In this document: positions 1 to 61,632 of the stretch, in pieces
Numbering within the stretch: position 1 is the stretch's first letter
Layout: each line of letters begins with the position of its first letter
Assembly: GCF_019237615.1 (NCBI RefSeq)
Contig: NZ_JAFAGT010000107.1
Span: forward strand, 1 to 61,632
Reading direction: 5' to 3'
Origin: Roseateles sp.
GTDB taxonomy: Bacteria > Pseudomonadota > Gammaproteobacteria > Burkholderiales > Burkholderiaceae_C
DNA length: 61,632 nt
Translations under genes and position numbers: made by a program
Notes under the pieces: generated by a model
The model's database searches: none
What the model was told of the DNA's origin: nothing
What the model saw: the letters and a program-made list of their open reading frames with translations, nothing else

Positions 1-147
1 CCTCACCCAGCCCAGCCCAACCCAGCACCGCGCCCTGCAACTCGTCCAAGACATCAAGTTGTAGACAGCAGCCGCACCCCCGATTCCCGCCAAGTGCTTG
101 AATCAACAGGGAAACTCGGCCGGAGGCTCGAGGAACTTCAGGCTAAT
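1..147 (+). repeat. Left copy of 147-bp terminal inverted repeat
   Basis: The sequence is the exact reverse complement of the last 147 bases of the window. Identity ends at base 147; beyond it the left copy continues with AAGAGG and the right copy with CCCGCA. Read rightward, the repeat carries the end of an open frame (stop TAG at 62-64) and 83 bases of non-coding DNA. Because both copies lie exactly at the window ends, the simplest view is that a longer repeated sequence ended the assembled contig on both sides. Confidence 0.97.
2..64 (+). CDS. 3' end of an unidentified gene inside the terminal repeat
   Basis: Twenty sense codons in frame 2 end at TAG (62-64) with the tail HRALQLVQDIKL. 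The same tail is present on the minus strand at the right end, since it lies in the inverted repeat. The rest of the gene would be outside the window. In the left copy it stands upstream of an hsdR remnant in the same direction, so a neighbouring restriction-modification subunit is possible, but the tail itself is not diagnostic. The reading frame is open and codon use is plausible; nothing more can be said. Confidence 0.3.
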   Translation, partial: LTQPSPTQHRALQLVQDIKL

Positions 148-192
148 AAGAGGAAGTCGGCAATGACCAGGGAGCAGCTGAATAAAAACGTT

Positions 193-556
193 ATGACGGA
201 GGCCGATACCCGCCGGGAATTGGTCACCCCGAAGATCGTTCAGGCAGGGTGGTTCAGTTCGCCTTTCTCCATCGGGGGAACAACGCACGTTCACCAACGG
301 CCGCATCTTCGTGGCAGGTGGCAAAGTCAGGCGTGGAAAGCAACACCGGGCTGACTACATCCTCTTCTACCGCCGCAACCTCCCCCTGGCCGTGGTCGAG
401 GCCAAGGAGGCCAGCCTGCCCGCCGAAACGGGTGTGCAGCAGGTCCGCGAGTACGCCGAGGCCCTGGGGCTCAAGCTCGCCTGTGCCACCAACGGCCATC
501 GGATCATTGAGATCGACTACCTGGCCGGCACCGAGCGCGAGGTCACCCTAGTCTGC
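193..556 (+). pseudogene. hsdR: Type I restriction endonuclease subunit R (HsdR), N-terminal remnant
   Basis: The ATG at 193 opens MTEADTRRELVTPKIVQAGW, typical of the start of EcoEI-type HsdR. The frame then breaks at a run of five G (274-278). Removing one G rejoins it to the next frame, which continues FTNGRIFVAGGK, then ADYILFYRRNLPLAVVEAKE with the nuclease D...EAK residues, and ATNGHRIIEIDYLAGTE. Similarity stops near 556, after about 120 residues of a protein that is normally 800 or more. The helicase motor is missing, so this cannot be a working R subunit. No hsdM or hsdS is seen inside the window. Confidence 0.85.
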
Positions 557-930
557 AAACGACTTGTTCGTGGTGGCCGCCGTGCTCTTGTGCTGGTAGC
601 GCCGGCTGACAGGTTCAGTTTGAGCCGGTCGCCCAACTGGAAAGCAGTTGGCACCCCAACACGGTTGCACTGTCTTGAGTGGCTTCCATTTGTCCAGAAT
701 GCTGGTCAAAAGTTGATGTTTTGACCATAAAGCTGAACAAACGATTGTGCCGACTGGCTGCCCGTCAAGGGCCCGTCGCAGCAGCCCGCGCCAATCACCC
801 CACCGCAAGCAGCGGCACCGGCACAGAGGCCGGCGCAATGGCCACACCCGCCTGTTCGAGTATCCAGGCCTCGATGCGCTCATGGCGCATGCGCAGCAGG
901 TCCAGGGGGCGTCCATGTACGGATTTAGGA
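557..930. other. Non-coding or decayed stretch between hsdR remnant and LysR gene
   Basis: No convincing gene. On the minus strand an open frame ends at 795 and contains MRHERIEAWILEQAGVAIAP, which might be the tail of a lost gene that once followed the LysR regulator; I do not recognise it. Bases from about 150 to 740 are clearly less GC-rich than the rest of the window, consistent with an acquired or degraded segment. Confidence 0.5.
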
Positions 931-1866
931 TCAGTCTTCAGGTGTGTCTTCGGGGCTTCCCCCCGCTCCGTCGGTCGGACCCAGCCGCGCCTTGTAGAAG
1001 CTGAAGAACGCCTCCACCGTCCTGTCCTCGCGTGCATTCCTCGCTGTGAGGAAACCGAACTCGGTCGTCAACTCGGGCACCAGCAGACGCGTGTTGCGGG
1101 TGCCCTCCGGGCGACGATTGCGGGCGAGCAACTCATCGACCAGCGCAATGCCGACGCCGGCCTCCGCCATCGCGCAGGCCACCGACGCGTTGTTGGTCTC
1201 GCTCCTGGACTTCGGAATGACCCGGTGACGGCGAAACACATCGAGCAGCCGTGAGCGCGTCGTGCTGCTGTGGCCGATCAGGATCAGGGGTTCATCGGCC
1301 AGGTCGCGAGGCGTCAGGGTCGGCTTGGCCAGCAGGGCGTGCCCAGGCGGAAGCACACAGGTGATGCGGGTCTGCAGCAGGCCGCGCACGCGAATGTCGG
1401 GATGCTCGCAGGGGAGCTTGCCGATGCCGCAATCCGCCGCCCGCGCGGCCACCATGTGCATGGCGGTCGGCCTCAGATGCGCCATCACCGAGATGCGCAG
1501 CTGCGGGTGAAGGCGCTGGAAGTCGGCCAACACCGGCACCAGCGCCCCTTCCGCGAACGTTGGCGGCGCGACGATCCGAAGGTGTCCCGCGCTGAGCTTT
1601 TGCAGATCTTCCGCGAGCGCACCAATGCGATCCATGCCCTGCAGGGCGATGTCCACTTCCTCGTAGAGCGCCTGGGCACGGCTGTTGGGCTGCAGCCGCC
1701 CGTTGACGCGGTCGAACAGCTTGAAGCCCAGCTCAGCCTCCAGTCCGCTCAGCAGCCGGCTCATGCCCGGCTGACTGATCCCCAGCGACCGCGCGGCCTC
1801 CGTCATGGAGCCCAAGGCCATGATCTCGCGGAAGCACTTGAGGCTGCGCAGACTTTCGATCTTCAT
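931..1866 (-). CDS. LysR family transcriptional regulator
   Basis: A 311-residue LysR-type regulator. The N-terminal winged helix-turn-helix (about residues 5-64) includes AARSLGISQPGMSRLLSGLE; the rest is a periplasmic-binding-like effector domain (about 90-300). It is the last gene of the seven-gene operon: its ATG overlaps the stop of the hydrolase gene by four bases (ATGA), which implies translational coupling. LysR regulators are more often divergent from their targets; here it is co-transcribed, so it may autoregulate the operon in response to the imported compound. The ligand is unknown. Confidence 0.9.
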   Translation of the reverse strand: MKIESLRSLKCFREIMALGSMTEAARSLGISQPGMSRLLSGLEAELGFKLFDRVNGRLQPNSRAQALYEEVDIALQGMDRIGALAEDLQKLSAGHLRIVAPPTFAEGALVPVLADFQRLHPQLRISVMAHLRPTAMHMVAARAADCGIGKLPCEHPDIRVRGLLQTRITCVLPPGHALLAKPTLTPRDLADEPLILIGHSSTTRSRLLDVFRRHRVIPKSRSETNNASVACAMAEAGVGIALVDELLARNRRPEGTRNTRLLVPELTTEFGFLTARNAREDRTVEAFFSFYKARLGPTDGAGGSPEDTPED

Positions 1867-3791
1867 CCGGGCCAGGCTCGACGAGCCGCATCAACGTTGA
1901 GGACGCATATGCTCACACGAGAAGGCGTGTGAGCGCCGAGGTGCAGCGTATTGCGGGCCACGCGGCTCTCTCGCCAGTCACCTTCGGGAGCGCCCGTGTT
2001 CGGGTTCGGGTCGAAATGCGGGAAGTTGCTGCTGGAGATATCGATCCGCAGGCGGTGTCCGGCGCAGAAGCGGTTGGCACTGGGGAAGGGCTGAACGGTC
2101 GCCTCGAAGACCTTGCCGGGCTCCATCAGACTCGGCTGCTCCCAGCTGTCGCGATACCGCATGCGCAAAATGCCGTCGGTGATGTTGAGCGCAAAGCCGT
2201 CCGGGTAGTCGGGGGTCGGTGGATACCAGTCGATCAGCTTCGCCGTGAAGTCGGTATCCACGGCGTCGGAAGAGACGAACAGCGTGACCTTGACCTCCCC
2301 AACGAGATCCAGCGGCCCGGCCAGCGGCGCGCTGACAAAGCTCAGTACATCGGCACGTTCCGCCAGGTCGCGACCGCTGCCCTTGCAGCCGAAGAAGCGC
2401 GGGTCGTCCCGCTGGTCGAATCCGCCCCCCACCATGACCGGCTCGGCCGAGGTGATGGTGCCGCCCATCGTTGGCACCGGATGCCTCGGGTCGTAGTCAT
2501 AGCTGAGCGAAGCGGCGTCGGCGGTCGGGGCATCGGCGGCCAGACGTCCATCCGCGTGCAGGAACAGTTCCAGGTTCTGGCTGCCCGGCAGCGGCCATGC
2601 GTCGGCGAAGTGCCAGCGCCCGCCGTGGTCCATGCGCCCTGAGGGCAGCTTGCGGCCGCTGCCCCCGCCCATGATGAAGACCGCCACGCGCCGGCCCGAC
2701 AACGGGTCGGGCGGCACACTGCCGTCGGCGGCGGCCCGACCCAGGGCATGGTCGAACCATTCCCGACGCAGCGTCAGATAGTCCTTCGCGAGGTTGCCGT
2801 CCAGGGTGGACTGCGGCCCGAAGTCCACGTCCCCGGAGAAGGTCTGCGAGCGGCGCCCATGCACCCAAGGCCCCATGATCAGGGACGGTCGGCATTGCTT
2901 GAACCGGCTCAGGCCCAAGTAGTTGCTGATGGCCGTGCTCGCATACGGGTCGTACCAGCTGGACATGTGCACGGTCGGGACGTCCGCATAGCCGGGATAG
3001 TGGCCCGCCGCCCAGAGAGCCGGACGGCGCCAGTAATCGTCGAAGCTGCCATGGCGCCACTGCTCGAACAGGTAGGCCTCGTACTCCGGCGCCGCCGTGA
3101 CGGGCGAGTGGCCTGGCCACCAGGGCAGCCGCGTCAGCCACTCGCGGATGTCCACCGACGCGAGGGCCGCGGCCCGTGCGGGATCCTCCTGCGTGCTCGG
3201 GCTCAGGCGCGCATGCTTGAGGGCCCATGTGACCTGCTTCAGCTCGAACGCCCCCCCTTGCCGGATCCCTGCATGGAAGGCGCTCGCAAAGCCACCGGAA
3301 TCCATCCACTGCGCGGCCAGCCCGTCGGGGTTGAGTGCCCCCAGCGCCGACTGCGTGTGGGCACAGTAGGACAGCCCCCAGGTGGCGATCCGCCCGTCGC
3401 AGAACGGCTGATCGCGCAGCCACGCCAGCGTGTCGACGCCGTCCTCCGCCTCGTCCAGGTACTTGCGGAACACCCCCTCGGAGCCATAGCGCCCGCGGCA
3501 GTCCTGCAGCACCACCACATAGCCGTGGCTCGCGAAGTACCGGGCGATCTCGGGCTTGCTGAGGCCGCTCGGGTTGGCCACGCTGCGGTCGGCCGCGTTG
3601 CTGCCGCGCTTGTTGTAGGGCGATCGCTCCATGAGCACGGGCAGTGCCTGCGTCAGCAGCACGCCGTTCAGCGCGGGCCTGTAGATGTCGGTGGCAAGCC
3701 GGACGCCGTCGCGCATGGGAACCATGTGTTCGACGCAGTCGACGTCATAGGGACCGTGGTCGGGCGCTGCGGGCAAGGGGTGATCGGTCAT
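1863..3791 (-). CDS. CocE/NonD family hydrolase
   Basis: A 642-residue alpha/beta hydrolase of the X-Pro dipeptidyl-peptidase S15/CocE class, whose members cleave esters, amides or acyl groups (cocaine esterase, glutaryl-7-ACA acylase). The nucleophile is probably Ser141 in WGLSYCAHT, where relatives usually have Gly after SY. A plausible acid is in HMSSWYDPYAS and the histidine in MGPWVHG. The C-terminal part is the usual jelly-roll domain. There is no signal peptide, so it should act in the cytosol on what the adjoining ABC transporter imports. Its ATG overlaps the stop of the binding-protein gene. The substrate cannot be told from sequence. Confidence 0.88.
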   Translation of the reverse strand: MTDHPLPAAPDHGPYDVDCVEHMVPMRDGVRLATDIYRPALNGVLLTQALPVLMERSPYNKRGSNAADRSVANPSGLSKPEIARYFASHGYVVVLQDCRGRYGSEGVFRKYLDEAEDGVDTLAWLRDQPFCDGRIATWGLSYCAHTQSALGALNPDGLAAQWMDSGGFASAFHAGIRQGGAFELKQVTWALKHARLSPSTQEDPARAAALASVDIREWLTRLPWWPGHSPVTAAPEYEAYLFEQWRHGSFDDYWRRPALWAAGHYPGYADVPTVHMSSWYDPYASTAISNYLGLSRFKQCRPSLIMGPWVHGRRSQTFSGDVDFGPQSTLDGNLAKDYLTLRREWFDHALGRAAADGSVPPDPLSGRRVAVFIMGGGSGRKLPSGRMDHGGRWHFADAWPLPGSQNLELFLHADGRLAADAPTADAASLSYDYDPRHPVPTMGGTITSAEPVMVGGGFDQRDDPRFFGCKGSGRDLAERADVLSFVSAPLAGPLDLVGEVKVTLFVSSDAVDTDFTAKLIDWYPPTPDYPDGFALNITDGILRMRYRDSWEQPSLMEPGKVFEATVQPFPSANRFCAGHRLRIDISSSNFPHFDPNPNTGAPEGDWRESRVARNTLHLGAHTPSRVSICVLNVDAARRAWPG

Positions 3792-5413
3792 GGCCGGCTC
3801 CGCTCAGGGGTGGGGGCGCGACTCACGTTCTGCGCCAGCGTGCGCTCGTCGCGCCGTGCTGTGAAGGCCAGGCCCGGCCGGCCGGCCCAGCTCGCCTGCT
3901 GGTGATACAGGGGAATGATCGCCACGTCGGCGAACGCCGCGGCCGCGGCCTGACCGACCAGCGCGTCCAGGGCGGGGCCATGCTCGGCGGCGCTGGCCTG
4001 CTCCAACAGCCGGTCCACGAGGGCGTTGCGGTAGTGCCCGCGGTTGTTGGACCCGAAGCCGCGCCTGGGGTCCGGGCTGGCCAGCAGCGAGCGCATGACG
4101 TGCAGCGCCTCCCCGGTAGCGGCGCCGAAGCCGTAGAGGTAGAACCCGTATTCGCGCTTGCTCGCGCGCGGGAGGAACACGTTCTTGGGCACGGTATCGA
4201 GCTGCATCTGGATGCCGAGCTTGGCGAGCTGGATGGCCAGCCCCTGTGCGACCAGGGCGTCGTTGGGGTAGCGGTTGTTGGGGGCGTGCAAGGTCAGCCT
4301 GAACCCGCGCGGATAGCCGGCCTGTGCGAGCAGTGACCTGGCCTTCTGCAGGTTGAACTGCTCCCGCGGGATCTCGCCGTTGAAGCCGGGCGTTCCCTTG
4401 GGCACGACCTGATTGGCGGGGATGCCCATGCCGTCCAGCAGCTTGTCGACGAGCTGCTCCCGGTCGATTGCCAGTGACAAGGCCTGGCGTACCCGCAGGT
4501 CCTTCAGCGGATTGACCTTCAGGGGGCGGCCCTCGATGTCCGTGATCGACGGATTGACGTCGCGCTCCAGCTCCATGCCCAGGTACAGCAGCGTGACCGT
4601 GGGGGCCTGCCACAGCTCGAACCGGGCCTTGTGCTTCAGGGACTCGAGGTCGAACACCGGCACGGCGTCGATGAGATCGACGGTACCCGACTCCAGAGCT
4701 GCGAGGCGGGCCGCGTCGGCCGTCATGTAGCGAACCGTCACCCGCTCGAAGTCGGGCTTGTCGCCCCAGTACTGATCAAAGCGCAGCAGCTCCAGTCGGT
4801 CCGCCGGCACCCAGCGGACGAATCGGTAGGGCCCCGTGCCGATGGCGGCGCGCCCGGCGTTGAACTGCTGGGTCTCCAGCCTGGCGCCCAGCTTGCTGCT
4901 GACCATCATCACGGTGGAGATGTTGACCAGGGCCTGGGGGTCGGGCTTGCGGGTGGTCACACGTACCAGCAAAGGCCCCAGCACCTCGACCTTGCTGATG
5001 TTGGCCACCCGCGACCTGAACGGTGCGGGGCTGTTGGGCACGTTCGCCGCTCGGTCGAGGCTGAAGCGCACATCCTCGGCGTCGAACGGTTGGCCGTCGT
5101 GGAACTTGACGTTCGGGCGCAAGGCGAACTCCCACTGTGTGGGACTCACCCGCGTGGCAGACAGGGCCAGGGCCGGCTGCAGGCGCAGTTGCGCATCCCG
5201 GGTGAACAAGGGCTCGAACATCTGCATCGCCGTGGCCTGATTGGTCCCCACGGTCGAGAACTGCGGATCCATGGCGTTGGGCTCGGCCCGGGTCGCGATG
5301 ACGAGGGTGGTGCGGGAGTCTGCGGCCGTGGTGGCGCCATGGCAGACGCCCGTGGTCATCCCGATGAAGAGCGCGGACACGATAGCCCGCCATCCTCGCA
5401 TCGCTGGTCTCAT
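3788..5413 (-). CDS. ABC transporter substrate-binding protein, peptide family 5
   Basis: A 541-residue DppA/OppA-type binding protein. From the ATG at 5413 (MRPAMRGW) it has a signal peptide ending near CHG-A, then the family 5 fold, with EPNAMDPQFSTVGTN near the start and FHDGQPFDAEDVRFSLDRA in the ligand-lobe region. An upstream in-frame extension toward 5866 runs antiparallel through the ATPase gene and was discarded. It lies five bases downstream of the ATPase stop and overlaps the hydrolase start. The protein would deliver a peptide, or a compound resembling one, to the DppB/DppC-type permeases. Confidence 0.93.
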   Translation of the reverse strand: MRPAMRGWRAIVSALFIGMTTGVCHGATTAADSRTTLVIATRAEPNAMDPQFSTVGTNQATAMQMFEPLFTRDAQLRLQPALALSATRVSPTQWEFALRPNVKFHDGQPFDAEDVRFSLDRAANVPNSPAPFRSRVANISKVEVLGPLLVRVTTRKPDPQALVNISTVMMVSSKLGARLETQQFNAGRAAIGTGPYRFVRWVPADRLELLRFDQYWGDKPDFERVTVRYMTADAARLAALESGTVDLIDAVPVFDLESLKHKARFELWQAPTVTLLYLGMELERDVNPSITDIEGRPLKVNPLKDLRVRQALSLAIDREQLVDKLLDGMGIPANQVVPKGTPGFNGEIPREQFNLQKARSLLAQAGYPRGFRLTLHAPNNRYPNDALVAQGLAIQLAKLGIQMQLDTVPKNVFLPRASKREYGFYLYGFGAATGEALHVMRSLLASPDPRRGFGSNNRGHYRNALVDRLLEQASAAEHGPALDALVGQAAAAAFADVAIIPLYHQQASWAGRPGLAFTARRDERTLAQNVSRAPTPERSRP

Positions 5414-5418
5414 GCTTG

Positions 5419-6456
5419 TCACTGGATATCCGTCGTCTGATGCAGATGGCAGGCTGCGCCGTGGCCCGGCTGCAGCTCGCGCCATGCCGGCGTCTGCTGC
5501 CGGCAGACCGGCATCGCGTGCGGGCAGCGCGGGTGGAAATGGCAGCCGGGCGGCGGTGCAAGCGGCGACGGAATCTCGCCCATCACGGGCGTGTAGGCGC
5601 CTTGCCGCTTGCCCACCTGGGGCAGCGCCATCAGCAGTCCCTTGGTGTAGGGGTGCTGCGGACGCTCGAAGACCTCCTGCACGGGCCCCGACTCCACCAT
5701 GCGGCCCAGGTACATGATGACCACGCGGTCGCTGACATGGCGCACGACGGCCAGATCGTGGCTGATGAAGAGGCTGGCGAGACCCAGCTGCCGGCGCAGG
5801 TCCATGAACAGGTTCAGGACCTGGGACTGCACCGAGACGTCGAGCGCGGCCACCGGCTCGTCGCACAGCAGGAGCTCAGGTTGCATCGCCAGTGCGCGCG
5901 CGATGCCGATGCGCTGGCGCTGGCCGCCGGAGAACTCGTGCGGCCAGCGCTGTGCCGCGTCCGCCTGCAGGCCGACCTGGTCGAGCAGCGCAGCCACACG
6001 TGCCGCCTGCTCATCCCGGGCCCAGAGTCCATGCACGACGGGCGCCTCGCCGATGAGGTCCAGCACCCGCAAGCGTGGATTCAACGAGGCCATGGGGTTC
6101 TGGAACACCATCTGAACGCCGCCAGAGGCCGCGTGGGCCGCGGTGGCCCGCGCGCTCCGCCCCTGCCAGACGATGCTGCCTTCGGTGGGGCGGTCCAGGC
6201 CGCAGATGAGGCGCGCGAGCGTCGACTTCCCGCAGCCGCTCTCGCCGACCAGGCCGACGACCTCGCCGGGCTGGATCTGCAGGGAAACGCCGTCCACGGC
6301 GTGCACGACCTGTCCTTGCGCCCTCCTGCCGAGCAGCAGCCCGCGTGCGCGGGCCCACAGGCTGGGCGGCCGGCTGAAGCGGCGCACGACCTGACGCACG
6401 TCCAGCAGAGGCGGCGGCAGGAGCGATGTTGTGTTGACAGCGTTCACGGACGACAT
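5419..6456 (-). CDS. Peptide ABC transporter ATP-binding protein (DppF/OppF type)
   Basis: A 345-residue ATPase with Walker A GLVGESGCGKSTLA, signature FSGGQRQRIGIA, Walker B LLLCDEPVAALD and the C-terminal oligopeptide-transporter extension (CHFHPRCPHAMPVC). It is the second ATPase of the importer, paired with the ATPase half of the fusion protein upstream. The start at 6456 (MSSVNAV) lies eight bases past the fusion gene's stop; an alternative start at 6486 would overlap it. The SBP gene follows five bases later, so all parts are likely made from one transcript. Confidence 0.93.
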   Translation of the reverse strand: MSSVNAVNTTSLLPPPLLDVRQVVRRFSRPPSLWARARGLLLGRRAQGQVVHAVDGVSLQIQPGEVVGLVGESGCGKSTLARLICGLDRPTEGSIVWQGRSARATAAHAASGGVQMVFQNPMASLNPRLRVLDLIGEAPVVHGLWARDEQAARVAALLDQVGLQADAAQRWPHEFSGGQRQRIGIARALAMQPELLLCDEPVAALDVSVQSQVLNLFMDLRRQLGLASLFISHDLAVVRHVSDRVVIMYLGRMVESGPVQEVFERPQHPYTKGLLMALPQVGKRQGAYTPVMGEIPSPLAPPPGCHFHPRCPHAMPVCRQQTPAWRELQPGHGAACHLHQTTDIQ

Positions 6457-6464
6457 CCAGTCGG

Positions 6465-8384
6465 TCAAACCAGGGGGTGGTGGCACAGGGCCGACCGTGG
6501 CGCATCGGCGGTGCCAAGCCGGACCACGGGCACCGGCGTTGCGCAGCGCTCGTCGGCGCGTGAGCAGCGGTCGCGGAAGCCGCAGCCAGGATCCTTGCCC
6601 ACTTTGCTGGTCACCATGCCGGGGATCTGCCGGAGCCGCTGACCGGGCGTGTTGGCCGCGGGGAGGGAGTCGAGCAGCCCGCGCGTGTAAGGGTGTGCGG
6701 GTGCCGCCAGCACCTCGTGGGTCGGCCCTTGCTCCACGATCCGCCCCCGGTACATGACCGCCACGCTCTGCGTGAGGCCTTCCACGACGCCCAGGTCGTG
6801 CGTGACCCAGATCGCCGCCATGCCCTCCTCGCGGGCCAGGCCCTGGAACTCCGCCAGGATCTGGCTCTGGATGGTCACGTCGAGCGCCGTCGTCGGCTCG
6901 TCGGCGAGCACGACGCCGGGGCGGTTCAGCAGGGCGATGGCGATCGCGACCCGCTGCCGCATCCCGCCGGACAGCTGATGCGGGTACTGCGCCAGGCGCT
7001 CCTGCGGCGAGGGAATGCCCACGCGTGCCAACATCCGGGCGGCCAGCTCCTGCGCCTGGGCGTCGCTCACGCGGCGGTGCGCGTGCACCGCCTCCGTCAT
7101 CTGGCTGCCGATGCGCAGCACGGGATTGAGTGCAGTTGTCGGGTCCTGGAAGATGAGAGAGATGTCCTTGCCGCGCCTGGCTTGCAGCTCCGTCTCGCCC
7201 ATGGCCACCAGATCCACCCCTTGCAAGAGCACCTGGCCGGCGGTCACGCGCCCGGGCGCGTTGATCATTCCCATGATGGCGCGCGCCGTCATCGACTTGC
7301 CCGAGCCCGATTCGCCGACCAGCCCCAGGACCTCCCCGCGCCGCACGCTCAGGCTGACATCGTCCACGGCGTGCAGGGGGCCGGCCGGTGTGTCGAACAC
7401 CACGCTCAGGCCCTCGACGCGCAGCGGCCTGTCGTCGGCGTCACTGCCGCGGGAGGCCTGCCGTTCGCGGGGCGCGGGCGCAAGGTCCAGCGGCAGCATG
7501 ACGCCCTTGCGCAGCCGGGGATTGAAGTACTCGCGCAGCCGATCGCCCACCAGGTTCAGGCTGCCGACCAGCAGCAGCAGGGCCAGGCCTGGATACAGGC
7601 TGATCCAGTAGTCGCCATTGAGCAGGAACTGTGATCCGTTGGCGATCAGCAGGCCCAGGGACGGCTCGCTGATGGGCAAGCCGATGCCGAGGTAGCTCAG
7701 CGTCGATTCCAGCAGGATGGCGCTGGCCACCTGGATGGTGAGCACGACCAGCAGCGGCGGCAGGCAGTTCGGTAGCAGGTGCTTGAGGAGCTGGCGCCAC
7801 AGCGGCAGCCGCAGAACCCTCGCGGCGTCCATGTACTCCTGATGCACCTGGGGCAGGGCGGCGGCCCGCGCGGTGCGCGCAAACGGCGCCCACTGCACGA
7901 TGATCAGTGCCAGCACGATCTTGTCCAGGCCCTTGCCGAGCACGGCGAGCAGGATCAACGCCACCAGCAGCGTGGGGAAGGACAGCTGCAGGTCCACCAG
8001 GCGCATCAGCAGGGCATCCACCCGGCCGCCCCGATAGGCGCTGAAAAGACCCACCGAGACGCCCACGGCGAACGCGACGATGCCCGCGGTCAGGCCCACC
8101 ATCAGGCTCATGCGCAGCCCGTACAGGATCGCCGACAGCACATCGCGGCCCAGCACGTCGCTGCCCAGCAGGTAGGTGGCGCCGGAGGCCGCCCCGCCGA
8201 GCGGCGGCGTGCGGCTGTCCTCCAGCCTGAGGCTCGCCAGGTCATAGGGATTCTGCGGCGCCAGGTAGGGCGCGAAGCTTGCGCCCAGCAGGAGCAGCAT
8301 GAGCACGGCCAGGGCCACGACAGCCACGGGGCTGCGGGCGTACTCCCGCCAGAACTCGGCAAACGGCTTGGAGGATGCGCTCAT
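6465..8384 (-). CDS. Fused peptide ABC permease (DppC) and ATP-binding protein (DppD)
   Basis: A 639-residue fusion. Residues 1 to about 290 form a DppC-type permease with several membrane spans and the EAA-like loop [20 protein letters not shown]. After a short linker (about 290-318), residues 320-639 are a complete ATPase with Walker [15 protein letters not shown], signature [12 protein letters not shown], Walker [13 protein letters not shown] and the Cys-containing C-terminal extension. Such fusions are known in this transporter class but most systems use separate proteins. The reading frame is continuous and codon use is even, so it is not a sequencing artefact. Its ATG overlaps the DppB stop by four bases. 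Confidence 0.93.
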
Positions 8385-9328
8385 CGGGCCTGGTCCAGCC
8401 TCACGCGGGGATCGAGCGCGGAATAAAGAAGGTCAACCACGAGATTGATGGTGATGAAGATGACGACCACGACCATCAGATAGGCAACGATCACCGGGCG
8501 GTCCAGCACGGCGATGCTGTCGACGATGAGCTTGCCCATGCCCGGCCATGCGAACACGGTCTCGGTGACGACGGCGAAGGCGATGAGCCCGCCAAACTCC
8601 ATGCCCGTCACCGTGAGCACCGGCACCATCACGTTCTTGAGGGCATGCACGGCCAGGATGCGGGTGCTTGCGACGCCCTTGGACCTCGCATAGTCGATGT
8701 AGTCCATCGTCAGGGCCTCGCGCATCGCGTTGGCGGTCAGCCGGGTCACGAGCGAGATCTTGAACAGCGCCAGATTGAGTGCCGGCAGGATCAGGTGACT
8801 GAACCGGTCCCAGCTCCACAGCGGACCGTTGCCGCGCCCGCTGGACGGCAGCCAGCCCAGCAGCACCGAGAACACCAGCACCAGCATCAGTCCCTGCCAG
8901 AAGCTCGGGAACGAGACGCCCAGGATGGCGCCCGTCTGTATGGCCCTCCCCGGCAGGGACTTGGGCCGGGCCCCGGCCCACAGGCCCAGCGGCACGCCCA
9001 GCAGCAGCGCCAGCAGCAGAGCGGTGGTCGCGAGCTCCAGCGTCGCCGGCAGGCGCTCCAGGATGAGTTCCAGCGCGGGCTGGTTGTAGACGAAGGAGCG
9101 TCCCATCTCGCCCCGCAGCGCATTGCTGACGAAGTGGCCGTACTGGACCCAGACGGACTGGTCCAGCCCGAGCGTGCGGATGGCCTCCAGGCGTTCCAGC
9201 TGCGTGGCTTCCGGGTCGATGAGGATGTCGGCCGGGTTGCCGATGACGAAGACGCCGAAGAACACCAGCGCCGACATCACGGCCACGACCAGGACGCTTT
9301 GCAGCAAGCGCCGAAACAGAAATCCCAT
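8381..9328 (-). CDS. Peptide ABC transporter permease (DppB type)
   Basis: A 315-residue inner-membrane permease. The N-terminal span (LFRRLLQSVLVVAVMSALVF) and the C-terminal signature DYIDYARSKGVASTRILAVH, followed by GGLIAFAVVTETVFAWPGMG, are typical of DppB. A GTG-ATG doublet gives two possible starts (9331 and 9328). It lies 41 bases after the TonB receptor's stop and overlaps the fusion gene by four bases, so it belongs to the same operon. It forms the translocation channel with the DppC half of the fusion protein. Confidence 0.93.
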   Translation of the reverse strand: MGFLFRRLLQSVLVVAVMSALVFFGVFVIGNPADILIDPEATQLERLEAIRTLGLDQSVWVQYGHFVSNALRGEMGRSFVYNQPALELILERLPATLELATTALLLALLLGVPLGLWAGARPKSLPGRAIQTGAILGVSFPSFWQGLMLVLVFSVLLGWLPSSGRGNGPLWSWDRFSHLILPALNLALFKISLVTRLTANAMREALTMDYIDYARSKGVASTRILAVHALKNVMVPVLTVTGMEFGGLIAFAVVTETVFAWPGMGKLIVDSIAVLDRPVIVAYLMVVVVIFITINLVVDLLYSALDPRVRLDQAR

Positions 9329-9369
9329 CACGGTGAGATGCCCTCGTCCTTGAACATGTGCCTATCGGG

Positions 9370-12144
9370 TCAGAAGCGCACCGCCGCCTTCACGTACACG
9401 AAGCGCCCGCGGGGATCGTAGGTGCCGATGTTGAAGTTGTTGTCCGTGGCGCCGGCCAGGTAGGACAGGGGCGGCTTGCGGTCGAACAGGTTGTTGATGC
9501 CCAGCGACACCGAATGCAGGCGCTTGGGATCAGCGCCGAAGCTGTAGGACATCGACAGGTCGTTGGTGACGGATGCCGAGACCGGCGTGGGCACAAACTG
9601 CTTGGTCGTCGGGTCCTGGACGGACTCGGTGTAGCCGCCGATGTAGCGCAGCGCCCAGTTCGCGCCCCACGCGCCCCGTTGCCACGCCAGCGTGAAGCTG
9701 CCCTTGATGCGCGGATAGGCCTTGCGGCTGATGCCCGTGCCCTGCAGGTCCTGGTGGATGGTGCTGCCATCGCTTTGGGGGATGACCTGCTCGAAGCGGT
9801 CCAGATAGGACAGGCTCAGCGCCGTGCTGAAGGCGCCCAGGGACTGCGCGCGCCAGCCGTAGCGCGCGGTGCTGTCCAGGCCGGCCACGCGCAGCGATGC
9901 GAGGTTCAGATAGGCCGCCGTCAGGTTCGCGATGCTGCCGTCCGCGTTTCGCTGCACCACGTCGCAGCCCCGTCCGGTGCGGGCGCACAGCCCCAGCAGC
10001 GTGTTGGCGTCTATCGTCTGGATGGTGTTGTCCATCTTGATGTCGTACCAGTCCATCGACCAGGAGAACTCCTTCAGCGCGGAGGGCGTGAAGACGAACC
10101 CCAGCGAGCGGTTCAGGGACGTCTCTGGCTTGAGTGACGGATTGCCCCCGGTGATGCCGGGCACCTTGCCCGCCGTCGTGGCGGCCTGGCTGTAGGTGGC
10201 AGGGACGCCGGCGCAACCGGGCAGGCCCGCACCGCCGCCGTCGCAGGGGTCGGCGCTGATGGGGAAGACGGTGCTGCGCAGGCCGCCGTACAGCTCCAGG
10301 ATGTTGGGGGCACGGAAGCCCTGCGCCACGTCGCCGCGGATCATGAGGTCCTGCACCGGGCGCCAGTTCAGGCCGGCCTTGCTGTTGAGCGTGTCGCCGA
10401 AGTTGCTGTAGCGGCTGTGCCGCGTCGCGAGCGTGGCTTCTAGCGAGTGCGCGCCCGGCCGCTTGGCCAGCAGCGGGATCTTGAACTCGGCATAGGCCTC
10501 GCTGAGGTGGTAGCGGCCGTCGGTGGGCGTGCTCGCCGTGCCGGTGGTGGTCGTGGAGCCGGAGAACTGCGGGGTCGCGTTCAGGAACGCGTCCGGCTGG
10601 TCATAGGCACTCTCTTCCCGGTACTCGACGCCGGCCGCGAACGCGAGCGCCCCGGCAGGCAGCCGCATGATGTCGCCGGTGATGTTGGCCACCATGTCCA
10701 AGGACTTGGTGCCGTTGCGCCCCACCAGCGCAGGCGCCCGCACGGCATCGGCCATGGCCGGGGTGAGCGGCCCGAACAGCGCGATCGGCGTGCACTGACG
10801 AGCGGCGCAGCGGGCCGTGTCGCCGATGCCCAGCGCCACGTTCTCCAGGTTCAGCTGGTTGAGCGCGGTGAAGCTGGCCTTGTTTTCCGCCTGGCTGACG
10901 AACGCATTCCAGGTCCAGCCGTTGGCCAGGGACCCGTCCAGGCCGATGCCCAGGCGGGTCGTCTCGACCTTCTGCAGGTTGAAGCGGTCGCCGACTTCCA
11001 CCATGGTCCGGTTGACCGTGAAGCCGCTCAAGGTGCTGCCAAACGGGTTGTAGGCATGGTTCGCGGGCATGACCTGCCCCTTCATGCCGGCGCCGCCGAT
11101 CACGAGGGCCGCAGGATTGAAGCGCTGACTGGACTCGCGGGTGTTGTAGAGGCCTTCGGCGATGAGGTCCAGGGAGTCGCTGATCGCCACGCGCGCCTGT
11201 CCGTAGACGGCCTTGCGCTCCGACGGGCCGATGAGATAGCCGTCGGTATTGGTGTCGTAGACATCGCTCGCCACCTTGAGCCGGAAGTCGGACGGTTTGG
11301 TGCCGGCGGCGCCGTCCACCCGCGTGAACGCCTTGCCTGCCTGCACACCGGGGACCACGTAGACGCCACCGGGAAGCTGCGTGCTCTGGATGGGTTGATA
11401 TCGGGCCAGCGCCCAGTCCCTGTCGGTGGTGGCGATGGGATCGGACTTCGCGAACGAGGCGGAGACCAGCGCGCTGCCCCATTCGCCGGACTTGCCCCAC
11501 AGCACATCGGCGCTGCGGCTTTGCCCGTCACCGCGGCTCGTGGCGCCCGCCTGGAGATTCAGCTGCCCGCCTTCGTACTTCTGGTAGGTGATGATGTTGA
11601 CGACGCCGGCAATCGCGTCGGAGCCGTAGATTGCCGTGGCGCCGTCCAGCAGGATCTCGACGTTCTGCACGGCCGCCAGCGGGATGGTGTTGAGGTCGAC
11701 GAAGTCCCGGAAGGAGCGTGATCCCGCGCCCACCACCCAGCGCCGCCCGTTGACGAGCACCAGCACCCGGTTGGGCTCCAGATTTCGCAGGTTCACCGAG
11801 CTGCTGCCGTGCGACGTGCCCTGGGAACCGTTGGAGTTGGCGCTCGACCCGACAGACGGGAGTTGCTGCAGCAGGTCGCCGACCGAGCTGACGCCCGTCG
11901 CTTCGATCTCCTTGCGATTGAGCGTGACCACCTGGTTGGGTGCGCTCTCATCCAGCCGGCGAATCCGCGATCCCACCACAAGCACCGAGTCCAACTTGCC
12001 GGCTTCACTCTGCGCCACCGCCTCGAGGGGCGCCACGGTCAGCGCCGTGGGCAGGGCCAGCGCCGCCAGGGCCGCTGCGGCGACGGAACTGAGACCGCTC
12101 GCTGAATCGAACGATCGCAGGGAACGAATGGGGGCGCGAAGCAT
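9370..12144 (-). CDS. TonB-dependent outer membrane receptor
   Basis: About 924 residues from the ATG at 12144. The signal peptide ends near AVAQ. The plug domain follows (SVLVVGSRIRRLDESAPN, VLVLVNGRRWVVGAG, GSDAIAGVVNIIT) and then a 22-strand-type barrel ending in aromatic F (FVYVKAAVRF). The sequence resembles the large receptors used for peptides, sugars and other organic substrates more than classical siderophore receptors, but that is inference. It is the first gene of the operon and would take the substrate across the outer membrane. In-frame codons upstream to 12396 are rejected because the signal peptide fits the later ATG. Confidence 0.93.
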   Translation of the reverse strand: MLRAPIRSLRSFDSASGLSSVAAAALAALALPTALTVAPLEAVAQSEAGKLDSVLVVGSRIRRLDESAPNQVVTLNRKEIEATGVSSVGDLLQQLPSVGSSANSNGSQGTSHGSSSVNLRNLEPNRVLVLVNGRRWVVGAGSRSFRDFVDLNTIPLAAVQNVEILLDGATAIYGSDAIAGVVNIITYQKYEGGQLNLQAGATSRGDGQSRSADVLWGKSGEWGSALVSASFAKSDPIATTDRDWALARYQPIQSTQLPGGVYVVPGVQAGKAFTRVDGAAGTKPSDFRLKVASDVYDTNTDGYLIGPSERKAVYGQARVAISDSLDLIAEGLYNTRESSQRFNPAALVIGGAGMKGQVMPANHAYNPFGSTLSGFTVNRTMVEVGDRFNLQKVETTRLGIGLDGSLANGWTWNAFVSQAENKASFTALNQLNLENVALGIGDTARCAARQCTPIALFGPLTPAMADAVRAPALVGRNGTKSLDMVANITGDIMRLPAGALAFAAGVEYREESAYDQPDAFLNATPQFSGSTTTTGTASTPTDGRYHLSEAYAEFKIPLLAKRPGAHSLEATLATRHSRYSNFGDTLNSKAGLNWRPVQDLMIRGDVAQGFRAPNILELYGGLRSTVFPISADPCDGGGAGLPGCAGVPATYSQAATTAGKVPGITGGNPSLKPETSLNRSLGFVFTPSALKEFSWSMDWYDIKMDNTIQTIDANTLLGLCARTGRGCDVVQRNADGSIANLTAAYLNLASLRVAGLDSTARYGWRAQSLGAFSTALSLSYLDRFEQVIPQSDGSTIHQDLQGTGISRKAYPRIKGSFTLAWQRGAWGANWALRYIGGYTESVQDPTTKQFVPTPVSASVTNDLSMSYSFGADPKRLHSVSLGINNLFDRKPPLSYLAGATDNNFNIGTYDPRGRFVYVKAAVRF

Positions 12145-12647
12145 GGAAGAGCCTTGTTTGTGCTTGATGACCGCTCGCGGAGAACCGCAGGAACGGGGCC
12201 GAAATGAAGGATAGGTTTGCGCCTCCAGCTCATGCAACTTCATTGTGTTTAAAGATGGCTCCATGCTGCTTTGGTATGAAATATCGAAAACCCGTAGCCG
12301 TTTCCCCGAGGTCGCCGGCGGGCTCTGTGGCCGGGGCGAAGGGGCGGATCGGACCTTCGGCGAGGGGGGCGCAACGCTGGTAGCGGCTGCCGCCATGGGC
12401 CATCGGCCAAGTCGGTATCGACTTGCGGGGGCCGTGCCCGGAAGGACTCAAGATCGAGGCGGCCAAGCAGAACACGGAGCGAGGCCCTCGGGTGGCGCTT
12501 GTCGACCGGGGGGGGGCGGCAACTCGGGTCGGTCTGCGTGCCTTGGCACGGACAGGGCGCGGAGGGGGGGCTTTCGTCGCCGTCAGCAAATGCGCGCTAT
12601 GGCGCATTCGACGGTGCAAGAGCAACGGACCTGTGGGCTCGTCCGGT
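12145..12647. promoter_or_regulatory. Intergenic control region of the receptor-importer-hydrolase operon
   Basis: About 500 bases between the receptor start and the DUF1439 gene, which is transcribed towards this region, so any operon promoter must be here. On the minus strand a weak sigma-70-like pair is visible: TTGCAT (12232-12237) and TATCCT, separated by 18 bases (box near 12208-12213). The half nearer 12.5 kb contains long G runs (12509-12517, 12563-12569) and open frames on both strands without recognisable protein similarity. No riboswitch or clear LysR T-N11-A operator could be assigned by eye. Confidence 0.35.
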
Positions 12648-13208
12648 CTATTGCCGCTCCGCCGAGGCGAAGCTGATCCTCAGCTTGCCGTCGACGACCT
12701 TCACGTCCTTCACCGCCAGCTTCGCCAGCGCTCCCTTGGCCGTGCCGGTGTCGATGGTGTAGACGGGACGGGACCGCAGCTGAGCGTTGAGCGCCTCCGG
12801 CCCGCTCCGCTTCACGAGGGCCGCGTACTCCTCGGGAAGACCGGCGAACTCCAGCGTCGTGATCTGCAGGTCGTCGAGGAAGAGCTGGCCTTCTGCGGGC
12901 ACATAGCGCGGCCGGCCGGAGAAGCCCAGGCGGCCGGTGCGCTCGCGCCCGCCCAGCGCCACCTTGGCGTCGACGTTCAGGCCGATGCGATCCTCGCCCT
13001 CGGTCAGAACGACGACCGGGTTGGCGAGGTCCAGGCAGGCGATGACGAGCTTGCAATGGTGCGTCGGGAAGCGCGTCGCGATGCGGGCTTGCAGCTCGGC
13101 CGGTTCGATGTCGAGATGACCGGCCGAGAGCTTGTCCACGATGGCGCAGGTTGCCAGCGCCGCGGCGGCAAGCAGGGCGACGGAGAGGGCGGCGAGGCGG
13201 CGGTTTAT
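12648..13208 (-). CDS. DUF1439 domain lipoprotein (YceB-like), start codon unusual
   Basis: The mature part (163 residues from a GTG at 13139) has the DUF1439 features: FPTHHCKLVIACLDLANP, LGFSGRPRYVPAEGQLFLDDL and a C-terminal VVDGKLRISF. In frame upstream is an apparent lipoprotein signal, NRRLAALSVALLAAAALATC, but the codon before it is ATA (13206-13208). An in-frame stop lies four codons before that ATA, so no ATG, GTG or TTG can serve. Either ATA initiates, the ATG was mutated, or a shorter leaderless protein is made. The family is thought to sit in the outer membrane with unknown function. Confidence 0.75.
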   Translation of the reverse strand: MNRRLAALSVALLAAAALATCAIVDKLSAGHLDIEPAELQARIATRFPTHHCKLVIACLDLANPVVVLTEGEDRIGLNVDAKVALGGRERTGRLGFSGRPRYVPAEGQLFLDDLQITTLEFAGLPEEYAALVKRSGPEALNAQLRSRPVYTIDTGTAKGALAKLAVKDVKVVDGKLRISFASAERQ

Positions 13209-13469
13209 GGCGCAAGGCTACGCCATCGGCGTCGGCACGCGCGCCGGCACCGGCGACGCGGGGGCGGGCCGGACTTGTGCGCGGCCGACTCCCGCCTCGC
13301 CTCGTGCCTTCCCTCGGCTTTGGCATGGCTCGGCCCGCGGGCGCTGCCTGCCATGCCGCCCGCTTCCGCAGAGTTGGGGAGCCGCCCGGGCCGGCCCCGT
13401 GGCGCGGGGCGCTGATTTGCCCGAGGCTTTGCCCTATCGACAGCAGCCATCAAGCCGACGGGAGGGTTC

Positions 13470-14309
13470 ATGACATCCGTGGTCATCACTGGAAACCGCT
13501 ATCTGATCCACCCGGAGCAGGCCGACCGGTTCGGCCCCTTCGAGAAGACCTTCCTGGCCGAGGGCGATTCCTGGATGGATGCCAGCGCGGCCGTCCAGGG
13601 CTCGTTGCCCTTCTACCTCGCCGAGGAGTTCAACCGGCGTGGCAAGACCCACCTCATCGTCAACATCTCCACGTCGGGGCAGACGCTGCAGCGCATCTCG
13701 CAGACCATGAGCGGCGAGTACCTGTGGTGGTTGCAGCAGCTGCGCTACGACGCAGTCCTGCTCAGCGCCGGCGGCAACGACTTCATCGACGCCGCCCGCG
13801 ACGAGGCGCCGGGCGAGGGCCTGCTGCGCGACATGCAGGGCCAGCCCTTGCCCGCCGATGGCTATGCCTGCGTCCGCCAGGACGCACTGGCCAGCCTGGT
13901 CGACGGCTACCTGAACCCCAACTTCGACGCGATGTACCAGGCGTTGCGGTCCAGCGCCAGGAACGCAGGCACGCCGCTGCTGCTGAACTGCTACGACACG
14001 CCGGTGGCCCGCAACGCGCCGGCCATTCCGAATCTGGTGGGACCCTGGCTCTGGACGGCCTATCGCAACAACCACATCGATCCCTCGCTGTGGCCGACGC
14101 TGACTGCGGGCCTGTTCAAGGACATCAAGGGTGCGGTGCAGGCCTGGCCGGTCGGGCGCACGGGCGTCGTCGCCGTGCCCACCACCGGCGTGCTGGTGCC
14201 GGCCGAGGCCGACTCGACCGGCAGCAGCGGCGACTGGAAGAACGAGATCCATCCCAACGCCAGCGGCTGGCGCAAGCTGGCCAGGATCTGGGCCGACCTG
14301 CTGGCCTGA
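13470..14309 (+). CDS. SGNH/GDSL family hydrolase
   Basis: A 279-residue predicted esterase-like enzyme. Block I is FLAEGDSWMD with the Ser nucleophile, block III is LLSAGGNDFID, and block V is NEIHPNASGW with the catalytic His; an acidic residue lies two before it. No signal peptide is evident. It has its own start (ATG after AGGGTTC) and 263 bases of non-coding DNA upstream of it. SGNH enzymes act on acyl esters of lipids or polysaccharides; the actual substrate is unknown. Gene 14379 follows after 69 bases in the same direction. Confidence 0.85.
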   Translation: MTSVVITGNRYLIHPEQADRFGPFEKTFLAEGDSWMDASAAVQGSLPFYLAEEFNRRGKTHLIVNISTSGQTLQRISQTMSGEYLWWLQQLRYDAVLLSAGGNDFIDAARDEAPGEGLLRDMQGQPLPADGYACVRQDALASLVDGYLNPNFDAMYQALRSSARNAGTPLLLNCYDTPVARNAPAIPNLVGPWLWTAYRNNHIDPSLWPTLTAGLFKDIKGAVQAWPVGRTGVVAVPTTGVLVPAEADSTGSSGDWKNEIHPNASGWRKLARIWADLLA

Positions 14310-14378
14310 GGTGGCGCGTCCGTCACGCCCCTGTCACGCGGCGCGACCAGCATCGCCGGTTTTGCACAGCCGCGTCGC

Positions 14379-14852
14379 ATGAAACTGCTGCCCGTCCTGC
14401 TCGCCCTGAGCGGCCTGATCGCCACCGCGTCCGCCACCCACGCCGTCGCGGCACCGCTGGAGCTGGGCTTTGGCGACTTCTTCGTGCAACCCATCGGCCC
14501 GCGCGGCCTGGAGCCGACCGCCCGGCTGCTGGCCGCCAGCGGCCACGAGGTGCGGCTGGTCGGCTTCATGGTGCAGCGCGAGCAGGCCCAGCCGGGCCGC
14601 TTCCTGCTGACGCCGCGGCCGGTCGCCATGGCCGAGCATGCCGACGGCGAGGCCGACGATCTGCCGGCGGCCACCGTCACCGTGTTGCTGCCCGAGGGCC
14701 AGCGCACCCGCGTTGTCGCCCACCAGGCCGGCCCGCTGGCCTTGACCGGCCGCCTCGAATACGGGCCGGCCGAGGACGAGACCGGCCGCGTGTCCTGGCT
14801 GCGCCTGCGCCTCGCACCCGACGCGCTGGCCGCCACCCCCGATTCGCACTGA
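14379..14852 (+). CDS. Exported protein of unknown function, next to alkaline phosphatase
   Basis: 157 residues with a signal peptide (MKLLPVLLALSGLIATASA, then AVAAPLELG). The core reads VRLVGFMVQREQ...GRFLLTPRP, a pattern like the small beta-barrel seen in DUF3299-type periplasmic proteins, but the match is weak and I do not assign a family. It is followed after ten bases by the alkaline phosphatase gene, so the two are probably co-transcribed and both products exported. A role with the phosphatase, or in metal handling for it, is only a guess. Confidence 0.7.
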   Translation: MKLLPVLLALSGLIATASATHAVAAPLELGFGDFFVQPIGPRGLEPTARLLAASGHEVRLVGFMVQREQAQPGRFLLTPRPVAMAEHADGEADDLPAATVTVLLPEGQRTRVVAHQAGPLALTGRLEYGPAEDETGRVSWLRLRLAPDALAATPDSH

Positions 14853-14862
14853 GCTCCATCCG

Positions 14863-16884
14863 ATGAAACAGACCTTGCTCCTCGCGGCCCTTGCTGCCGG
14901 CTCCGCTGTCGCCGCCCCCACCGTGACGCGCCTCACGCCGCCCAGCGAGCTCTTCGCCAGCGGCCGCGCCGATCCCGTCATCGCCCGCTTCCTGCCCGGC
15001 CAGCGCTTCGACCTGCAGGCCACCATCAGACCCGACGCCGGACAGAAGATCACGGCCGCGCGCTTCCTTGTCGACGGCAAGCCGGTGGCCGCCGCCGTCG
15101 CGCTGCGCGACTGCGCGACTGGCTGCGTGAAGGGTCTGGCCGCCGAGACGGCCATCGCCACCGTGCGCGCGGTCAGCAGCGACATGGCCGGCCGGCACGA
15201 GTTCAGCGTCGAGGCGACGCAGGCCGACGGCCAGAAGGTCGTCGCCAAAGGCAACTTCGAGGTGGTGCCCTTCACGGCAGCGCTGGGCCCCAAGGTCAAG
15301 AACATCATCATCCTGCTGGGCGACGGCATGGGCGCGGCGCAGCGCACGGCGGCGCGCATCGTGCACGGCTACGCCCAGGGCAAGGCGTTGCAGCCGCTGG
15401 CCATGGACGGCTTCTCGGCGACGGCCCTGGTGAAGACCGCGTCGCTGAATTCCATCGTCACCGACTCATCGCCCGGCATGACGTCCTATGTCAGCGGCAA
15501 CAAGAACAACAACAACGAAGAGGGCGTGTTCCCCGACGACACGACCGACCCCTTCGACAACCCGCGCATCGAGTACCTGTCCGAGTACCTGCATCGCACC
15601 CAGGGCAAGCAGCTGGGCATCGTGACGACGGCCGACGTCTTCGACGCCACGCCCGCCGGCAACGCCGTGCACACCAGCAACCGCGGCGCCGGCACGGGCA
15701 TCGTGGACCAGTTCTTCGACGACCGCGCCCGCACCGGCCTGACCGTGCTGATGGGCGGTGGCCGCAAGTGGTTCCTGCCCGCCGGCACGCCGGGCTCGGC
15801 GCGCACGGACACCAGCGACTACGCCTTCTCCACCACCGACCCGCACACGGCCGAGATCGTCAAGCGCTGGGGCGCAGCCGCCGGCGCGCTGGACAAGGAC
15901 CGCGACCTCATCAAGGACTTCCAGGCCGCCGGCTTCCAGTACGCCGCGACCAAGACCGACCTGGACAAGACCGATGCGGGCAAGCCCTTGCTGGGTTTGT
16001 TTGCCTTCTCCAATATGAACGTCGCCCTGGACAAGATCAACGGCCGCCGCGGCACCGACAAGAACGGCCTGGGCGGCGCCAGCGTCGTCCAGGACTTCGG
16101 CCTGCCCGACCAGCCCATGCTGGACGAGATGGCCGGTCAGGCCCTCAACGTGCTGAAGCGCGCGCCCAAGGGATTCGTGCTGATGATCGAAGGTGCGTCC
16201 ATCGACAAGCAGGCCCACAACATGGATACCGAGCGCTGGATGCTGGACACGCTTGAGTTCGACCGCGCCGTGCGCGTGGCCCAGGACTTCGCGGCCGAGC
16301 GGGGCGACACCCTGGTCATCGTCACGGCCGACCATGAATGCTCGGGCGCCGCGCTGATCGGCGGCTCCGTCGTGACGGACGCAAAGCTCGCCGAGCTGGC
16401 GACCAAGAAGGGCGTGGCCAACCTGCGCAACCAGGTCGTCGGTCCCTACGAGAAGGCCGGCTTCCCGCGTTACCGGCTCGCGGCCGACGGCTACCCGGAG
16501 ACGACCGACATCGACTACCGCCTGCTGGTGGGCTACGGCGCCAACGCCGACCGCTACGAGGACTGGCGCACCAAGAAGACGCCGCAGCGCGACGGCCAGC
16601 AGCCCTTCGCCAGCGAGATGCCGCTGAAGTGGTACCCCGCCAACGCGGCCGAGCGCGACGACGCGCTGGGCGAGTACCACGTCACCGGCCAGGTGCCCGG
16701 CGAGCAGGCCGTTCACACGGGCACCGACGTCCCGCTGTCGGCCTACGGCCCCGGCGCGCTGGCCTTCACCGGCGTCATCGACAACACCGACGTGTTCTTC
16801 AAGCTGGCCCAGGCCGCCGTGAAGGGCGTCGTCGCGCCGGCCGACGCTTCCGGCGCCAGCAAGCCGCCCAAGCCGCGGCGCTGA
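14863..16884 (+). CDS. Alkaline phosphatase (PhoA superfamily), extended form
   Basis: A 673-residue secreted phosphatase with signal peptide (MKQTLLLAALAAGSAVAA). After an N-terminal beta domain of about 140 residues (a Big/Ig-like extension), the catalytic domain shows metal ligand LGDGMG, nucleophile Ser202 in TDSSPGMTSY, EGASIDKQAHN, TADHE and HTGTDVPLSAYGPGA. It is much longer than E. coli PhoA (about 470 residues) owing to the N-terminal domain and inserts. It should release phosphate from organic phosphomonoesters in the periplasm or outside the cell. No Pho box was seen upstream. Confidence 0.93.
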   Translation: MKQTLLLAALAAGSAVAAPTVTRLTPPSELFASGRADPVIARFLPGQRFDLQATIRPDAGQKITAARFLVDGKPVAAAVALRDCATGCVKGLAAETAIATVRAVSSDMAGRHEFSVEATQADGQKVVAKGNFEVVPFTAALGPKVKNIIILLGDGMGAAQRTAARIVHGYAQGKALQPLAMDGFSATALVKTASLNSIVTDSSPGMTSYVSGNKNNNNEEGVFPDDTTDPFDNPRIEYLSEYLHRTQGKQLGIVTTADVFDATPAGNAVHTSNRGAGTGIVDQFFDDRARTGLTVLMGGGRKWFLPAGTPGSARTDTSDYAFSTTDPHTAEIVKRWGAAAGALDKDRDLIKDFQAAGFQYAATKTDLDKTDAGKPLLGLFAFSNMNVALDKINGRRGTDKNGLGGASVVQDFGLPDQPMLDEMAGQALNVLKRAPKGFVLMIEGASIDKQAHNMDTERWMLDTLEFDRAVRVAQDFAAERGDTLVIVTADHECSGAALIGGSVVTDAKLAELATKKGVANLRNQVVGPYEKAGFPRYRLAADGYPETTDIDYRLLVGYGANADRYEDWRTKKTPQRDGQQPFASEMPLKWYPANAAERDDALGEYHVTGQVPGEQAVHTGTDVPLSAYGPGALAFTGVIDNTDVFFKLAQAAVKGVVAPADASGASKPPKPRR

Positions 16885-16971
16885 GCTGCCGGGGCGGTGG
16901 CATGGGCTGACGTTCGGCAGGGGCCGGGCGAGACGGGATACTGGCCCGCTCGAACCGAGGAGACTGCATCC

Positions 16972-17739
16972 ATGAAGACGACCTGGCTCACCGCCGCCCT
17001 CGTTGCCGCCGCTACCGCCGGCGCCCAGGCCCAGCCGGCCGATCCGCTGAAGGCCGCCATCGCGGCCGATCACCGCACGGTGGGCAACGCTGCCCGCGAT
17101 GGCTGGCGCCACCCCTACGAGACGCTGAGCTTCTTCGGCATCAAGCCCACCGACACCGTCGTCGAGCTTGCGCCGGGCGGCGGCTGGTACACCGAGATCC
17201 TCGCGCCCTATCTGCGCGAGCGGGGCCAGCTCTATGCCGCCGGCGGCGGGGTGCGCTTCAAGGCCAAGATGGATTCGGTGGCTGTCTACGGGAAGGTGCA
17301 GATCACGCCCTTTGATCCAGCCAAGGGCCAGTTCGACATCGCCCCGCCCGGCAGCGCCGATGCGGTGCTGACCTTCCGCAACGTGCACAACTGGATGAAC
17401 GGCGGCACGGCGCAGGCGGTCTTCGACGCGGCCTTCAAGGCGCTCAAGCCGGGCGGCGTGCTGGGCGTCGAGGAGCACCGCCTGCCGGCCTCGCGCACGC
17501 AGGACCCCAAGGCCGGCACGGGCTATGTGCAGGAGGCCACCGTCATCAAGTTCGCCGAGGACGCCGGCTTCAAGCTGGCGGGCCGCAGCGAGGTCAATGC
17601 CAACCCCAGGGACATGGCCGATCATCCGGACGGTGTCTGGACGCTGCCGCCGACCTATGCGCTGAAGGACAAGGACCGCGCGAAGTACCAGGCCATCGGC
17701 GAGAGCGACCGCATGACGCTGAAGTTCGTCAAGCCCTGA
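16972..17739 (+). CDS. Predicted class I SAM methyltransferase with a signal peptide
   Basis: 255 residues starting at ATG 16972, preceded by GAGGAG. The N-terminus MKTTWLTAALVAAATAGAQA is a signal peptide. The rest is a Rossmann methyltransferase: motif I is VVELAPGGGWYTEILAPYL, and a later LTFRNVHNW and FKALKPGGVLGVEEH fit motifs IV-V. This matches the predicted-methyltransferase group COG4798, often annotated as exported although SAM is cytosolic. Substrate and true location are unknown. The DUF2520 gene follows after 13 bases. Confidence 0.82.
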   Translation: MKTTWLTAALVAAATAGAQAQPADPLKAAIAADHRTVGNAARDGWRHPYETLSFFGIKPTDTVVELAPGGGWYTEILAPYLRERGQLYAAGGGVRFKAKMDSVAVYGKVQITPFDPAKGQFDIAPPGSADAVLTFRNVHNWMNGGTAQAVFDAAFKALKPGGVLGVEEHRLPASRTQDPKAGTGYVQEATVIKFAEDAGFKLAGRSEVNANPRDMADHPDGVWTLPPTYALKDKDRAKYQAIGESDRMTLKFVKP

Positions 17740-17752
17740 GGACGGGGCAGAC

Positions 17753-18556
17753 GTGACCCATGCCGTCGTCGGCCATGGCCGCTTGGCGCGCGCGCTGGTG
17801 CCGGCGTTGCGGGCCGCGGGGGAGGTGGTCGTCGTCGGGCGGCGCTCGCCCGGCGCAGGCGAATTCCTGCCCGTGGACGCGGCCCGCGCGGCCGACTGGG
17901 TCTGGCTGACCGTACCCGACGACCATATCGCCGCAACCGCCGCGTCCCTGCCTTGGCGGCCCGGCCAGCTTGCGCTGCATTGCAGCGGTGCCACGCCGCT
18001 GGCCGCGCTGGCGCCGGCACCTGCGGCGGCCGGCTTTCATCCGCTGAAGCTGCTGGCCGGCGACACCGGCCTCGCTGGAGTGCACGTGGGCATCGAGGCC
18101 GACGCCGCGCACCGGCCGGTGCTGGAGGCGCTCGCGCGCGCGCTCGGCCTGCTGCCGCTGGTGCTGCCGTCGCCCATGTCGGCGCAGGCGCGGGCGGCCT
18201 ATCACGCGGCGGCCAACCTCGCCGCCAGCGGCGTGCTGGCCGTGCTGGCCGAGGCCCAGGCGCTGTGGGAGGCCGCCGGCTTGGCGCCGGAGCAGGCCTT
18301 GCCCGCACTGGCGCCGCTGAGCCGCGGCGCGCTGGACACGGCGCTGGCTCGTGGCCTGGCCGGCGCCGTCTCCGGCCCCATCGCGCGGGGCGACGCGGGC
18401 GTGCTGACGCGCCATCTCGACGCATTGGCGGCGGCGGGCCTGGACGCCGACTTGCTGCTGGCCCTGGCCCGGCGCCAGCTCGCGCTTGCCGAGGCGGCCG
18501 GTCGCCTGGACGCGGCCCAGATCGCGGCGCTGCGGGCCAGCCTGGCCGCGCGATGA
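17753..18556 (+). CDS. Rossmann-like and DUF2520 domain protein
   Basis: 267 residues from a GTG start. The N-terminal NAD(P)-binding fold is clear (AVVGHGRLARALVPALRAAG, then VWLTVPDDHI and HCSGA), followed by a helical DUF2520 domain (YHAAANLAASGVLAVLAEAQ). The family resembles short-chain pyrroline-carboxylate or ketopantoate reductases in fold, but its reaction is not established. Very Ala-rich, as usual in GC-rich genomes. It sits 13 bases after the methyltransferase and may share its transcript. Confidence 0.85.
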   Translation: MTHAVVGHGRLARALVPALRAAGEVVVVGRRSPGAGEFLPVDAARAADWVWLTVPDDHIAATAASLPWRPGQLALHCSGATPLAALAPAPAAAGFHPLKLLAGDTGLAGVHVGIEADAAHRPVLEALARALGLLPLVLPSPMSAQARAAYHAAANLAASGVLAVLAEAQALWEAAGLAPEQALPALAPLSRGALDTALARGLAGAVSGPIARGDAGVLTRHLDALAAAGLDADLLLALARRQLALAEAAGRLDAAQIAALRASLAAR

Positions 18557-18633
18557 ATGCGTTTGCAACGGGCAGCGTGACAAAGGCCGCGTTCGGCCCG
18601 GGCTGCGGTGCCGTCGCGTCGGGTCTGGACTTC

Positions 18634-18664
18634 TAAACTTTCCGGTCCCGCCACCGGTGGCGGG
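18634..18664 (+). promoter_or_regulatory. Possible FliA-like promoter and perfect hairpin before cheZ
   Basis: TAAACTTT at 18634-18641 matches the sigma-28 -35 box TAAAGTTT at seven of eight bases. Eleven bases later ACCGGTGG agrees with the -10 box GCCGATAA at only four of eight. Overlapping the -10 position is an 18-base perfect palindrome, CCCGCCACC/GGTGGCGGG (18647-18664), which could be an operator or a leader hairpin. The spacing is right for a flagellar promoter, but the weak -10 keeps this tentative. Confidence 0.3.
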
Positions 18665-18682
18665 CGTAGCCAGGGAGTTCAG

Positions 18683-19240
18683 ATGTCCGACGCCTCCATT
18701 CAAGCCATGATCCGGGCCGACGCGGCCAAGATCCTGCACAACGTCGTCGACGAGCTGCCCGATGCCCGCGAGCGCCTGGCCTATGTGCGCAGTATGACGG
18801 AGCAGGCGGCCACCAAGGTGCTCAACCTTGTCGAGGCGGCGCAGGCGGACGCCGAGGCCGTGCGCAAGAAGGGCCGCGAGCTGTCCGACGCGCTGAACCG
18901 CCTGGCCCTGTCCTCCAACATCAGCCAGGAGCGCGCCCGTGCGCTGATGAAACTGTGCGCGGCCTATGCGGCCGACGCCGCCAGCTTCGCGTCGCGCGAG
19001 AAGTCGCTGCACACCGAGATCATGATGTCGCAGGACTTCCAGGATCTCTCCGGCCAGGTCATCAACAAGGTCAGCCGGATGCTGGAGCGTGCGGAGCCGC
19101 CGCTCAAGGACCTGATCGACTCCCTGCCGCCGCCGCCCGCCGTGGACAGCACGACCATGGAGCTCGGCGGCGTGCAGACGCCCGACAAGGCCCTCAAGCA
19201 GGACGACGTGGACGACCTGCTCGCCTCGCTGGGCTTCTAG
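18683..19240 (+). CDS. cheZ: Protein phosphatase CheZ
   Basis: 185 residues from ATG 18683 (AGGGAG upstream). CheZ dephosphorylates CheY-P and so ends the motor-switching signal. The catalytic helix EIMMSQDFQDLSGQVINK keeps the Asp and Gln needed for catalysis, and the C-terminus QDDVDDLLASLGF is the CheY-binding helix. The long amphipathic helices fit the four-helix-bundle dimer. No other che or flagellar gene lies nearby (one chemoreceptor is 7 kb away), which is unusual since cheZ normally sits with cheY. Its stop overlaps the stop of mtfA tail to tail. Confidence 0.95.
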   Translation: MSDASIQAMIRADAAKILHNVVDELPDARERLAYVRSMTEQAATKVLNLVEAAQADAEAVRKKGRELSDALNRLALSSNISQERARALMKLCAAYAADAASFASREKSLHTEIMMSQDFQDLSGQVINKVSRMLERAEPPLKDLIDSLPPPPAVDSTTMELGGVQTPDKALKQDDVDDLLASLGF

Positions 19241-20058
19241 GCCCAGGACGCCGGATCCAGCCGGTAGTAGCCCCTGAGCTCCGCATACAGTGACGGGTGG
19301 CCCGCGGCCAGCTCGATGGGCCGCTCGAAGAACAGCTCGCTGATCACCGCGAAGAACTCCGCCGGGTCGGTGGCCGCGTAGGCATCGATGAGCCCCGGCT
19401 TGCCGCGTGCCAGCCGCCAGTGCAGCGCGTCGAATTCGTTCTGCATCACAGCCGACCAGCGCCGGTAGGCCTCGGCCGTCGGCAGCGCTGGCGCACCGTT
19501 GGCCGGGCCGCCAGCCTGGTCCAGCTGGTGGGCGAACTCGTGGATGACGACGTTGTGGCCGTTGCCCGGCGTGGCCGCGCCGCGCTTCACCTCGTCCCAG
19601 GCCAGCAGCACCTGGCCCTGGCTCCAGCTTTCGCCAGCCAGCACGCGGCGCTGCTCGGACAGCACGCCGCCGGATGCCGTCACCGGCCGGTCGACGACGA
19701 AGGCGCTGGGATAGACCAGCACCTGGCGCAGCTCCGGGTAGATGCCGCGCGCCGCACCCAGCAGTGGCAGGCAGGCCAGCGCCGCGATGGTCACGCGGAC
19801 CTCGTCAGTCACGCGCAGGCCGCGGCAGCCGAGGATGGGCTTCTCGGCCAGGAAGACCTGCATCAGCCCCTTGAGCCGCAGTTGCTGGCGTGCCGGCAAC
19901 CGGGCTACCAGCGGCACATGGCGGCGCAGCAGGCGGCGCCAGGCAGCCGGGAAGGGGCGGTTCGCGATGCGCTCGCGGCGCCGCCTCACCCACAGGGGCC
20001 ACAGCGCGATGCCGGCAGCGGCCAGCAGGACCAGGCAGAAGCAGATGAACAAGGCCAT
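19237..20058 (-). CDS. mtfA: Zinc-dependent peptidase MtfA (M90 family)
   Basis: 273 residues from ATG 20058. An N-terminal membrane span (ALFICFCLVLLAAAGIALWP) precedes the peptidase domain with HEFAHQLD, the zinc-binding HExxH, and downstream EFFAVISELFFE supplying the third ligand. In E. coli MtfA binds the glucose-PTS repressor Mlc and cleaves peptides; E. coli MtfA lacks such an N-terminal span, so anchoring may be a betaproteobacterial variant. Frame upstream of 20058 overlaps the MFS gene and was discarded. Convergent with cheZ, with a shared CTAG containing both stops. Confidence 0.92.
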   Translation of the reverse strand: MALFICFCLVLLAAAGIALWPLWVRRRRERIANRPFPAAWRRLLRRHVPLVARLPARQQLRLKGLMQVFLAEKPILGCRGLRVTDEVRVTIAALACLPLLGAARGIYPELRQVLVYPSAFVVDRPVTASGGVLSEQRRVLAGESWSQGQVLLAWDEVKRGAATPGNGHNVVIHEFAHQLDQAGGPANGAPALPTAEAYRRWSAVMQNEFDALHWRLARGKPGLIDAYAATDPAEFFAVISELFFERPIELAAGHPSLYAELRGYYRLDPASWA

Positions 20059-20127
20059 GCCCGGCAACTGGGTCCGGTCGCGCGGTTTGCAAGCCGCGGC
20101 GAAACCCGCAGCTGGTACAACCCGGCC

Positions 20128-21300
20128 ATGCCCAAGTCGCCTCCTCCCCAGTTGCTGGCCTGGCAGGTGCTGCTGGGCGGCATCTGCGCGCTGGTGTTGA
20201 CCATAGGTCTGGCACGCTTCGCCTACACGCCGCTGCTGCCGCAGATGCAGGCCCAGGCGGGCCTGGGTCTGGCTGATGGCGGCCTGCTGGCGGCCATCAA
20301 CTACGCCGGCTACATGAGCGGCGCGTTGCTGGCAGCCTGGATCGAGAGCCCGCTCTGGCGCCAGCGCCTGTACAGCTGGGGGCTGCCGCTGGCCCTGCTG
20401 GTCACGGCGCTGATGGGCTGGAGCTCGTCCTTCGGTGCGTGGGCCGTGTCGCGCTATGTCGGCGGCCTGTGCGGCGCCGCCGGCATGCTGCTGGGCTCCG
20501 GCCTCGTGCAGGGCTGGCTGATGCGCGCCGGGCACCGGCCCGAACTGGGCATCTACTTCATAGGCCTGGGCCTGGGCATCGTAGTGTCGGCCCTGGGCGC
20601 GATGGGCATGACGCGGTTGCAACTGGGCTGGGCCGCGCAATGGCAGGGCTTTGCGCTGCTGGGCCTGGCCTTCCTGATCCCGGCCTGGCGGTGGCGTCCG
20701 CCGGTGCCGCCGCCGCCCGCGAAGGCGGCGGCCGGCGCGAGCCCGAGCCGGCGCTGGATGGCGCTGATGGTGGCGGCCTATTTCTGTGCTGGCTGGGGCT
20801 TCGTCATCAACGCGACCTTCACCGTCGCCATTGTCGAGAAGCAGCCACTGCTGGCCGGCCAGGGGCCCTGGGCCTGGCTGCTCGTGGGCCTGGCGGCCAC
20901 GCCGGCGGTGTTCGTCTGGGACCGCATCGCGCGGCGCACCGGCGATGTCGGCGCGCTGCTGATCGCCTTCGGCGCACAGATCGTGGGCGTGCTGCTGCCG
21001 GCGCTGGCCGGAGGGCTGGCCGCCGCGCTGGCGGGCGCGCTGCTGTACGGCGCGACCTTCATCGGCATCGTCAGCCTGACGCTGGCCCTCGTGGGGCGGC
21101 GCTCGCCCGCCAACCCCGGGAAGGCGATGGCGCGGCTGACGCTGAGCTATGGCGTGGCCCAGATCAGCGCGCCGGCGCTGACCGGCCGCATGGTGGAGGC
21201 CAGCGGCAGCTTCGACGCCGCGCTGTGGCTGACGGCGGCCGTGCTGGCGGCGGGCATGGGCTGCCTGATCGCGGTGCTGCGGGAGCCGCGCGGGTCCTGA
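20128..21300 (+). CDS. YbfB/YjiJ family MFS transporter
   Basis: 390 residues with about 12 membrane spans and the opening IGLARFAYTPLLPQMQ typical of the YbfB/YjiJ family. The substrate is unknown for the whole family. A cytosolic loop rich in Pro and Ala (around 194-210) separates the two six-helix halves. It starts 69 bases from mtfA on the opposite strand, so a divergent promoter should lie at 20059-20127. No partner gene suggests a substrate. Confidence 0.9.
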   Translation: MPKSPPPQLLAWQVLLGGICALVLTIGLARFAYTPLLPQMQAQAGLGLADGGLLAAINYAGYMSGALLAAWIESPLWRQRLYSWGLPLALLVTALMGWSSSFGAWAVSRYVGGLCGAAGMLLGSGLVQGWLMRAGHRPELGIYFIGLGLGIVVSALGAMGMTRLQLGWAAQWQGFALLGLAFLIPAWRWRPPVPPPPAKAAAGASPSRRWMALMVAAYFCAGWGFVINATFTVAIVEKQPLLAGQGPWAWLLVGLAATPAVFVWDRIARRTGDVGALLIAFGAQIVGVLLPALAGGLAAALAGALLYGATFIGIVSLTLALVGRRSPANPGKAMARLTLSYGVAQISAPALTGRMVEASGSFDAALWLTAAVLAAGMGCLIAVLREPRGS

Positions 21301-21418
21301 GCCGCGGGGCGTACACAGTCCACCACGAAGTAACTCTGTGTGATCCGGTCATCCGGCAGGGCGGATGAACGGTTAAAGGCGGGTGGCCGTGCCTCTTTCC
21401 GCGGCCTGGAGTTGCCTC

Positions 21419-21592
21419 ATGAAACGACTGGCTCTGGCCCTTGCGCTGATCACCTCAGCAGCTCTGCTGTCGGGCTGCATCATCGTGCCACCCCGCCATG
21501 GCGGCTACTACCATGATGGCTATCGCTCCTACCAGGGCGATGGCCGCTATCAAGGCGGGCCTTATTACGGTCAACCGGAGTGGCGGCGATGA
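21419..21592 (+). CDS. Tiny Tyr/Gly-rich lipoprotein
   Basis: 57 residues: a lipoprotein signal with lipobox LLSGC, then a short tail rich in Tyr, Gly and Arg (GGYYHDGYRSYQGDGRYQGG). No known domain. The stop overlaps the start of the next lipoprotein gene (ATGA), so the two are coupled. Both have an IIVP/VMVP motif after the lipid-modified Cys, which suggests that they arose from a common type of surface or periplasmic lipoprotein. Confidence 0.75.
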   Translation: MKRLALALALITSAALLSGCIIVPPRHGGYYHDGYRSYQGDGRYQGGPYYGQPEWRR

Positions 21593-21930
21593 GCCGCGCC
21601 GCCCTGACCCTGGCGCTGGCGTCGGCGGCCCTGCTGTCGGCCTGCGTGATGGTGCCCGCCCAGCGGGTGGGCTATTACGGCGGCTATGCCGATGGCTCCG
21701 ACGTCGTCGTGGACGTGCCGCCGCCGGCACCCTATGCCGAGGTCGTGCCCGTCGCACCCTATCCGGGCGCGATCTGGATCGGCGGCTACTGGGGCTGGCG
21801 TGGCGGCCGCCACCAATGGGTGCCGGGCTACTACGAGCGCCCGCGTCCCGGCTACCGCTACGAGCCTAACCGCTGGGAGAACAGTGGTGGGCGCTGGCAC
21901 CTGCGCATCGGTGGCTGGTTCCGCCTGTGA
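21589..21930 (+). CDS. YXWGXW repeat lipoprotein
   Basis: 113 residues from ATG 21589. Lipobox LLSAC is followed by a Pro/Tyr-rich linker and a Trp-rich C-terminus with repeats of the YXWGXW type (IWIGGYWGWRGGRHQWVPGY, then GRWHLRIGGWF). This family is common in proteobacteria and has no proven role; an envelope location follows from the lipobox. It ends immediately before the convergent thiolase gene, whose stop lies at the very next base. Confidence 0.85.
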   Translation: MSRAALTLALASAALLSACVMVPAQRVGYYGGYADGSDVVVDVPPPAPYAEVVPVAPYPGAIWIGGYWGWRGGRHQWVPGYYERPRPGYRYEPNRWENSGGRWHLRIGGWFRL

Positions 21931-23136
21931 TCAGACCCGCTCGATGACGGTGGCGATGCCCATGCCGCCGCCCACGCACAGCGTCACAGCGCCGGTCTGA
22001 AGGTCGCGCCGCTCCAGTTCGTCGAGCAGGGTGCCCAGCAGCATCGCGCCGGTCGCCCCCAGCGGGTGACCCAGCGCGATGGCGCCGCCGTTCACGTTGA
22101 TGCGCTCCGGGTCCAGCCCGAGGTCGCGCGCCGTCTTCAGCGGCACGGCGGCAAAAGCCTCGTTGATCTCCCACAGGTCGATGTCACCCGGCCGCATGCC
22201 GGCCTGTTGCAGCGCCTTCCGGCAGGCCGGCGTCGTGCCGGTCAGCATGATCGTGGGCTCGCTGCCAGTCACGGCCGCGGCGCGGATGCGGGCGCGGGGC
22301 CTGAGGCCGGCCGCGTCACCGCCTGCCTTGGATCCCACCAGCACCAGTGCCGCGCCGTCGACGATGCCGGATGAATTGCCGGCGTGGTGGCGGTGCGCGA
22401 TGGCGTCCACCTGCGGATACTTGCGCAGCGCCGCCGCGTCGAACTTCTCGCCCAGCTTGACGAAGCTCGGGTTCAGCGTGGCCAGCGTGTCGGCGGTGGT
22501 CTGCGGGCGTATGGTTTCGTCCTCGGCCAGCAGCAGCTTGCCGGCACCGTCGCGCACCGGCACCAGGGCGCGGCCGAAGTGGCCGGCCGCGCGCGCCGCG
22601 GCGGCGCGCTGGTGCGAACGGGCCGCATAGGCATCGAGCGCCTCGCGCGAGAAGTCCTCCAGCGTCGCGATCAGGTCGGCGCCTATGCCCTGGGGCACGA
22701 AGCCTATGGCGTCGACGACGCGCGCGTCCAGCAGCCAGGCGCCGCCGTCGCTGCCCATGGGCACGCGGCTCATGCTCTCCACGCCGCCGGCGACGACCAG
22801 CCGCTCGAAGCCGCTCGCCACCTTGGCCGCGGCGAGGTTGACGCTTTCCAGCCCCGAAGCGCAGAAGCGCGACTGCGTGACGCCGGCGACCGACTCGGCC
22901 CAGCCGGCGTCCAGCACGGCGATGCGGGCGATGTCGCCGCCCTGCTCGGCGATAGGCGTCACGCAGCCAAGCACGACGTCGTCGACGAGGCGCGTGTCCA
23001 GTTGCGTGCGCTCGCGCAGCGCCTGCAGCAGCGTGCGCACCAGCCAGATCGGCGTGGCCGTGTGCAGCGAGCCCTCGGGCTTGCCCTTGCCACGCGGTGT
23101 GCGGCAATGGTCGTAGAGATAGGCGTCGAAGCTCAC
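21931..23136 (-). CDS. Acetyl-CoA C-acyltransferase (thiolase)
   Basis: 401 residues. The acyl-accepting Cys92 is in QSRFCASGLESV; the second half carries GGAIALGHPLGATGA and the deprotonating Cys in LCVGGGMG. Thiolases either cleave 3-ketoacyl-CoA in beta-oxidation or join two acetyl-CoA. The order with a wax ester synthase gene (ATGA overlap, thiolase second) suggests a lipid-storage or fatty acid setting. Direction of the reaction cannot be read from sequence; the FadI/FadA-like degradative class seems likely. Confidence 0.92.
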   Translation of the reverse strand: MSFDAYLYDHCRTPRGKGKPEGSLHTATPIWLVRTLLQALRERTQLDTRLVDDVVLGCVTPIAEQGGDIARIAVLDAGWAESVAGVTQSRFCASGLESVNLAAAKVASGFERLVVAGGVESMSRVPMGSDGGAWLLDARVVDAIGFVPQGIGADLIATLEDFSREALDAYAARSHQRAAAARAAGHFGRALVPVRDGAGKLLLAEDETIRPQTTADTLATLNPSFVKLGEKFDAAALRKYPQVDAIAHRHHAGNSSGIVDGAALVLVGSKAGGDAAGLRPRARIRAAAVTGSEPTIMLTGTTPACRKALQQAGMRPGDIDLWEINEAFAAVPLKTARDLGLDPERINVNGGAIALGHPLGATGAMLLGTLLDELERRDLQTGAVTLCVGGGMGIATVIERV

Positions 23137-24599
23137 GGTTGCCCCCTTTGCGCCGCGCGCTGTCCCGCCGGGCGGGAGCGAGTTCGCGCGGGGCGGTCCG
23201 GCGCCGTGCTCGCGGCGATGCCCACGGCCTCCTCCAGCGCCGCGACCTCCTCCTCCACGTAGGCGGCCAGTCGGCCCAGGTGGGGCAGGGCGTCTGTGGC
23301 GATCAGGCCGAAGTGGAGCGTGCCCGCGTAGCTGAACAGCGTGATGTTGAGCAGGTGCGTGGCCGGCAGCGTCGAGACCGGGTGCATCTCCAGCAGCGGC
23401 GCGCCCTTCAGGTAGAGGCGCTCGGCCGGCCCGGGCACGTTGGACACCAGCGTGTTTCCCATGGGCGTGACGACGTCAGCCAGCTTGAGCATGCCGGCGA
23501 TCTGGCCCAGCAGGCCCGTGAGGATGGTGTAGGTCTCGACGGCCTCGGGCGCGACGGCGTCGATCATGCTGCGCACATTGCGCAGCGAGTAGCCGACGTT
23601 GCGCAGTCGCACATAGGCGTCGTCGGTGGGCGGCGACAGGTCGACGAGGATGATGCCAATCTTGTTGCCGCCACCTTTCTCGCCTTCGCGACGCAGGTTC
23701 ACCGGCATCTGGATGGTGATGGGCCGGTCCAGCGCTATGCCCTCGTCGGCCAGGTAGCGGTGCATGGCGCCGTCCAGGCAGGTCAGCGCGACGTGGTTGA
23801 GCGTCGCTCGGGACTGCTTGCGGATGGCGTCGATGCGGGCCATGGGCACGGCCGCCGTCGCGAACTGGCGACCCGGCGTGGCGTTGCCGGTGAAGGGCGT
23901 GTCGCCGCTGGCCATGAAGGGCAGCGCAATGGCGTTCTTGGTCAGCCGGACCGCCTCCAGCGCCAGCATGGCTGTGAGTCGGCCGATGCCTACGGCGCGC
24001 TTGCTGTTGGCGGTCAGTTGCTTCCAGACGGTGCCGGCGATGGCCTGGTCCAGGCGCTTGCTGCGGCCATCGCCGCGGCGGGTATGGGCCAGGGTCCAGA
24101 CCGGCGTGACGGTCGGGTCGCCCGGCGTCGTGCGCAGCGACTCCACGCCCCAGCGCGTCATCGTGATGCCGTCCGCCACCGCGTGGTGCATCTTGTAGTA
24201 GACGGCGAACTGCCGGTCCCAGAGGCCGGCGATGACGTGCACCTCCCACAGCGGCCGGCTGCGGTCCAGTACCGGCTCGTGGAGGCGGGCCGCCAGCGCG
24301 TAGAGGGCCGCGCGGTCGTTGGTGCCGCGTTCGAGCCTGTGGAAGAAGACGTGTTGCTTCAGGTCCACGCTCTCTGCCGCTCCCCAACTCGGCATCAGCG
24401 CCGGCGACACGAAGTGAATGACCTGGTCGAAGGGCGGCTGAACGTCGGTGTGCGTCAGGAACTCCTCGTAGAGCTGCCTGGCGAAACCCGCCTTGCCCCC
24501 CTTGGGAATCTGATGGATGTGCAGCCCGGCCACATGCTTTGGGGAGGCCTCGCTCTCGGCAATGAAGAAGGCGAGGTCGAGCAGGGAGAGGCGGGTCAT
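23133..24599 (-). CDS. Wax ester synthase/diacylglycerol acyltransferase (WS/DGAT)
   Basis: 488 residues of the bifunctional WS/DGAT family, which esterifies acyl-CoA to long-chain alcohols or diacylglycerol. The catalytic HHxxxDG is present as MHHAVADGIT near residue 139, with the family N-terminus LSLLDLAFFIAESEASP and the C-terminal NVPGPAERLYLKGAPLLEMH. It is the first gene of a two-gene operon with the thiolase. Start ATG 24599; an in-frame ATG at 24611 is possible. Implies capacity for neutral-lipid storage. Confidence 0.92.
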   Translation of the reverse strand: MTRLSLLDLAFFIAESEASPKHVAGLHIHQIPKGGKAGFARQLYEEFLTHTDVQPPFDQVIHFVSPALMPSWGAAESVDLKQHVFFHRLERGTNDRAALYALAARLHEPVLDRSRPLWEVHVIAGLWDRQFAVYYKMHHAVADGITMTRWGVESLRTTPGDPTVTPVWTLAHTRRGDGRSKRLDQAIAGTVWKQLTANSKRAVGIGRLTAMLALEAVRLTKNAIALPFMASGDTPFTGNATPGRQFATAAVPMARIDAIRKQSRATLNHVALTCLDGAMHRYLADEGIALDRPITIQMPVNLRREGEKGGGNKIGIILVDLSPPTDDAYVRLRNVGYSLRNVRSMIDAVAPEAVETYTILTGLLGQIAGMLKLADVVTPMGNTLVSNVPGPAERLYLKGAPLLEMHPVSTLPATHLLNITLFSYAGTLHFGLIATDALPHLGRLAAYVEEEVAALEEAVGIAASTAPDRPARTRSRPAGQRAAQRGQP

Positions 24600-24644
24600 G
24601 GCACCCAGCATAGGCGGGCGCCCGGGACGGTCAAACCAGGGGAA

Positions 24645-25598
24645 TCACGCGTCGCCGCTGCTGGCCGCGCGCCTGCCGCTGCGGCGCTCCTTGTCCGCCA
24701 GCCGGTCGGCCTCCGCTTCTTCCGCCTTGCGCGCCTCCTCGGCGGCGGCGGCCCGGCGCCAGGCCGCCATCTCCTCGGGCGTCTCCAGCGTGATGCGGCC
24801 GAGCAGTCCCTGGCGGTAGTCGATCAGCAGCGCCTCGGCGGCCTTGTGCATCTGCACGCCGCCGCCGCGCACCTTGGCGCCACGCTTGACGCCGATGGCC
24901 TCCAGCACGGCCTCGTCGGCGCCCAGTTCCGCCAGGCCGAAGCGCTCCCGCAGCCGCTCGGGGTAGCGGCGCTTGAGCACGGCGATCAGTTCCAGGGCCA
25001 CCTCCTCCTCGTCGAAGGCGTTGCGGCCGATCGCACCGCTGGCCGCGAGGTGGTAGCCACTCTGCTCGATGGCGATGCGCGGCCACAGCATGCCGGGCGT
25101 GTCGAACAGGTAGAAGCCGTTCTCCAGCACGATCTTCTGCTCGGTCTTGGTGATGCCGGGCTCGTCGCCGGTCTTGGCCGCGCGCTTGCCGACCAGGGTG
25201 TTGATCAGCGTGCTCTTCCCCACATTGGGGATGCCGCAGATCAGCACGCGCAGCGGCTTGTGCAGATCGCCGCGCCCCGGCGCCAGCTCGCGGCACGCCT
25301 TGGCCAGCGCGCGGGCGGGCGACTTGTCGCCGGCGTCCAGCGCGATGGCGCGCGTGTGTGGCTGGGCGTTGTAGAAGTCCAGCCAGTCGGTCGTGGCGGC
25401 CGGGTCGGCCAGGTCCTGCTTGTTCAGCACCTTCAGCGACGGGCGGCCGGTGGTCAGCGCGGCCAGCAGCGGGTTGCTGCTGGAGCCGGGCAACCGGGCG
25501 TCGAGCAACTCGATGACCACGTCCAGCCCCGCCTTCACGCGATCCTTGATCGCCTGGCGGGTGGAGTTCATGTGGCCGGGGAACCAGTTGATGGGCAT
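24645..25598 (-). CDS. ylqF: Ribosome biogenesis GTPase YlqF/RbgA
   Basis: 317 residues. This is a circularly permuted GTPase: the G4 motif NKQD comes first, then G1 GIPNVGKST, the G2-region EPGITK and G3 DTPGML. The opening INWFPGHMNSTRQAIKDRV is diagnostic. Members assist late 50S assembly. The C-terminal tail (about 280-317) is highly charged and Ala/Glu/Arg-rich, longer than the Bacillus protein. ATG 25598 chosen by the conserved start; the frame upstream to 25679 lacks conservation. Confidence 0.93.
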   Translation of the reverse strand: MPINWFPGHMNSTRQAIKDRVKAGLDVVIELLDARLPGSSSNPLLAALTTGRPSLKVLNKQDLADPAATTDWLDFYNAQPHTRAIALDAGDKSPARALAKACRELAPGRGDLHKPLRVLICGIPNVGKSTLINTLVGKRAAKTGDEPGITKTEQKIVLENGFYLFDTPGMLWPRIAIEQSGYHLAASGAIGRNAFDEEEVALELIAVLKRRYPERLRERFGLAELGADEAVLEAIGVKRGAKVRGGGVQMHKAAEALLIDYRQGLLGRITLETPEEMAAWRRAAAAEEARKAEEAEADRLADKERRSGRRAASSGDA

Positions 25599-25705
25599 GC
25601 GCTGACGAGTTTGGGGGCTTGCAAAAAGCGCATTGTCGGGCTTACATCCCGTTGCTGCGGTCCCAGCCATCGCCCCCAAGAATTCGGGCTCTTGTTGAGG
25701 TGAGC

Positions 25706-26107
25706 ATGAGATTTGAAGGAGTGCTGAGCGCCTGGAACCATGACGCTGGTTATGGCGCCATCCGGCCTTCCGGCGGCGGCGAGGAAGTCTTCGTCGGCCT
25801 GACCGCCTTCCCGACGGACGGCGAGGGTCCGCGGCTGGACGAGAGGCTCAGTTTCGAAATTGTGACGGGACGTGACGGCCGCAAGCAGGCCGTCCATCTG
25901 CGCCGCCTGTCGCGCACTCATTTCGGTCCCGCCCTGCGGGAGGCGGCCGGCGGAGCCCGCATCCGCGCCCGCCAGGCGCAAAGAAAACGGCGCCTGGGCC
26001 TGATGGCCGGAGGCGCCGTGGTGGCGGTGATGCTGCTGGTTCTGGGTGGAGTGCGCTGGTGGCACCATCCGATGAGCAAGGACGTGCCGCCGGTGTTGCG
26101 GCGGTAG
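25706..26107 (+). CDS. Cold-shock domain protein with C-terminal membrane anchor
   Basis: 133 residues from ATG 25706 (GAGGTGAG upstream). Residues 1-68 form a cold-shock nucleic-acid-binding domain (GVLSAWNHDAGYGAIRPSGG, EEVFVGLTAF) in which the usual RNP-1 aromatics are partly changed (GYGAIRP instead of GYGFI). A basic linker (RIRARQAQRKRRLG) leads to one membrane span (LMAGGAVVAVMLLVLGGVRW). It may be a shortened CSD-DUF1294 protein. It would place an RNA-binding domain at the inner membrane; the ligand is unknown. Confidence 0.8.
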   Translation: MRFEGVLSAWNHDAGYGAIRPSGGGEEVFVGLTAFPTDGEGPRLDERLSFEIVTGRDGRKQAVHLRRLSRTHFGPALREAAGGARIRARQAQRKRRLGLMAGGAVVAVMLLVLGGVRWWHHPMSKDVPPVLRR

Positions 26108-26198
26108 GCTGCGGTCCCTGTTCATGCCATCCGGCAGGCATGCCGCATGGCCTTGGACAGGCGTCGAACAGCGCGCAGGCGCTGTGCTCGGCCCAGCC

Positions 26199-26516
26199 TC
26201 AGTCCTCGTTCTTGAAGACGAGCTTGACTTCGTGGCTGGCCTTCTCGCCCGGCTCGAACTTCCACTCCATCAGCGCCGCCTTCACTGCGCGGTCGAAGAC
26301 GCGCTTGGGCTCGGCCTCGAGGATCTCGACGTCGCTGACCTTGCCATCGGCCTCGATGACCAGCTTGGCCTTGACGACGCCGGTGGAGATGCCCTTCTTG
26401 GCGGCCTCGGCCGGGAAGTCGGGCGGCACCTTCTTGACGATCTTGGGCGTGGCCTGGGCGGCCAGGGCCAGCATCAGGCCGGCGGCGAGGACGGTGACGG
26501 AACGCAGGAGTGACAT
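26199..26516 (-). CDS. TonB C-terminal domain protein
   Basis: 105 residues: a signal or anchor helix (LLRSVTVLAAGLMLALAAQA), then a TonB C-terminal fold (PPDFPAEAAKKGISTGVVKA, KVSDVEILEAEP, FDRAVKAALMEWKFEP). The long Pro-rich spacer and ExbB-contacting helix of true TonB are absent, so it may not energise receptors by itself. The gene lies 30 bases after the upstream chemoreceptor gene (same strand) and may be co-transcribed. No exbB/exbD is nearby. Convergent with the cold-shock-domain gene. Confidence 0.82.
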   Translation of the reverse strand: MSLLRSVTVLAAGLMLALAAQATPKIVKKVPPDFPAEAAKKGISTGVVKAKLVIEADGKVSDVEILEAEPKRVFDRAVKAALMEWKFEPGEKASHEVKLVFKNED

Positions 26517-26545
26517 GGCGAACCTCGGCGGGTGAAGGATTGGGG

Positions 26546-28093
26546 TCAGGCGGCGCGGAAGAAGCCGACCGCTTCGATCAGGCGGGTGGAGCTGTCGCGC
26601 AGCGCGTCGGCCGAGCGGCTGAGCTCGCCGACCAGGCTGGTGTTCTGCTGCGTGGCCTTGTCCAGCTCGCTCATCGCGCCGTTGACGACGGTGACGCCGG
26701 TGGCCTGCTCCTGGGCCGAATGCGAGATCTCCTCGATCAGCTGGCCCATGTTGTTGACCTCGTCGACGACGCTGCGGATGGTGACGCCGGCGTTGTTGAC
26801 CAACGTGGTGCCGTTCTCGACCTTGACGGTCGATTCCTGGATCAGCACCTTGATCTCCTTGGCGGCGCCCGCCGAGCGCTGGGCCAGCGCTCGCACTTCC
26901 GACGCGACGACCGCAAAACCGCGGCCATGCTCGCCGGCACGGGCGGCCTCGACGGCGGCGTTCAGCGCCAGGATGTTGGTCTGGAAGGCGATGCCGTCGA
27001 TGACGCCGATGATGTCGCCGATCTTCTTGGAGCTGGCGCTGATCTCCTCCATGGTCTCCACGACCTTGGAGACCACGGCGCCGCCGTTGCTGGCCGACTG
27101 GCGGGCCGTCACGGCAATGCCGGCGGCGCGGCGGGTCAGCTCGCTGGCGCCCTTGAGCGTGGAGGCGATCTGCTCGACGGAGGCGGCGGTGTTCTGCAGG
27201 CTGGCGGCGGAGCGCGTCGTGCGGTCGGCCAGGTTGGTGTTGCTGTCGGCGATGGAGCCGGAGTTGTGGGCCACTTCGCTGGCGGCGGTGGAGACGTCGC
27301 GCACGACGCCGGACAGCGCGGCCTGCATGTCCTTCATGGCCTGCAGCATCTGGCTCAGTTCATCGCGGCCCTCGACCTGGATGTCCTGGGTCAGGTCGCC
27401 GGCGCGAATGGCCTCGGCCGCGGCCTGGGCCTTGCGGGCCGGGCCGACGATGGAGCGCGAGATGACGAGGAAGGCGCCGAAACCGAGTGCTGCCGCGACG
27501 ACGACCAGGACGGCCGTCAGCATGACCGAGGTGCGCGCCACCTCGCCGCCCCTGGTGGCGAGCTCCTTGCCGCTGTCGAACTGCATGTCGACGAGCTTCT
27601 TCAGGTCCTCCTGCAGCGCGGCCTGGGCGGGGCGCAGGTCGGTGATCAGGCTTTCGCGGGCTTCGTCGGGGCTGCCGTCGGCCTGGATCTTCTGGAATTT
27701 CTCCAGCGCTGCCAGGAACTTGGTCTTGCGCTCGCGCACTTCGTTGACGACGGCCTTCTCCTGGTCGTCGGCCACTGCGGCCTCCAGGCCGGTGAGCTGC
27801 TTCTCGGCCTCCTCGGTCGCGGCGGCGATGGCGGCCTTCTGCTTCTTGATGGCGCCGGCCGTGTCCAGCAGCAGCAAGTCACGCACGGCCCGCGAGATGA
27901 TGTTGACCTGATTCTCCAGCCCATTGGCCGCGCCGATCTTCACGAGGCTGGAGTTCGCGGTGCGGTCCAGGTCCTTGGCCAGGTTGTTGGCGTTCTTCGC
28001 GCCGTAGACGCCGATGGCGACCAGCAGCACGATCAGCAGGCCGAAGCTCACGAAAAGGCGCTGGCCAATGCGCAGTTGGGTCAGGAAGTTCAT
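26546..28093 (-). CDS. Methyl-accepting chemotaxis protein
   Basis: 515 residues from ATG 28093: N-terminal membrane span ([20 protein letters not shown]), a four-helix-bundle periplasmic sensor (about 35-190), a second span, HAMP (about 215-265) and the signalling domain with the hairpin tip [46 protein letters not shown] (positions about 27005-26885). There is no C-terminal pentapeptide for CheR/CheB (ends VGFFRAA). The four-helix-bundle sensor resembles Tsr/Tar-class receptors, but the attractant is unknown. With cheZ it shows a chemotactic organism. Confidence 0.93.
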
Positions 28094-28307
28094 GCGATTC
28101 AGGTCCTTGTCCGGTGATCTCGGGTATAGGCGGCGGGGGGCCGCTCTTGAATCCAGCGGCGACTGTAGGGCTCGCGGCCCTGCTTTTGCGGCCCTGCCCC
28201 GGGGCCGGCGCGCAGTGTGTCGCGACCTGTGAGCATTTGCTTCATGACATTGGGAGGCTTGCGTGAAGTCGTTCACGTCGCCTTCCCCGCCCCGTGGGTT
28301 TGGGCCG

Positions 28308-29600
28308 TCAGTGCCTTGCCGCAGCGGCGCGCAGCCTCAGGACCTCGACGGTGTCGACTTCGCCCGCGTGGTGGCCGAAGGACTGGCGCAGATGGCTGGC
28401 CAGGGCGGCCAGTTCGTCGGCGTCGAGCAGGCCGGCAAAGGGCGGCATGCCGTAGGGACGCGGGTGGCCGGGCGTGGCCGGCGCGAAGCCGCCGCGCTCG
28501 ATCAGGCGGATCAGGTTGGCCGGGCTGGCCTGCGTCACGAGGCGGCTGCCGGCCAGTGCCGGGTAGGCCAGCTCACCGCTGTCGTCGCGCCGGCCCTCGC
28601 CCTTGGCGCCATGGCAGGCCGCGCAATGCTCGCGGTAGAGGCCCGCCCCGTGCTCGCGGCGGCGCGCGTCCGGCCGCACCGGCGCGGGCCGCGCGGCGGC
28701 CTGCTCGGGCAACGTGCGCAGATAGTGGCTGACGGCGGCCAGGTCGGCATCGTCCAGCGCGGCCGTGCTGCCGAGCACGACCTCGGCCATCGGGCCCTGG
28801 GCGATGTAGCCGTCGGCATGGCCGTCGCGCAACCAGCGCTGCAGCGTCGTGTCGGACCAGCGCTGCACGCCGGCCTCGGCCGGGTCGAGCAGCGAGGGCG
28901 CCACCCAGCCCAGACCCAGCAGCAGGCCGCCGCGGAAGTCCGCCGGGCCGTTGTCACCGCCCAGCGTGTTGCGCCCGGCGTGGCAGGCGCTGCAATGGGC
29001 CAGGCCCTGGCTGAGATAGGCGCCGCGGTTCCAGGCGGCGTCGCGGGCGGGCTCGGGCTGGTAGACGCCGGGCCTGAAGTGCAGCGCCCGCCAGGCCGCC
29101 ACGGCGAGCTGGGTGCCCAGCTCGCTGTCCATGGGCCAGCGCAGCTCGTGCGCGCGGCGCGGCGCGGACACGGCGGGCTGGACCTGCAGCCAGGCATGCA
29201 GGGCGTCGGCGTCCTCGCGCGTGACCAGCGTCGTGTTCGTGATCGGGTGGGCCGGCACGAGCAGCCGGCCGTCGCGGCCTATGCCCAGGTGCAGCGCGCG
29301 CCAGAAGTCGTCGGCGCTCCAGCCCGCGAGGCCGCTGGCGTCGGGCGTCAGGTTGCTGGAGAACGCCGTGCCGAAGGGCGTGGGGATGGGCCGGCCGCCG
29401 GCCAGCCGCGCACCGCCTCGCGCCGTGTGGCAGCCGGCGCAGTTGCCTACCGCCGCGAGATAGGCGCCGCGCTCCAGGCTGACCGGCGCCGTGGAGGCCG
29501 GCGTGTGGTCGCTCAGGCCGCGCTGCCAGGCCAGCAGCGCAAGGGCGACGCCAACCAGCAGGCCGGCCAGTGCGACGAGGACGGTCAGCAGGCGCTTCAT
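28308..29600 (-). CDS. Triheme cytochrome c
   Basis: 430 residues with an N-terminal signal/anchor and three heme sites: CAGCH (residue ~54), CSACH (~203) and CAACH (~333). The layout is that of the cytochrome subunit of membrane alcohol or gluconate dehydrogenases (AdhB type), which pass electrons from a periplasmic dehydrogenase to quinone or oxidase. No dehydrogenase large subunit is nearby, so its partner is unknown. Its ATG overlaps the stop of the diheme cytochrome gene by four bases, so the two are made together. Confidence 0.92.
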
Positions 29601-30301
29601 TGCGTCAGGCCCCCGCAGCGCAGCGGCGCCGGTGCCGCCAGCGCCGGCGCGGGATGCGCGTCGGCCGGCATGGGCTGGCCGGCGAGGAATTGCGTCATCG
29701 CGTTGATCTCGGCCGCCGTCAGCGCCTTGGCGATACCGGCCATGCAGTCGGGCGCCTGAGCATGCCGCTGGCCGCTGCGCCAGGCGCCAAGCTGGCCGTT
29801 GAGGTAGTCGCGCGACAGGCCCAGCAGGCCCGGAACGGTCGGCTGGGTGCCGGTCAGACGCTCGCCGTGACAGGCGGTGCAGGCGGGCAGTCGGCGGGCA
29901 GCGTCACCGTGGCGGATCAGCTGCTCGGCGCGCGCGAGTTCCGGTGCGGCCAGCGTGGGCCCTTGCGGTGGTGGGTAGGGCAGGTCCAGAGACGCGAAAT
30001 GGCCGGCCAGCTCCTTCAGGTAGGCATCGGACAGCGGCGCGATCAGCTCGCTCATCAGGCCGTAGTCGCGCCGGCCGTCGCGGAAGTTCAGCAGCTGGTT
30101 GTAGAGGTAGCCGGCCGGCTTGCCGGCCAGGCGCGGGTAGTAGCCGTCCGGCGCGGCGCGGCCCTCCTTGCCGTGGCAGCCGGTGCAGGCCAGCGCCCGT
30201 TGCGCCAGCGTGTCCGGTACCACCCGCGGCGCGGCCGCGTCGGGCTGGGCCGCGACGGGGAGGCAGAGCAGGGCGGCGAGCAGGCAGGCGAGGCGGCGCA
30301 T
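29597..30301 (-). CDS. Diheme cytochrome c
   Basis: 234 residues from ATG 30301 with signal peptide (MRRLACLLAALLCLPVAAQ) and two heme sites, CTGCHGKEG and CTACHGERL, in tandem cytochrome c domains of the c4 type. Met ligands are available in GLMSELIAPL and near the C-terminus. It is the first of a two-gene cytochrome operon and is likely a periplasmic electron carrier. An alternative ATG at 30349 would place the signal peptide internally and is less likely. Confidence 0.9.
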   Translation of the reverse strand: MRRLACLLAALLCLPVAAQPDAAAPRVVPDTLAQRALACTGCHGKEGRAAPDGYYPRLAGKPAGYLYNQLLNFRDGRRDYGLMSELIAPLSDAYLKELAGHFASLDLPYPPPQGPTLAAPELARAEQLIRHGDAARRLPACTACHGERLTGTQPTVPGLLGLSRDYLNGQLGAWRSGQRHAQAPDCMAGIAKALTAAEINAMTQFLAGQPMPADAHPAPALAAPAPLRCGGLTQ

Positions 30302-30345
30302 GACCGCCATCTTGCCCGGGTGCACGGGGGCGCGTAAGGAGCAGA

Positions 30346-31758
30346 TCAAGCGGATTGCGACCGTATCAGTTCGCCCAGCCTCGTGACGGCGCGGACCAGT
30401 GCGGGCGTCCAGGGCTGGCCGCCGTTCAGGCGCAGGCAGGCGCGGAAGTCGCCACCGGCAGAGAACAGCGGGCCGGGCGCCAGGCTGATGCCCTCGGCCA
30501 GCGCGGCGCGATGCAGGGCCAGGCTGTCATGGCCCGGCGGCAGTTCGACCCAGACGAAATAGCCGCCCAGCGGCCGCGTCACGCGTGTGCCGGGTGGGAA
30601 ATGCTGCAGCACCGCCGTGCGCAAGGCCCGCTGCTGCTCGGCCAGCGCCCGGCGCAGCGCGCGCAGGTGGCGGTCGTAGTCGCCGCCTTCCAGATAGTGG
30701 GCGATGGCCGCCTGGGCCGGCCAGGAGCCCGACAGGCTCTGGCTGAGCTTGGCGCGCAGCAGCGCCGGCGCGTAGCGCCCCGCGGCCACCCAGCCGACGC
30801 GGTAGCCCGGCGCCAGCGTCTTCGCGAACGAGCCGGCATGCAGCACTTCGCCGCGCGTCGAGTAGGCCTTGGCCGGCAGCGGCGGCCCGCCCTCGTGCGG
30901 CAGCTCGGCATAGACATCGTCCTCGATCAGCGGGATGCCGTGGCGCTCCAGCAGCGCGACCAGCGCGCGCTTCTTCTCGGGCGGCATCAGGCTGCCCGTC
31001 GGGTTGGAGAAGCTGGTCATCAGCCAGCAGGCCCTGGGCGCATGGCGCGCGATGGCGGCAGCCATCGCGTCCAGGTCCGCGCCCTCGGCCGGGTCGGCGG
31101 GCACCTGGACGGCGCGCAGGCCCAGTCGCTCCAATGCCTGCAGCGCGGCGTAGAAGCCGGGTGACTCGATGAGCACCGTGTCGCCGGGCCGCGTCAGCAG
31201 CTGCAGCGACAGGTTCAGGCCCTCCAGTGCGCCATCGGTCAGCACGATCTCGTCGGGCGGAATGCTCATGCCCAGGCGCAGGTAGCGCAGCGCGATCAGC
31301 CGCCGCAGGGCCGAGTGGCCACCCGGCAACTGCTGCGTCAGCTCCGCCGGACTGGTGCGCCGGCTGCCCGCGGTCAGCGCGCGACGCAGGGCGTCCAGCG
31401 GGAAGAGTGTGGGGCTGGGGAAGGCGGAGCCCAGCGGCGCGTGGATCTCGTGCGGGCCCGTGCCCAGCAACTGGAACACCATCTCGCTGACGGCTACCGG
31501 CTGCGGTGCGCGCTCGCGCGGTGCGGGCGGTGGCGGCGCGGCCGGCGCGACGAAATAGCCGGAGCGCTCCGCCGCGCGCACCAGGCCGCGCGATTCCAGC
31601 AGGTGGTAGGCCTGGAACACGGTGGCTGCGCTGCAGCCGCGGCTGGCCTGGGTCTGGCGCACGGAGGGCAGGCGGTCGCCGGGGCGCAGCGCACCGCTCC
31701 TGATCAGGCCCGCGATGTCGTCGGCCAGCTGACGGTAGCGCGGTGCGGCCCCGCTCAC
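30346..31758 (-). CDS. MocR-type regulator (GntR HTH fused to aminotransferase domain)
   Basis: 470 residues from GTG 31758. An N-terminal GntR winged helix (YRQLADDIAGLIRSGALRPG, ATVFQAYHLLESRGLV) is fused to a class I aminotransferase-like domain with the PLP site at HAGSFAKTLAPGYRVGW (Schiff-base Lys) and SFSNPTGS. MocR proteins sense PLP-amino acid adducts and often control PLP or amino-acid genes. Its start overlaps the stop of yggS (GTGA), which encodes a PLP-homeostasis protein: a sensible functional pairing. The target promoter is not identifiable. Confidence 0.92.
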   Translation of the reverse strand: MSGAAPRYRQLADDIAGLIRSGALRPGDRLPSVRQTQASRGCSAATVFQAYHLLESRGLVRAAERSGYFVAPAAPPPPAPRERAPQPVAVSEMVFQLLGTGPHEIHAPLGSAFPSPTLFPLDALRRALTAGSRRTSPAELTQQLPGGHSALRRLIALRYLRLGMSIPPDEIVLTDGALEGLNLSLQLLTRPGDTVLIESPGFYAALQALERLGLRAVQVPADPAEGADLDAMAAAIARHAPRACWLMTSFSNPTGSLMPPEKKRALVALLERHGIPLIEDDVYAELPHEGGPPLPAKAYSTRGEVLHAGSFAKTLAPGYRVGWVAAGRYAPALLRAKLSQSLSGSWPAQAAIAHYLEGGDYDRHLRALRRALAEQQRALRTAVLQHFPPGTRVTRPLGGYFVWVELPPGHDSLALHRAALAEGISLAPGPLFSAGGDFRACLRLNGGQPWTPALVRAVTRLGELIRSQSA

Positions 31759-32429
31759 CTTGCGCCGAACACCGCCGTGCCGATGCGCACCATCGTGGAG
31801 CCCGCCGCGATCGCGGTCTCCAGGTCGGCGCTCATGCCCAGTGACAGGGTGTCCATGTCCAGCCCCTGCGCGTTCAGCGCGTCGAACAGCGCAGCCATCG
31901 CGCGATGCTGGCCGGTGGACTCGGGGCCAGGCTCGGGGATGGCCATCAGCCCGCGCAGCTTCAGGCGCGGCAGGGCGGCGACCTGCCGCGCCAGCGGCGC
32001 CACCTCGGCCGGCAGCAGGCCGCTCTTGCTGGCCTCGCCGCTGATGTTGACCTGCAGGCAGATGTTCAGCGGGGGCAGCTCGGGCGGGCGCTGCTCGGAC
32101 AGCCGCTCGGCGATCTTGAGCCGGTCCACGGACTGCACCCAGTCGAACTGTTCGGCCACCGGTCGGGTCTTGTTGGACTGCAAGGGGCCGATCAGATGCC
32201 ATTCGAGCCGGCCGCGCAGGGCGACCAGGGCCTCGATCTTGGCCAGCCCTTCCTGCACATAGTTCTCGCCGAAGGCCTGGGCGCCCGCCGCGAAGGCCTC
32301 GCGCACGGCGGAGGCCGGGAAGGTCTTGCTGACGGCCAGCAGTCGGACCGCATCGGGGGCGCGGCCGGCTGCGACACATGCCGCAGCAATGCGATGTTTG
32401 GTGGCTTGCAGGGAGTCGGAGATCGCCAT
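31755..32429 (-). CDS. yggS: YggS family PLP homeostasis protein
   Basis: 224 residues; alanine-racemase-like TIM barrel without the second domain. The PLP Lys is in LLAVSKTFP; FGENYVQEGLAK, WHLIGPLQSNK and LSLGMSADLETAI are family signatures. It binds PLP and buffers its level. Only 27 bases separate its ATG from that of the divergent pilT, an arrangement (yggS next to pilT) common in proteobacteria. It is followed by, and translationally coupled to, the MocR gene. Confidence 0.95.
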   Translation of the reverse strand: MAISDSLQATKHRIAAACVAAGRAPDAVRLLAVSKTFPASAVREAFAAGAQAFGENYVQEGLAKIEALVALRGRLEWHLIGPLQSNKTRPVAEQFDWVQSVDRLKIAERLSEQRPPELPPLNICLQVNISGEASKSGLLPAEVAPLARQVAALPRLKLRGLMAIPEPGPESTGQHRAMAALFDALNAQGLDMDTLSLGMSADLETAIAAGSTMVRIGTAVFGAR

Positions 32430-32459
32430 AATGAAACGAGGACTCCACCGCACATCATG
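32404..32459 (+). promoter_or_regulatory. Compact divergent yggS/pilT control region
   Basis: The two start codons are 27 bases apart, so promoters must reach into the opposite coding sequence. On the plus strand CATAAT (32427-32432) is a good -10 for pilT and TTGCAG (32406-32411) a possible -35 with a short 15-base spacer inside yggS. This is a visual call only. Confidence 0.35.
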
Positions 32460-33500
32460 GACATCACTCAGCTGCTGGCATTCTCGGTCAAGAACAAGGC
32501 GTCGGACCTGCACCTCTCGGCCGGCCTGCCGCCGATGATCCGGGTGCACGGCGACGTGCGCCGCATCAATGTCGAGGCTCTGGATCACCGCGCGGTCCAC
32601 GACATGGTCTACGACATCATGAACGACTCCCAGCGCAAGGTGTACGAGGAGACGCTGGAGGTCGACTTCTCGTTCGAGATCCAGGGCCTGGCGCGTTTTC
32701 GCGTCAACGCCTTCAACCAGAACCGCGGCGCGGGCGCCGTGTTCCGGACCATCCCGAGCAAGATCCTCAGCCTGGAGCAGCTGGCCGCGCCCAAGGTCTT
32801 CGCCGAGCTGGCGCTGAAGCCCCGCGGCATGGTGCTGGTGACCGGCCCCACGGGCTCGGGCAAGAGCACCACGCTGGCAGCCATGATCAACCACCTCAAC
32901 GAGAACGAGTACGGCCACATCCTCACCATCGAGGACCCGATCGAGTTCGTGCACGAGTCCAAGAAGAGCCTGATCAACCAGCGCGAGGTGGGCCCGCACA
33001 CGCATTCGTTCAGCAACGCGCTGCGCTCGGCGCTGCGCGAGGACCCGGACTGCGTGCTGGTGGGCGAGATGCGCGACCTGGAGACGATACGCCTGGCGCT
33101 GACGGCGGCCGAGACGGGCCACCTGGTGTTCGGCACGCTGCACACCTCGTCAGCCGCCAAGACGGTGGACCGCATCGTCGACGTGTTCCCCGCGGCCGAG
33201 AAGGAGATGGTGCGGGCCATGGTGTCCGAGTCGCTGGTGGCGGTCATCTCGCAAAGCCTGTGCAAGCTCAAGGACGGCACCGGCCGCGTCGCGGCTCACG
33301 AGATCATGCTGGGCACCTCGGCCATCCGCAACCTGATCCGCGAGAACAAGGTGGCGCAGATGTACTCGTCCATCCAGACCGGAAACTCGCTGGGCATGCA
33401 GACGCTGGACCAGAACCTGACCGACCTGGTCCGTCGCAACATCATCTCGCCGGCCGAGGCTCGTGCGAAGGCCAAGTTCCCCGAGAACTTCCCTGGCTGA
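32457..33500 (+). CDS. pilT: Type IV pilus retraction ATPase PilT
   Basis: 347 residues. PilT hexamers power pilus retraction in twitching motility. Seen: N-terminal KNKASDLHLSAGLPP, Walker A GPTGSGKST, Asp box TIEDPIEFVH, Walker B GEMRDLETI, His box TLHTSSAAKTVDRIVD. Length is normal for the family. pilU follows 18 bases later, the usual order. The rest of the pilus assembly genes lie elsewhere. Confidence 0.97.
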   Translation: MDITQLLAFSVKNKASDLHLSAGLPPMIRVHGDVRRINVEALDHRAVHDMVYDIMNDSQRKVYEETLEVDFSFEIQGLARFRVNAFNQNRGAGAVFRTIPSKILSLEQLAAPKVFAELALKPRGMVLVTGPTGSGKSTTLAAMINHLNENEYGHILTIEDPIEFVHESKKSLINQREVGPHTHSFSNALRSALREDPDCVLVGEMRDLETIRLALTAAETGHLVFGTLHTSSAAKTVDRIVDVFPAAEKEMVRAMVSESLVAVISQSLCKLKDGTGRVAAHEIMLGTSAIRNLIRENKVAQMYSSIQTGNSLGMQTLDQNLTDLVRRNIISPAEARAKAKFPENFPG

Positions 33501-33518
33501 TTGCGAAGGACATCGACC

Positions 33519-34655
33519 ATGGAACGCGATCAGGCCTCCAAGTTCATCAACGACCTGCTGCGGCTGATGCTGTCGCGCAAGGGCTCCGACCTCTTCCTGA
33601 CCGCCGAGTTCCCGCCGGCCATCAAGGTGGACGGCAAGCTGACCAAGGTCTCGCCGCAGCCGCTGACCGGCCAGCACACGCTGCAGCTTGCCCGCTCCAT
33701 CATGAACGACAAGCAGGCGGCCGAGTTCGAGCGCACCAAGGAGTGCAATTTCGCGATCTCGCCGCACGGCATCGGCCGCTTCCGCGTCAACGCCTTCATC
33801 CAGCAGAGCCAGGTGGGCCTGGTGCTGCGGACCATCCCGTCCACCCTGCCCACCATTGCGTCGCTGGACCTGCCCGTCGTGCTGCGCGAGGTGGTGCAGC
33901 ACAAGCGCGGCCTGGTCATCGTCGTCGGCGCCACGGGCTCGGGCAAGAGCACGTCGCTCGCCGCGATGATCGATGAGCGCAACGAGACGACCTATGGCCA
34001 CATCGTGACCATCGAGGATCCGATCGAGTTCGTGCACCCGCACAAGAACTGCATCGTCACGCAGCGCGAGCTGGGCCTGGACACCGACAGCTGGGAGGCC
34101 GCGCTGAAGAACTCGCTGCGCCAGGCGCCCGACGTCATCCTGATGGGCGAACTGCGTGACCGCGAGACCATGGAGCATGCGGTGGCCTTCGCCGAGACCG
34201 GCCACCTGTGCATGGCCACGCTGCATGCCAACAGCGCCAACCAGGCGCTGGACCGCATCATCAACTTCTTCCCCGAGGACCGTCGCCAGCAGTTGCTGAT
34301 GGACTTGTCGCTGAATCTGCGGGCCCTCATCAGCCAGCGCCTGCTGCCGCGCCGCGAAGGCAAGGGCCGTGTCGCGGCGGTGGAGATCCTGCTGAACTCG
34401 CCGCTGATCTCCGACCTGATCTTCAAGGGCGAGATCAGCGAGATCAAGGAGCTGATGAAGCGATCACGCGAGCAGGGCATGCAGACCTTCGACCAGGCGC
34501 TGTTCGACCTCTACGAGGCTGGCAAGGTCACCTACGAGGACGCGCTGCGCAACGCCGACTCGGTCAACGACCTGCGCCTGCAGATCAAGCTCAACAGCGA
34601 GCGAGCCCGTTCCGGCGACCTGTCGTCCGGCACCGAACACCTGACCATACTCTGA
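33519..34655 (+). CDS. pilU: PilT-dependent retraction ATPase PilU
   Basis: 378 residues from ATG 33519. Walker A GATGSGKST, Asp box TIEDPIEFVH, Walker B GELRDRETM and His box TLHANSANQALDRI are all intact. The C-terminal extension beyond PilT's length is typical of PilU. It works with PilT to increase retraction force. A dehydrogenase gene begins only three bases after its stop, so that gene is probably co-transcribed although functionally unrelated. Confidence 0.96.
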   Translation: MERDQASKFINDLLRLMLSRKGSDLFLTAEFPPAIKVDGKLTKVSPQPLTGQHTLQLARSIMNDKQAAEFERTKECNFAISPHGIGRFRVNAFIQQSQVGLVLRTIPSTLPTIASLDLPVVLREVVQHKRGLVIVVGATGSGKSTSLAAMIDERNETTYGHIVTIEDPIEFVHPHKNCIVTQRELGLDTDSWEAALKNSLRQAPDVILMGELRDRETMEHAVAFAETGHLCMATLHANSANQALDRIINFFPEDRRQQLLMDLSLNLRALISQRLLPRREGKGRVAAVEILLNSPLISDLIFKGEISEIKELMKRSREQGMQTFDQALFDLYEAGKVTYEDALRNADSVNDLRLQIKLNSERARSGDLSSGTEHLTIL

Positions 34656-34657
34656 GC

Positions 34658-35548
34658 ATGAGCACCCGCTCCTACGATCCCGTTCCCGCCCGCCGCGTCG
34701 CCTTCCTGGGCCTGGGCGTCATGGGCCATCCCATGGCCGGCCACCTGGCGCGCGCCGGCCACCAGGTCACGGTCTACAACCGCACCGCGGCCAAGGCCGA
34801 GGACTGGGTGAAGGAATACGGCGGCACTTGCGCGGCGACGCCGGCCGAGGCCGCAAGCGGCGCGGAGTTCGTGTTCTGCTGCGTGGGCAACGACGACGAC
34901 CTGCGCTCGGTCGTGCTGGGCGACAGCGGCGCGCTGGCCGGCATGACCTCGGGTGCCGTCTTCGTGGACCACACCACTGCCTCGGCGGCCGTGGCCCGGG
35001 AGCTGCATGCGGAGGCCGCCCGGCGCGGCGTGGCCTTCATCGACGCGCCGGTCTCCGGCGGCCAGGCTGGCGCCGTCAACGGCGCGCTGACCGTCATGTG
35101 CGGCGGCGATGCGGCACCCTTCGACATGGCCAAGCCCGTCGTCCTGGCCTTTGCCAAGGCCGTGACGCTGCTGGGCGGCCCCGGCTCGGGCCAACTGGCC
35201 AAGATGGTCAACCAGATCTGCATCGCCGGCGTCGTGCAGGGGCTGGCCGAGGCAGTGCGCTTTGGCCAGAACGCCGGCCTGGACATGGTGCAGGTGCTGG
35301 ACGTCATCGGCAAGGGCGCGGCCCAGAGCTGGCAGATGGACAACCGCGGCAAGACCATGGTCGACGACAAGTTCGACTTCGGCTTCGCCGTCGACTGGAT
35401 GCGCAAGGACCTGGGCCTCGTGCTCGACGAGGCCCGCCGCAACGGTTCGCGCCTGCCGCTGACGGCGCTGGTGGACCAGTTCTACGCCGACGTGCAGGCG
35501 CTGGGCGGCAGCCGCTGGGACACGTCCAGCCTCATCAAGCGTCTTTGA
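34658..35548 (+). CDS. NAD(P)-dependent beta-hydroxyacid dehydrogenase family
   Basis: 296 residues of the 3-hydroxyisobutyrate dehydrogenase class. Dinucleotide fold VAFLGLGVMGHPMAGHLARAG, substrate motif FIDAPVSGGQAGAVNG, catalytic Lys in GQLAKMVNQI. Members oxidise 3-hydroxyisobutyrate or reduce tartronate/glyoxylate semialdehydes; the arginine typical of the GLYR subgroup (near the nucleotide site, YNRTAAK) suggests NADP use. The exact substrate is undecided. It ends in a strong hairpin at 35550-35586. Confidence 0.9.
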   Translation: MSTRSYDPVPARRVAFLGLGVMGHPMAGHLARAGHQVTVYNRTAAKAEDWVKEYGGTCAATPAEAASGAEFVFCCVGNDDDLRSVVLGDSGALAGMTSGAVFVDHTTASAAVARELHAEAARRGVAFIDAPVSGGQAGAVNGALTVMCGGDAAPFDMAKPVVLAFAKAVTLLGGPGSGQLAKMVNQICIAGVVQGLAEAVRFGQNAGLDMVQVLDVIGKGAAQSWQMDNRGKTMVDDKFDFGFAVDWMRKDLGLVLDEARRNGSRLPLTALVDQFYADVQALGGSRWDTSSLIKRL

Positions 35549-35549
35549 A

Positions 35550-35586
35550 TCAAGCGCGCCGCCGGGCTGCCCCACGGCGCGCTTGA
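35550..35586 (+). terminator. Strong 12-bp hairpin after the dehydrogenase gene
   Basis: TCAAGCGCGCCG (35550-35561) pairs perfectly with CGGCGCGCTTGA (35575-35586) across a 13-base loop. No U-tract follows on either side, so it may protect the 3' end or act in both directions rather than be a classical intrinsic terminator. It separates the pil transcript from the convergent BON lipoprotein gene. Confidence 0.6.
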
Positions 35587-35664
35587 GCCGATGTGCGAGC
35601 GGGACATCACCCCCGAGCGTCACCCCCCTGGGTACCGGTCAGGCCTTCAGGCCTGGACGAGGGG

Positions 35665-36276
35665 CTATTGCTTCTTCGGCGTGATGCGGGCGAGCTCTTC
35701 CTCGCTGATGATCTCGAACGCCCGCACCACCTTCTTGACGCCGCTGACCTGGCGCGCGATCTCGGTTGCGCGGTCGGCCTCGCGCTCGGTCACGCGGCCC
35801 ATCAGGAAGGCCTCGCCGCGCTCGACGACGACGTCGAAGGCATTGCTCAGCAGGTCGCGCGCGTCGATGAGCTTGGCCTTGATCTTGCCCTGGATGACGA
35901 CGTCGTTGGAGCGGCTGCTCAGCGAGCTGAGCATCGTGACGGCCGTCTCGTTCATGACCTTGGTGACGTTCTCGACGCCGGCGACGATGCGCTCCGCCTC
36001 GGCGCGGTCCGCCTCGTTGCGGACCTCGCCGGTGATCAGCGCGACGCGGTTGTAGCTGTTGACATTGATGTGGACCCGGTCGCCCAGCTGCTCGCGGATG
36101 CGCGCGCCGGCCTTGAGCTCTATGGTCTGGTCTTCCAGCTGCGTGGCCGAGGTGCGGCGGTCGGTGGCGACCTGGACCGTGCCGACCATCGCGCCACCGA
36201 TCAGCAGCGGCGCGCAGCCGGTGGCAAGCGTGCTCACGAGGACGGCGGCGGTCAGGGAAAGGGTGAGCTTCTTCAT
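35665..36276 (-). CDS. BON domain outer-membrane lipoprotein (DolP/YraP-like)
   Basis: 203 residues from ATG 36276. Lipobox LATGC is followed by two BON domains (RIREQLGDRVHINVNSYNRV and KAKLIDARDLLSNAFDVVVE). E. coli DolP helps keep the outer membrane intact and acts near the Bam complex. Position downstream of the DiaA-like gene and yraN matches the E. coli yraN-yraO-yraP order. Intact reading frame and usual length. Confidence 0.92.
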   Translation of the reverse strand: MKKLTLSLTAAVLVSTLATGCAPLLIGGAMVGTVQVATDRRTSATQLEDQTIELKAGARIREQLGDRVHINVNSYNRVALITGEVRNEADRAEAERIVAGVENVTKVMNETAVTMLSSLSSRSNDVVIQGKIKAKLIDARDLLSNAFDVVVERGEAFLMGRVTEREADRATEIARQVSGVKKVVRAFEIISEEELARITPKKQ

Positions 36277-36295
36277 CGGTCTTCCATCGAAAAGG

Positions 36296-36874
36296 TTATT
36301 CGTCGCTGCCCAGCAACTGCAGGTCGACAGCGTCGGCCAGCGCATGCAGCAGCACGCGCTGGACTTCGACAACGCGCGGCTCGCGGCCGTGGCTGACACG
36401 GATCTGGATGTCGGTGTCCTGCAGCAGGCCGCGCCACTCGTCGGCAGAGCCGGGCGGCTGGGCCGTCAGCGCGATGATGCTCATCTCCTGGGCATGGGCC
36501 ACGGCCAGCGCCGGCTGCCAGGCGTCGCGCTGCTCGCGCAGCGGCTCGATCATGACGAGCACGTCGCCCGGGTGTCCATGGGCCTGCAGCAGCCGGGCCA
36601 GGTCCAGCCCGGCTGCGTCGCGGGCCTGGGCGGCCAGGCTCCAGGCGGCCAGGCCTGGGCGCTCCTGCTCGAAGCGGCCCGCCAGGCGGGCGGCCAGGTA
36701 GTCGGCCTCCATGCTGGCCAGGCCCTGGCCGGCGCAGAGGATGCGGTTGCCGCCGGTGATGGCGTCCACCACCATCTGCGCGGCCATCGCCAGGGGGCGG
36801 GCCAGTTGTTCGGCGGCCTGGTAGAGCAGGTCGGCGCTCTCGAAGAACTGCTGCTGGATGCGTTGTTCAATCAT
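36296..36874 (-). CDS. SIS domain protein, DiaA/GmhA-like
   Basis: 192 residues of a phosphosugar-isomerase (SIS) fold: FFESADLLYQAAEQLARPLA, then GGNRILCAGQGLASMEADYL and a C-terminal VQRVLLHALADAVDLQL. Its place between yraN and the BON lipoprotein equals that of E. coli diaA (yraO), which binds DnaA and times replication initiation. The DnaA-binding residues cannot be judged without alignment; a heptose isomerase role is the alternative. It follows the broken yraN by 18 bases. Confidence 0.88.
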   Translation of the reverse strand: MIEQRIQQQFFESADLLYQAAEQLARPLAMAAQMVVDAITGGNRILCAGQGLASMEADYLAARLAGRFEQERPGLAAWSLAAQARDAAGLDLARLLQAHGHPGDVLVMIEPLREQRDAWQPALAVAHAQEMSIIALTAQPPGSADEWRGLLQDTDIQIRVSHGREPRVVEVQRVLLHALADAVDLQLLGSDE

Positions 36875-36892
36875 GCGGCGCGAATGATAGGG

Positions 36893-37188
36893 TCAACCCG
36901 CATCGAAGGTGTCCTGTATCCAGTCGAGGTCGTTACCGTCTATGGCCACGACATCGAAGCGGCAGGTCGCCAGCGGGGGGCGTCGGTGCGCGCCGCGGCA
37001 ATGGCCGGCGTGCCGTCGTGATTCACCGGGATCAGGTCCACCTTGCCCTCGTGGCGGCCGGAGCCGGCGGCGACTCGATAATTCCGCTCCAGAAGGCGCA
37101 GGCCCGCGCGTTGCGGACAGGCCGGCGCCGCGTCCTCGCCCGCGAGGCCGGTTTCCGCCCGCTTTGATCGAGAGCCCCAGTTGAGCAT
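36893..37188 (-). pseudogene. yraN: YraN family nuclease-like gene with internal deletion and frameshift
   Basis: The N-terminus (ATG 37188) reads RAETGLAGEDAAPACPQRAG, LLERNYRVAAGSGRHEGKVDLI, typical of YraN. The family C-terminus CRFDVVAIDGNDLDWIQDTF is also present, but in another frame and directly after about residue 75. About 90-100 bases that should encode the FVEVR...AAK nuclease core are missing, and the frame changes at the junction near 36965-37020, giving an early stop. Flanking genes are intact, so this is a local loss. A sequencing error alone would not remove the core. Confidence 0.85.
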
Positions 37189-38110
37189 TGACGCCTCCAC
37201 CGCCACCCAGTTGCGCCAGGCCGCCGCGGCCGCGGCCGGCGGCCAGCAGTATCCGGCCGCCACGCTCTATCTCGTCGCCACGCCCATAGGCAATCTTGCC
37301 GACCTCAGCCTGCGCGCTATCCACGCCTTGGGCCTGGCCGACGCGCTGGCCTGCGAAGACACGCGCCAGGGCGGTGCGCTGTTGCGCCACCTGGGCCTGC
37401 ACAAGCCGCTGATCGCGCTTCACCAGCACAACGAGCGCGAGGCCAGCGGCCAGGTGCTCGCGCGGCTGGCGGCGGGCGAGCGCGTGGCCTATGCATCCGA
37501 TGCTGGCACGCCGGCCATCTCCGACCCTGGCGCCGTGCTGGTGCAGGCGGTGGTGGCCGCCGGTTACCGCGTGCTGCCGCTGCCGGGTCCCAGCAGTGCG
37601 GTGACGGCCCTCAGCGTCGCCGGCGACACCGCCGGCCAGGGCTTCGCGTTCGCCGGCTTCCTGCCGACCAAGGCCGGCGAGCGCCGCACGGCGTTGCAGG
37701 CGCTGCTGGCCGTGGAGGGGCAGAGCCAGATCGTCTTCGAGGCGCCGCACCGCATCGTCGAGCTGCTGGCGCTGCTGGCGGACCTGGCGCCCGCGCGCCG
37801 CGTGACGGTCTGCCGCGAGCTGACCAAGCAGTTCGAGACCGTCCACACCGCCGAGGCCGCCACGCTGCCGGCCTGGCTGGCCGAGGACGCGCAGCGCCAG
37901 CGTGGCGAGTTCGTGCTGGTGCTGCATGCCCAGGCGCCGGCCGCCGCGGCCGACGGCGAACTGCCGCCCGAGGCGCTGCGCGTGCTGGGGTTGCTGATGG
38001 TCGAGCTGCCGCTGAAGCAGGCGGTTGCGCTTGCCGCGCAGATCAGCGGTGCGCCCCGCAACGCCCTGTATGAGGCGGGGCTGGCGTTGAAGCACGCGCC
38101 CAAGGGTTGA
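37181..38110 (+). CDS. rsmI: 16S rRNA 2'-O-methyltransferase RsmI
   Basis: 309 residues from TTG 37181. The family start TLYLVATPIGNLADLSLRAI and later DAGTPAISDPG and PLPGPSSAVTALS are diagnostic. RsmI methylates C1402 of 16S rRNA. The TTG start overlaps the 5' end of divergent yraN by eight bases; a later start would trim only the unconserved Ala-rich N-terminus. The divergent rsmI/yraN pair is conserved in many proteobacteria. Confidence 0.95.
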   Translation: MSIDASTATQLRQAAAAAAGGQQYPAATLYLVATPIGNLADLSLRAIHALGLADALACEDTRQGGALLRHLGLHKPLIALHQHNEREASGQVLARLAAGERVAYASDAGTPAISDPGAVLVQAVVAAGYRVLPLPGPSSAVTALSVAGDTAGQGFAFAGFLPTKAGERRTALQALLAVEGQSQIVFEAPHRIVELLALLADLAPARRVTVCRELTKQFETVHTAEAATLPAWLAEDAQRQRGEFVLVLHAQAPAAAADGELPPEALRVLGLLMVELPLKQAVALAAQISGAPRNALYEAGLALKHAPKG

Positions 38111-38191
38111 GCCTGGCATGCGGCGCCGAGCGTCCATGTAGAGCCCCGACGAGCGCAGCGCCTGCTGCCGACCCGAGACAAAGGATGCCCG

Positions 38192-38437
38192 TTGGAGAAC
38201 CAGACCAAGAACCTGAAGCCGCCGGCCCAGATCCATGCCATCGCCAGAAGGATGTTCGGCGGCACCGGGCTGGACGGCGGGCGCGCCGAGGAGGTGCGCG
38301 GCTGCTGGCTCTACACGCTGCATCTTGCGCTGGGCATGCCTGTGGAGTGCCTCTTCCGCGACTACGGCGCCGACGAGGCGTTCAACAACTCGCGGGAGCC
38401 GATTGGCTCGGCGATGAGGTGGCTGCGGGCGAGCTGA
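38192..38437 (+). CDS. Small hypothetical protein
   Basis: 81 residues from TTG 38192. No recognisable domain; it has the segment GGRAEEVRGCWLYTLHLALG and the tail EPIGSAMRWLRAS. It lies alone between rsmI and tldD, with 81 bases upstream. Codon use resembles that of real genes (third positions mostly G/C), and antisense frames have no better claim. Moderate confidence that it is expressed, none about function. Confidence 0.5.
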   Translation: MENQTKNLKPPAQIHAIARRMFGGTGLDGGRAEEVRGCWLYTLHLALGMPVECLFRDYGADEAFNNSREPIGSAMRWLRAS

Positions 38438-38504
38438 TGCCGCCGCCCTGCCCAAGCGCGCCGGGCCAAATCGCCGAGGCGGGCGTTGCGACTGCGGTCG
38501 TTCT

Positions 38505-38510
38505 TAGAAT
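38505..38510 (+). promoter_or_regulatory. Possible -10 box of tldD
   Basis: TAGAAT lies eight bases before the tldD ATG, and an identical TAGAAT stands at 59111-59116 before argB. With so short a distance the tldD transcript would be nearly leaderless. No convincing -35 at 16-18 bases. Tentative. Confidence 0.3.
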
Positions 38511-38516
38511 CGTCCC

Positions 38517-39980
38517 ATGATCGCCGTCGAACCCACCCTGGCCCGCCTGGCCACTGCCCGCTCGCAACTGCTGGAGCCCTTCGGCCTGACCGAGTCCTCG
38601 CTGTCGCAGGCGCTGCGTCTCATCACCGAGCATCGCGTCGACGACGCCGACCTCTACTTCCAGACCACGCGCGCCGAGGGCTGGAGCCTGGAGGAGGGCA
38701 TCGTCAAGAGCGGCTCGTTCAGCATCGACCAGGGCGTGGGCGTGCGCGCCGTGGCCGGGGAGAAGACGGCTTTTGCCTATTCGGACGACATCTCGCTGGA
38801 CTCGCTGCTGGATGCCGCCCGCACCGTGCGCACCATTGCCGCGGCGGGGCAGAGCCGCAAGGTCAAGGTGCCGTCGCAAGGCGTCGTAGCCGGCAGCCGG
38901 GAGCTCTACGGCGTGGCCGACCCCATCGCCAGCCTGGACAGCGCCGCCAAGGTGGCGCTGCTGGAGCGTGCCGAGAAGATGGCCCGAGCCAAGGACCCGC
39001 GGGTGTCCCAGGTCATGGCCGGCCTGGCCGCCGAGCATGAGGTGGTGCTGATCGCCCGCGCCGACGGCACGCTGGCGGCCGACGTGCGCCCGCTGGTGCG
39101 CCTGTCCCTCACCGTCATTGCCGAGAGCAACGGCCGCCGCGAGGTGGGCTCGGGCGGCGGCGGCGGCCGCTTCGGCCTGGCCTATTTCACTGACGAGATG
39201 ATCGCCAGCTACGTGGACCAGGCCGTGCATGCGGCGCTGACCAACCTCGACAGCCGCCCCGCACCGGCGGGCGAGATGACGGTCGTCGTCGGCCCCGGCT
39301 GGCCCGGCGTGCTGTTGCACGAGGCCGTCGGCCATGGCCTGGAGGGCGACTTCAACCGCAAGGGCTCCAGCGCCTTCTCCGGCCGCATCGGCCAGCGCGT
39401 GGCCGCCAAGGGCGTGACGGTGCTGGACGACGGCACCCTCCCGGACCGCCGCGGTTCGCTGAACGTCGACGACGAGGGCTGCGCCAGCCAGCGCAACGTG
39501 CTGATCGAGGACGGCATCCTGAAGGGTTACATCCAGGACGCGATGAACGCGCGGCTGATGAAGGTCGCGCCCACCGGCAACGGCCGCCGCGAGAGCTACG
39601 CCCATGTGCCGATGCCGCGCATGACCAACACCTACATGCTGGGCGGCAAGGACGACCCCAAGGAGATCGTCGCGTCCATCAAGAAGGGGCTGTACGCCAC
39701 CAACTTCGGTGGCGGCCAGGTCGACATCACCAGCGGCAAGTTCGTGTTCTCGGCCAGCGAGGCCTACTGGGTGGAGAACGGCAAGATCCAGTACCCCGTC
39801 AAGGGTGCCACCATCATCGGCAACGGCCCGGACGCGCTGACCCGCGTCAGCATGATAGGCAACGACATGCAGCTGGACACCGGGGTCGGCGTCTGCGGCA
39901 AGGAAGGCCAGAGCGTGCCAGTCGGCGTGGGTCAGCCGACGCTGCGCATCGACGGGCTGACGGTGGGCGGGACGGCCTGA
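38517..39980 (+). CDS. tldD: Metalloprotease TldD
   Basis: 487 residues. TldD with TldE forms a heterodimeric zinc protease that trims unfolded peptides, for example in microcin maturation and antitoxin turnover. The zinc motif [11 protein letters not shown] is present, with the C-terminal [20 protein letters not shown] and [20 protein letters not shown]. The partner tldE (pmbA) is not in the window, as is common. Full length and intact. Confidence 0.96.
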
Positions 39981-39989
39981 TCCTGCAGC

Positions 39990-40595
39990 ATGAACGACAA
40001 GTTCGAGGGCTTCCTGTACGGCGCTGCAGCGGTGCTCCTCGGCGTTGTTTTCAAGTGGGCCGTGGATGGGTTCACCCGCCGCCAGGAGCGCAGGCAACAT
40101 GCCGCCTTCCTTTCGGTCAGGACCGTCTACGAGCTGGACCGGTTCACGCGCGCTTGCTTCGACATCGCCAACGATTGGGGCCCCTCGGCGGATCAGTCCC
40201 CAACGGATGTCGCCCCCGGGGCACCCAGCTTCTCCCCGCAAGACCTTCCGGTGGACTGGAAGTCCATCGACATCAAGGTCACCTATGCCGTTCTGAACCT
40301 GCCCAGTGACCAGGCGGCAGCCGAGGACCGCGTGCTCAACCAGTACGGGAGGGATCCCTCATCGCTTCGCGATGCCGCCTTCATGCGCGCGGGTGAGTAC
40401 GCGGCGCTGGGGGTGAGTGCTGCGCGCCTGGCCTTGACGCTGCGGGAGATTGGGAACCTGCCTGCGCCCGACGCGGACTTGCTGGGCCTGATGACCGTTG
40501 CGCTGGATGCTCACAAGGCCGAGGAAATGCGGCGCACCACCAGCGGCGGGGGCACGGCGGCGCAGAGTTTGCACCGGCCCCTGCCTGTCGGCTGA
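39990..40595 (+). CDS. Hypothetical membrane-anchored protein
   Basis: 201 residues; one N-terminal hydrophobic helix (FLYGAAAVLLGVVFKWAVDG) then a soluble, mostly helical domain (FLSVRTVYELDRFTRACFDI; AGEYAALGVSAARLALTLRE). No family recognised. It starts nine bases after tldD, so co-transcription is likely; function may be unrelated. GC at third positions is lower than in its neighbours, a possible sign of recent acquisition. Confidence 0.65.
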   Translation: MNDKFEGFLYGAAAVLLGVVFKWAVDGFTRRQERRQHAAFLSVRTVYELDRFTRACFDIANDWGPSADQSPTDVAPGAPSFSPQDLPVDWKSIDIKVTYAVLNLPSDQAAAEDRVLNQYGRDPSSLRDAAFMRAGEYAALGVSAARLALTLREIGNLPAPDADLLGLMTVALDAHKAEEMRRTTSGGGTAAQSLHRPLPVG

Positions 40596-40608
40596 AAGGC
40601 GGGGCGGG

Positions 40609-41382
40609 TCAGCCCACGACCTTGACGCTCAGCAGCGGCAGGCCTGCAATCGACCCCTCCATCAGATCCCCCGGCACCACGGGCCCCACGTTCTCCGGCG
40701 TGCCGCTGAAGATGATGTCGCCGGGCATCAGCTCGAAGGCCTCCGACAGCTTGGCGATCTGCTCGGCCACGCTCCAGATCATCTGGTTCAGGTTGGCGTC
40801 CTGCCTGACCTGGCCATTGACCTTCAGCGTGATCGCGCCGGCCGTGAAGTGCCCCACCTGAGCCACGCGGTGGATGGGGCCGATGGGCGCGGAGCGGTCG
40901 AAGCTCTTGCCGATCTCCCAGGGCTTCTTCTGGTCGCCCATGCCGCGCTGCAGGTCGCGGCGCGTCATGTCCAGGCCGACGGCGTAGCCGTAGACGAGGT
41001 CCAGGGCCTTGTCGACCGGCACGTTCTTGCCGCCCTTGTGCAGCGCGGCCACCGGTTCCAGCTCATAGTGATAGTTCTTGGTCAGCGGCGGGTAGGGATG
41101 GTTGGCGGTGCTGCCGATGGCGACGAACTGCACGGCGTCGCTGGGCTTCTGGAAGAAGAAGGGCGGCTCGCGTGTCGGGTCGGAGCCCATCTCGCGGGCA
41201 TGGGCCGCGTAGTTGCGGCCTATGCAATAGATGCGCCGCACGGGGAAGACCTCGCTGCCGCCGGCAATCGGCACGACGGGCTGGGCGACCGCGAAGGGCG
41301 TGGCCGAGGCGGCCGTCGTCGTGGCGCAGCCGGCAGCTGCGAGGCCCGTGACGGCGGCGCCCAGGGCATGGCGTCTTTGCAT
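40609..41382 (-). CDS. Fumarylacetoacetate hydrolase family protein with a lipoprotein signal
   Basis: 257 residues. The FAH fold is clear: YCIGRNYAAHAREMG, PFFFQKPSDAV, metal ligands in YHYELEPVAAL and VGLDMTRRDLQ, and the C-terminal MPGDIIFSGTPENVGPV. Such proteins hydrolyse or decarboxylate acylpyruvates in the cytosol. Here the gene begins QRRHALGAAVTGLAAAGCAT, a twin-arginine-like start with a lipobox ending in Cys19, so the enzyme may be an envelope lipoprotein. Metal ligands look intact. Convergent with the gene at 39990. Confidence 0.88.
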   Translation of the reverse strand: MQRRHALGAAVTGLAAAGCATTTAASATPFAVAQPVVPIAGGSEVFPVRRIYCIGRNYAAHAREMGSDPTREPPFFFQKPSDAVQFVAIGSTANHPYPPLTKNYHYELEPVAALHKGGKNVPVDKALDLVYGYAVGLDMTRRDLQRGMGDQKKPWEIGKSFDRSAPIGPIHRVAQVGHFTAGAITLKVNGQVRQDANLNQMIWSVAEQIAKLSEAFELMPGDIIFSGTPENVGPVVPGDLMEGSIAGLPLLSVKVVG

Positions 41383-41481
41383 GGCTTGTCTCCTTGGAGC
41401 GAGGCCTCGATTGGCCGGCAGGCGCGTGCGGGGGTCAAGCCGGGCTTGCCCGCTGCCGAAAGCTCGTCGCGGCGGCCGTGC

Positions 41482-41487
41482 TAGATT
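41482..41487 (+). promoter_or_regulatory. Possible -10 box of the aroG leader transcript
   Basis: TAGATT lies eight bases before the leader-peptide ATG (41496). If used, the transcript would begin at or just before the ATG, giving a leaderless leader peptide; consistent with this, no Shine-Dalgarno sequence precedes that ATG. No good -35 at the right distance, so an upstream promoter is also possible. Confidence 0.35.
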
Positions 41488-41495
41488 CCGGTCCC

Positions 41496-41561
41496 ATGTT
41501 CCGCGCTGCGTCCTACTTTCGCTTTTGGTTTTTTCCCCGCCCCGGCGGTGGAGAGTCCTGA
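41496..41561 (+). CDS. Aromatic-rich leader peptide of aroG
   Basis: A 21-codon frame ending TGA (41559-41561). Seven codons are aromatic: Phe at 2, 8, 10, 12, 13, Tyr at 7 and Trp at 11, clustered as YFRFWFF. Such density in a short frame just before an attenuator and a DAHP synthase gene is the hallmark of ribosome-mediated attenuation. Stalling at Tyr/Phe codons 7-10 would leave 41541-41549 free to form the antiterminator; reaching the stop would cover it. There is no clear ribosome-binding site. Confidence 0.85.
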   Translation: MFRAASYFRFWFFPRPGGGES

Positions 41562-41600
41562 GCGCGCGCGCTGAATCCAGACTCCCTACAAACCGCCGGG
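41541..41600 (+). promoter_or_regulatory. Antiterminator pairing for the aroG attenuator
   Basis: CCCGGCGGT (41541-41549), within leader codons 16-18, is identical to the right arm of the terminator (41610-41618) and pairs perfectly over nine bases with ACCGCCGGG (41592-41600), the terminator's left arm. The two structures are therefore mutually exclusive, as attenuation requires. Seen in sequence; the switching behaviour is inferred. Confidence 0.75.
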
Positions 41601-41627
41601 CCTCCAAAGCCCGGCGGTTTTTCTTTT
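41590..41627 (+). terminator. Intrinsic terminator (attenuator) before aroG
   Basis: A perfect 12-bp stem, AAACCGCCGGGC (41590-41601) with GCCCGGCGGTTT (41609-41620), a seven-base loop, and the U-rich tail TTTTTCTTTTT (41618-41627 region). It lies between the leader peptide stop and the aroG ribosome-binding site GAGGTG, so it can decide whether aroG is transcribed. Confidence 0.92.
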
Positions 41628-41641
41628 TGAGGTGCCCGAAG

Positions 41642-42769
41642 ATGAATGCGACCAAGCTCCAGTCCGTCGAACCCGAAGCCCAGCGCTGGTACTCGCAGGA
41701 CGACAAGACCAGCGCCACCGATGACGAGCGCATCCTGGACATCACGCCGCTGCCGCCGCCGGAGCACCTGATCCGCTTCTTCCCCATCCGCGGCACGGCG
41801 ATGGAGGGCCTGATCAGCCAGACCCGCCAGCGCATCCGCAAGATCATGAGCGGCGATGACGACCGCCTGCTGGTCGTCATCGGCCCCTGCTCCATTCACG
41901 ACCCCAATGCCGCCATCGAGTACGCGCGCCGCCTGAAGGCGCAGCGCGAGCAGTACGCCGACACGCTGGAGATCGTCATGCGCGTCTACTTCGAGAAGCC
42001 GCGCACGACGGTGGGCTGGAAGGGCCTGATCAACGACCCCTACCTGGACGAGAGCTTCCGCATCGACGAGGGGCTGCGCATCGCGCGCCAGCTGTTGCTG
42101 GAGATCAACCGCCTGGGCGTGCCGGCGGGCAGCGAGTTCCTGGACGTGATCTCGCCGCAGTACATCGGCGACCTGATCGCCTGGGGTGCCATCGGCGCGC
42201 GCACTACCGAGAGCCAGGTGCACCGCGAGCTGGCTTCAGGCCTGTCGGCGCCCATAGGCTTCAAGAACGGCACCGATGGCAACATCAAGATCGCCACCGA
42301 CGCCATCCAGGCCGCGGCGCGAGGCCACCATTTCCTGTCGGTACACAAGAACGGCCAGGTCGCGATCGTCGAGACGCGTGGCAATGCCGATTGCCACGTC
42401 ATCCTGCGCGGCGGCAAGGCCCCCAACTACGACGCACAGCATGTGGCGGCCGCCTGCGCCGACCTGGAGAAGTCCAAGCTGCCGCAGCGCCTGATGGTGG
42501 ACTGCTCGCATGCCAACAGCAGCAAGCAGCATCAGCGCCAGCTGGACGTGGCACGCGACATCGCCGGCCAACTGCTCGAGGGCAGCCGGAGCATCTTCGG
42601 CGTCATGGTCGAGAGCCATCTGCACGATGGCGCTCAGAAGTTCACACCCGGCAAGGACGATCCGGCAGCGCTGGAATACGGCAAGAGCATCACCGACGCC
42701 TGCCTGGGCTGGGACGACTCGCTGGCCGCGCTGGACGTGCTGTCGCAGGCGGTGAAGGCGCGGCGCTGA
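41642..42769 (+). CDS. aroG: DAHP synthase, class I (3-deoxy-7-phosphoheptulonate synthase)
   Basis: 375 residues. Condenses phosphoenolpyruvate and erythrose 4-phosphate, the first step of the shikimate pathway. Seen: LLVVIGPCSIHDPNAAIEYA, EKPRTTVGWKGLINDP, GFKNGTDGN and VDCSHANSSKQ with metal-binding residues. The type is that of AroF/G/H, usually feedback-inhibited by an aromatic amino acid; which one cannot be judged here. Control by attenuation through the Phe/Tyr/Trp-rich leader is strongly indicated. A small gene follows after 13 bases. Confidence 0.97.
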   Translation: MNATKLQSVEPEAQRWYSQDDKTSATDDERILDITPLPPPEHLIRFFPIRGTAMEGLISQTRQRIRKIMSGDDDRLLVVIGPCSIHDPNAAIEYARRLKAQREQYADTLEIVMRVYFEKPRTTVGWKGLINDPYLDESFRIDEGLRIARQLLLEINRLGVPAGSEFLDVISPQYIGDLIAWGAIGARTTESQVHRELASGLSAPIGFKNGTDGNIKIATDAIQAAARGHHFLSVHKNGQVAIVETRGNADCHVILRGGKAPNYDAQHVAAACADLEKSKLPQRLMVDCSHANSSKQHQRQLDVARDIAGQLLEGSRSIFGVMVESHLHDGAQKFTPGKDDPAALEYGKSITDACLGWDDSLAALDVLSQAVKARR

Positions 42770-42782
42770 CACAATCGGGGCC

Positions 42783-43094
42783 ATGCAAGCCCGGATCAGC
42801 GTCGTCTTCGAGGCCGGCCCGCCCGTCGAGATTCAGCTCGACGGTGCCGAGGTGCTGGGCTTCGAGGCCGCCCGCCGCTGGCTGGACGAGGCCTTCGTAC
42901 GCCTGGAATGCGAGCCGCTGCGCGGCTCGGGCAAGGTGCTGCTGGCCGACAAGCTGATCCAGGTCGCCGCCGCGGCCGGCCCGGCCGGCTTCGCGGACCC
43001 GGCCTGGGCGCTGGACTATGGCCGCGCGGCGGCAGGCGCCCTGTCCAAGGCCTTGATCAAGGTCGACGTGGCACGGCTGGCCGTGTCGTACTGA
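42783..43094 (+). CDS. Small conserved-looking protein downstream of aroG
   Basis: 103 residues with no recognised domain; ISVVFEAGPPVEIQLDGAEV suggests a small beta-rich start, followed by helices (AARRWLDEAFVRLECEP). The 13-base gap to aroG and the shared terminator hairpin at 43093-43115 imply one transcription unit. A role connected with aromatic synthesis is possible but unsupported by any motif. Confidence 0.7.
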   Translation: MQARISVVFEAGPPVEIQLDGAEVLGFEAARRWLDEAFVRLECEPLRGSGKVLLADKLIQVAAAAGPAGFADPAWALDYGRAAAGALSKALIKVDVARLAVSY

Positions 43095-43115
43095 ACCGGG
43101 CCCGCGGCCCGGTTC
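43093..43115. terminator. Bidirectional hairpin between convergent genes
   Basis: GAACCGGGCC (43093-43102) and GGCCCGGTTC (43106-43115) form a perfect ten-base stem with a three-base loop. It overlaps both flanking stop codons, so it probably ends transcripts from both directions. Only a short AUUU follows on the plus strand. Confidence 0.65.
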
Positions 43116-43356
43116 ATTTGCGGTCGGCCCTCTTCCCAGACAGGGGCTCGCCAAAGAGCCAGAAGACCGGCAGCCAGACCAGCACGGCGGCCCAGACGCC
43201 AAGCAGCTTGGCGCCGACGCTCGCGCTGGAGATCCAGGCATAGGCGATGCCGCCGAACATGGCGGTGTAGACCAGCCATCCCTGCCAGGTCAGCGGCGTG
43301 GACCAGCCCAGGCCGCCTTTCTTGGCCTTGAACCAGTATTTCCGTTCGGTAACCAT
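43114..43356 (-). CDS. Small two-span membrane protein
   Basis: 80 residues from ATG 43356. The start MVTERKYWFKAKKGGLGW is basic and aromatic; two hydrophobic spans follow (GWLVYTAMFGGIAYAWI and LLGVWAAVLVWLPVFWLFG), with a charged tail KRADRK. Unknown family, similar in layout to small inner-membrane proteins common in Burkholderiales. Its stop lies in the bidirectional hairpin. Confidence 0.75.
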   Translation of the reverse strand: MVTERKYWFKAKKGGLGWSTPLTWQGWLVYTAMFGGIAYAWISSASVGAKLLGVWAAVLVWLPVFWLFGEPLSGKRADRK

Positions 43357-43424
43357 GCAGCCTCCCCAGCGACAGACGGAAGAATAGCGCCGGCAACGGC
43401 GGGCCAGGCGGACTTCGCAACGCG

Positions 43425-43455
43425 CCCGTTGAAAATCACGCCACGGGCCGCATGT
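43425..43455 (+). promoter_or_regulatory. Sigma-32 (RpoH)-like heat-shock promoter of htpG
   Basis: CCCGTTGAAA (43425-43434) closely fits the sigma-32 -35 box CCCTTGAAA, and CCGCATGT (43448-43455) the -10 box CCCCATNT, with a 13-base spacer. The position, 35 bases before the htpG ATG, and the nature of the gene both agree. Assigned by eye. Confidence 0.75.
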
Positions 43456-43489
43456 CGGCCACCGTCTGAATTCACTGACATCGCATCCC

Positions 43490-45370
43490 ATGACCAAGCA
43501 AACCCACGCCTTCCAGGCCGAGGTCAAGCAGATCCTGCACCTCGTCACCCACTCGCTGTACTCCAACAAGGAGATCTTTCTGCGCGAACTGGTGTCCAAC
43601 GCCAGCGACGCCTGCGACAAGCTGCGCTTCGAGGCGCTGGACAACGCTGCGCTGTGGGCGGACCAGACCGACCTGGAGGTGCGCGTCAGCTTCGACGAGG
43701 CCGCCAGGACGCTGACCATCAGCGACAACGGCATCGGCATGAGCGCCGACGAAGCCGCCGCCCACCTGGGCACCATCGCCAAGAGCGGCACGCGCGAGTT
43801 CATGGCCAAGCTGGAGGGCGACCAGAAGAAGGACGCCCAGCTGATCGGCCAGTTCGGCGTGGGCTTCTACTCCGGCTTCATCGTCGCCGACCGGATCACG
43901 GTGGAGACGCGCCGCGCCGGGCTGCCGGCCGACCAGGGCGTGCGCTGGAGCAGCGAGGGCACCGGCGAGTACGAGCTGGAGACCATCACCAAGGCCGGCC
44001 GCGGCACCGACGTCATCCTGCACCTGCGCGAGGGCGAGGAGGAGTTCCTGAAGACCTGGCGCGTCAGGTCGACGATCGCCAAGTACAGCGACCACATCTC
44101 GCTACCCATCCTGATGAAGAAGGAGACCTGGGACGCGGAGGCCGCCAAGCAGGTCGTCACCGACGAATGGGAGCCGGTCAACAAGGCCTCGGCGCTGTGG
44201 AGCCGCAGCAAGAGCGACGTCACGCAGGAACAGTACGAGGAGTTCTACAAGCAGATCAGCCACGACAGCGAGGCTCCGCTGGCCTACACGCACAACCGCG
44301 TGGAAGGCCGCAGCGAGTACACGCAGCTGCTCTACATCCCGCAGAAGGCGCCCTTCGACCTGTGGAACCGCGACAAGCGCGGCGGCGTGAAGCTGTATGT
44401 GAAGCGCGTCTTCATCATGGACGACGCCGAGGCGCTGATGCCGGTCTACCTGCGCTTCGTCAAGGGCGTCATCGATTCGGCCGACCTGCCGCTGAACGTC
44501 TCCCGCGAACTGCTGCAGGAAAGCCGCGACGTGAAGGCCATCCGCGAGGGCTCGACCAAGCGCGTGCTGGGCATGCTGGAGTCGCTGGCCAACAGCGAAG
44601 ACCAGGCCGAGAGGGACAAGTACGCCGCCTTCTGGACCGACTTCGGTCAGGTGCTGAAGGAAGGCATTGGCGAAGACCACCAGAACCAGGAGCGCCTGGC
44701 CAAGCTGTTCCGCTTCGCGTCCACGCAGGCCGACGAAGGCGTATCGCTGGCCGACTATCTGGGCCGCATGAAGGATGGCCAGGACGTCATCTACTACATC
44801 ACCGCCGACTCCCTGGCCGCCGCCAAGCACAGCCCGCAACTGGAGATCTTCCGCAAGAAGGGCATCGAGGTGCTGCTGCTGGTGGACCGCGTGGACGAGT
44901 GGATGCTGAGCCACCTCTACGAGTTCGAGGGCAAGTCGCTGCAGTCCGTCGCCAAGGGTGCCGTGGACCTGGGCAAGCTGCAGGACGAGGACGAGAAGAA
45001 GAAGGCCGAGGAGACCGCCGAGAGCCTGAAGCCGCTGCTGGACAAGCTCAAGGACGCGCTGAAGGACCGCGCCAAGGACGTGCGCGTGACGACCCGCCTG
45101 GTCGACTCGCCGGCCTGCATCGTCGTGGAAGAGGGCGACATGAGCGGCCACCTGGCGCGGCTGCTGAAGCAGGCGGGCCAGAGCGCGCCCATTGCCAAGC
45201 CCACGCTGGAGATCAACGCCGAGCATGCGCTGGTCAAGAAGCTGGACGGTAGCGCCCACTTCGACGACCTGGCCCAGGTCCTGTTCGACCAGGCCGTGCT
45301 GGCCGAGGGCGGGCATCTGGAAGACCCGGCCGCCTACGTGAAGCGCGTCAACGCGTTGCTGACGGGCTGA
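43490..45370 (+). CDS. htpG: Molecular chaperone HtpG (Hsp90)
   Basis: 626 residues. Hsp90-family ATP-driven chaperone dimer. GHKL ATPase motifs: [45 protein letters not shown]; middle-domain catalytic Arg region [10 protein letters not shown]. The linker is short, as in bacteria. A sigma-32-like promoter precedes it. Full length, with no frame faults. Confidence 0.98.
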
Positions 45371-45448
45371 GCGGCCGCGGTCCGCGCCGCCGGCACGCCA
45401 AGGCGGGGGCCTGGAAACGGTCATGCGGGGCGGTTAGGCTGCGCCGCC

Positions 45449-46273
45449 ATGCGCCGTCTCCCCCTCGTCCTGTCGGCCGCCCTCGCCATTGCCGGCTGCG
45501 CCGCACCGCTGCCCACTCAGACGGTGGCGCTCGGCGCCACCCGCATCGCCTATCTGCAGACCGGCGGCGGCCCGCCGCTCGCGGTGTTCCAGTCCGGCCT
45601 GGGTGACGGCAAGGACGTCTGGGCCGCCGTCATCCGCCGCGTCGTGCCTGACGTGGCCGTCTTCGCCTACGACCGCCCCGGCTATGGCGACAGCAGCGCC
45701 GCGCCGGCCGCCGCCACGGCGCCGCCGCGCGATCCCTGCACGATCGCCCATGAGCTGCACCTCGCGCTTCAGGTTGCCGGGCAGCGCCCGCCCTACATCC
45801 TCGTCGGCCATTCCATAGGCGGCCTCTACCAATACGCCTTCGCCAGGCTCTACCCGGCCGAGGTCGCCGCCGTGCTGCTCGTCGACCCCACCCATCCCGA
45901 CCATTGGGTGCGCATGCAGCGCGAGGCACCGGCCGCCGCGCGCATCGCGGGCGGCATGCGCATGGCTGCCTTCAGCCCCGTCATGCGCGCCGAGTTCGAC
46001 GCCCAGGCGCTGACCGGCTGCGCCGTCGAACTCGACGCCCGGCCGCCGCCGATCCTGCCGGTGAGGCTGCTCGTGCGTTCCAGCTTCGGCCTGGCCGAGA
46101 CGGGCGCGTTCGAGAGTCTGGTGCGCCGCCTGGAGAAGGGCTGGCCCGGACTGCTGCCGGGCACCACGCGCCGCCAGGTGGAGGGCGCCGGGCACTACAT
46201 CCAGAAGGACCGCCCCGACGTCGTCGCCGACGAGCTGCTGGCGCTGGCCCGGGCGGTGCCGCGCCGGCCCTGA
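45449..46273 (+). CDS. Alpha/beta hydrolase lipoprotein
   Basis: 274 residues with a lipoprotein signal (SAALAIAGC, lipid Cys at 17). Nucleophile elbow LVGHSIGGLYQYAF, probable acid in LLVDPTHPDHW or later, and His in GAGHYIQKDRPD. Envelope-anchored esterase/lipase-like enzyme; substrate unknown. Standing 79 bases after htpG, probably with its own promoter. Confidence 0.85.
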   Translation: MRRLPLVLSAALAIAGCAAPLPTQTVALGATRIAYLQTGGGPPLAVFQSGLGDGKDVWAAVIRRVVPDVAVFAYDRPGYGDSSAAPAAATAPPRDPCTIAHELHLALQVAGQRPPYILVGHSIGGLYQYAFARLYPAEVAAVLLVDPTHPDHWVRMQREAPAAARIAGGMRMAAFSPVMRAEFDAQALTGCAVELDARPPPILPVRLLVRSSFGLAETGAFESLVRRLEKGWPGLLPGTTRRQVEGAGHYIQKDRPDVVADELLALARAVPRRP

Positions 46274-46388
46274 TCGGCGTTCTTTACACGGTTCTGTTAC
46301 GGTTTTGCTACAACTCCCCCGCAAGCGGGCTTCCACCTCGGGCGGCTCGCGGCTACGCTCCTAGGGTTTTTACCGAGTTCTGCGCTTC

Positions 46389-46997
46389 ATGGTCCAGATT
46401 GAGTTCAGCGAGTCCGTCGCCGCCGTGCCGGCAGCCATGCTCACCCGCCGCCTGGTGCTGCGCCCACCCCGGGACAGCGATCTGGACACCCTGGCCGCAT
46501 TGCATGCCGACCCGGCGGTGAACCGCTTCTGTGCCGCGGCCACGCCGCAGGGGCAGGCGGCGGTCGAGGCCCAGTTGCAAGCCTGGATCGCACATTGGCA
46601 GGCCCATGGCTTCGGCCACTGGGCCATTGCCGAGCGCGACCAGCCCGACACGCTGATCGGCTTTGGCGGCCTGATGAATCGCAGCGTCGCCGGCCATGCC
46701 GGCCTCTACCTCTATTACAGGATCACGCCCCAGGCCTGGGGCCGCGGGCTGGCGTCCGAGATGTCGCAGTACGCCATCTGCCAGGCCTTCGAGCAGCGCC
46801 ACGAGGGGGCCGTCGTCGCCGCCGTGCTGCCGAACAACGTGCCCACGCGCAAGACGCTGGAGGGCCTGGGCCTGCGCCTCAAGGGGTCGCTGTCCGACGG
46901 CCCCGGCAGCGCCGCGGCATTGCTCTACGAGCTGGGCGCCGAACGCTGGGCGACGCTGCCTCGTGGCGAACCCGAAGCGGTCGCCTTCGCCGCCTGA
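46389..46997 (+). CDS. GNAT family N-acetyltransferase (RimJ/RimL-like)
   Basis: 202 residues. Opening TRRLVLRPPRDSDLDTLAAL is typical of the RimJ/RimL subgroup; the acetyl-CoA site is ITPQAWGRGLASEM, and VLPNNVPTRKTLEGLGLRL is the following helix. Target amine unknown. The last 73 bases overlap the 3' end of the convergent Crp/Fnr gene. A 115-base AT-richer gap upstream (46274-46388) likely has its promoter. Confidence 0.88.
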   Translation: MVQIEFSESVAAVPAAMLTRRLVLRPPRDSDLDTLAALHADPAVNRFCAAATPQGQAAVEAQLQAWIAHWQAHGFGHWAIAERDQPDTLIGFGGLMNRSVAGHAGLYLYYRITPQAWGRGLASEMSQYAICQAFEQRHEGAVVAAVLPNNVPTRKTLEGLGLRLKGSLSDGPGSAAALLYELGAERWATLPRGEPEAVAFAA

Positions 46998-47719
46998 TGC
47001 GGCCCGTCGCCGGGCGAAAAGCCGCGCAGGCCGAGTAGATCCAGGACGCGCAGTCCGCCGTATTCGATGCGGATGAGGCCCTCGGCCGACAACCGGCACA
47101 GCGCCTGGTTCACGCGCTGGCGCGACAGCCCGACCAGATAGCCCAGCTCCTGCTGCGTGATGCGCAGGCCCTTGCCCACGCCCGGATACAGCGTCGGGTG
47201 GAAGAGGGCGGCGAGGTTGCGCGCCACGCGCACGTCGGGGTCGTGGATGCGGTCCGTCTCGCGCGCGGCGATGAACTGGCCCAGGCGCTCGTTCAGTTGG
47301 TCCAGCACGAAGCGGTTGAAGGCGATGCTGCCGTCCAGCAGCGCATGGAAGCTGTCCAGCGGCAGGCCGGCGACGATGCTGGGCCGCAGGGCCTGGATGT
47401 TGTAGCGGTAGCTCTCGCGCTTGAGCAGCGTGCCCTCGCCGAACCAGCCGCCCGGCGGGATGCCGGTGAAGGTGACGGCCTGGCCGGTCGAGTCGTCGTT
47501 GTTCATCTTCAGCAGGCCGTCGACGACGCCGAACCAGAAGTTGGCGGGCCGGCCGATGCGGCACAGGCGCTCGCCAGGCTCGGCATCCGCGACCTCCAGC
47601 GCCGCGACGGCATGCCCGCGCTGCGGGCCGTCGAGCAGCTTCAGCCAGGGGATGGCGTCCAGCTCGGCCGGCGTCGGGCGGCGCGCGCGCTGGCGCAGGC
47701 TCAAGGGGGCGTCGGCCAT
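46925..47719 (-). CDS. Crp/Fnr family transcriptional regulator
   Basis: 264 residues from ATG 47719. Cyclic-nucleotide-binding-like beta-roll (ANFWFGVVDGLLKMNNDD, GGWFGEGTLLKRESYRYN) and a winged helix with ELGYLVGLSRQRVNQALCRL. No Cys cluster for an Fe-S centre. The C-terminal 35 or so residues extend past the usual end and are antisense to the GNAT gene. Divergent from the FadD-Liv operon, so it probably controls it; PAS-like or lipid effectors have been reported in relatives, but here none can be named. Confidence 0.9.
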   Translation of the reverse strand: MADAPLSLRQRARRPTPAELDAIPWLKLLDGPQRGHAVAALEVADAEPGERLCRIGRPANFWFGVVDGLLKMNNDDSTGQAVTFTGIPPGGWFGEGTLLKRESYRYNIQALRPSIVAGLPLDSFHALLDGSIAFNRFVLDQLNERLGQFIAARETDRIHDPDVRVARNLAALFHPTLYPGVGKGLRITQQELGYLVGLSRQRVNQALCRLSAEGLIRIEYGGLRVLDLLGLRGFSPGDGPHQAAKATASGSPRGSVAQRSAPSS

Positions 47720-47777
47720 GGTGGGCGGCTGGGGCGGGAAAGTCTGGGCCGTGAAGACCCGTAAATTGTCGTCGTAC

Positions 47778-47793
47778 TGACAGATCGGCGTCA
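47778..47793. promoter_or_regulatory. Candidate operator in the Crp/FadD divergent region
   Basis: TGACAGATCGGCGTCA is an interrupted palindrome TGAC-N8-GTCA midway between the Crp/Fnr gene and the ligase gene. It loosely resembles Crp/Fnr-type half sites. No other copy was found, and four-base arms can occur by chance. Confidence 0.25.
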
Positions 47794-47854
47794 AAGTCCC
47801 GATCAGAATGGGCTCACAGACGGGGGTGCCAGCCCCTGCACCGGAGACAGCTTG

Positions 47855-49801
47855 GTGGACACCTTCCCGCGGCTCCTGCTAGCCCACGCGGCCCAAAGGC
47901 CCGACGCGCCCGCACTGCGCGAGAAGGCCTTCGGCGTCTGGCAGACACTGCCGTGGGCCCAGCTCGCGACGCTGGTACAGGAGCTGGCCCTGGGCCTGGC
48001 GGCCGCGGGGCTGCGCCGTGGCGAGCATCTCGTCGTCGTCGGCGAAAACCGCCCGCGGCTCTACGCCAGCATGCTGGCCGCCCAGTCCCTTGGCGCCGTG
48101 CCGGTGCCGCTGTACCAGGATGCGGTCGCCGCCGAGTTCGTCTTCCCGCTGAACAACGCGGAGATCGCCTTCGCCGTCGTCGAGGACCAGGAGCAGGTCG
48201 ACAAATTGCTGGAACTGCGCGAGCTTGTGCCCCAGCTCAAGCGCATCTGGTTCGACGACCCGCGCGGTCTGCGCAATTACGACGAAACGGGCCTCGCGTC
48301 GCTGGACGAGCTGATCGAGCAGGGCCGCGCGGCCCGCGTGCAGCGGCCCGATTTCTTCGCGGCCGAGGTGGCGGCCGGCCGGCCCGACGACGTTGCCGCG
48401 CTGTTCTTCACCTCGGGCACGACGGGAAACCCCAAGGGCGTCATCCACACGCATGCCTCGCTGATCGACCGCGCGCGCGCCGGCCAGCGCTTTGACAAGC
48501 TCACCGAGCGCGAGGAGGTGCTGGCCTACCTGCCGCCGGCCTGGATAGGCCAGAACATCTTCAGCTTCGCGCAGTGGCTGGCGGTGGGCTATGTCGTCAA
48601 TTGCCCGGAATCGGCGTCGACGGTCAGCATCGACCTGAAGGAGGTGGGCCCCACCTACTACTTCGCACCGCCGCGCGTCTTCGAGGGCCTGCTGACGACG
48701 GTGATGATCCGCATGGAGGACGCCGCCGCCCCCAAGCGCTGGCTGTTCGGGCGCTGCATGGAGCTGGCCCGCCGGGTCGGCACGCGGCTGATGGATGGTC
48801 AGCCCGTGGGCCTGTGGGACCGTCTCGCCTATGCACTGGGCAATGTGCTGATCTACGGTCCTCTGCGCAACACGCTGGGCTTCTCGCGCGTGCGCGTCGC
48901 CTACACGGCCGGTGAGGCCATAGGCCCGGACCTGTTCAGTTTCTACCGCGCGATCGGCATCAACCTGAAGCAGCTCTACGGCTCGACCGAGACGGCCGTG
49001 TTCGTCTGCCTGCAGCCCGACCACGAGGCCCGCGCCGACACGGTGGGCGTGCCCATAACGGGCGTTGAGATCAAGCTCACCGACGACGGCGAGCTGCTGG
49101 TGCGCTCGCCGGGCCTGCTCAAGGGCTATTACAAGAACGAGGCCGCCACGCGCGAGGCGCTGACGGCGGACGGCTGGTTCCACACGGGCGACGCCGGCTT
49201 CCTGACTCCCGGCGGCCACCTGAAGATCATCGACCGCGCCAAGGACGTGGGCCGGCTGTCGGGCGGCGCCTTCGATGGCGCGATGTTCGCGCCCAAGTAC
49301 GTGGAGAACAAGCTGAAGTTCTTCCCGCACATCAAGGAGGCGGTCTGCTTCGGCGACCGCCGCGAGAAGGTTTGCGCCTTCGTCAACATCGACTTCGAGG
49401 CGGTGGGCAACTGGGCCGAACGCCGCAACCTGCCCTACGCCGGCTACACCGACCTGGCCGGTCGTGCAGAGGTCTACGAGCTCATCCTCGACTGCGTCGA
49501 GAAGGTCAACGCCGACCTGGCCCGGGACGAGCTGCTGGCCGGCAGCCAGATCAGCCGCTTCCTGGTGCTGCACAAGGAGTTGGACGCCGACGACGGTGAG
49601 CTGACCCGCACGCGCAAGGTGCGCCGCGGCGCCATCGCCGAGAAGTACGGCGTGCTGATCGCCGCGCTGTACGACGGCAAGGGGTCGCAGCACATCGCGA
49701 CGCAGGTGAAGTTCGAGGACGGCCGCACGGCCATGATCGCGGCGGACCTGCGCATCGTCGAAGCCCGGACCTTTCCGGCCGTGAAGGCGGTGGCCGCATG
49801 A
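47855..49801 (+). CDS. Long-chain acyl-CoA synthetase-like AMP-binding protein
   Basis: About 648 residues from GTG 47855 (TTG at 47852 also possible; GGAG eight bases upstream favours GTG). P-loop LFFTSGTTGNPKGVIHTHAS, adenylate motif LYGSTETAVF and GWFHTGDAGF are intact. It activates a carboxylic acid to its CoA thioester. As the first gene of an operon with a complete Liv-type importer, its substrate is likely what the importer brings in. The size and C-terminal part resemble the AMP-forming ligases found in similar betaproteobacterial Liv clusters. Confidence 0.9.
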   Translation: MDTFPRLLLAHAAQRPDAPALREKAFGVWQTLPWAQLATLVQELALGLAAAGLRRGEHLVVVGENRPRLYASMLAAQSLGAVPVPLYQDAVAAEFVFPLNNAEIAFAVVEDQEQVDKLLELRELVPQLKRIWFDDPRGLRNYDETGLASLDELIEQGRAARVQRPDFFAAEVAAGRPDDVAALFFTSGTTGNPKGVIHTHASLIDRARAGQRFDKLTEREEVLAYLPPAWIGQNIFSFAQWLAVGYVVNCPESASTVSIDLKEVGPTYYFAPPRVFEGLLTTVMIRMEDAAAPKRWLFGRCMELARRVGTRLMDGQPVGLWDRLAYALGNVLIYGPLRNTLGFSRVRVAYTAGEAIGPDLFSFYRAIGINLKQLYGSTETAVFVCLQPDHEARADTVGVPITGVEIKLTDDGELLVRSPGLLKGYYKNEAATREALTADGWFHTGDAGFLTPGGHLKIIDRAKDVGRLSGGAFDGAMFAPKYVENKLKFFPHIKEAVCFGDRREKVCAFVNIDFEAVGNWAERRNLPYAGYTDLAGRAEVYELILDCVEKVNADLARDELLAGSQISRFLVLHKELDADDGELTRTRKVRRGAIAEKYGVLIAALYDGKGSQHIATQVKFEDGRTAMIAADLRIVEARTFPAVKAVAA

Positions 49802-50577
49802 AGAAGATCGGCGGCGTCGTCCTCGACGTGAAGAACATCTCGCTGGCCTTTGGCGGCGTGAAGGCGCTGACCGACATCAGCTTCGACGTCCGCGAGCATG
49901 AGATCCGCGCCATCATCGGCCCCAACGGTGCCGGCAAGAGCTCGATGCTGAACTGCATCAACGGCGTCTACCAGCCGCAGCAGGGCAGCGTGACGCTGCG
50001 CGGCAAGACCTACCGCGGCATGAGCCCTCGCCAGGTCGCGGAGATGGGTGTGGCCCGCACCTTCCAGAACCTGGCCTTGTTCAAGGGCATGAGCGTGCTG
50101 GACAACATCATGACCGGGCGCAACCTGCGCATGCGTCGTGGCCTGTTCTGGCAGGCCCTGCACCTGGGGCCGGCGCGGCGCGAGGAGACCGAGCAGCGCG
50201 CGCATGCCGAGCGCATCATCGACTTCCTCGAGATCCAGGCGCACCGCAAGACGCCCGTGGGGCGGCTGCCCTATGGCCTGCAAAAGCGCGTGGACCTGGG
50301 CCGGGCGCTGGCCATGGAACCCAGCCTGCTGCTGCTGGACGAGCCCATGGCCGGCATGAACGTCGAGGAGAAGCAGGACATGTGTCGCTTCATCCTGGAC
50401 GTGAACGACGAATTCGGCACCACCATCGTGCTGATCGAGCACGACATGGGCGTCGTCATGGACATCTCGGACCGCGTCGTCGTTCTCGACTACGGCAGGA
50501 AGATCGGCGACGGTGCGCCCGACGAGGTGCGCAGCAGCGAGGACGTGGTTCGCGCCTACCTGGGGGTGAGCCAGTGA
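49798..50577 (+). CDS. livG: Branched-chain-type ABC transporter ATPase (LivG)
   Basis: 259 residues. Walker A GPNGAGKSS, degenerate signature PYGLQKRVDLGRAL (in place of LSGGQ), Walker B LLLLDEPMAGMN and switch His in LIEHDMGVVM. The DNA overlaps the ligase gene by four bases. It is one of the two ATPases of a LivFGHMK-type importer. Confidence 0.94.
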   Translation: MKKIGGVVLDVKNISLAFGGVKALTDISFDVREHEIRAIIGPNGAGKSSMLNCINGVYQPQQGSVTLRGKTYRGMSPRQVAEMGVARTFQNLALFKGMSVLDNIMTGRNLRMRRGLFWQALHLGPARREETEQRAHAERIIDFLEIQAHRKTPVGRLPYGLQKRVDLGRALAMEPSLLLLDEPMAGMNVEEKQDMCRFILDVNDEFGTTIVLIEHDMGVVMDISDRVVVLDYGRKIGDGAPDEVRSSEDVVRAYLGVSQ

Positions 50578-51506
50578 TGGGCCCGTTCCTCGAAACCCTG
50601 ATCGGCGGACTGATGTCCGGCATGCTGTATTCGCTGATCGCGCTGGGCTTCGTGCTGATCTTCAAGGCCAGCGGCGTCTTCAACTTTGCGCAGGGCGCGA
50701 TGGTGTTGTTCGCGGCGCTCGCGATGGCGCGCTTTGCCGAATGGCTGCCGGCGCTGACCGGCCTGGACGGCAAGCTGGTCGTCAACGCGCTGGCCTTCGT
50801 CGGCGCGCTGGCGGTGATGGTGGTCGTTGCCTGGCTGGTGGAGCGGTTGGCGCTGTCCCGGCTCGTCAACCAGGAGGGCATCACGCTGCTGATGGCCACT
50901 CTGGGCATTGCCTATCTGCTCGAAGGCGCCGGCCAGATGCTGTTCGGCAACGACATCTACAAGATCGACATCGGCCTGCCCAAGGACCCGATGTTCCTGT
51001 TCGAGCAGACGTTTGAAGGCGGTGTCCTCGTCAGCAAGGAAGACCTCTACGCGGCGTTGATCGCGGCGGCGCTGGTCGCCGGTCTGAGCCTGTTCTTCCA
51101 GAAGACCGCCATCGGCCGCGCGCTGCGCGCGGTGGCAGACGACCACCAGGCCGCGCAGAGCATAGGCATCCCGCTGTCCCGCATCTGGGTCATCGTCTGG
51201 AGCGTGGCGGGCTTTGTCGCGCTGGTGGCGGGCATGATCTGGGGCAGCAAGCTGGGGGTGCAGTTCTCGCTGTCGCTGGTCGCGTTGAAGGCGCTTCCTG
51301 TGGTCATCCTGGGCGGTCTCACCAGCGTGCCCGGCGCCATCGTGGGCGGCTTGCTGATCGGAGTGGGCGAGAAGCTGTCGGAGGCGTATCTAGGACCGGC
51401 GCTCGGTGGCGGCATCGAGTACTGGTTCGGCTATGTCCTGGTGCTCGTGGTGTTGCTCGTCAGGCCTCAGGGGCTGTTCGGCGAGAAGATCATCGACAGG
51501 GTCTGA
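50577..51506 (+). CDS. livH: Branched-chain-type ABC permease (LivH)
   Basis: 309 residues with about eight membrane spans; family motifs GMLYSLIALGFVLIFKASGV near the start and ALRAVADDHQAAQSIGIPLS in the ATPase-contact loop. GTG (50574) and ATG (50577) are both possible; ATG overlaps the livG stop in TGATG. Pairs with LivM to form the channel. Confidence 0.94.
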   Translation: MGPFLETLIGGLMSGMLYSLIALGFVLIFKASGVFNFAQGAMVLFAALAMARFAEWLPALTGLDGKLVVNALAFVGALAVMVVVAWLVERLALSRLVNQEGITLLMATLGIAYLLEGAGQMLFGNDIYKIDIGLPKDPMFLFEQTFEGGVLVSKEDLYAALIAAALVAGLSLFFQKTAIGRALRAVADDHQAAQSIGIPLSRIWVIVWSVAGFVALVAGMIWGSKLGVQFSLSLVALKALPVVILGGLTSVPGAIVGGLLIGVGEKLSEAYLGPALGGGIEYWFGYVLVLVVLLVRPQGLFGEKIIDRV

Positions 51507-51508
51507 CG

Positions 51509-52573
51509 ATGTTTTATCGAGAGAACGGCCAGTTCAAGACGAGCTACGCGGCGGACAGCCAGATCCTGCCCATTCGCCAGGACCGCATCGGCATGGCGCT
51601 GTTGCTCGGCGTCGCCTTCGTCGTCGTGCCACTGCTGTCCAGCGAGTACCTGCTGCGCGCCATCCTCATCCCCTTCCTGATCCTGTCGCTGGCGGCGTTG
51701 GGGCTGAACGTGCTGGTGGGCTATTGCGGCCAGATCTCGCTGGGCTCGGGCGCCTTCATGGCCGTCGGAGCCTACGTGGCCTACAACTGCCAGGCGCGCG
51801 TGGAGGGCATGCCACTGATCGTCGCGCTGCTGGCCGGCGGCCTGGGCGCGACGGTGCTGGGCGTGGCCTTCGGCCTGCCGTCGCTGCGCATCAAGGGGCT
51901 GTATCTCGCGGTCGCGACGCTGGCGGCGCAGTTCTTCGTCGACTGGGCCTGTCTGCGGCTGAAATGGGTCACCAACGATTCGACCTCGGGCTCGGTCGGC
52001 ATCGCCCACCTCGACGTCGCGGGCTTCAGCGTCGAGTCGCCCGCCGCGCGCTACCTGCTGTGCCTGGGCTTCGTCGTCGTCTTCGCGCTGGCCACCAAGA
52101 ACCTCGTGCGCGGCCACATCGGCCGCTCCTGGATGGCCATGCGCGACATGGACGTGGCGGCGGCCGTCATCGGCATCCGTCCCATGCAGGCCAAGCTCAG
52201 CGCGTTCGCGGTGTCCAGCTTCATCATCGGCGTGGCCGGCGCGCTGTGGGGCTTCGTGCACCTGGGTTCCTGGGAGCCGGCGGCCTTTGGCATCAACCGC
52301 TCCTTCGACCTGCTGTTCATGGTCATCATCGGCGGCCTGGGCTCCATCTCCGGCGCCTTCTTCGGTGCGGCATTCATCGTCGTGCTGCCGTTGGTCCTGG
52401 ACAAGCTGCCCTACTGGACAGGCCTGCCGATGGACACCGCCACGGCTTCGCATCTGGCGCTGATGATCTTCGGCGCCCTCATCGTGTTCTTCCTCATCAA
52501 GGAACCGCACGGCCTCGCGCGACTCTGGGCGACTGCCAAGGAAAAGCTCAGACTCTGGCCATTTCCCCACTGA
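51509..52573 (+). CDS. livM: Branched-chain-type ABC permease (LivM)
   Basis: 354 residues. An N-terminal cytosolic tail, then membrane spans with ALGLNVLVGYCGQISLGSGA and the contact loop SWMAMRDMDVAAAVIGIRPM. C-terminal YLIFG-like segment ends in a basic tail. Begins two bases after livH. Completes the permease pair. Confidence 0.94.
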   Translation: MFYRENGQFKTSYAADSQILPIRQDRIGMALLLGVAFVVVPLLSSEYLLRAILIPFLILSLAALGLNVLVGYCGQISLGSGAFMAVGAYVAYNCQARVEGMPLIVALLAGGLGATVLGVAFGLPSLRIKGLYLAVATLAAQFFVDWACLRLKWVTNDSTSGSVGIAHLDVAGFSVESPAARYLLCLGFVVVFALATKNLVRGHIGRSWMAMRDMDVAAAVIGIRPMQAKLSAFAVSSFIIGVAGALWGFVHLGSWEPAAFGINRSFDLLFMVIIGGLGSISGAFFGAAFIVVLPLVLDKLPYWTGLPMDTATASHLALMIFGALIVFFLIKEPHGLARLWATAKEKLRLWPFPH

Positions 52574-52598
52574 TACCCACAACGACAGGAGACAGCTC

Positions 52599-53915
52599 AT
52601 GAAGACCTTCATCGCCTGTGCGGCACTGGCCGCGTTGCAACTCTTCAGCCCCGTCGCACAGGCCGAGGCGGCCAAGGAGCAGTTCTTCCCGCTGCTGGTC
52701 TATCGCACGGGGCCTTACTCGCCCAATGGCACGCCCTGGGCCAACGGCAAGCAGGACTACATCAAGCTCATCAACGCCCGCGACGGCGGCATCAACGGCG
52801 TGAAGCTGAGCTACGAGGAATGCGAGACCGGCTACGCCACCGACAAGGGCGTGGAGTGCTACGAGCGCCTGAAGGGCAAGGGCGCCAGCCTGTTCGACCC
52901 GCAGGCCACCGGCATTACCTTTGCGCTGACCGACAAGGTGCCGGGCGACAAGATCCCGCTGATCACGCTGGGCTATGGCCTGTCGGCCTCCGCCGACGGC
53001 GGCGTCTTCGCGTGGAACTTTCCGCTGATGGGCAGCTACTGGACGGCGGCCGACGTGCTGATCCAGCACCTCGGCAAGAAGGAGGGCGGCCTGGACAAGC
53101 TCAAGGGCAAGAAGATCGCGCTGGTCTATCACGACAGCCCCTTCGGCAAGGAGCCCATCCCGCTGCTGGACGAGCGCCAGAAGATGCATGGTTTCGAGCT
53201 CATCAAGATCCCGGTCACGGCGCCCGGCGTGGAGCAGAAGTCGGCCTGGCTGCAGGTGCGCCAGGCGCGGCCCGACTATGTGCTGCTGTGGGGCTGGGGC
53301 GTCATGAACTCCACGGCGCTGAAGGAGGCACAGGCCACCGGCTACCCGCGCGAGAAGATGTATGGCGTCTGGTGGTCGGGCGCCGAGCCCGACGTGAAGG
53401 ACGTGGGCGAGGGCGCCAAGGGCTACAACGCGCTCAACCTCAACACCTCGGGCCAGAGCCCCAAGGTCATCCAGGACATCCTGAAGTACGTGCATGGCAA
53501 GGGGCAGGGGACGGGGCCCAGGGATGAGGTTGGCTCGGTGCTCTACACGCGCGGCCTGGTCATCCAGGCACTTGCCGTGGAGGCCGTGCGCCGCGCGCAG
53601 GAGCGCTTCGGCAAGGGCAAGGTCATGACCGGCGAGCAGGTGCGCTGGGGCCTGGAGAACCTGGCGCTGGACGACAAGAAGCTCGGCAGCCTGGGCCTGA
53701 CGGGCGTCATCCGCCCCATCAGCACCAGCTGCACCGACCATCAGGGCTCGACCTGGGTGCGCGTGCACACCTGGGACGGCAAGCAATGGGCCTTCAGCTC
53801 TGACTGGTACCAGGCGGACGAGCAGATCCTCAAGCCCATGGTGAAGGCGGCCGCCGACAAGTACGCGGGCGAGAAGAAGATCACTCGCCGCACGCCGGCG
53901 GAATGCCAGAGCTGA
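52599..53915 (+). CDS. ABC transporter substrate-binding protein (LivK-like)
   Basis: 438 residues with signal peptide (KTFIACAALAALQLFSPVAQA). Type 1 periplasmic-binding fold: TGPYSPNGTPWANGKQDYIK, CETGYATDKGVECYERL, ALVYHDSPFGKEPIP. It is longer than amino-acid LivK (about 370), as in subgroups that bind aromatic acids, urea or other carboxylates, so an organic acid rather than leucine is likely; that is inference. SD GGAGA upstream of ATG 52599. Confidence 0.92.
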   Translation: MKTFIACAALAALQLFSPVAQAEAAKEQFFPLLVYRTGPYSPNGTPWANGKQDYIKLINARDGGINGVKLSYEECETGYATDKGVECYERLKGKGASLFDPQATGITFALTDKVPGDKIPLITLGYGLSASADGGVFAWNFPLMGSYWTAADVLIQHLGKKEGGLDKLKGKKIALVYHDSPFGKEPIPLLDERQKMHGFELIKIPVTAPGVEQKSAWLQVRQARPDYVLLWGWGVMNSTALKEAQATGYPREKMYGVWWSGAEPDVKDVGEGAKGYNALNLNTSGQSPKVIQDILKYVHGKGQGTGPRDEVGSVLYTRGLVIQALAVEAVRRAQERFGKGKVMTGEQVRWGLENLALDDKKLGSLGLTGVIRPISTSCTDHQGSTWVRVHTWDGKQWAFSSDWYQADEQILKPMVKAAADKYAGEKKITRRTPAECQS

Positions 53916-53924
53916 GCTGACGCG

Positions 53925-54731
53925 ATGGACAAGCCGCTGCTCGATGTGAACGGCATCGAGGTCATCTACAACCACGTGATCCTCGTGCTGAAGGGCGTGT
54001 CGTTGCAGGTCAGGGAGGGCAGCGTCGTGGCGCTGCTGGGCGGCAACGGCGCCGGAAAGACGACGACGCTGCGTGCCGTGTCCAACCTGCTGGAGGGCGA
54101 GCGCGGCGAGGTCACCAAAGGGGCAATCGAGCTGCGCGGCGAGCGCATCGAGAAGCTGTCCACGGCGGCGATGGTGGAGCGCGGCGTCGTGCAGGTCATG
54201 GAGGGCCGGCACTGCTTCGCCCACCTGACCATAGAGGAGAACCTCATGACCGGCGCCTACACGCGACGCGACGGCCGCGCGGCGGTGGCGGCCACGCTGG
54301 ACAAGGTCTACGGCTACTTCCCGCGCCTGAAGACGCGCCGCTCCAGCCAGGCCGCCTACACGTCCGGCGGCGAGCAGCAAATGTGCGCCATTGGCCGCGC
54401 GCTGATGGCCAACCCCAAGATGGTGCTGCTGGACGAGCCCTCCATGGGCCTGGCGCCGCAGATCGTCGAGGAGGTGTTCGAGATCGTGCGCGACCTCAAT
54501 GCCAAGGAGGGTACGACCTTCCTGCTCGCCGAGCAGAACACCAGCATGGCGCTGCGCTATGCCGACTACGGCTACATCCTGGAGAACGGCCGCGTTGTCA
54601 TGGACGGTGCCGCCGCCGAACTGCGAGAGAACGAGGACGTCAAGGAGTTCTACCTCGGGGTGGGCGGCGAAGGGCGGCGCAGCTTCAAGGACGTGAAGAG
54701 CTACAAGCGCAGAAAGAGGTGGCTGGCATGA
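53925..54731 (+). CDS. livF: Branched-chain-type ABC transporter ATPase (LivF)
   Basis: 268 residues. Walker A GGNGAGKTT, signature TSGGEQQMCAIGRAL, Walker B MVLLDEPSMGLAP, switch LLAEQNTSMAL. The C-terminal extension (about 240-268, EGRRSFKDVKSYKRRKRWLA) is basic and longer than in E. coli LivF; it is typical of this CoA-ligase-linked subgroup. It starts nine bases after the binding-protein gene. Confidence 0.94.
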   Translation: MDKPLLDVNGIEVIYNHVILVLKGVSLQVREGSVVALLGGNGAGKTTTLRAVSNLLEGERGEVTKGAIELRGERIEKLSTAAMVERGVVQVMEGRHCFAHLTIEENLMTGAYTRRDGRAAVAATLDKVYGYFPRLKTRRSSQAAYTSGGEQQMCAIGRALMANPKMVLLDEPSMGLAPQIVEEVFEIVRDLNAKEGTTFLLAEQNTSMALRYADYGYILENGRVVMDGAAAELRENEDVKEFYLGVGGEGRRSFKDVKSYKRRKRWLA

Positions 54732-54807
54732 CGAGCCGAGTGCAGGGGCGCCCCAAGTCGGCGGGCATCCCCTCAGGATCCAGGAGCAAAGCGAAGTGGG
54801 GGGCTGC

Positions 54808-55107
54808 ATGAGCGACGACGGCTGGGACATCGCCCCGCCGCCCTTCAACGCGGACGCGGCGCTGCAGACCTTGAAGCGCTTCGTGCGCGACCAGCGCCTG
54901 CTGGCCGAGCGCAGCGAAGGCTGGCTGCTGGGCGCGGATGTCGTGCTGAAGGCGGGCGTTGACGGCGCGGCCGTCAAGGTCCAGCTCGCCAAGCGGCCGG
55001 CGCGCACGCCGGAGTGGGACCTGTTCACGCTGAAATCAGCCGCCGACCTGCGCAAGCTGCAGGACGAGATCAGGCGCCGGCTCACGCGCTGGAAGGAAGA
55101 CGAGTGA
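54808..55107 (+). CDS. Small protein between livF and the second ligase
   Basis: 99 residues from ATG 54808 (a GTG at 54796 would add four). No known domain: acidic Trp-containing start (SDDGWDIAPPPFNADAALQT), middle VVLKAGVDGAAVKVQLAKRP, charged C-terminus (LQDEIRRRLTRWKEDE). Its stop overlaps the GTG start of the next ligase gene, so it is part of the operon and probably needed with that ligase. Placement suggests a small adaptor or subunit; this is a guess. Confidence 0.7.
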   Translation: MSDDGWDIAPPPFNADAALQTLKRFVRDQRLLAERSEGWLLGADVVLKAGVDGAAVKVQLAKRPARTPEWDLFTLKSAADLRKLQDEIRRRLTRWKEDE

Positions 55108-56336
55108 GCGAGTTCTTCGACGCGCTGGAGACGCGCGTCCCCGCTGCGCGCGAAGCGGCGTTGATGGCCGCGCTTCGAGCCCAGGTCGCCCATGCCCAGG
55201 CCAGCAGCCCGGCCTACGCCGAATTGCTGGCCCGCGTCGACGCCGCGGGCATCAACTCGCGCACCGCGCTGGCCACGCTGCCGCTGACCCGCAAGAGCAG
55301 CCTCGCCGCCGCCCAGGCCGCGCGGCGTGCGCTGCGCCTGGGCGGCTATGCCGCCGGACGGCCGCTGCGCATCTTCCAGTCGCCGGGGCCGCTCTACGAG
55401 CCCGAGCCCGCCTCCGACGGTGCCGACCCCTGGCGCATCGCGCGCGCACTGCACGCGGCCGGCATACGTGCTGGCCAGCTGGTGCATGTGGGCTTCAGCT
55501 ACCACCTGACGCCGGCCGGGGCCATGATGGAGGCCGGCCTGCGCGCGCTGGGCGCGGCCAGCTTCCCCGGCGGCGTCGGCAACACCGAATTGCAGCTGCA
55601 GGCCATGCTGGACCTGCGGCCCGAAGCCTATGCCGGCACGCCCAGCCTGCTGCGCATCCTGCTTGAGAAGGCCGCTGACGGTGGACATGATCTGTCCGGC
55701 CTGCGGCGCGCGCTGCTCAGCGGCGAGGCCTGCCCGCCGGCGCTGCGTGCCTGGTTTGCCGAACGCGGCGTCGAGGCCTACCAGTGCTATGCCACGGCCG
55801 ACCTGGGGCTCATCGCCTACGAGACCGCCGCGCGCCAGGGCCTGGTCGTCGACGAGGGCGTCATCGTCGAGATTGTCCGCCCCGGCTCGGGCGACCCGCT
55901 GCCGGATGGGGAGGTGGGCGAGGTCGTCGTGACGACGCTGTCACCCGGCTATCCGCTGATCCGCTTCGCCACCGGTGACCTGTCCGCCATGCTGCCGGGT
56001 GCGAGTCCATGCGGCCGCAGCAACCAGCGCCTGCGCGGCTGGCTGGGCCGGGCCGACCAGTCGGCCAAGGTGCGCGGCATGTTCGTGCATGCCGGCCAGG
56101 TGGCCGAGGTGCTGAAGCGCCACCCCGAACTGCACCGCGCCCGCCTCGTCGTCAGCGGCGAACTGGCCCGGGACCGGGTCGTGCTGCAAATCGAGGCGGT
56201 GTCGGGCATGCCGCAAGCCTTCCTGGACGGCCTGATGCAGACTGCGCGTGACCTGACCAAGCTCCGCGTCGAGGTCGAGGTGCTGCCGTCCGGCAGCCTG
56301 CCCAACGACGGCCTGCTCATCGAGGACCGCCGCTGA
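55104..56336 (+). CDS. AMP-binding CoA ligase, phenylacetate-CoA ligase-like
   Basis: 410 residues from GTG 55104 (GTGA overlap). Resembles the PaaK branch: AYAELLARVDAAGINSRTAL, AGTPSLLRILLEKA, YATADLGLIAYET, GEVGEVVVTTLSPGYPLIRFATGDLS and a small C-terminal domain (LGRADQSAKVRGMFVHAGQV). The Ser/Thr/Gly-rich P-loop, usually SSGTTG, reads FQSPGPLYEPE and so is degenerate; activity may be changed. Likely activates an aromatic or other acid to CoA thioester together with the upstream ligase. Last gene of the operon. Confidence 0.88.
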   Translation: MSEFFDALETRVPAAREAALMAALRAQVAHAQASSPAYAELLARVDAAGINSRTALATLPLTRKSSLAAAQAARRALRLGGYAAGRPLRIFQSPGPLYEPEPASDGADPWRIARALHAAGIRAGQLVHVGFSYHLTPAGAMMEAGLRALGAASFPGGVGNTELQLQAMLDLRPEAYAGTPSLLRILLEKAADGGHDLSGLRRALLSGEACPPALRAWFAERGVEAYQCYATADLGLIAYETAARQGLVVDEGVIVEIVRPGSGDPLPDGEVGEVVVTTLSPGYPLIRFATGDLSAMLPGASPCGRSNQRLRGWLGRADQSAKVRGMFVHAGQVAEVLKRHPELHRARLVVSGELARDRVVLQIEAVSGMPQAFLDGLMQTARDLTKLRVEVEVLPSGSLPNDGLLIEDRR

Positions 56337-56339
56337 TCG

Positions 56340-56732
56340 CTGCGTGGCTTACAGATCGGTGGTCTTGCCCGGCGTGCCGTTGCACAGGCGCATGTGGTTG
56401 GGCCGACGGCCGTCCTCTTTCGCGCTGCTCCCGCATGGTCGCCTTGTGCGTCTCGGGCTCCAGTGCGCGGATCTCGGCGAGGCGTTCGCCGGGGGAACAT
56501 GTCCAGTTGCCGGCCATCGGCCCGGTCGTTGATGGTCAGCATGCTGGTGGCATGGCGGCCCTGCTCGGCGTGCGGCAGCCGGAAAGCCTGATCCTGGTTG
56601 AAGCGGTCGAAGGCCGGGCACCACGCCGGCGCTCGGCTTGCCGCCGGCGCCGATCTGGCCCTTCTGGATGAGGGGGGCGTTCCCGGCACCCTCGTCGATG
56701 ACGAACGGCATCACGATGAGGGCGGGCGCGGC
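56340..56732 (-). pseudogene. Decayed gene with several frameshifts
   Basis: Three minus-strand frames form one interrupted protein: PFVIDEGAGNAPLIQKGQIG (frame A), then FDRFNQDQAFRLPHAEQGRH and SMLTINDRADGRQLDMF (frame B), then GERLAEIRALEPETHKATMR (frame C), and finally DGRRPNHMRLCNGTPGKTTD and a stop (frame A again). At least three shifts are required. I do not recognise the family. The upstream end continues directly from the cupin stop in the same frame, so the 5' part seems lost. No other gene fits here. Confidence 0.6.
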
Positions 56733-57092
56733 TCAGTCGGCCAGGTCGACCAGCACGAAGTGCTTGCGCACCGGTTCGAGCACCTCGAATTCGCCCTCGA
56801 AGCCCGGCGGGATGACGCCGCCCTGGCCGGGGCCGATGTCGACGTTGCCCAGTGGCCCGTGCAGGCGCACCCGGCCCTGCAGCACATGGAAGTACTCCTG
56901 GCGGCCGGCGGGGAAGACGATGCGCCAGCGGCCCACCTCGCAGGCCCAGATGCCGGCGCTCATGGGGCCGGCATCGTGCAGCGTCCAGGTCCGGCGCTGC
57001 GGCGCGCCGCTGACGCGGCGATCCTCGCGCGGCCGGTCGAGCACGGGCTCGGCGCCCTCGGTCGAATCGATGCGAACGATGGGAGGATTCAT
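56733..57092 (-). CDS. Cupin domain protein
   Basis: 119 residues, a single cupin barrel: [32 protein letters not shown], and [20 protein letters not shown]. Similar to the small (S)-ureidoglycine aminohydrolase-type cupins (DUF861) of unknown function. Its ATG overlaps the stop of dtd by four bases; it is the last gene of the CDF-dtd-cupin operon. Confidence 0.85.
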
Positions 57093-57532
57093 AGGTTCAC
57101 GCGCATGGGAATGGTCACGGGCCCGTCGTTGACGAGATGCACCTGCATGTCGGCCCCGAACTCGCCATTCGCGACGATCGGATGCTGCGCACGCGCGAAC
57201 GCCAGCGTGTGCTCGTAGAGCCGCCGGCCCAGCTCGGCCGGCGCCGCGCCCGAGAAGCTCGGCCGGTTGCCGCCGCCGGTGTCGGCCGCCAGCGTGAACT
57301 GGCTGACGATGAGCAGGCCGCCCGCCACGTCCTGCAGGCTGCGGTTCATCTTGGCCGCGGCATCGCCGAAGACGCGCAGCTTCAGGACCTTGGCGACCAG
57401 CTTCTCGGCCGTCGCCCCCGTGTCCGCCGGCTCGGCGCAGACCAGCATCAGCAAGCCCTGGCCGATCTGCCCGACGATCCGGCCGTCCACCTCGACGCGG
57501 GCTTCCCGGACCCGTTGCAGCAGCGCGATCAC
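57089..57532 (-). CDS. dtd: D-aminoacyl-tRNA deacylase
   Basis: 147 residues from GTG 57532. Removes D-amino acids from tRNA. Family motifs: start [36 protein letters not shown] and the cross-subunit C-terminal [14 protein letters not shown] overlaps the stop of the CDF gene (GTGA). Normal length. Confidence 0.95.
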
Positions 57533-58422
57533 AGCAGGTCCTTGGGGTCGTCGAAATGTGCCTCGACGTCCATGGGCAGCAGCTGGATGCTGGCGCGCAG
57601 CCCCGGCACGGCGCTCATCAGCGCCAGCTCGACCGAGCTGCGCAGCGCCGCGGCGCGGCCCAGCGTCCAGTTGGCTGGCATGTGCATGTGCAGGTCGATG
57701 AAGCGGCGCTGGCCGGCCACGCGGCTGGCGATGTGGTCGAAGCGGATGGTGTGCGGATGGCGGAACTCGTCCAGCACGGCCTGCACGCGGGCCTGGGACT
57801 CGGCGTCCAGCGCCTCGTCCATCAAGCCGCGCGTGGACTCGCGCATCAGGTGCACGCCCTCGCGCAGGATGTTGAGCGCCACCATGACAGCCAGCAGCGG
57901 GTCCAGCCATTGCCAGCCCGTCGCCATGACGCCGATGAGGCCCACGACGACGCCGGCCGAGGTCCAGACATCCGTGATCAGGTGGCGGGCGTCTCCCTCC
58001 AGCGCGACGGAGCGCACCTCGCGGGCCTTGCGCAGCATGGCCCAGGCCAGTCCGCCGTTGATGGCCGAGCTGATGACGGCCAGCGCCACGCCCAGGCCCA
58101 CGGACTGCAGCACCTCCGGGTGGCGCCAGCGGTCGACGGCGCCCCACAGGATGCCCAGCGCCGCGGCGATGATGAGGATGCCCTCGAAGCCGCTGGAGAA
58201 ATACTCGGCCTTGTGATGGCCGTAGGGGTGCTCGGCGTCCGGCGGCTGGGCGGCCAGCGTGACCATGGCGAGGGCGAACACGGCGCCGGCCAGGTTGACG
58301 AGGGATTCGAGCGCGTCGGCCGCGAGGCTGACCGAACCCGTCCACCACCAGGCGGCGGTCTTGAGGATGATGGTCACGACTGCCGCCGCGACCGAGAGCT
58401 TCAGATAGGCGCTGGCTTGCAT
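57529..58422 (-). CDS. Cation diffusion facilitator family transporter
   Basis: 297 residues from ATG 58422. Six membrane spans with metal sites [15 protein letters not shown] (helix II) and [16 protein letters not shown] (helix V, HxxxD), then a cytosolic metal-binding domain with [13 protein letters not shown]. Exports Zn, Fe, Co or Mn; the metal is undecided since the first motif departs from the usual HxxxD of Zn exporters. It heads the three-gene operon with dtd and the cupin gene. Confidence 0.9.
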
Positions 58423-58458
58423 GGCGCAGCATTGTGCCGACCTGCGCCATCCTGAAGC

Positions 58459-58486
58459 GCCGACGGGCCCCGCGGGGCCCGTCGGC
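58459..58486 (-). terminator. 13-bp hairpin after the glycine-rich lipoprotein gene
   Basis: GCCGACGGGCCCC (58459-58471) pairs perfectly with GGGGCCCGTCGGC (58474-58486). The central GC makes the real loop slightly larger. No U-tract is present on the minus strand. It lies between the lipoprotein gene and the CDF gene, which read in the same direction. Confidence 0.6.
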
Positions 58487-58502
58487 AGCAGCACGGGGCG
58501 GC

Positions 58503-59012
58503 TTACTTGACGATGGCGGCCGAGGCGGCGGTGGCCGGCGCAGCGGCAGCGACCGTCGTTCCCGTCTCGGTGGACGGCGTGGGCTGGCCGTCCTTCTCGG
58601 CGCTGCGGTCGAACACCAGGGACTTGCCGAAGACGAGTTGCACCCAGGTCGGGTAGGTGTAGGCCGTGCCCTTGTTGTGGTCGATGATGGCGCCGATGCC
58701 CCCGCCGATGATGATGTTGCCCCACATGCCGCTGTTCGCGCGGGAGATGGCGCGAGCCGTCGCGTTGGGGTTGCTCGGATGGGCGCAGGTGATGTCCAGG
58801 TCCTTGCCGGAGCGGCGAACCTGGATCGTGTCGCCGGACTTGCCGGACACCGTCCCGTAGTCGTTGGTCAGCTTGCACTCCGCGCCGCTGACGAGCTCGC
58901 CCGTGCTGGCCTTGGTTTCCACGCGCATCGGGTGCGTGGTCTCGTTGATGACCGATGCGCAGCCGGTCAGCGCAAATGCGGTCGCCAGCGCGGCCCATCT
59001 GATGAGTGCCAT
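58503..59012 (-). CDS. Glycine-zipper-like lipoprotein of unknown function
   Basis: 169 residues with lipobox LTGC. A conserved-looking domain ([30 protein letters not shown]) precedes a glycine-rich membrane-like helix ([20 protein letters not shown]) and a hydrophilic Thr/Ala tail. Proteins of this form are widespread and usually listed as hypothetical. The two Cys in the domain may form a disulfide. It is divergent from argB with 129 bases between. Confidence 0.8.
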
Positions 59013-59110
59013 GACTCCTCCCTAGTTTGGTTTGTTGGCGGTCGCGGTTGTAACCGAAGATGACGAGCCGTGAGGGGCGTGGAAACGCGCAAGCCGCTGC
59101 CGGCGCTGCC

Positions 59111-59116
59111 TAGAAT
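59111..59116 (+). promoter_or_regulatory. Possible -10 box of argB
   Basis: TAGAAT 25 bases before the argB ATG, in the 129-base gap to the divergent lipoprotein gene. It equals the box before tldD. No good -35 was seen at 16-18 bases. Confidence 0.4.
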
Positions 59117-59141
59117 CCGCGCGTCTTCCGGAGCCAGAGCC

Positions 59142-60047
59142 ATGACCAGCACCCACACCACCGACGTCTCCCACATCGCCCCGCGCGAGAAGGCCGAGAT
59201 CCTTTCCCAGGCCCTGCCCTACATCCGCAAGTTCCACGGCAAGACCATCGTCATCAAGTACGGCGGCAACGCCATGACCGACCCGGAGCTGCAGCAGGCT
59301 TTCGCCGAGGACGTGGTGATGCTCAAGCTGGTGGGCCTGAACCCGGTCGTCGTGCATGGCGGCGGCCCGCAGATCGAGGACGCACTGAACAAGCTGGGCA
59401 AGAAGGGCCACTTCATCCAGGGCATGCGTGTCACCGACGAGGAGACCATGAGCGTCGTCGAATGGGTGCTGGCCGGCGAGGTGCAGCAGGACATCGTCGG
59501 GCTGATCAACGCCGCTGGCGGCAAGGCCGTCGGCCTGACGGGACGCGACGGCGGCATGATCCGCGCGAAGAAGCTCAAGATGCTGGACAAGGACGACCCA
59601 GCCAAGGAGCACGACGTGGGCCAGGTGGGCGACATCGTCTCCATCGACCCCAGCGTCGTGAAGGCGCTGCAGGACGACCAGTTCATCCCGGTGGTCAGCC
59701 CCATCGGCTTCGGCGAGAGGAACGAGAGCTACAACATCAACGCGGACGTCGTGGCCGCCAAGCTCGCTACCGTGCTGCAGGCCGAGAAGCTCTTGATGCT
59801 GACCAACATCCGCGGCGTGCTCGACAAGGCGGGCGAGCTGCTGACGGAGCTGACGCCGCGCCGCATCGATGAACTGGTGGCCGACGGCACCATCAGCGGC
59901 GGCATGATCCCCAAGATCGCCGGCGCCATCGACGCGGCCAAGAGCGGCGTCAACGCCGTCCACATCATCGACGGCCGCGTGCCGCATGCGATGCTGCTGG
60001 AGGTGCTGACCGACCAGGCCTACGGGACGATGATTTCGTCGCGTTGA
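59142..60047 (+). CDS. argB: Acetylglutamate kinase
   Basis: 301 residues. Phosphorylates N-acetylglutamate, step two of arginine synthesis. [43 protein letters not shown] and [13 protein letters not shown] are all family motifs. It has the N-terminal extension (residues 1-25) often linked to arginine feedback inhibition. A pyrimidine nucleotidase gene begins two bases after its stop, the usual Burkholderiales order. Confidence 0.97.
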
Positions 60048-60048
60048 C

Positions 60049-60729
60049 GTGAACTCCCGCGACCGGGTCTGGCTGTTCGACCTCGACGACACGCTGCACA
60101 ACGCCTCGCATCACGCGTTCGGCGCGCTGAACGCGTCAATGACGGCCTACATAGAGACCCATCTGGGCGTGTCCAGGGACGAGGCTGCCGCGTTGCGACA
60201 TCGCTACTGGATACGCTACGGCGCGACGCTGACCGGCCTGCAACGCCATCACGGCGTCAAGCCCGCGCACTTTCTTCACGAGACCCATCGCCTGCCCGGG
60301 CTGGACGCGCATCTGCACGGCCATGACCATGACCTGGCGGCCCTGCGCCGCCTGCCGGGCCGCAAGTTCCTGATGACGAACGCGCCGCGGGCCTATGCCG
60401 AGCGCGTGCTGGCGGCCATCGGGCTTGGCGGCGTCTTCGACGGCCTGGTCTGCATCGAGGACATGAGCTGCTTCGGCCAAGCCCGCCCCAAGCCGGACGC
60501 GCGCATGTTCCGCATGGTGCTGGCCCGGCTCGGGCTCAGGCCCGAGCGCTGCATCCTCGTCGAGGACACGCTGGTCCACCTGAAGACCGCCTGCGGCCTG
60601 GGCCTGCGCACCGTCTGGATGCAGCGCTGGCTGCGCCGCGCGGGAGCCACCCGCCTGCACCGGCGACCCGTCTACGTGAGCCGGCGTGTGCGGTCACTGG
60701 GCGCCTTGCTGCGCTCCCCCCAGTTCTGA
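60049..60729 (+). CDS. HAD family pyrimidine 5'-nucleotidase
   Basis: 226 residues from GTG 60049. HAD motif I FDLDDTLHN with the Asp nucleophile, motif II FLMTNAP, and motif III/IV region RPKPDARMFRMVL plus LVEDTLVHLK. Members of this subgroup (SSM1/SDT1-like) dephosphorylate pyrimidine nucleotides. Co-transcribed with argB. The nucleoid-occlusion gene slmA often follows in relatives, but not here. Confidence 0.92.
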   Translation: MNSRDRVWLFDLDDTLHNASHHAFGALNASMTAYIETHLGVSRDEAAALRHRYWIRYGATLTGLQRHHGVKPAHFLHETHRLPGLDAHLHGHDHDLAALRRLPGRKFLMTNAPRAYAERVLAAIGLGGVFDGLVCIEDMSCFGQARPKPDARMFRMVLARLGLRPERCILVEDTLVHLKTACGLGLRTVWMQRWLRRAGATRLHRRPVYVSRRVRSLGALLRSPQF

Positions 60730-60803
60730 AGGGGGTTGCGCGTGGAGAGAGGCTATCCTCGGCCGACAATGCGAACCCCGCGTTAGGAAAGCCCCCAGAG
60801 CCC

Positions 60804-61490
60804 ATGTCCCCGTTCTCGGTCCTGATCGTCGAAGACCAAGCCCGCTTCCGGGAGGCCTTCACGCACGCCCTGGGCAGCGTGCCCGACATCGAGCTGCTGG
60901 GCATTGCGCCCGACCTGCCCCAGGGCCGGCGCATGTTCGACCAGCTGCAGCCCGACGTCCTGCTCGTCGACCTGGACCTGCCCGGCGGCAGCGGCATCGA
61001 GCTGATCCGCCACGCCGCCCAGACGCGGCCGCAATGCGAAGTGATGGTCATCTCCGTGTTCGGCGACGAGCAGCATGTCGTCGCCAGCATCGAAGCCGGC
61101 GCAACCGGCTACCTGCTGAAGGACAGCCTGGCGCTGGACCTGCCCGGACAGCTGCGCTCGCTGCGCGCCGGCGGCAGCCCCATCAGTCCCGTCATCGCCC
61201 GCCGCCTGCTGGTTCGGCTGGCGCCCGGCGCGCAGGGAGCGACCGGCCCTTCGCCCGAGGCCATGGCCGCCACGCTGGCCGACGAGGAAGTCGTCGCGCT
61301 GTCCGAGCAGGAGTCGCGCGTGCTGCACCTGGCGGCCAAGGGCTTCACCTTCGACGAGATCGCGCAGTTCATGCAGGTTTCGCCGCACACGGTCATGACC
61401 TACGTCAAGAGGGTCTACCGCAAGCTGCACGTCCGCTCCAAGGTGGAAGCCATCTACGAAGCGCGCCGCCTGGGCTGGCTGCGGGATTAG
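60804..61490 (+). CDS. NarL/FixJ family response regulator
   Basis: 228 residues. Receiver domain with acidic pocket VLIVEDQ and phospho-acceptor Asp56 in LLVDLDLPGGSG, Lys in GYLLKDS; a linker rich in Ala/Pro; then a LuxR-type helix-turn-helix (ALSEQESRVLHLAAKGFTFD, VSPHTVMTYVKRVYRKLHVR). No histidine kinase is seen in the window; it may lie beyond the right end. The last five bases, with the TAG stop, fall inside the terminal repeat. Confidence 0.94.
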   Translation: MSPFSVLIVEDQARFREAFTHALGSVPDIELLGIAPDLPQGRRMFDQLQPDVLLVDLDLPGGSGIELIRHAAQTRPQCEVMVISVFGDEQHVVASIEAGATGYLLKDSLALDLPGQLRSLRAGGSPISPVIARRLLVRLAPGAQGATGPSPEAMAATLADEEVVALSEQESRVLHLAAKGFTFDEIAQFMQVSPHTVMTYVKRVYRKLHVRSKVEAIYEARRLGWLRD

Positions 61491-61632
61491 CCTGAAGTTC
61501 CTCGAGCCTCCGGCCGAGTTTCCCTGTTGATTCAAGCACTTGGCGGGAATCGGGGGTGCGGCTGCTGTCTACAACTTGATGTCTTGGACGAGTTGCAGGG
61601 CGCGGTGCTGGGTTGGGCTGGGCTGGGTGAGG
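61486..61632 (-). repeat. Right copy of 147-bp terminal inverted repeat
   Basis: Exact reverse complement of bases 1-147. It includes the final five bases of the response regulator gene, 83 bases of spacer and, on the minus strand, the 3' end of the same unidentified open frame as at the left (stop complement at 61569-61571). That a repeat begins precisely at a gene's last codon suggests an insertion or recombination boundary there. Confidence 0.97.

What the first reader, a model, noticed from the sequence alone, without database searches (positions are those of the whole stretch)
931..12144. Self-contained receptor, importer, hydrolase and regulator operon
Seven genes on one strand, five of the six junctions overlapping or nearly so, encode an outer-membrane TonB receptor, a peptide-type ABC importer, a cytosolic CocE/NonD hydrolase and a LysR regulator. 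Together they can take one substrate from outside to cytosol, cleave it and sense it. Typical Dpp/Opp operons lack both the receptor and this hydrolase. The hydrolase class cleaves esters, beta-lactam side chains and proline peptides, so the substrate may be a peptide-like natural product, antibiotic or acylated compound larger than porins admit.
Basis: partly seen in the sequence, partly recalled or inferred. Interest (0 to 1): 0.75.

Follow-up and report, generated by a model that had tools for sequence, protein, structure and literature searches.

The report
Hybrid nutrient uptake-and-cleavage operon
A bacterium carries a seven-gene set that looks built to pull one unknown compound through both cell membranes, cut it inside and sense it; family trees suggest the set was put together from two older versions by exchanging the inner-membrane pump.

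Summary
Seven minus-strand genes at 931-12144 encode a TonB-dependent receptor (TBDR), permease B, a fused permease C-ATPase D, ATPase F, a family-5 binding protein (SBP), a signal-less CocE/NonD hydrolase and a LysR regulator; five of six junctions overlap. One of 19 same-genus genomes carries the whole set, 85% identical over 971-12278 with unrelated flanks.

This hydrolase recurs beside such ABC importers (17 of 57 relatives), so the receptor is the unusual part. In the seven other receptor-bearing relatives found outside that genus pair, the inner-membrane step is a single secondary carrier (AbgT in 2, DcuC family in 5). Trees of receptor, hydrolase and LysR place the window with those cassettes; a five-protein importer tree places its importer among hydrolase-linked ABC importers. 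Best reading: a receptor-carrier-hydrolase-LysR cassette whose carrier was replaced by an ABC importer from a parallel hydrolase-linked lineage.

The substrate is unknown; an amino-acid-containing ester or amide is the best guess. That it is too large for porins is not established. Co-transcription is untested.

The parts
12145..12278 (-). conserved leader of the operon, possible promoter/LysR site (inferred)
   Evidence: blastn match to L016 ends at 12278; block about 12211-12278 aligned; the consensus scan found no promoter-like site here
9370..12144 (-). TonB-dependent outer-membrane receptor, 924 aa, signal-like N-terminus (by eye)
   Evidence: Plug and TonB_dep_Rec_b-barrel; PDB sequence matches cover only the plug end, within residues 50-241; nearest relatives are TBDRs of hydrolase clusters
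8381..9331 (-). inner-membrane permease B (Dpp/Opp/Nik type)
   Evidence: BPD_transp_1; best NCBIfam model Opp2B 265.9 bits, below its cut-off of 350
6465..8384 (-). fused permease C + ATPase D, one 639-aa frame
   Evidence: OppC_N, BPD_transp_1, ABC_tran, oligo_HPY in one protein; same fusion in L010
5419..6486 (-). ATPase F (start uncertain)
   Evidence: ABC_tran + oligo_HPY; PRK11308 361.5 bits, below its cut-off of 408
3788..5422 (-). family-5 periplasmic binding protein, signal-like N-terminus (by eye)
1863..3791 (-). CocE/NonD alpha/beta hydrolase without a signal-like N-terminus (probably cytosolic); Ser141-Asp281-His311, Tyr59
931..1866 (-). LysR-type regulator, last gene of the unit
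   Evidence: HTH_1 + LysR_substrate; in a starred clade of nine LysRs, all from TBDR-bearing clusters

Best explanation
It is a single uptake-and-hydrolysis operon. The TBDR, energised by TonB, brings a scarce substrate across the outer membrane; the SBP hands it to an Opp/Dpp-type ABC importer (permease B, fused permease C-ATPase D, ATPase F); the cytosolic CocE-type serine hydrolase cuts an ester or amide bond in it; LysR senses the substrate or a product and, by inference, acts on the leader upstream of the TBDR and so on its own gene. By descent it is a hybrid: receptor, hydrolase and LysR belong to a lineage of TBDR - secondary carrier (AbgT or DcuC/YfcC family) - hydrolase - LysR cassettes, while the importer belongs to a lineage of ABC importers that sit next to hydrolases of the same family. 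Shown: gene content, block conservation, tree positions, catalytic residues. Inferred: co-transcription, substrate flow, regulation, direction of the exchange, and the substrate class (best guess an amino-acid-containing ester or amide, such as an acyl-amino acid or a short modified peptide).
For: Domains and junctions. Block conservation with unrelated flanks. TBDR-only search of 398 phylum genomes: 8 match at E <= 1e-120, the window's own included; the two best others (G357 44%, G488 45%) lie in TBDR-carrier-hydrolase-LysR clusters in the window's gene order, the other five (38-39%) have no hydrolase in the 15-20 kb fetched. Trees: TBDR in a starred set of 7, all hydrolase-linked (96/99); hydrolase in a starred set with L016, L013, L088, L089 (98/89), and joining it to ten Opp-ABC-linked hydrolases rejected (p-AU 4.6e-5); LysR in a starred set of 9 TBDR-linked regulators (100/99), joining it to the ABC-linked LysRs rejected (p-AU 4.7e-57). 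Five-protein importer tree of 25 loci: the window's importer in a starred set of 13, all 13 hydrolase-linked (96/96); 99/99 (set of 11) after two long rows are left out, with three placements among the rows outside that set rejected (p-AU 0.014, 0.021, 0.009). No AbgT family match in the own genome. TonB_C domains in it.
Against: The SBP alone does not resolve the importer's origin (81/76), and by plain score the window's SBP and permeases match importers without a hydrolase about as well as hydrolase-linked ones (SBP up to 434 bits against up to 458). The window's importer stem is long (0.95) with odd letter make-up. L038 and L083 are hydrolase-linked but their importers group with two importers without hydrolase. 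The comparison set without hydrolase is 10 loci, 3 of them the outgroup, drawn by similarity to the window's SBP. Groups for the p-AU tests were named after the trees had been seen, which weakens those p values. One of the three rejected placements is a mixed group (L038, L083 with two no-hydrolase loci). The TBDRs of L026 (295 bits) and L033 (172) are distant and L033's falls outside the clade, so receptors are exchanged too. All nine TBDR-linked hydrolases are not one clade in the best tree (not rejected either, p-AU 0.37). The full receptor + ABC form was found in two genomes only. A DcuC-family carrier exists elsewhere in the own genome, 28% identical to a cassette carrier. 25 of 57 hydrolase relatives show none of the partners looked for. 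The substrate is unknown.
Confidence: 0.7

Rival explanations
1. Metallophore route: the TBDR and a Nik/Cnt-like ABC importer take in a metal complex, and the cytosolic esterase opens the chelator to release the metal, as enterobactin esterase does (recalled).
For: Permease B scores best with a nickel-permease model (Opp2B, 265.9 bits); NikA/NikZ chains rank close to DppA for the SBP model; TBDRs are classically metallophore receptors (recalled).
Against: No Nik/Cnt model among the rows shown reaches its cut-off. In homologous cassettes the inner step is an AbgT or DcuC/YfcC-like carrier, not a metal carrier. No reductase or metal-handling gene in the unit; the regulator is LysR.
Confidence: 0.1
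2. Antibiotic or toxin entry and detoxification: the operon inactivates a peptide-like or ester antibiotic after importing it.
Against: Active import of a poison through a dedicated receptor is uneconomical; the AEH carboxylates at catalytic Asp +2 and +3 are absent. The defence library PADLOC was not searched.
Confidence: 0.07
3. Plain carboxylate-ester scavenging: the substrate is an ester of an organic acid, unrelated to amino acids.
For: TctA genes beside 4 of 57 relatives, CoA-ligase or CaiB genes near others, cocaine-esterase-like fold.
Against: AbgT, YfcC-like and Opp carriers, family-3 amino-acid SBPs, aminotransferases, a gamma-glutamyltransferase and PGA_cap genes also occur near the family, which points to amino-acid content; the family may be of mixed specificity.
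Confidence: 0.2
4. The window's operon is not a hybrid: TBDR + ABC + hydrolase + LysR was ancestral, and other lineages exchanged the ABC importer for single carriers.
For: Trees are unrooted by themselves and cannot give the direction of change; the SBP tree alone does not fix the importer's place.
Against: The seven other TBDR-bearing clusters found all have a single carrier, and the importer's nearest rows are ABC-hydrolase clusters whose hydrolases lie on another branch.
Confidence: 0.15

Closest known systems
TonB receptor - importer - cytosolic hydrolase systems (enterobactin FepA/FepBCDG/Fes; recalled)
   Same: Receptor, periplasmic binding protein, ABC importer and a cytosolic esterase acting in series.
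   Different: Peptide-type (family-5) importer, CocE/NonD hydrolase, LysR regulator; receptor matches solved TBDRs by sequence only over the plug end.
Dpp/Opp/Gsi/Nik importers
   Same: Family-5 SBP, two permease and two ATPase domains with oligo_HPY tails.
   Different: Permease C-ATPase D fusion; hydrolase and receptor in the same unit; no substrate-specific model among the rows shown reaches its cut-off.
Hydrolase-linked Opp clusters (Inquilinus L030/L043/L072, Ralstonia MAG L037, Ponticoccus plasmid L084)
   Same: Permease B, permease C, two ATPases, SBP, CocE in that order on one strand.
   Different: No TBDR; LysR divergent and of another branch; hydrolase of another branch.
TBDR - AbgT or DcuC/YfcC-family carrier - CocE hydrolase - LysR clusters (L013, L029, L063, L088, L089)
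   Same: Receptor, hydrolase and LysR of L013, L088, L089 group with the window's in all three trees, those of L029 and L063 in two; L088 and L089 have the same gene order.
   Different: One-gene secondary carrier instead of an ABC importer; a PGA_cap gene beside L013, L088, L089, none in the window's genome.
E. coli abgR-abgABT (recalled)
   Same: LysR regulator, AbgT carrier and cytosolic hydrolase for a small amide.
   Different: M20 peptidases instead of CocE, no receptor.

Membership tests
CocE/NonD family hydrolase (TIGR00976) | score over the curated cut-off and full length | tested here: met
   337.4 bits against 66.3, residues 24-631 of 642
CocE/NonD family hydrolase (TIGR00976) | Ser-Asp-His triad and oxyanion tyrosine | tested here: met
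   S141, D281, H311, Y59 invariant in 47 of 47 aligned; the cocaine-esterase alignment puts them opposite its GxSY, WYD, GPWxH and PY motifs, whose roles I recall
alpha-amino acid ester hydrolase | carboxylate cluster, two members at catalytic Asp +2 and +3 (Glu310, Asp311 in XrAEH, PMC3890990, passages seen) | tested here: not met
   the window reads D281-P-Y-A
X-prolyl dipeptidyl aminopeptidase | score over the PRK05371 cut-off | tested here: not met
Dpp/Opp-type ABC importer | family-5 SBP, BPD_transp_1 permeases, two ABC_tran with oligo_HPY | tested here: met
Nickel or staphylopine importer (Nik/Cnt) | equivalog cut-offs of Nik or Cnt models | tested here: not met
   below cut-off in every row shown, e.g. 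nickel_nikA 123.7 of 393, nickel_nikB 244.9 of 447, nickel_nikD 254.6 of 318.7; for the two ATPase proteins only the best 25 rows were shown
TonB-dependent receptor | Plug and beta-barrel domains; TonB in the genome | tested here: met
   TonB_C over the cut-off at 7 of 8 matched places of the own genome; the signal sequence was judged by eye only
LysR-type regulator | HTH_1 and LysR_substrate domains | tested here: met
   no ligand-specific NCBIfam model reached its cut-off among the 25 shown of 45
one operon | single transcript | not testable with these tools
   overlapping genes and block conservation only

The most novel reading that the evidence does not exclude
A modular trans-envelope catabolic cassette exists in which receptor, cytosolic CocE-type hydrolase and LysR sensor stay together while the inner-membrane carrier is exchanged between unrelated transporter classes (AbgT, DcuC/YfcC family, Opp ABC). 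All serve one still unrecognised amino-acid-derived compound, and the window caught an ABC-for-carrier replacement.
Probability: 0.4. Interest if true: 0.6.

Novelty: new variant of a known kind. Interest (0 to 1): 0.42.

Why it matters
If right, it is a natural case of unrelated importers replacing one another inside an otherwise fixed receptor-hydrolase-regulator cassette. That narrows the unknown substrate to what AbgT, YfcC-like and Opp carriers could all move, and gives a direct way to a ligand: the SBP can be purified and screened, which the single-carrier versions do not allow. It also gives a functional hint for a branch of CocE/NonD hydrolases, found here in several phyla, that carries only a generic name.

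Tried and rejected
Reading the hydrolase as an alpha-amino acid ester hydrolase: the Asp+2/+3 carboxylates are missing. As a proline dipeptidyl peptidase: far below the model. Reading the importer as a nickel importer: below the cut-offs of the models shown.

The promoter/terminator scan of 1-14000 gave nothing beyond the shuffles. Paper searches for the combination gave no description of it in their listings: (listings only; the library holds openly licensed PMC papers). Searches looked for the PGA_cap/MslH link and for AEH; of PMC10406935 and PMC3890990 I saw passages, of no paper more.

Rows dropped before counts: hydrolase pieces of 520 aa or less left out of the tree (76 to 68 rows), L010 left out because it is the same contig as L016; importer tree kept the 25 loci with all five proteins and permease B over 240 bits, L131 left out; L106 and L084 left out of the second importer tree as long rows. 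In one search a partner counts only if on the same strand and within 7 kb (PGA_cap on either strand); in 12 of the 25 'none' loci the hydrolase begins under 4 kb from the start of the fetched stretch, so some are cut short. The distant ABC type of L044-L046, L048, L053-L056, L058 and L070 was recognised by matches to the window's proteins only, not by Pfam.
Full report
What is there. The seven frames lie on the minus strand at 931-12144: LysR, CocE/NonD hydrolase, family-5 SBP, ATPase F, a fused permease C-ATPase D, permease B and a TBDR, each confirmed by Pfam. Four junctions overlap by 4 nt, one by 22 nt as called, and TBDR to permease B has a 38-nt gap. By eye the TBDR and SBP begin with signal-like stretches. 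The hydrolase does not, and the N-termini of eight relatives from TBDR-bearing clusters look signal-less too, so the enzyme is most likely cytosolic.

The unit is conserved as a block. Of 19 other genomes of the same genus examined, one (G007) has a match to the hydrolase at E <= 1e-40, and it carries all seven genes in the same order at 82-95% identity. Its contig has the length of JAACZV010000002.1, a Comamonadaceae MAG contig (L016), and I treat the two as one. blastn of the whole window against that locus gives one long match, 85% over 971-12278, and no match of the flanks; two short matches (67 and 101 nt) join ABC-ATPase genes. The neighbours there are a galactarate-dehydratase-like gene and an amidotransferase/hydroxylase pair; here they are an HsdR fragment, DUF1439, a GDSL lipase and an alkaline phosphatase. 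The match stops 134 nt before the TBDR start, so a leader is kept with the genes. Rarity: 4 of the other 148 relatives (E <= 1e-40), 7 of the other 398 family genomes (E <= 1e-130) and none of the other 368 class genomes (E <= 1e-130) have a hydrolase relative.

What the hydrolase keeps company with. A scan of genome contigs returned 57 hydrolase relatives at 48-82%. Counting same-strand partners within 7 kb: ABC importer genes of at least three kinds without TBDR 17 of 57, fewer ABC genes 2, TBDR + DcuC-family carrier 4, DcuC-family without TBDR 3 (one with PGA_cap), AbgT + PGA_cap 1, TctA 4, TBDR + ABC 1 (L016, the same-genus copy), none of these 25 (12 of them with under 4 kb before the hydrolase). 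The 17 hold at least two importer types, one close to the window's and one distant. Annotated plasmid records agree: Ponticoccus alexandrii has LysR divergent from permease-permease-ATPase-ATPase-SBP-CocE; Terrarubrum has the ABC genes, a gamma-glutamyltransferase and CocE. So the statement that Opp/Dpp operons lack this hydrolase does not hold; the TBDR is what is unusual.

Searching with the receptor alone. Of 398 phylum genomes, 8 matched at E <= 1e-120, the window's own included. The two best others (44 and 45%) both proved to be TBDR - AbgT or DcuC-family carrier - hydrolase - LysR, in the window's order, with a divergent PGA_cap gene. The other five (38-39%) have no hydrolase in the 15-20 kb fetched. 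With L013 (found through the hydrolase) and L026, L029, L033, L063 I found seven receptor-bearing relatives outside the genus pair. All seven have a single secondary carrier (AbgT in L013 and L088, DcuC family in the other five); none has a set of ABC importer genes near it, only L026 showing one weak ATPase hit (47 bits) some kilobases away.

Trees. TBDR (15 rows): window and L016 in a starred set of 7 (96/99), all hydrolase-linked; the L026 receptor is next outside and the L033 receptor falls away on a long branch. Hydrolase (68 rows): window and L016 in a starred set (98/89) with L013, L088 and L089; joining them to ten Opp-ABC-linked hydrolases is rejected (p-AU 4.6e-5). LysR (24 rows): nine TBDR-linked regulators form a starred clade (100/99); joining the window's to the ABC-linked ones is rejected (p-AU 4.7e-57). 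Importer, five proteins joined, 25 loci: the window lies in a starred set of 13 (96/96), all 13 hydrolase-linked. The 12 rows outside are three outgroup loci and seven other loci without hydrolase (L133, L137, L139-L143 as far as kept: L139, L140, L141, L142, L143) plus two hydrolase-linked loci, L038 and L083. Without two long rows support is 99/99 and placing the window with L133 + L143, with L137 + L140 + L142, or with L139 + L141 + L038 + L083 is rejected (p-AU 0.014, 0.021, 0.009). These groups were named after the first trees had been seen, so the p values are softer than they look. The SBP alone does not resolve the matter, and plain scores do not separate hydrolase-linked from other importers. 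Taken together: receptor, hydrolase and regulator share one history, the importer another, and both are tied to the same hydrolase family. This is the main new point; it also argues that these carriers move the hydrolase's substrate or something close to it.

Substrate. Unknown. Genes near members of the family that handle amino-acid compounds: AbgT carriers (best models ydaH and p-aminobenzoyl-glutamate transporter) and YfcC-like carriers, all four tested below cut-off; Opp importers; family-3 amino-acid SBPs in L032, L049 and L069; class I/II aminotransferases in L024 and L060; a glutamine-synthetase-like gene in L023; a gamma-glutamyltransferase; and PGA_cap proteins. Of the latter, L089's and L081's have MslH, a lasso-peptide epimerase, as their only NCBIfam hit (126 and 97 bits, cut-off 700), and L089's PDB hits (8ith, 8gq9, 8gqb, deposited under a capsule-protein name) I take to be MslH by recall; of the MslH paper PMC10406935 I saw passages. 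Against: TctA, CoA-ligase and CaiB genes elsewhere in the family suggest organic-acid products, and one DcuC-type cluster has an annotated OprD porin next to it instead of a receptor, so the family's substrates need not be large. I give an amino-acid-containing ester or amide about 0.45, a plain carboxylate ester 0.2, a metal chelate 0.1.

Novelty. All parts are of known kinds. The listings of my paper searches show no description of the combination. The receptor + ABC + CocE + LysR form, found in two genomes, is a new variant; the exchange of carriers within a fixed cassette is the part worth following.

Noticed in passing
window 311-724 (+): Fragment with an HsdR N-terminal domain (PF13588, 29 bits) near the contig edge, only 137 aa open; looks like a remnant or a cut type I restriction gene.
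   Followed up: no
window 26223-26426 (-): TonB C-terminal domain (51.5 bits) on the same contig, about 14 kb from the receptor.
   Followed up: no
window 6465-8384 (-); L028 17024-18898 (-): Permease C and ATPase D fused in one frame; a distant importer in L028 seems to have the same fusion, so the fusion is probably not unique to this genus.
   Followed up: partly
L085 9884-11831: Hydrolase of a Pseudomonas frederiksbergensis plasmid lies in two overlapping frames and is not annotated; LysR and a DcuC-family carrier precede it, an annotated OprD porin is divergent.
   Followed up: partly
L013 1277-2524, L027, L059 11818-13191, L081 11752-13029, L082, L088 6904-8124, L089 6557-7681: PGA_cap proteins recur beside this hydrolase in both carrier-type and ABC-type clusters; for L089 and L081, the two tested, the only NCBIfam hit is the peptide epimerase MslH, far below its cut-off.
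   Followed up: partly
L018, L019, L021, L066 (Gemmatimonadota): The hydrolase directly follows a TctA gene in these four loci, a further unrelated carrier class.
   Followed up: no
L032 (record titled Mycobacterium sp. KBS0706): The locus lies among Inquilinus limosus loci on very short branches in the hydrolase and importer trees; the record title is probably a misidentification.
   Followed up: no
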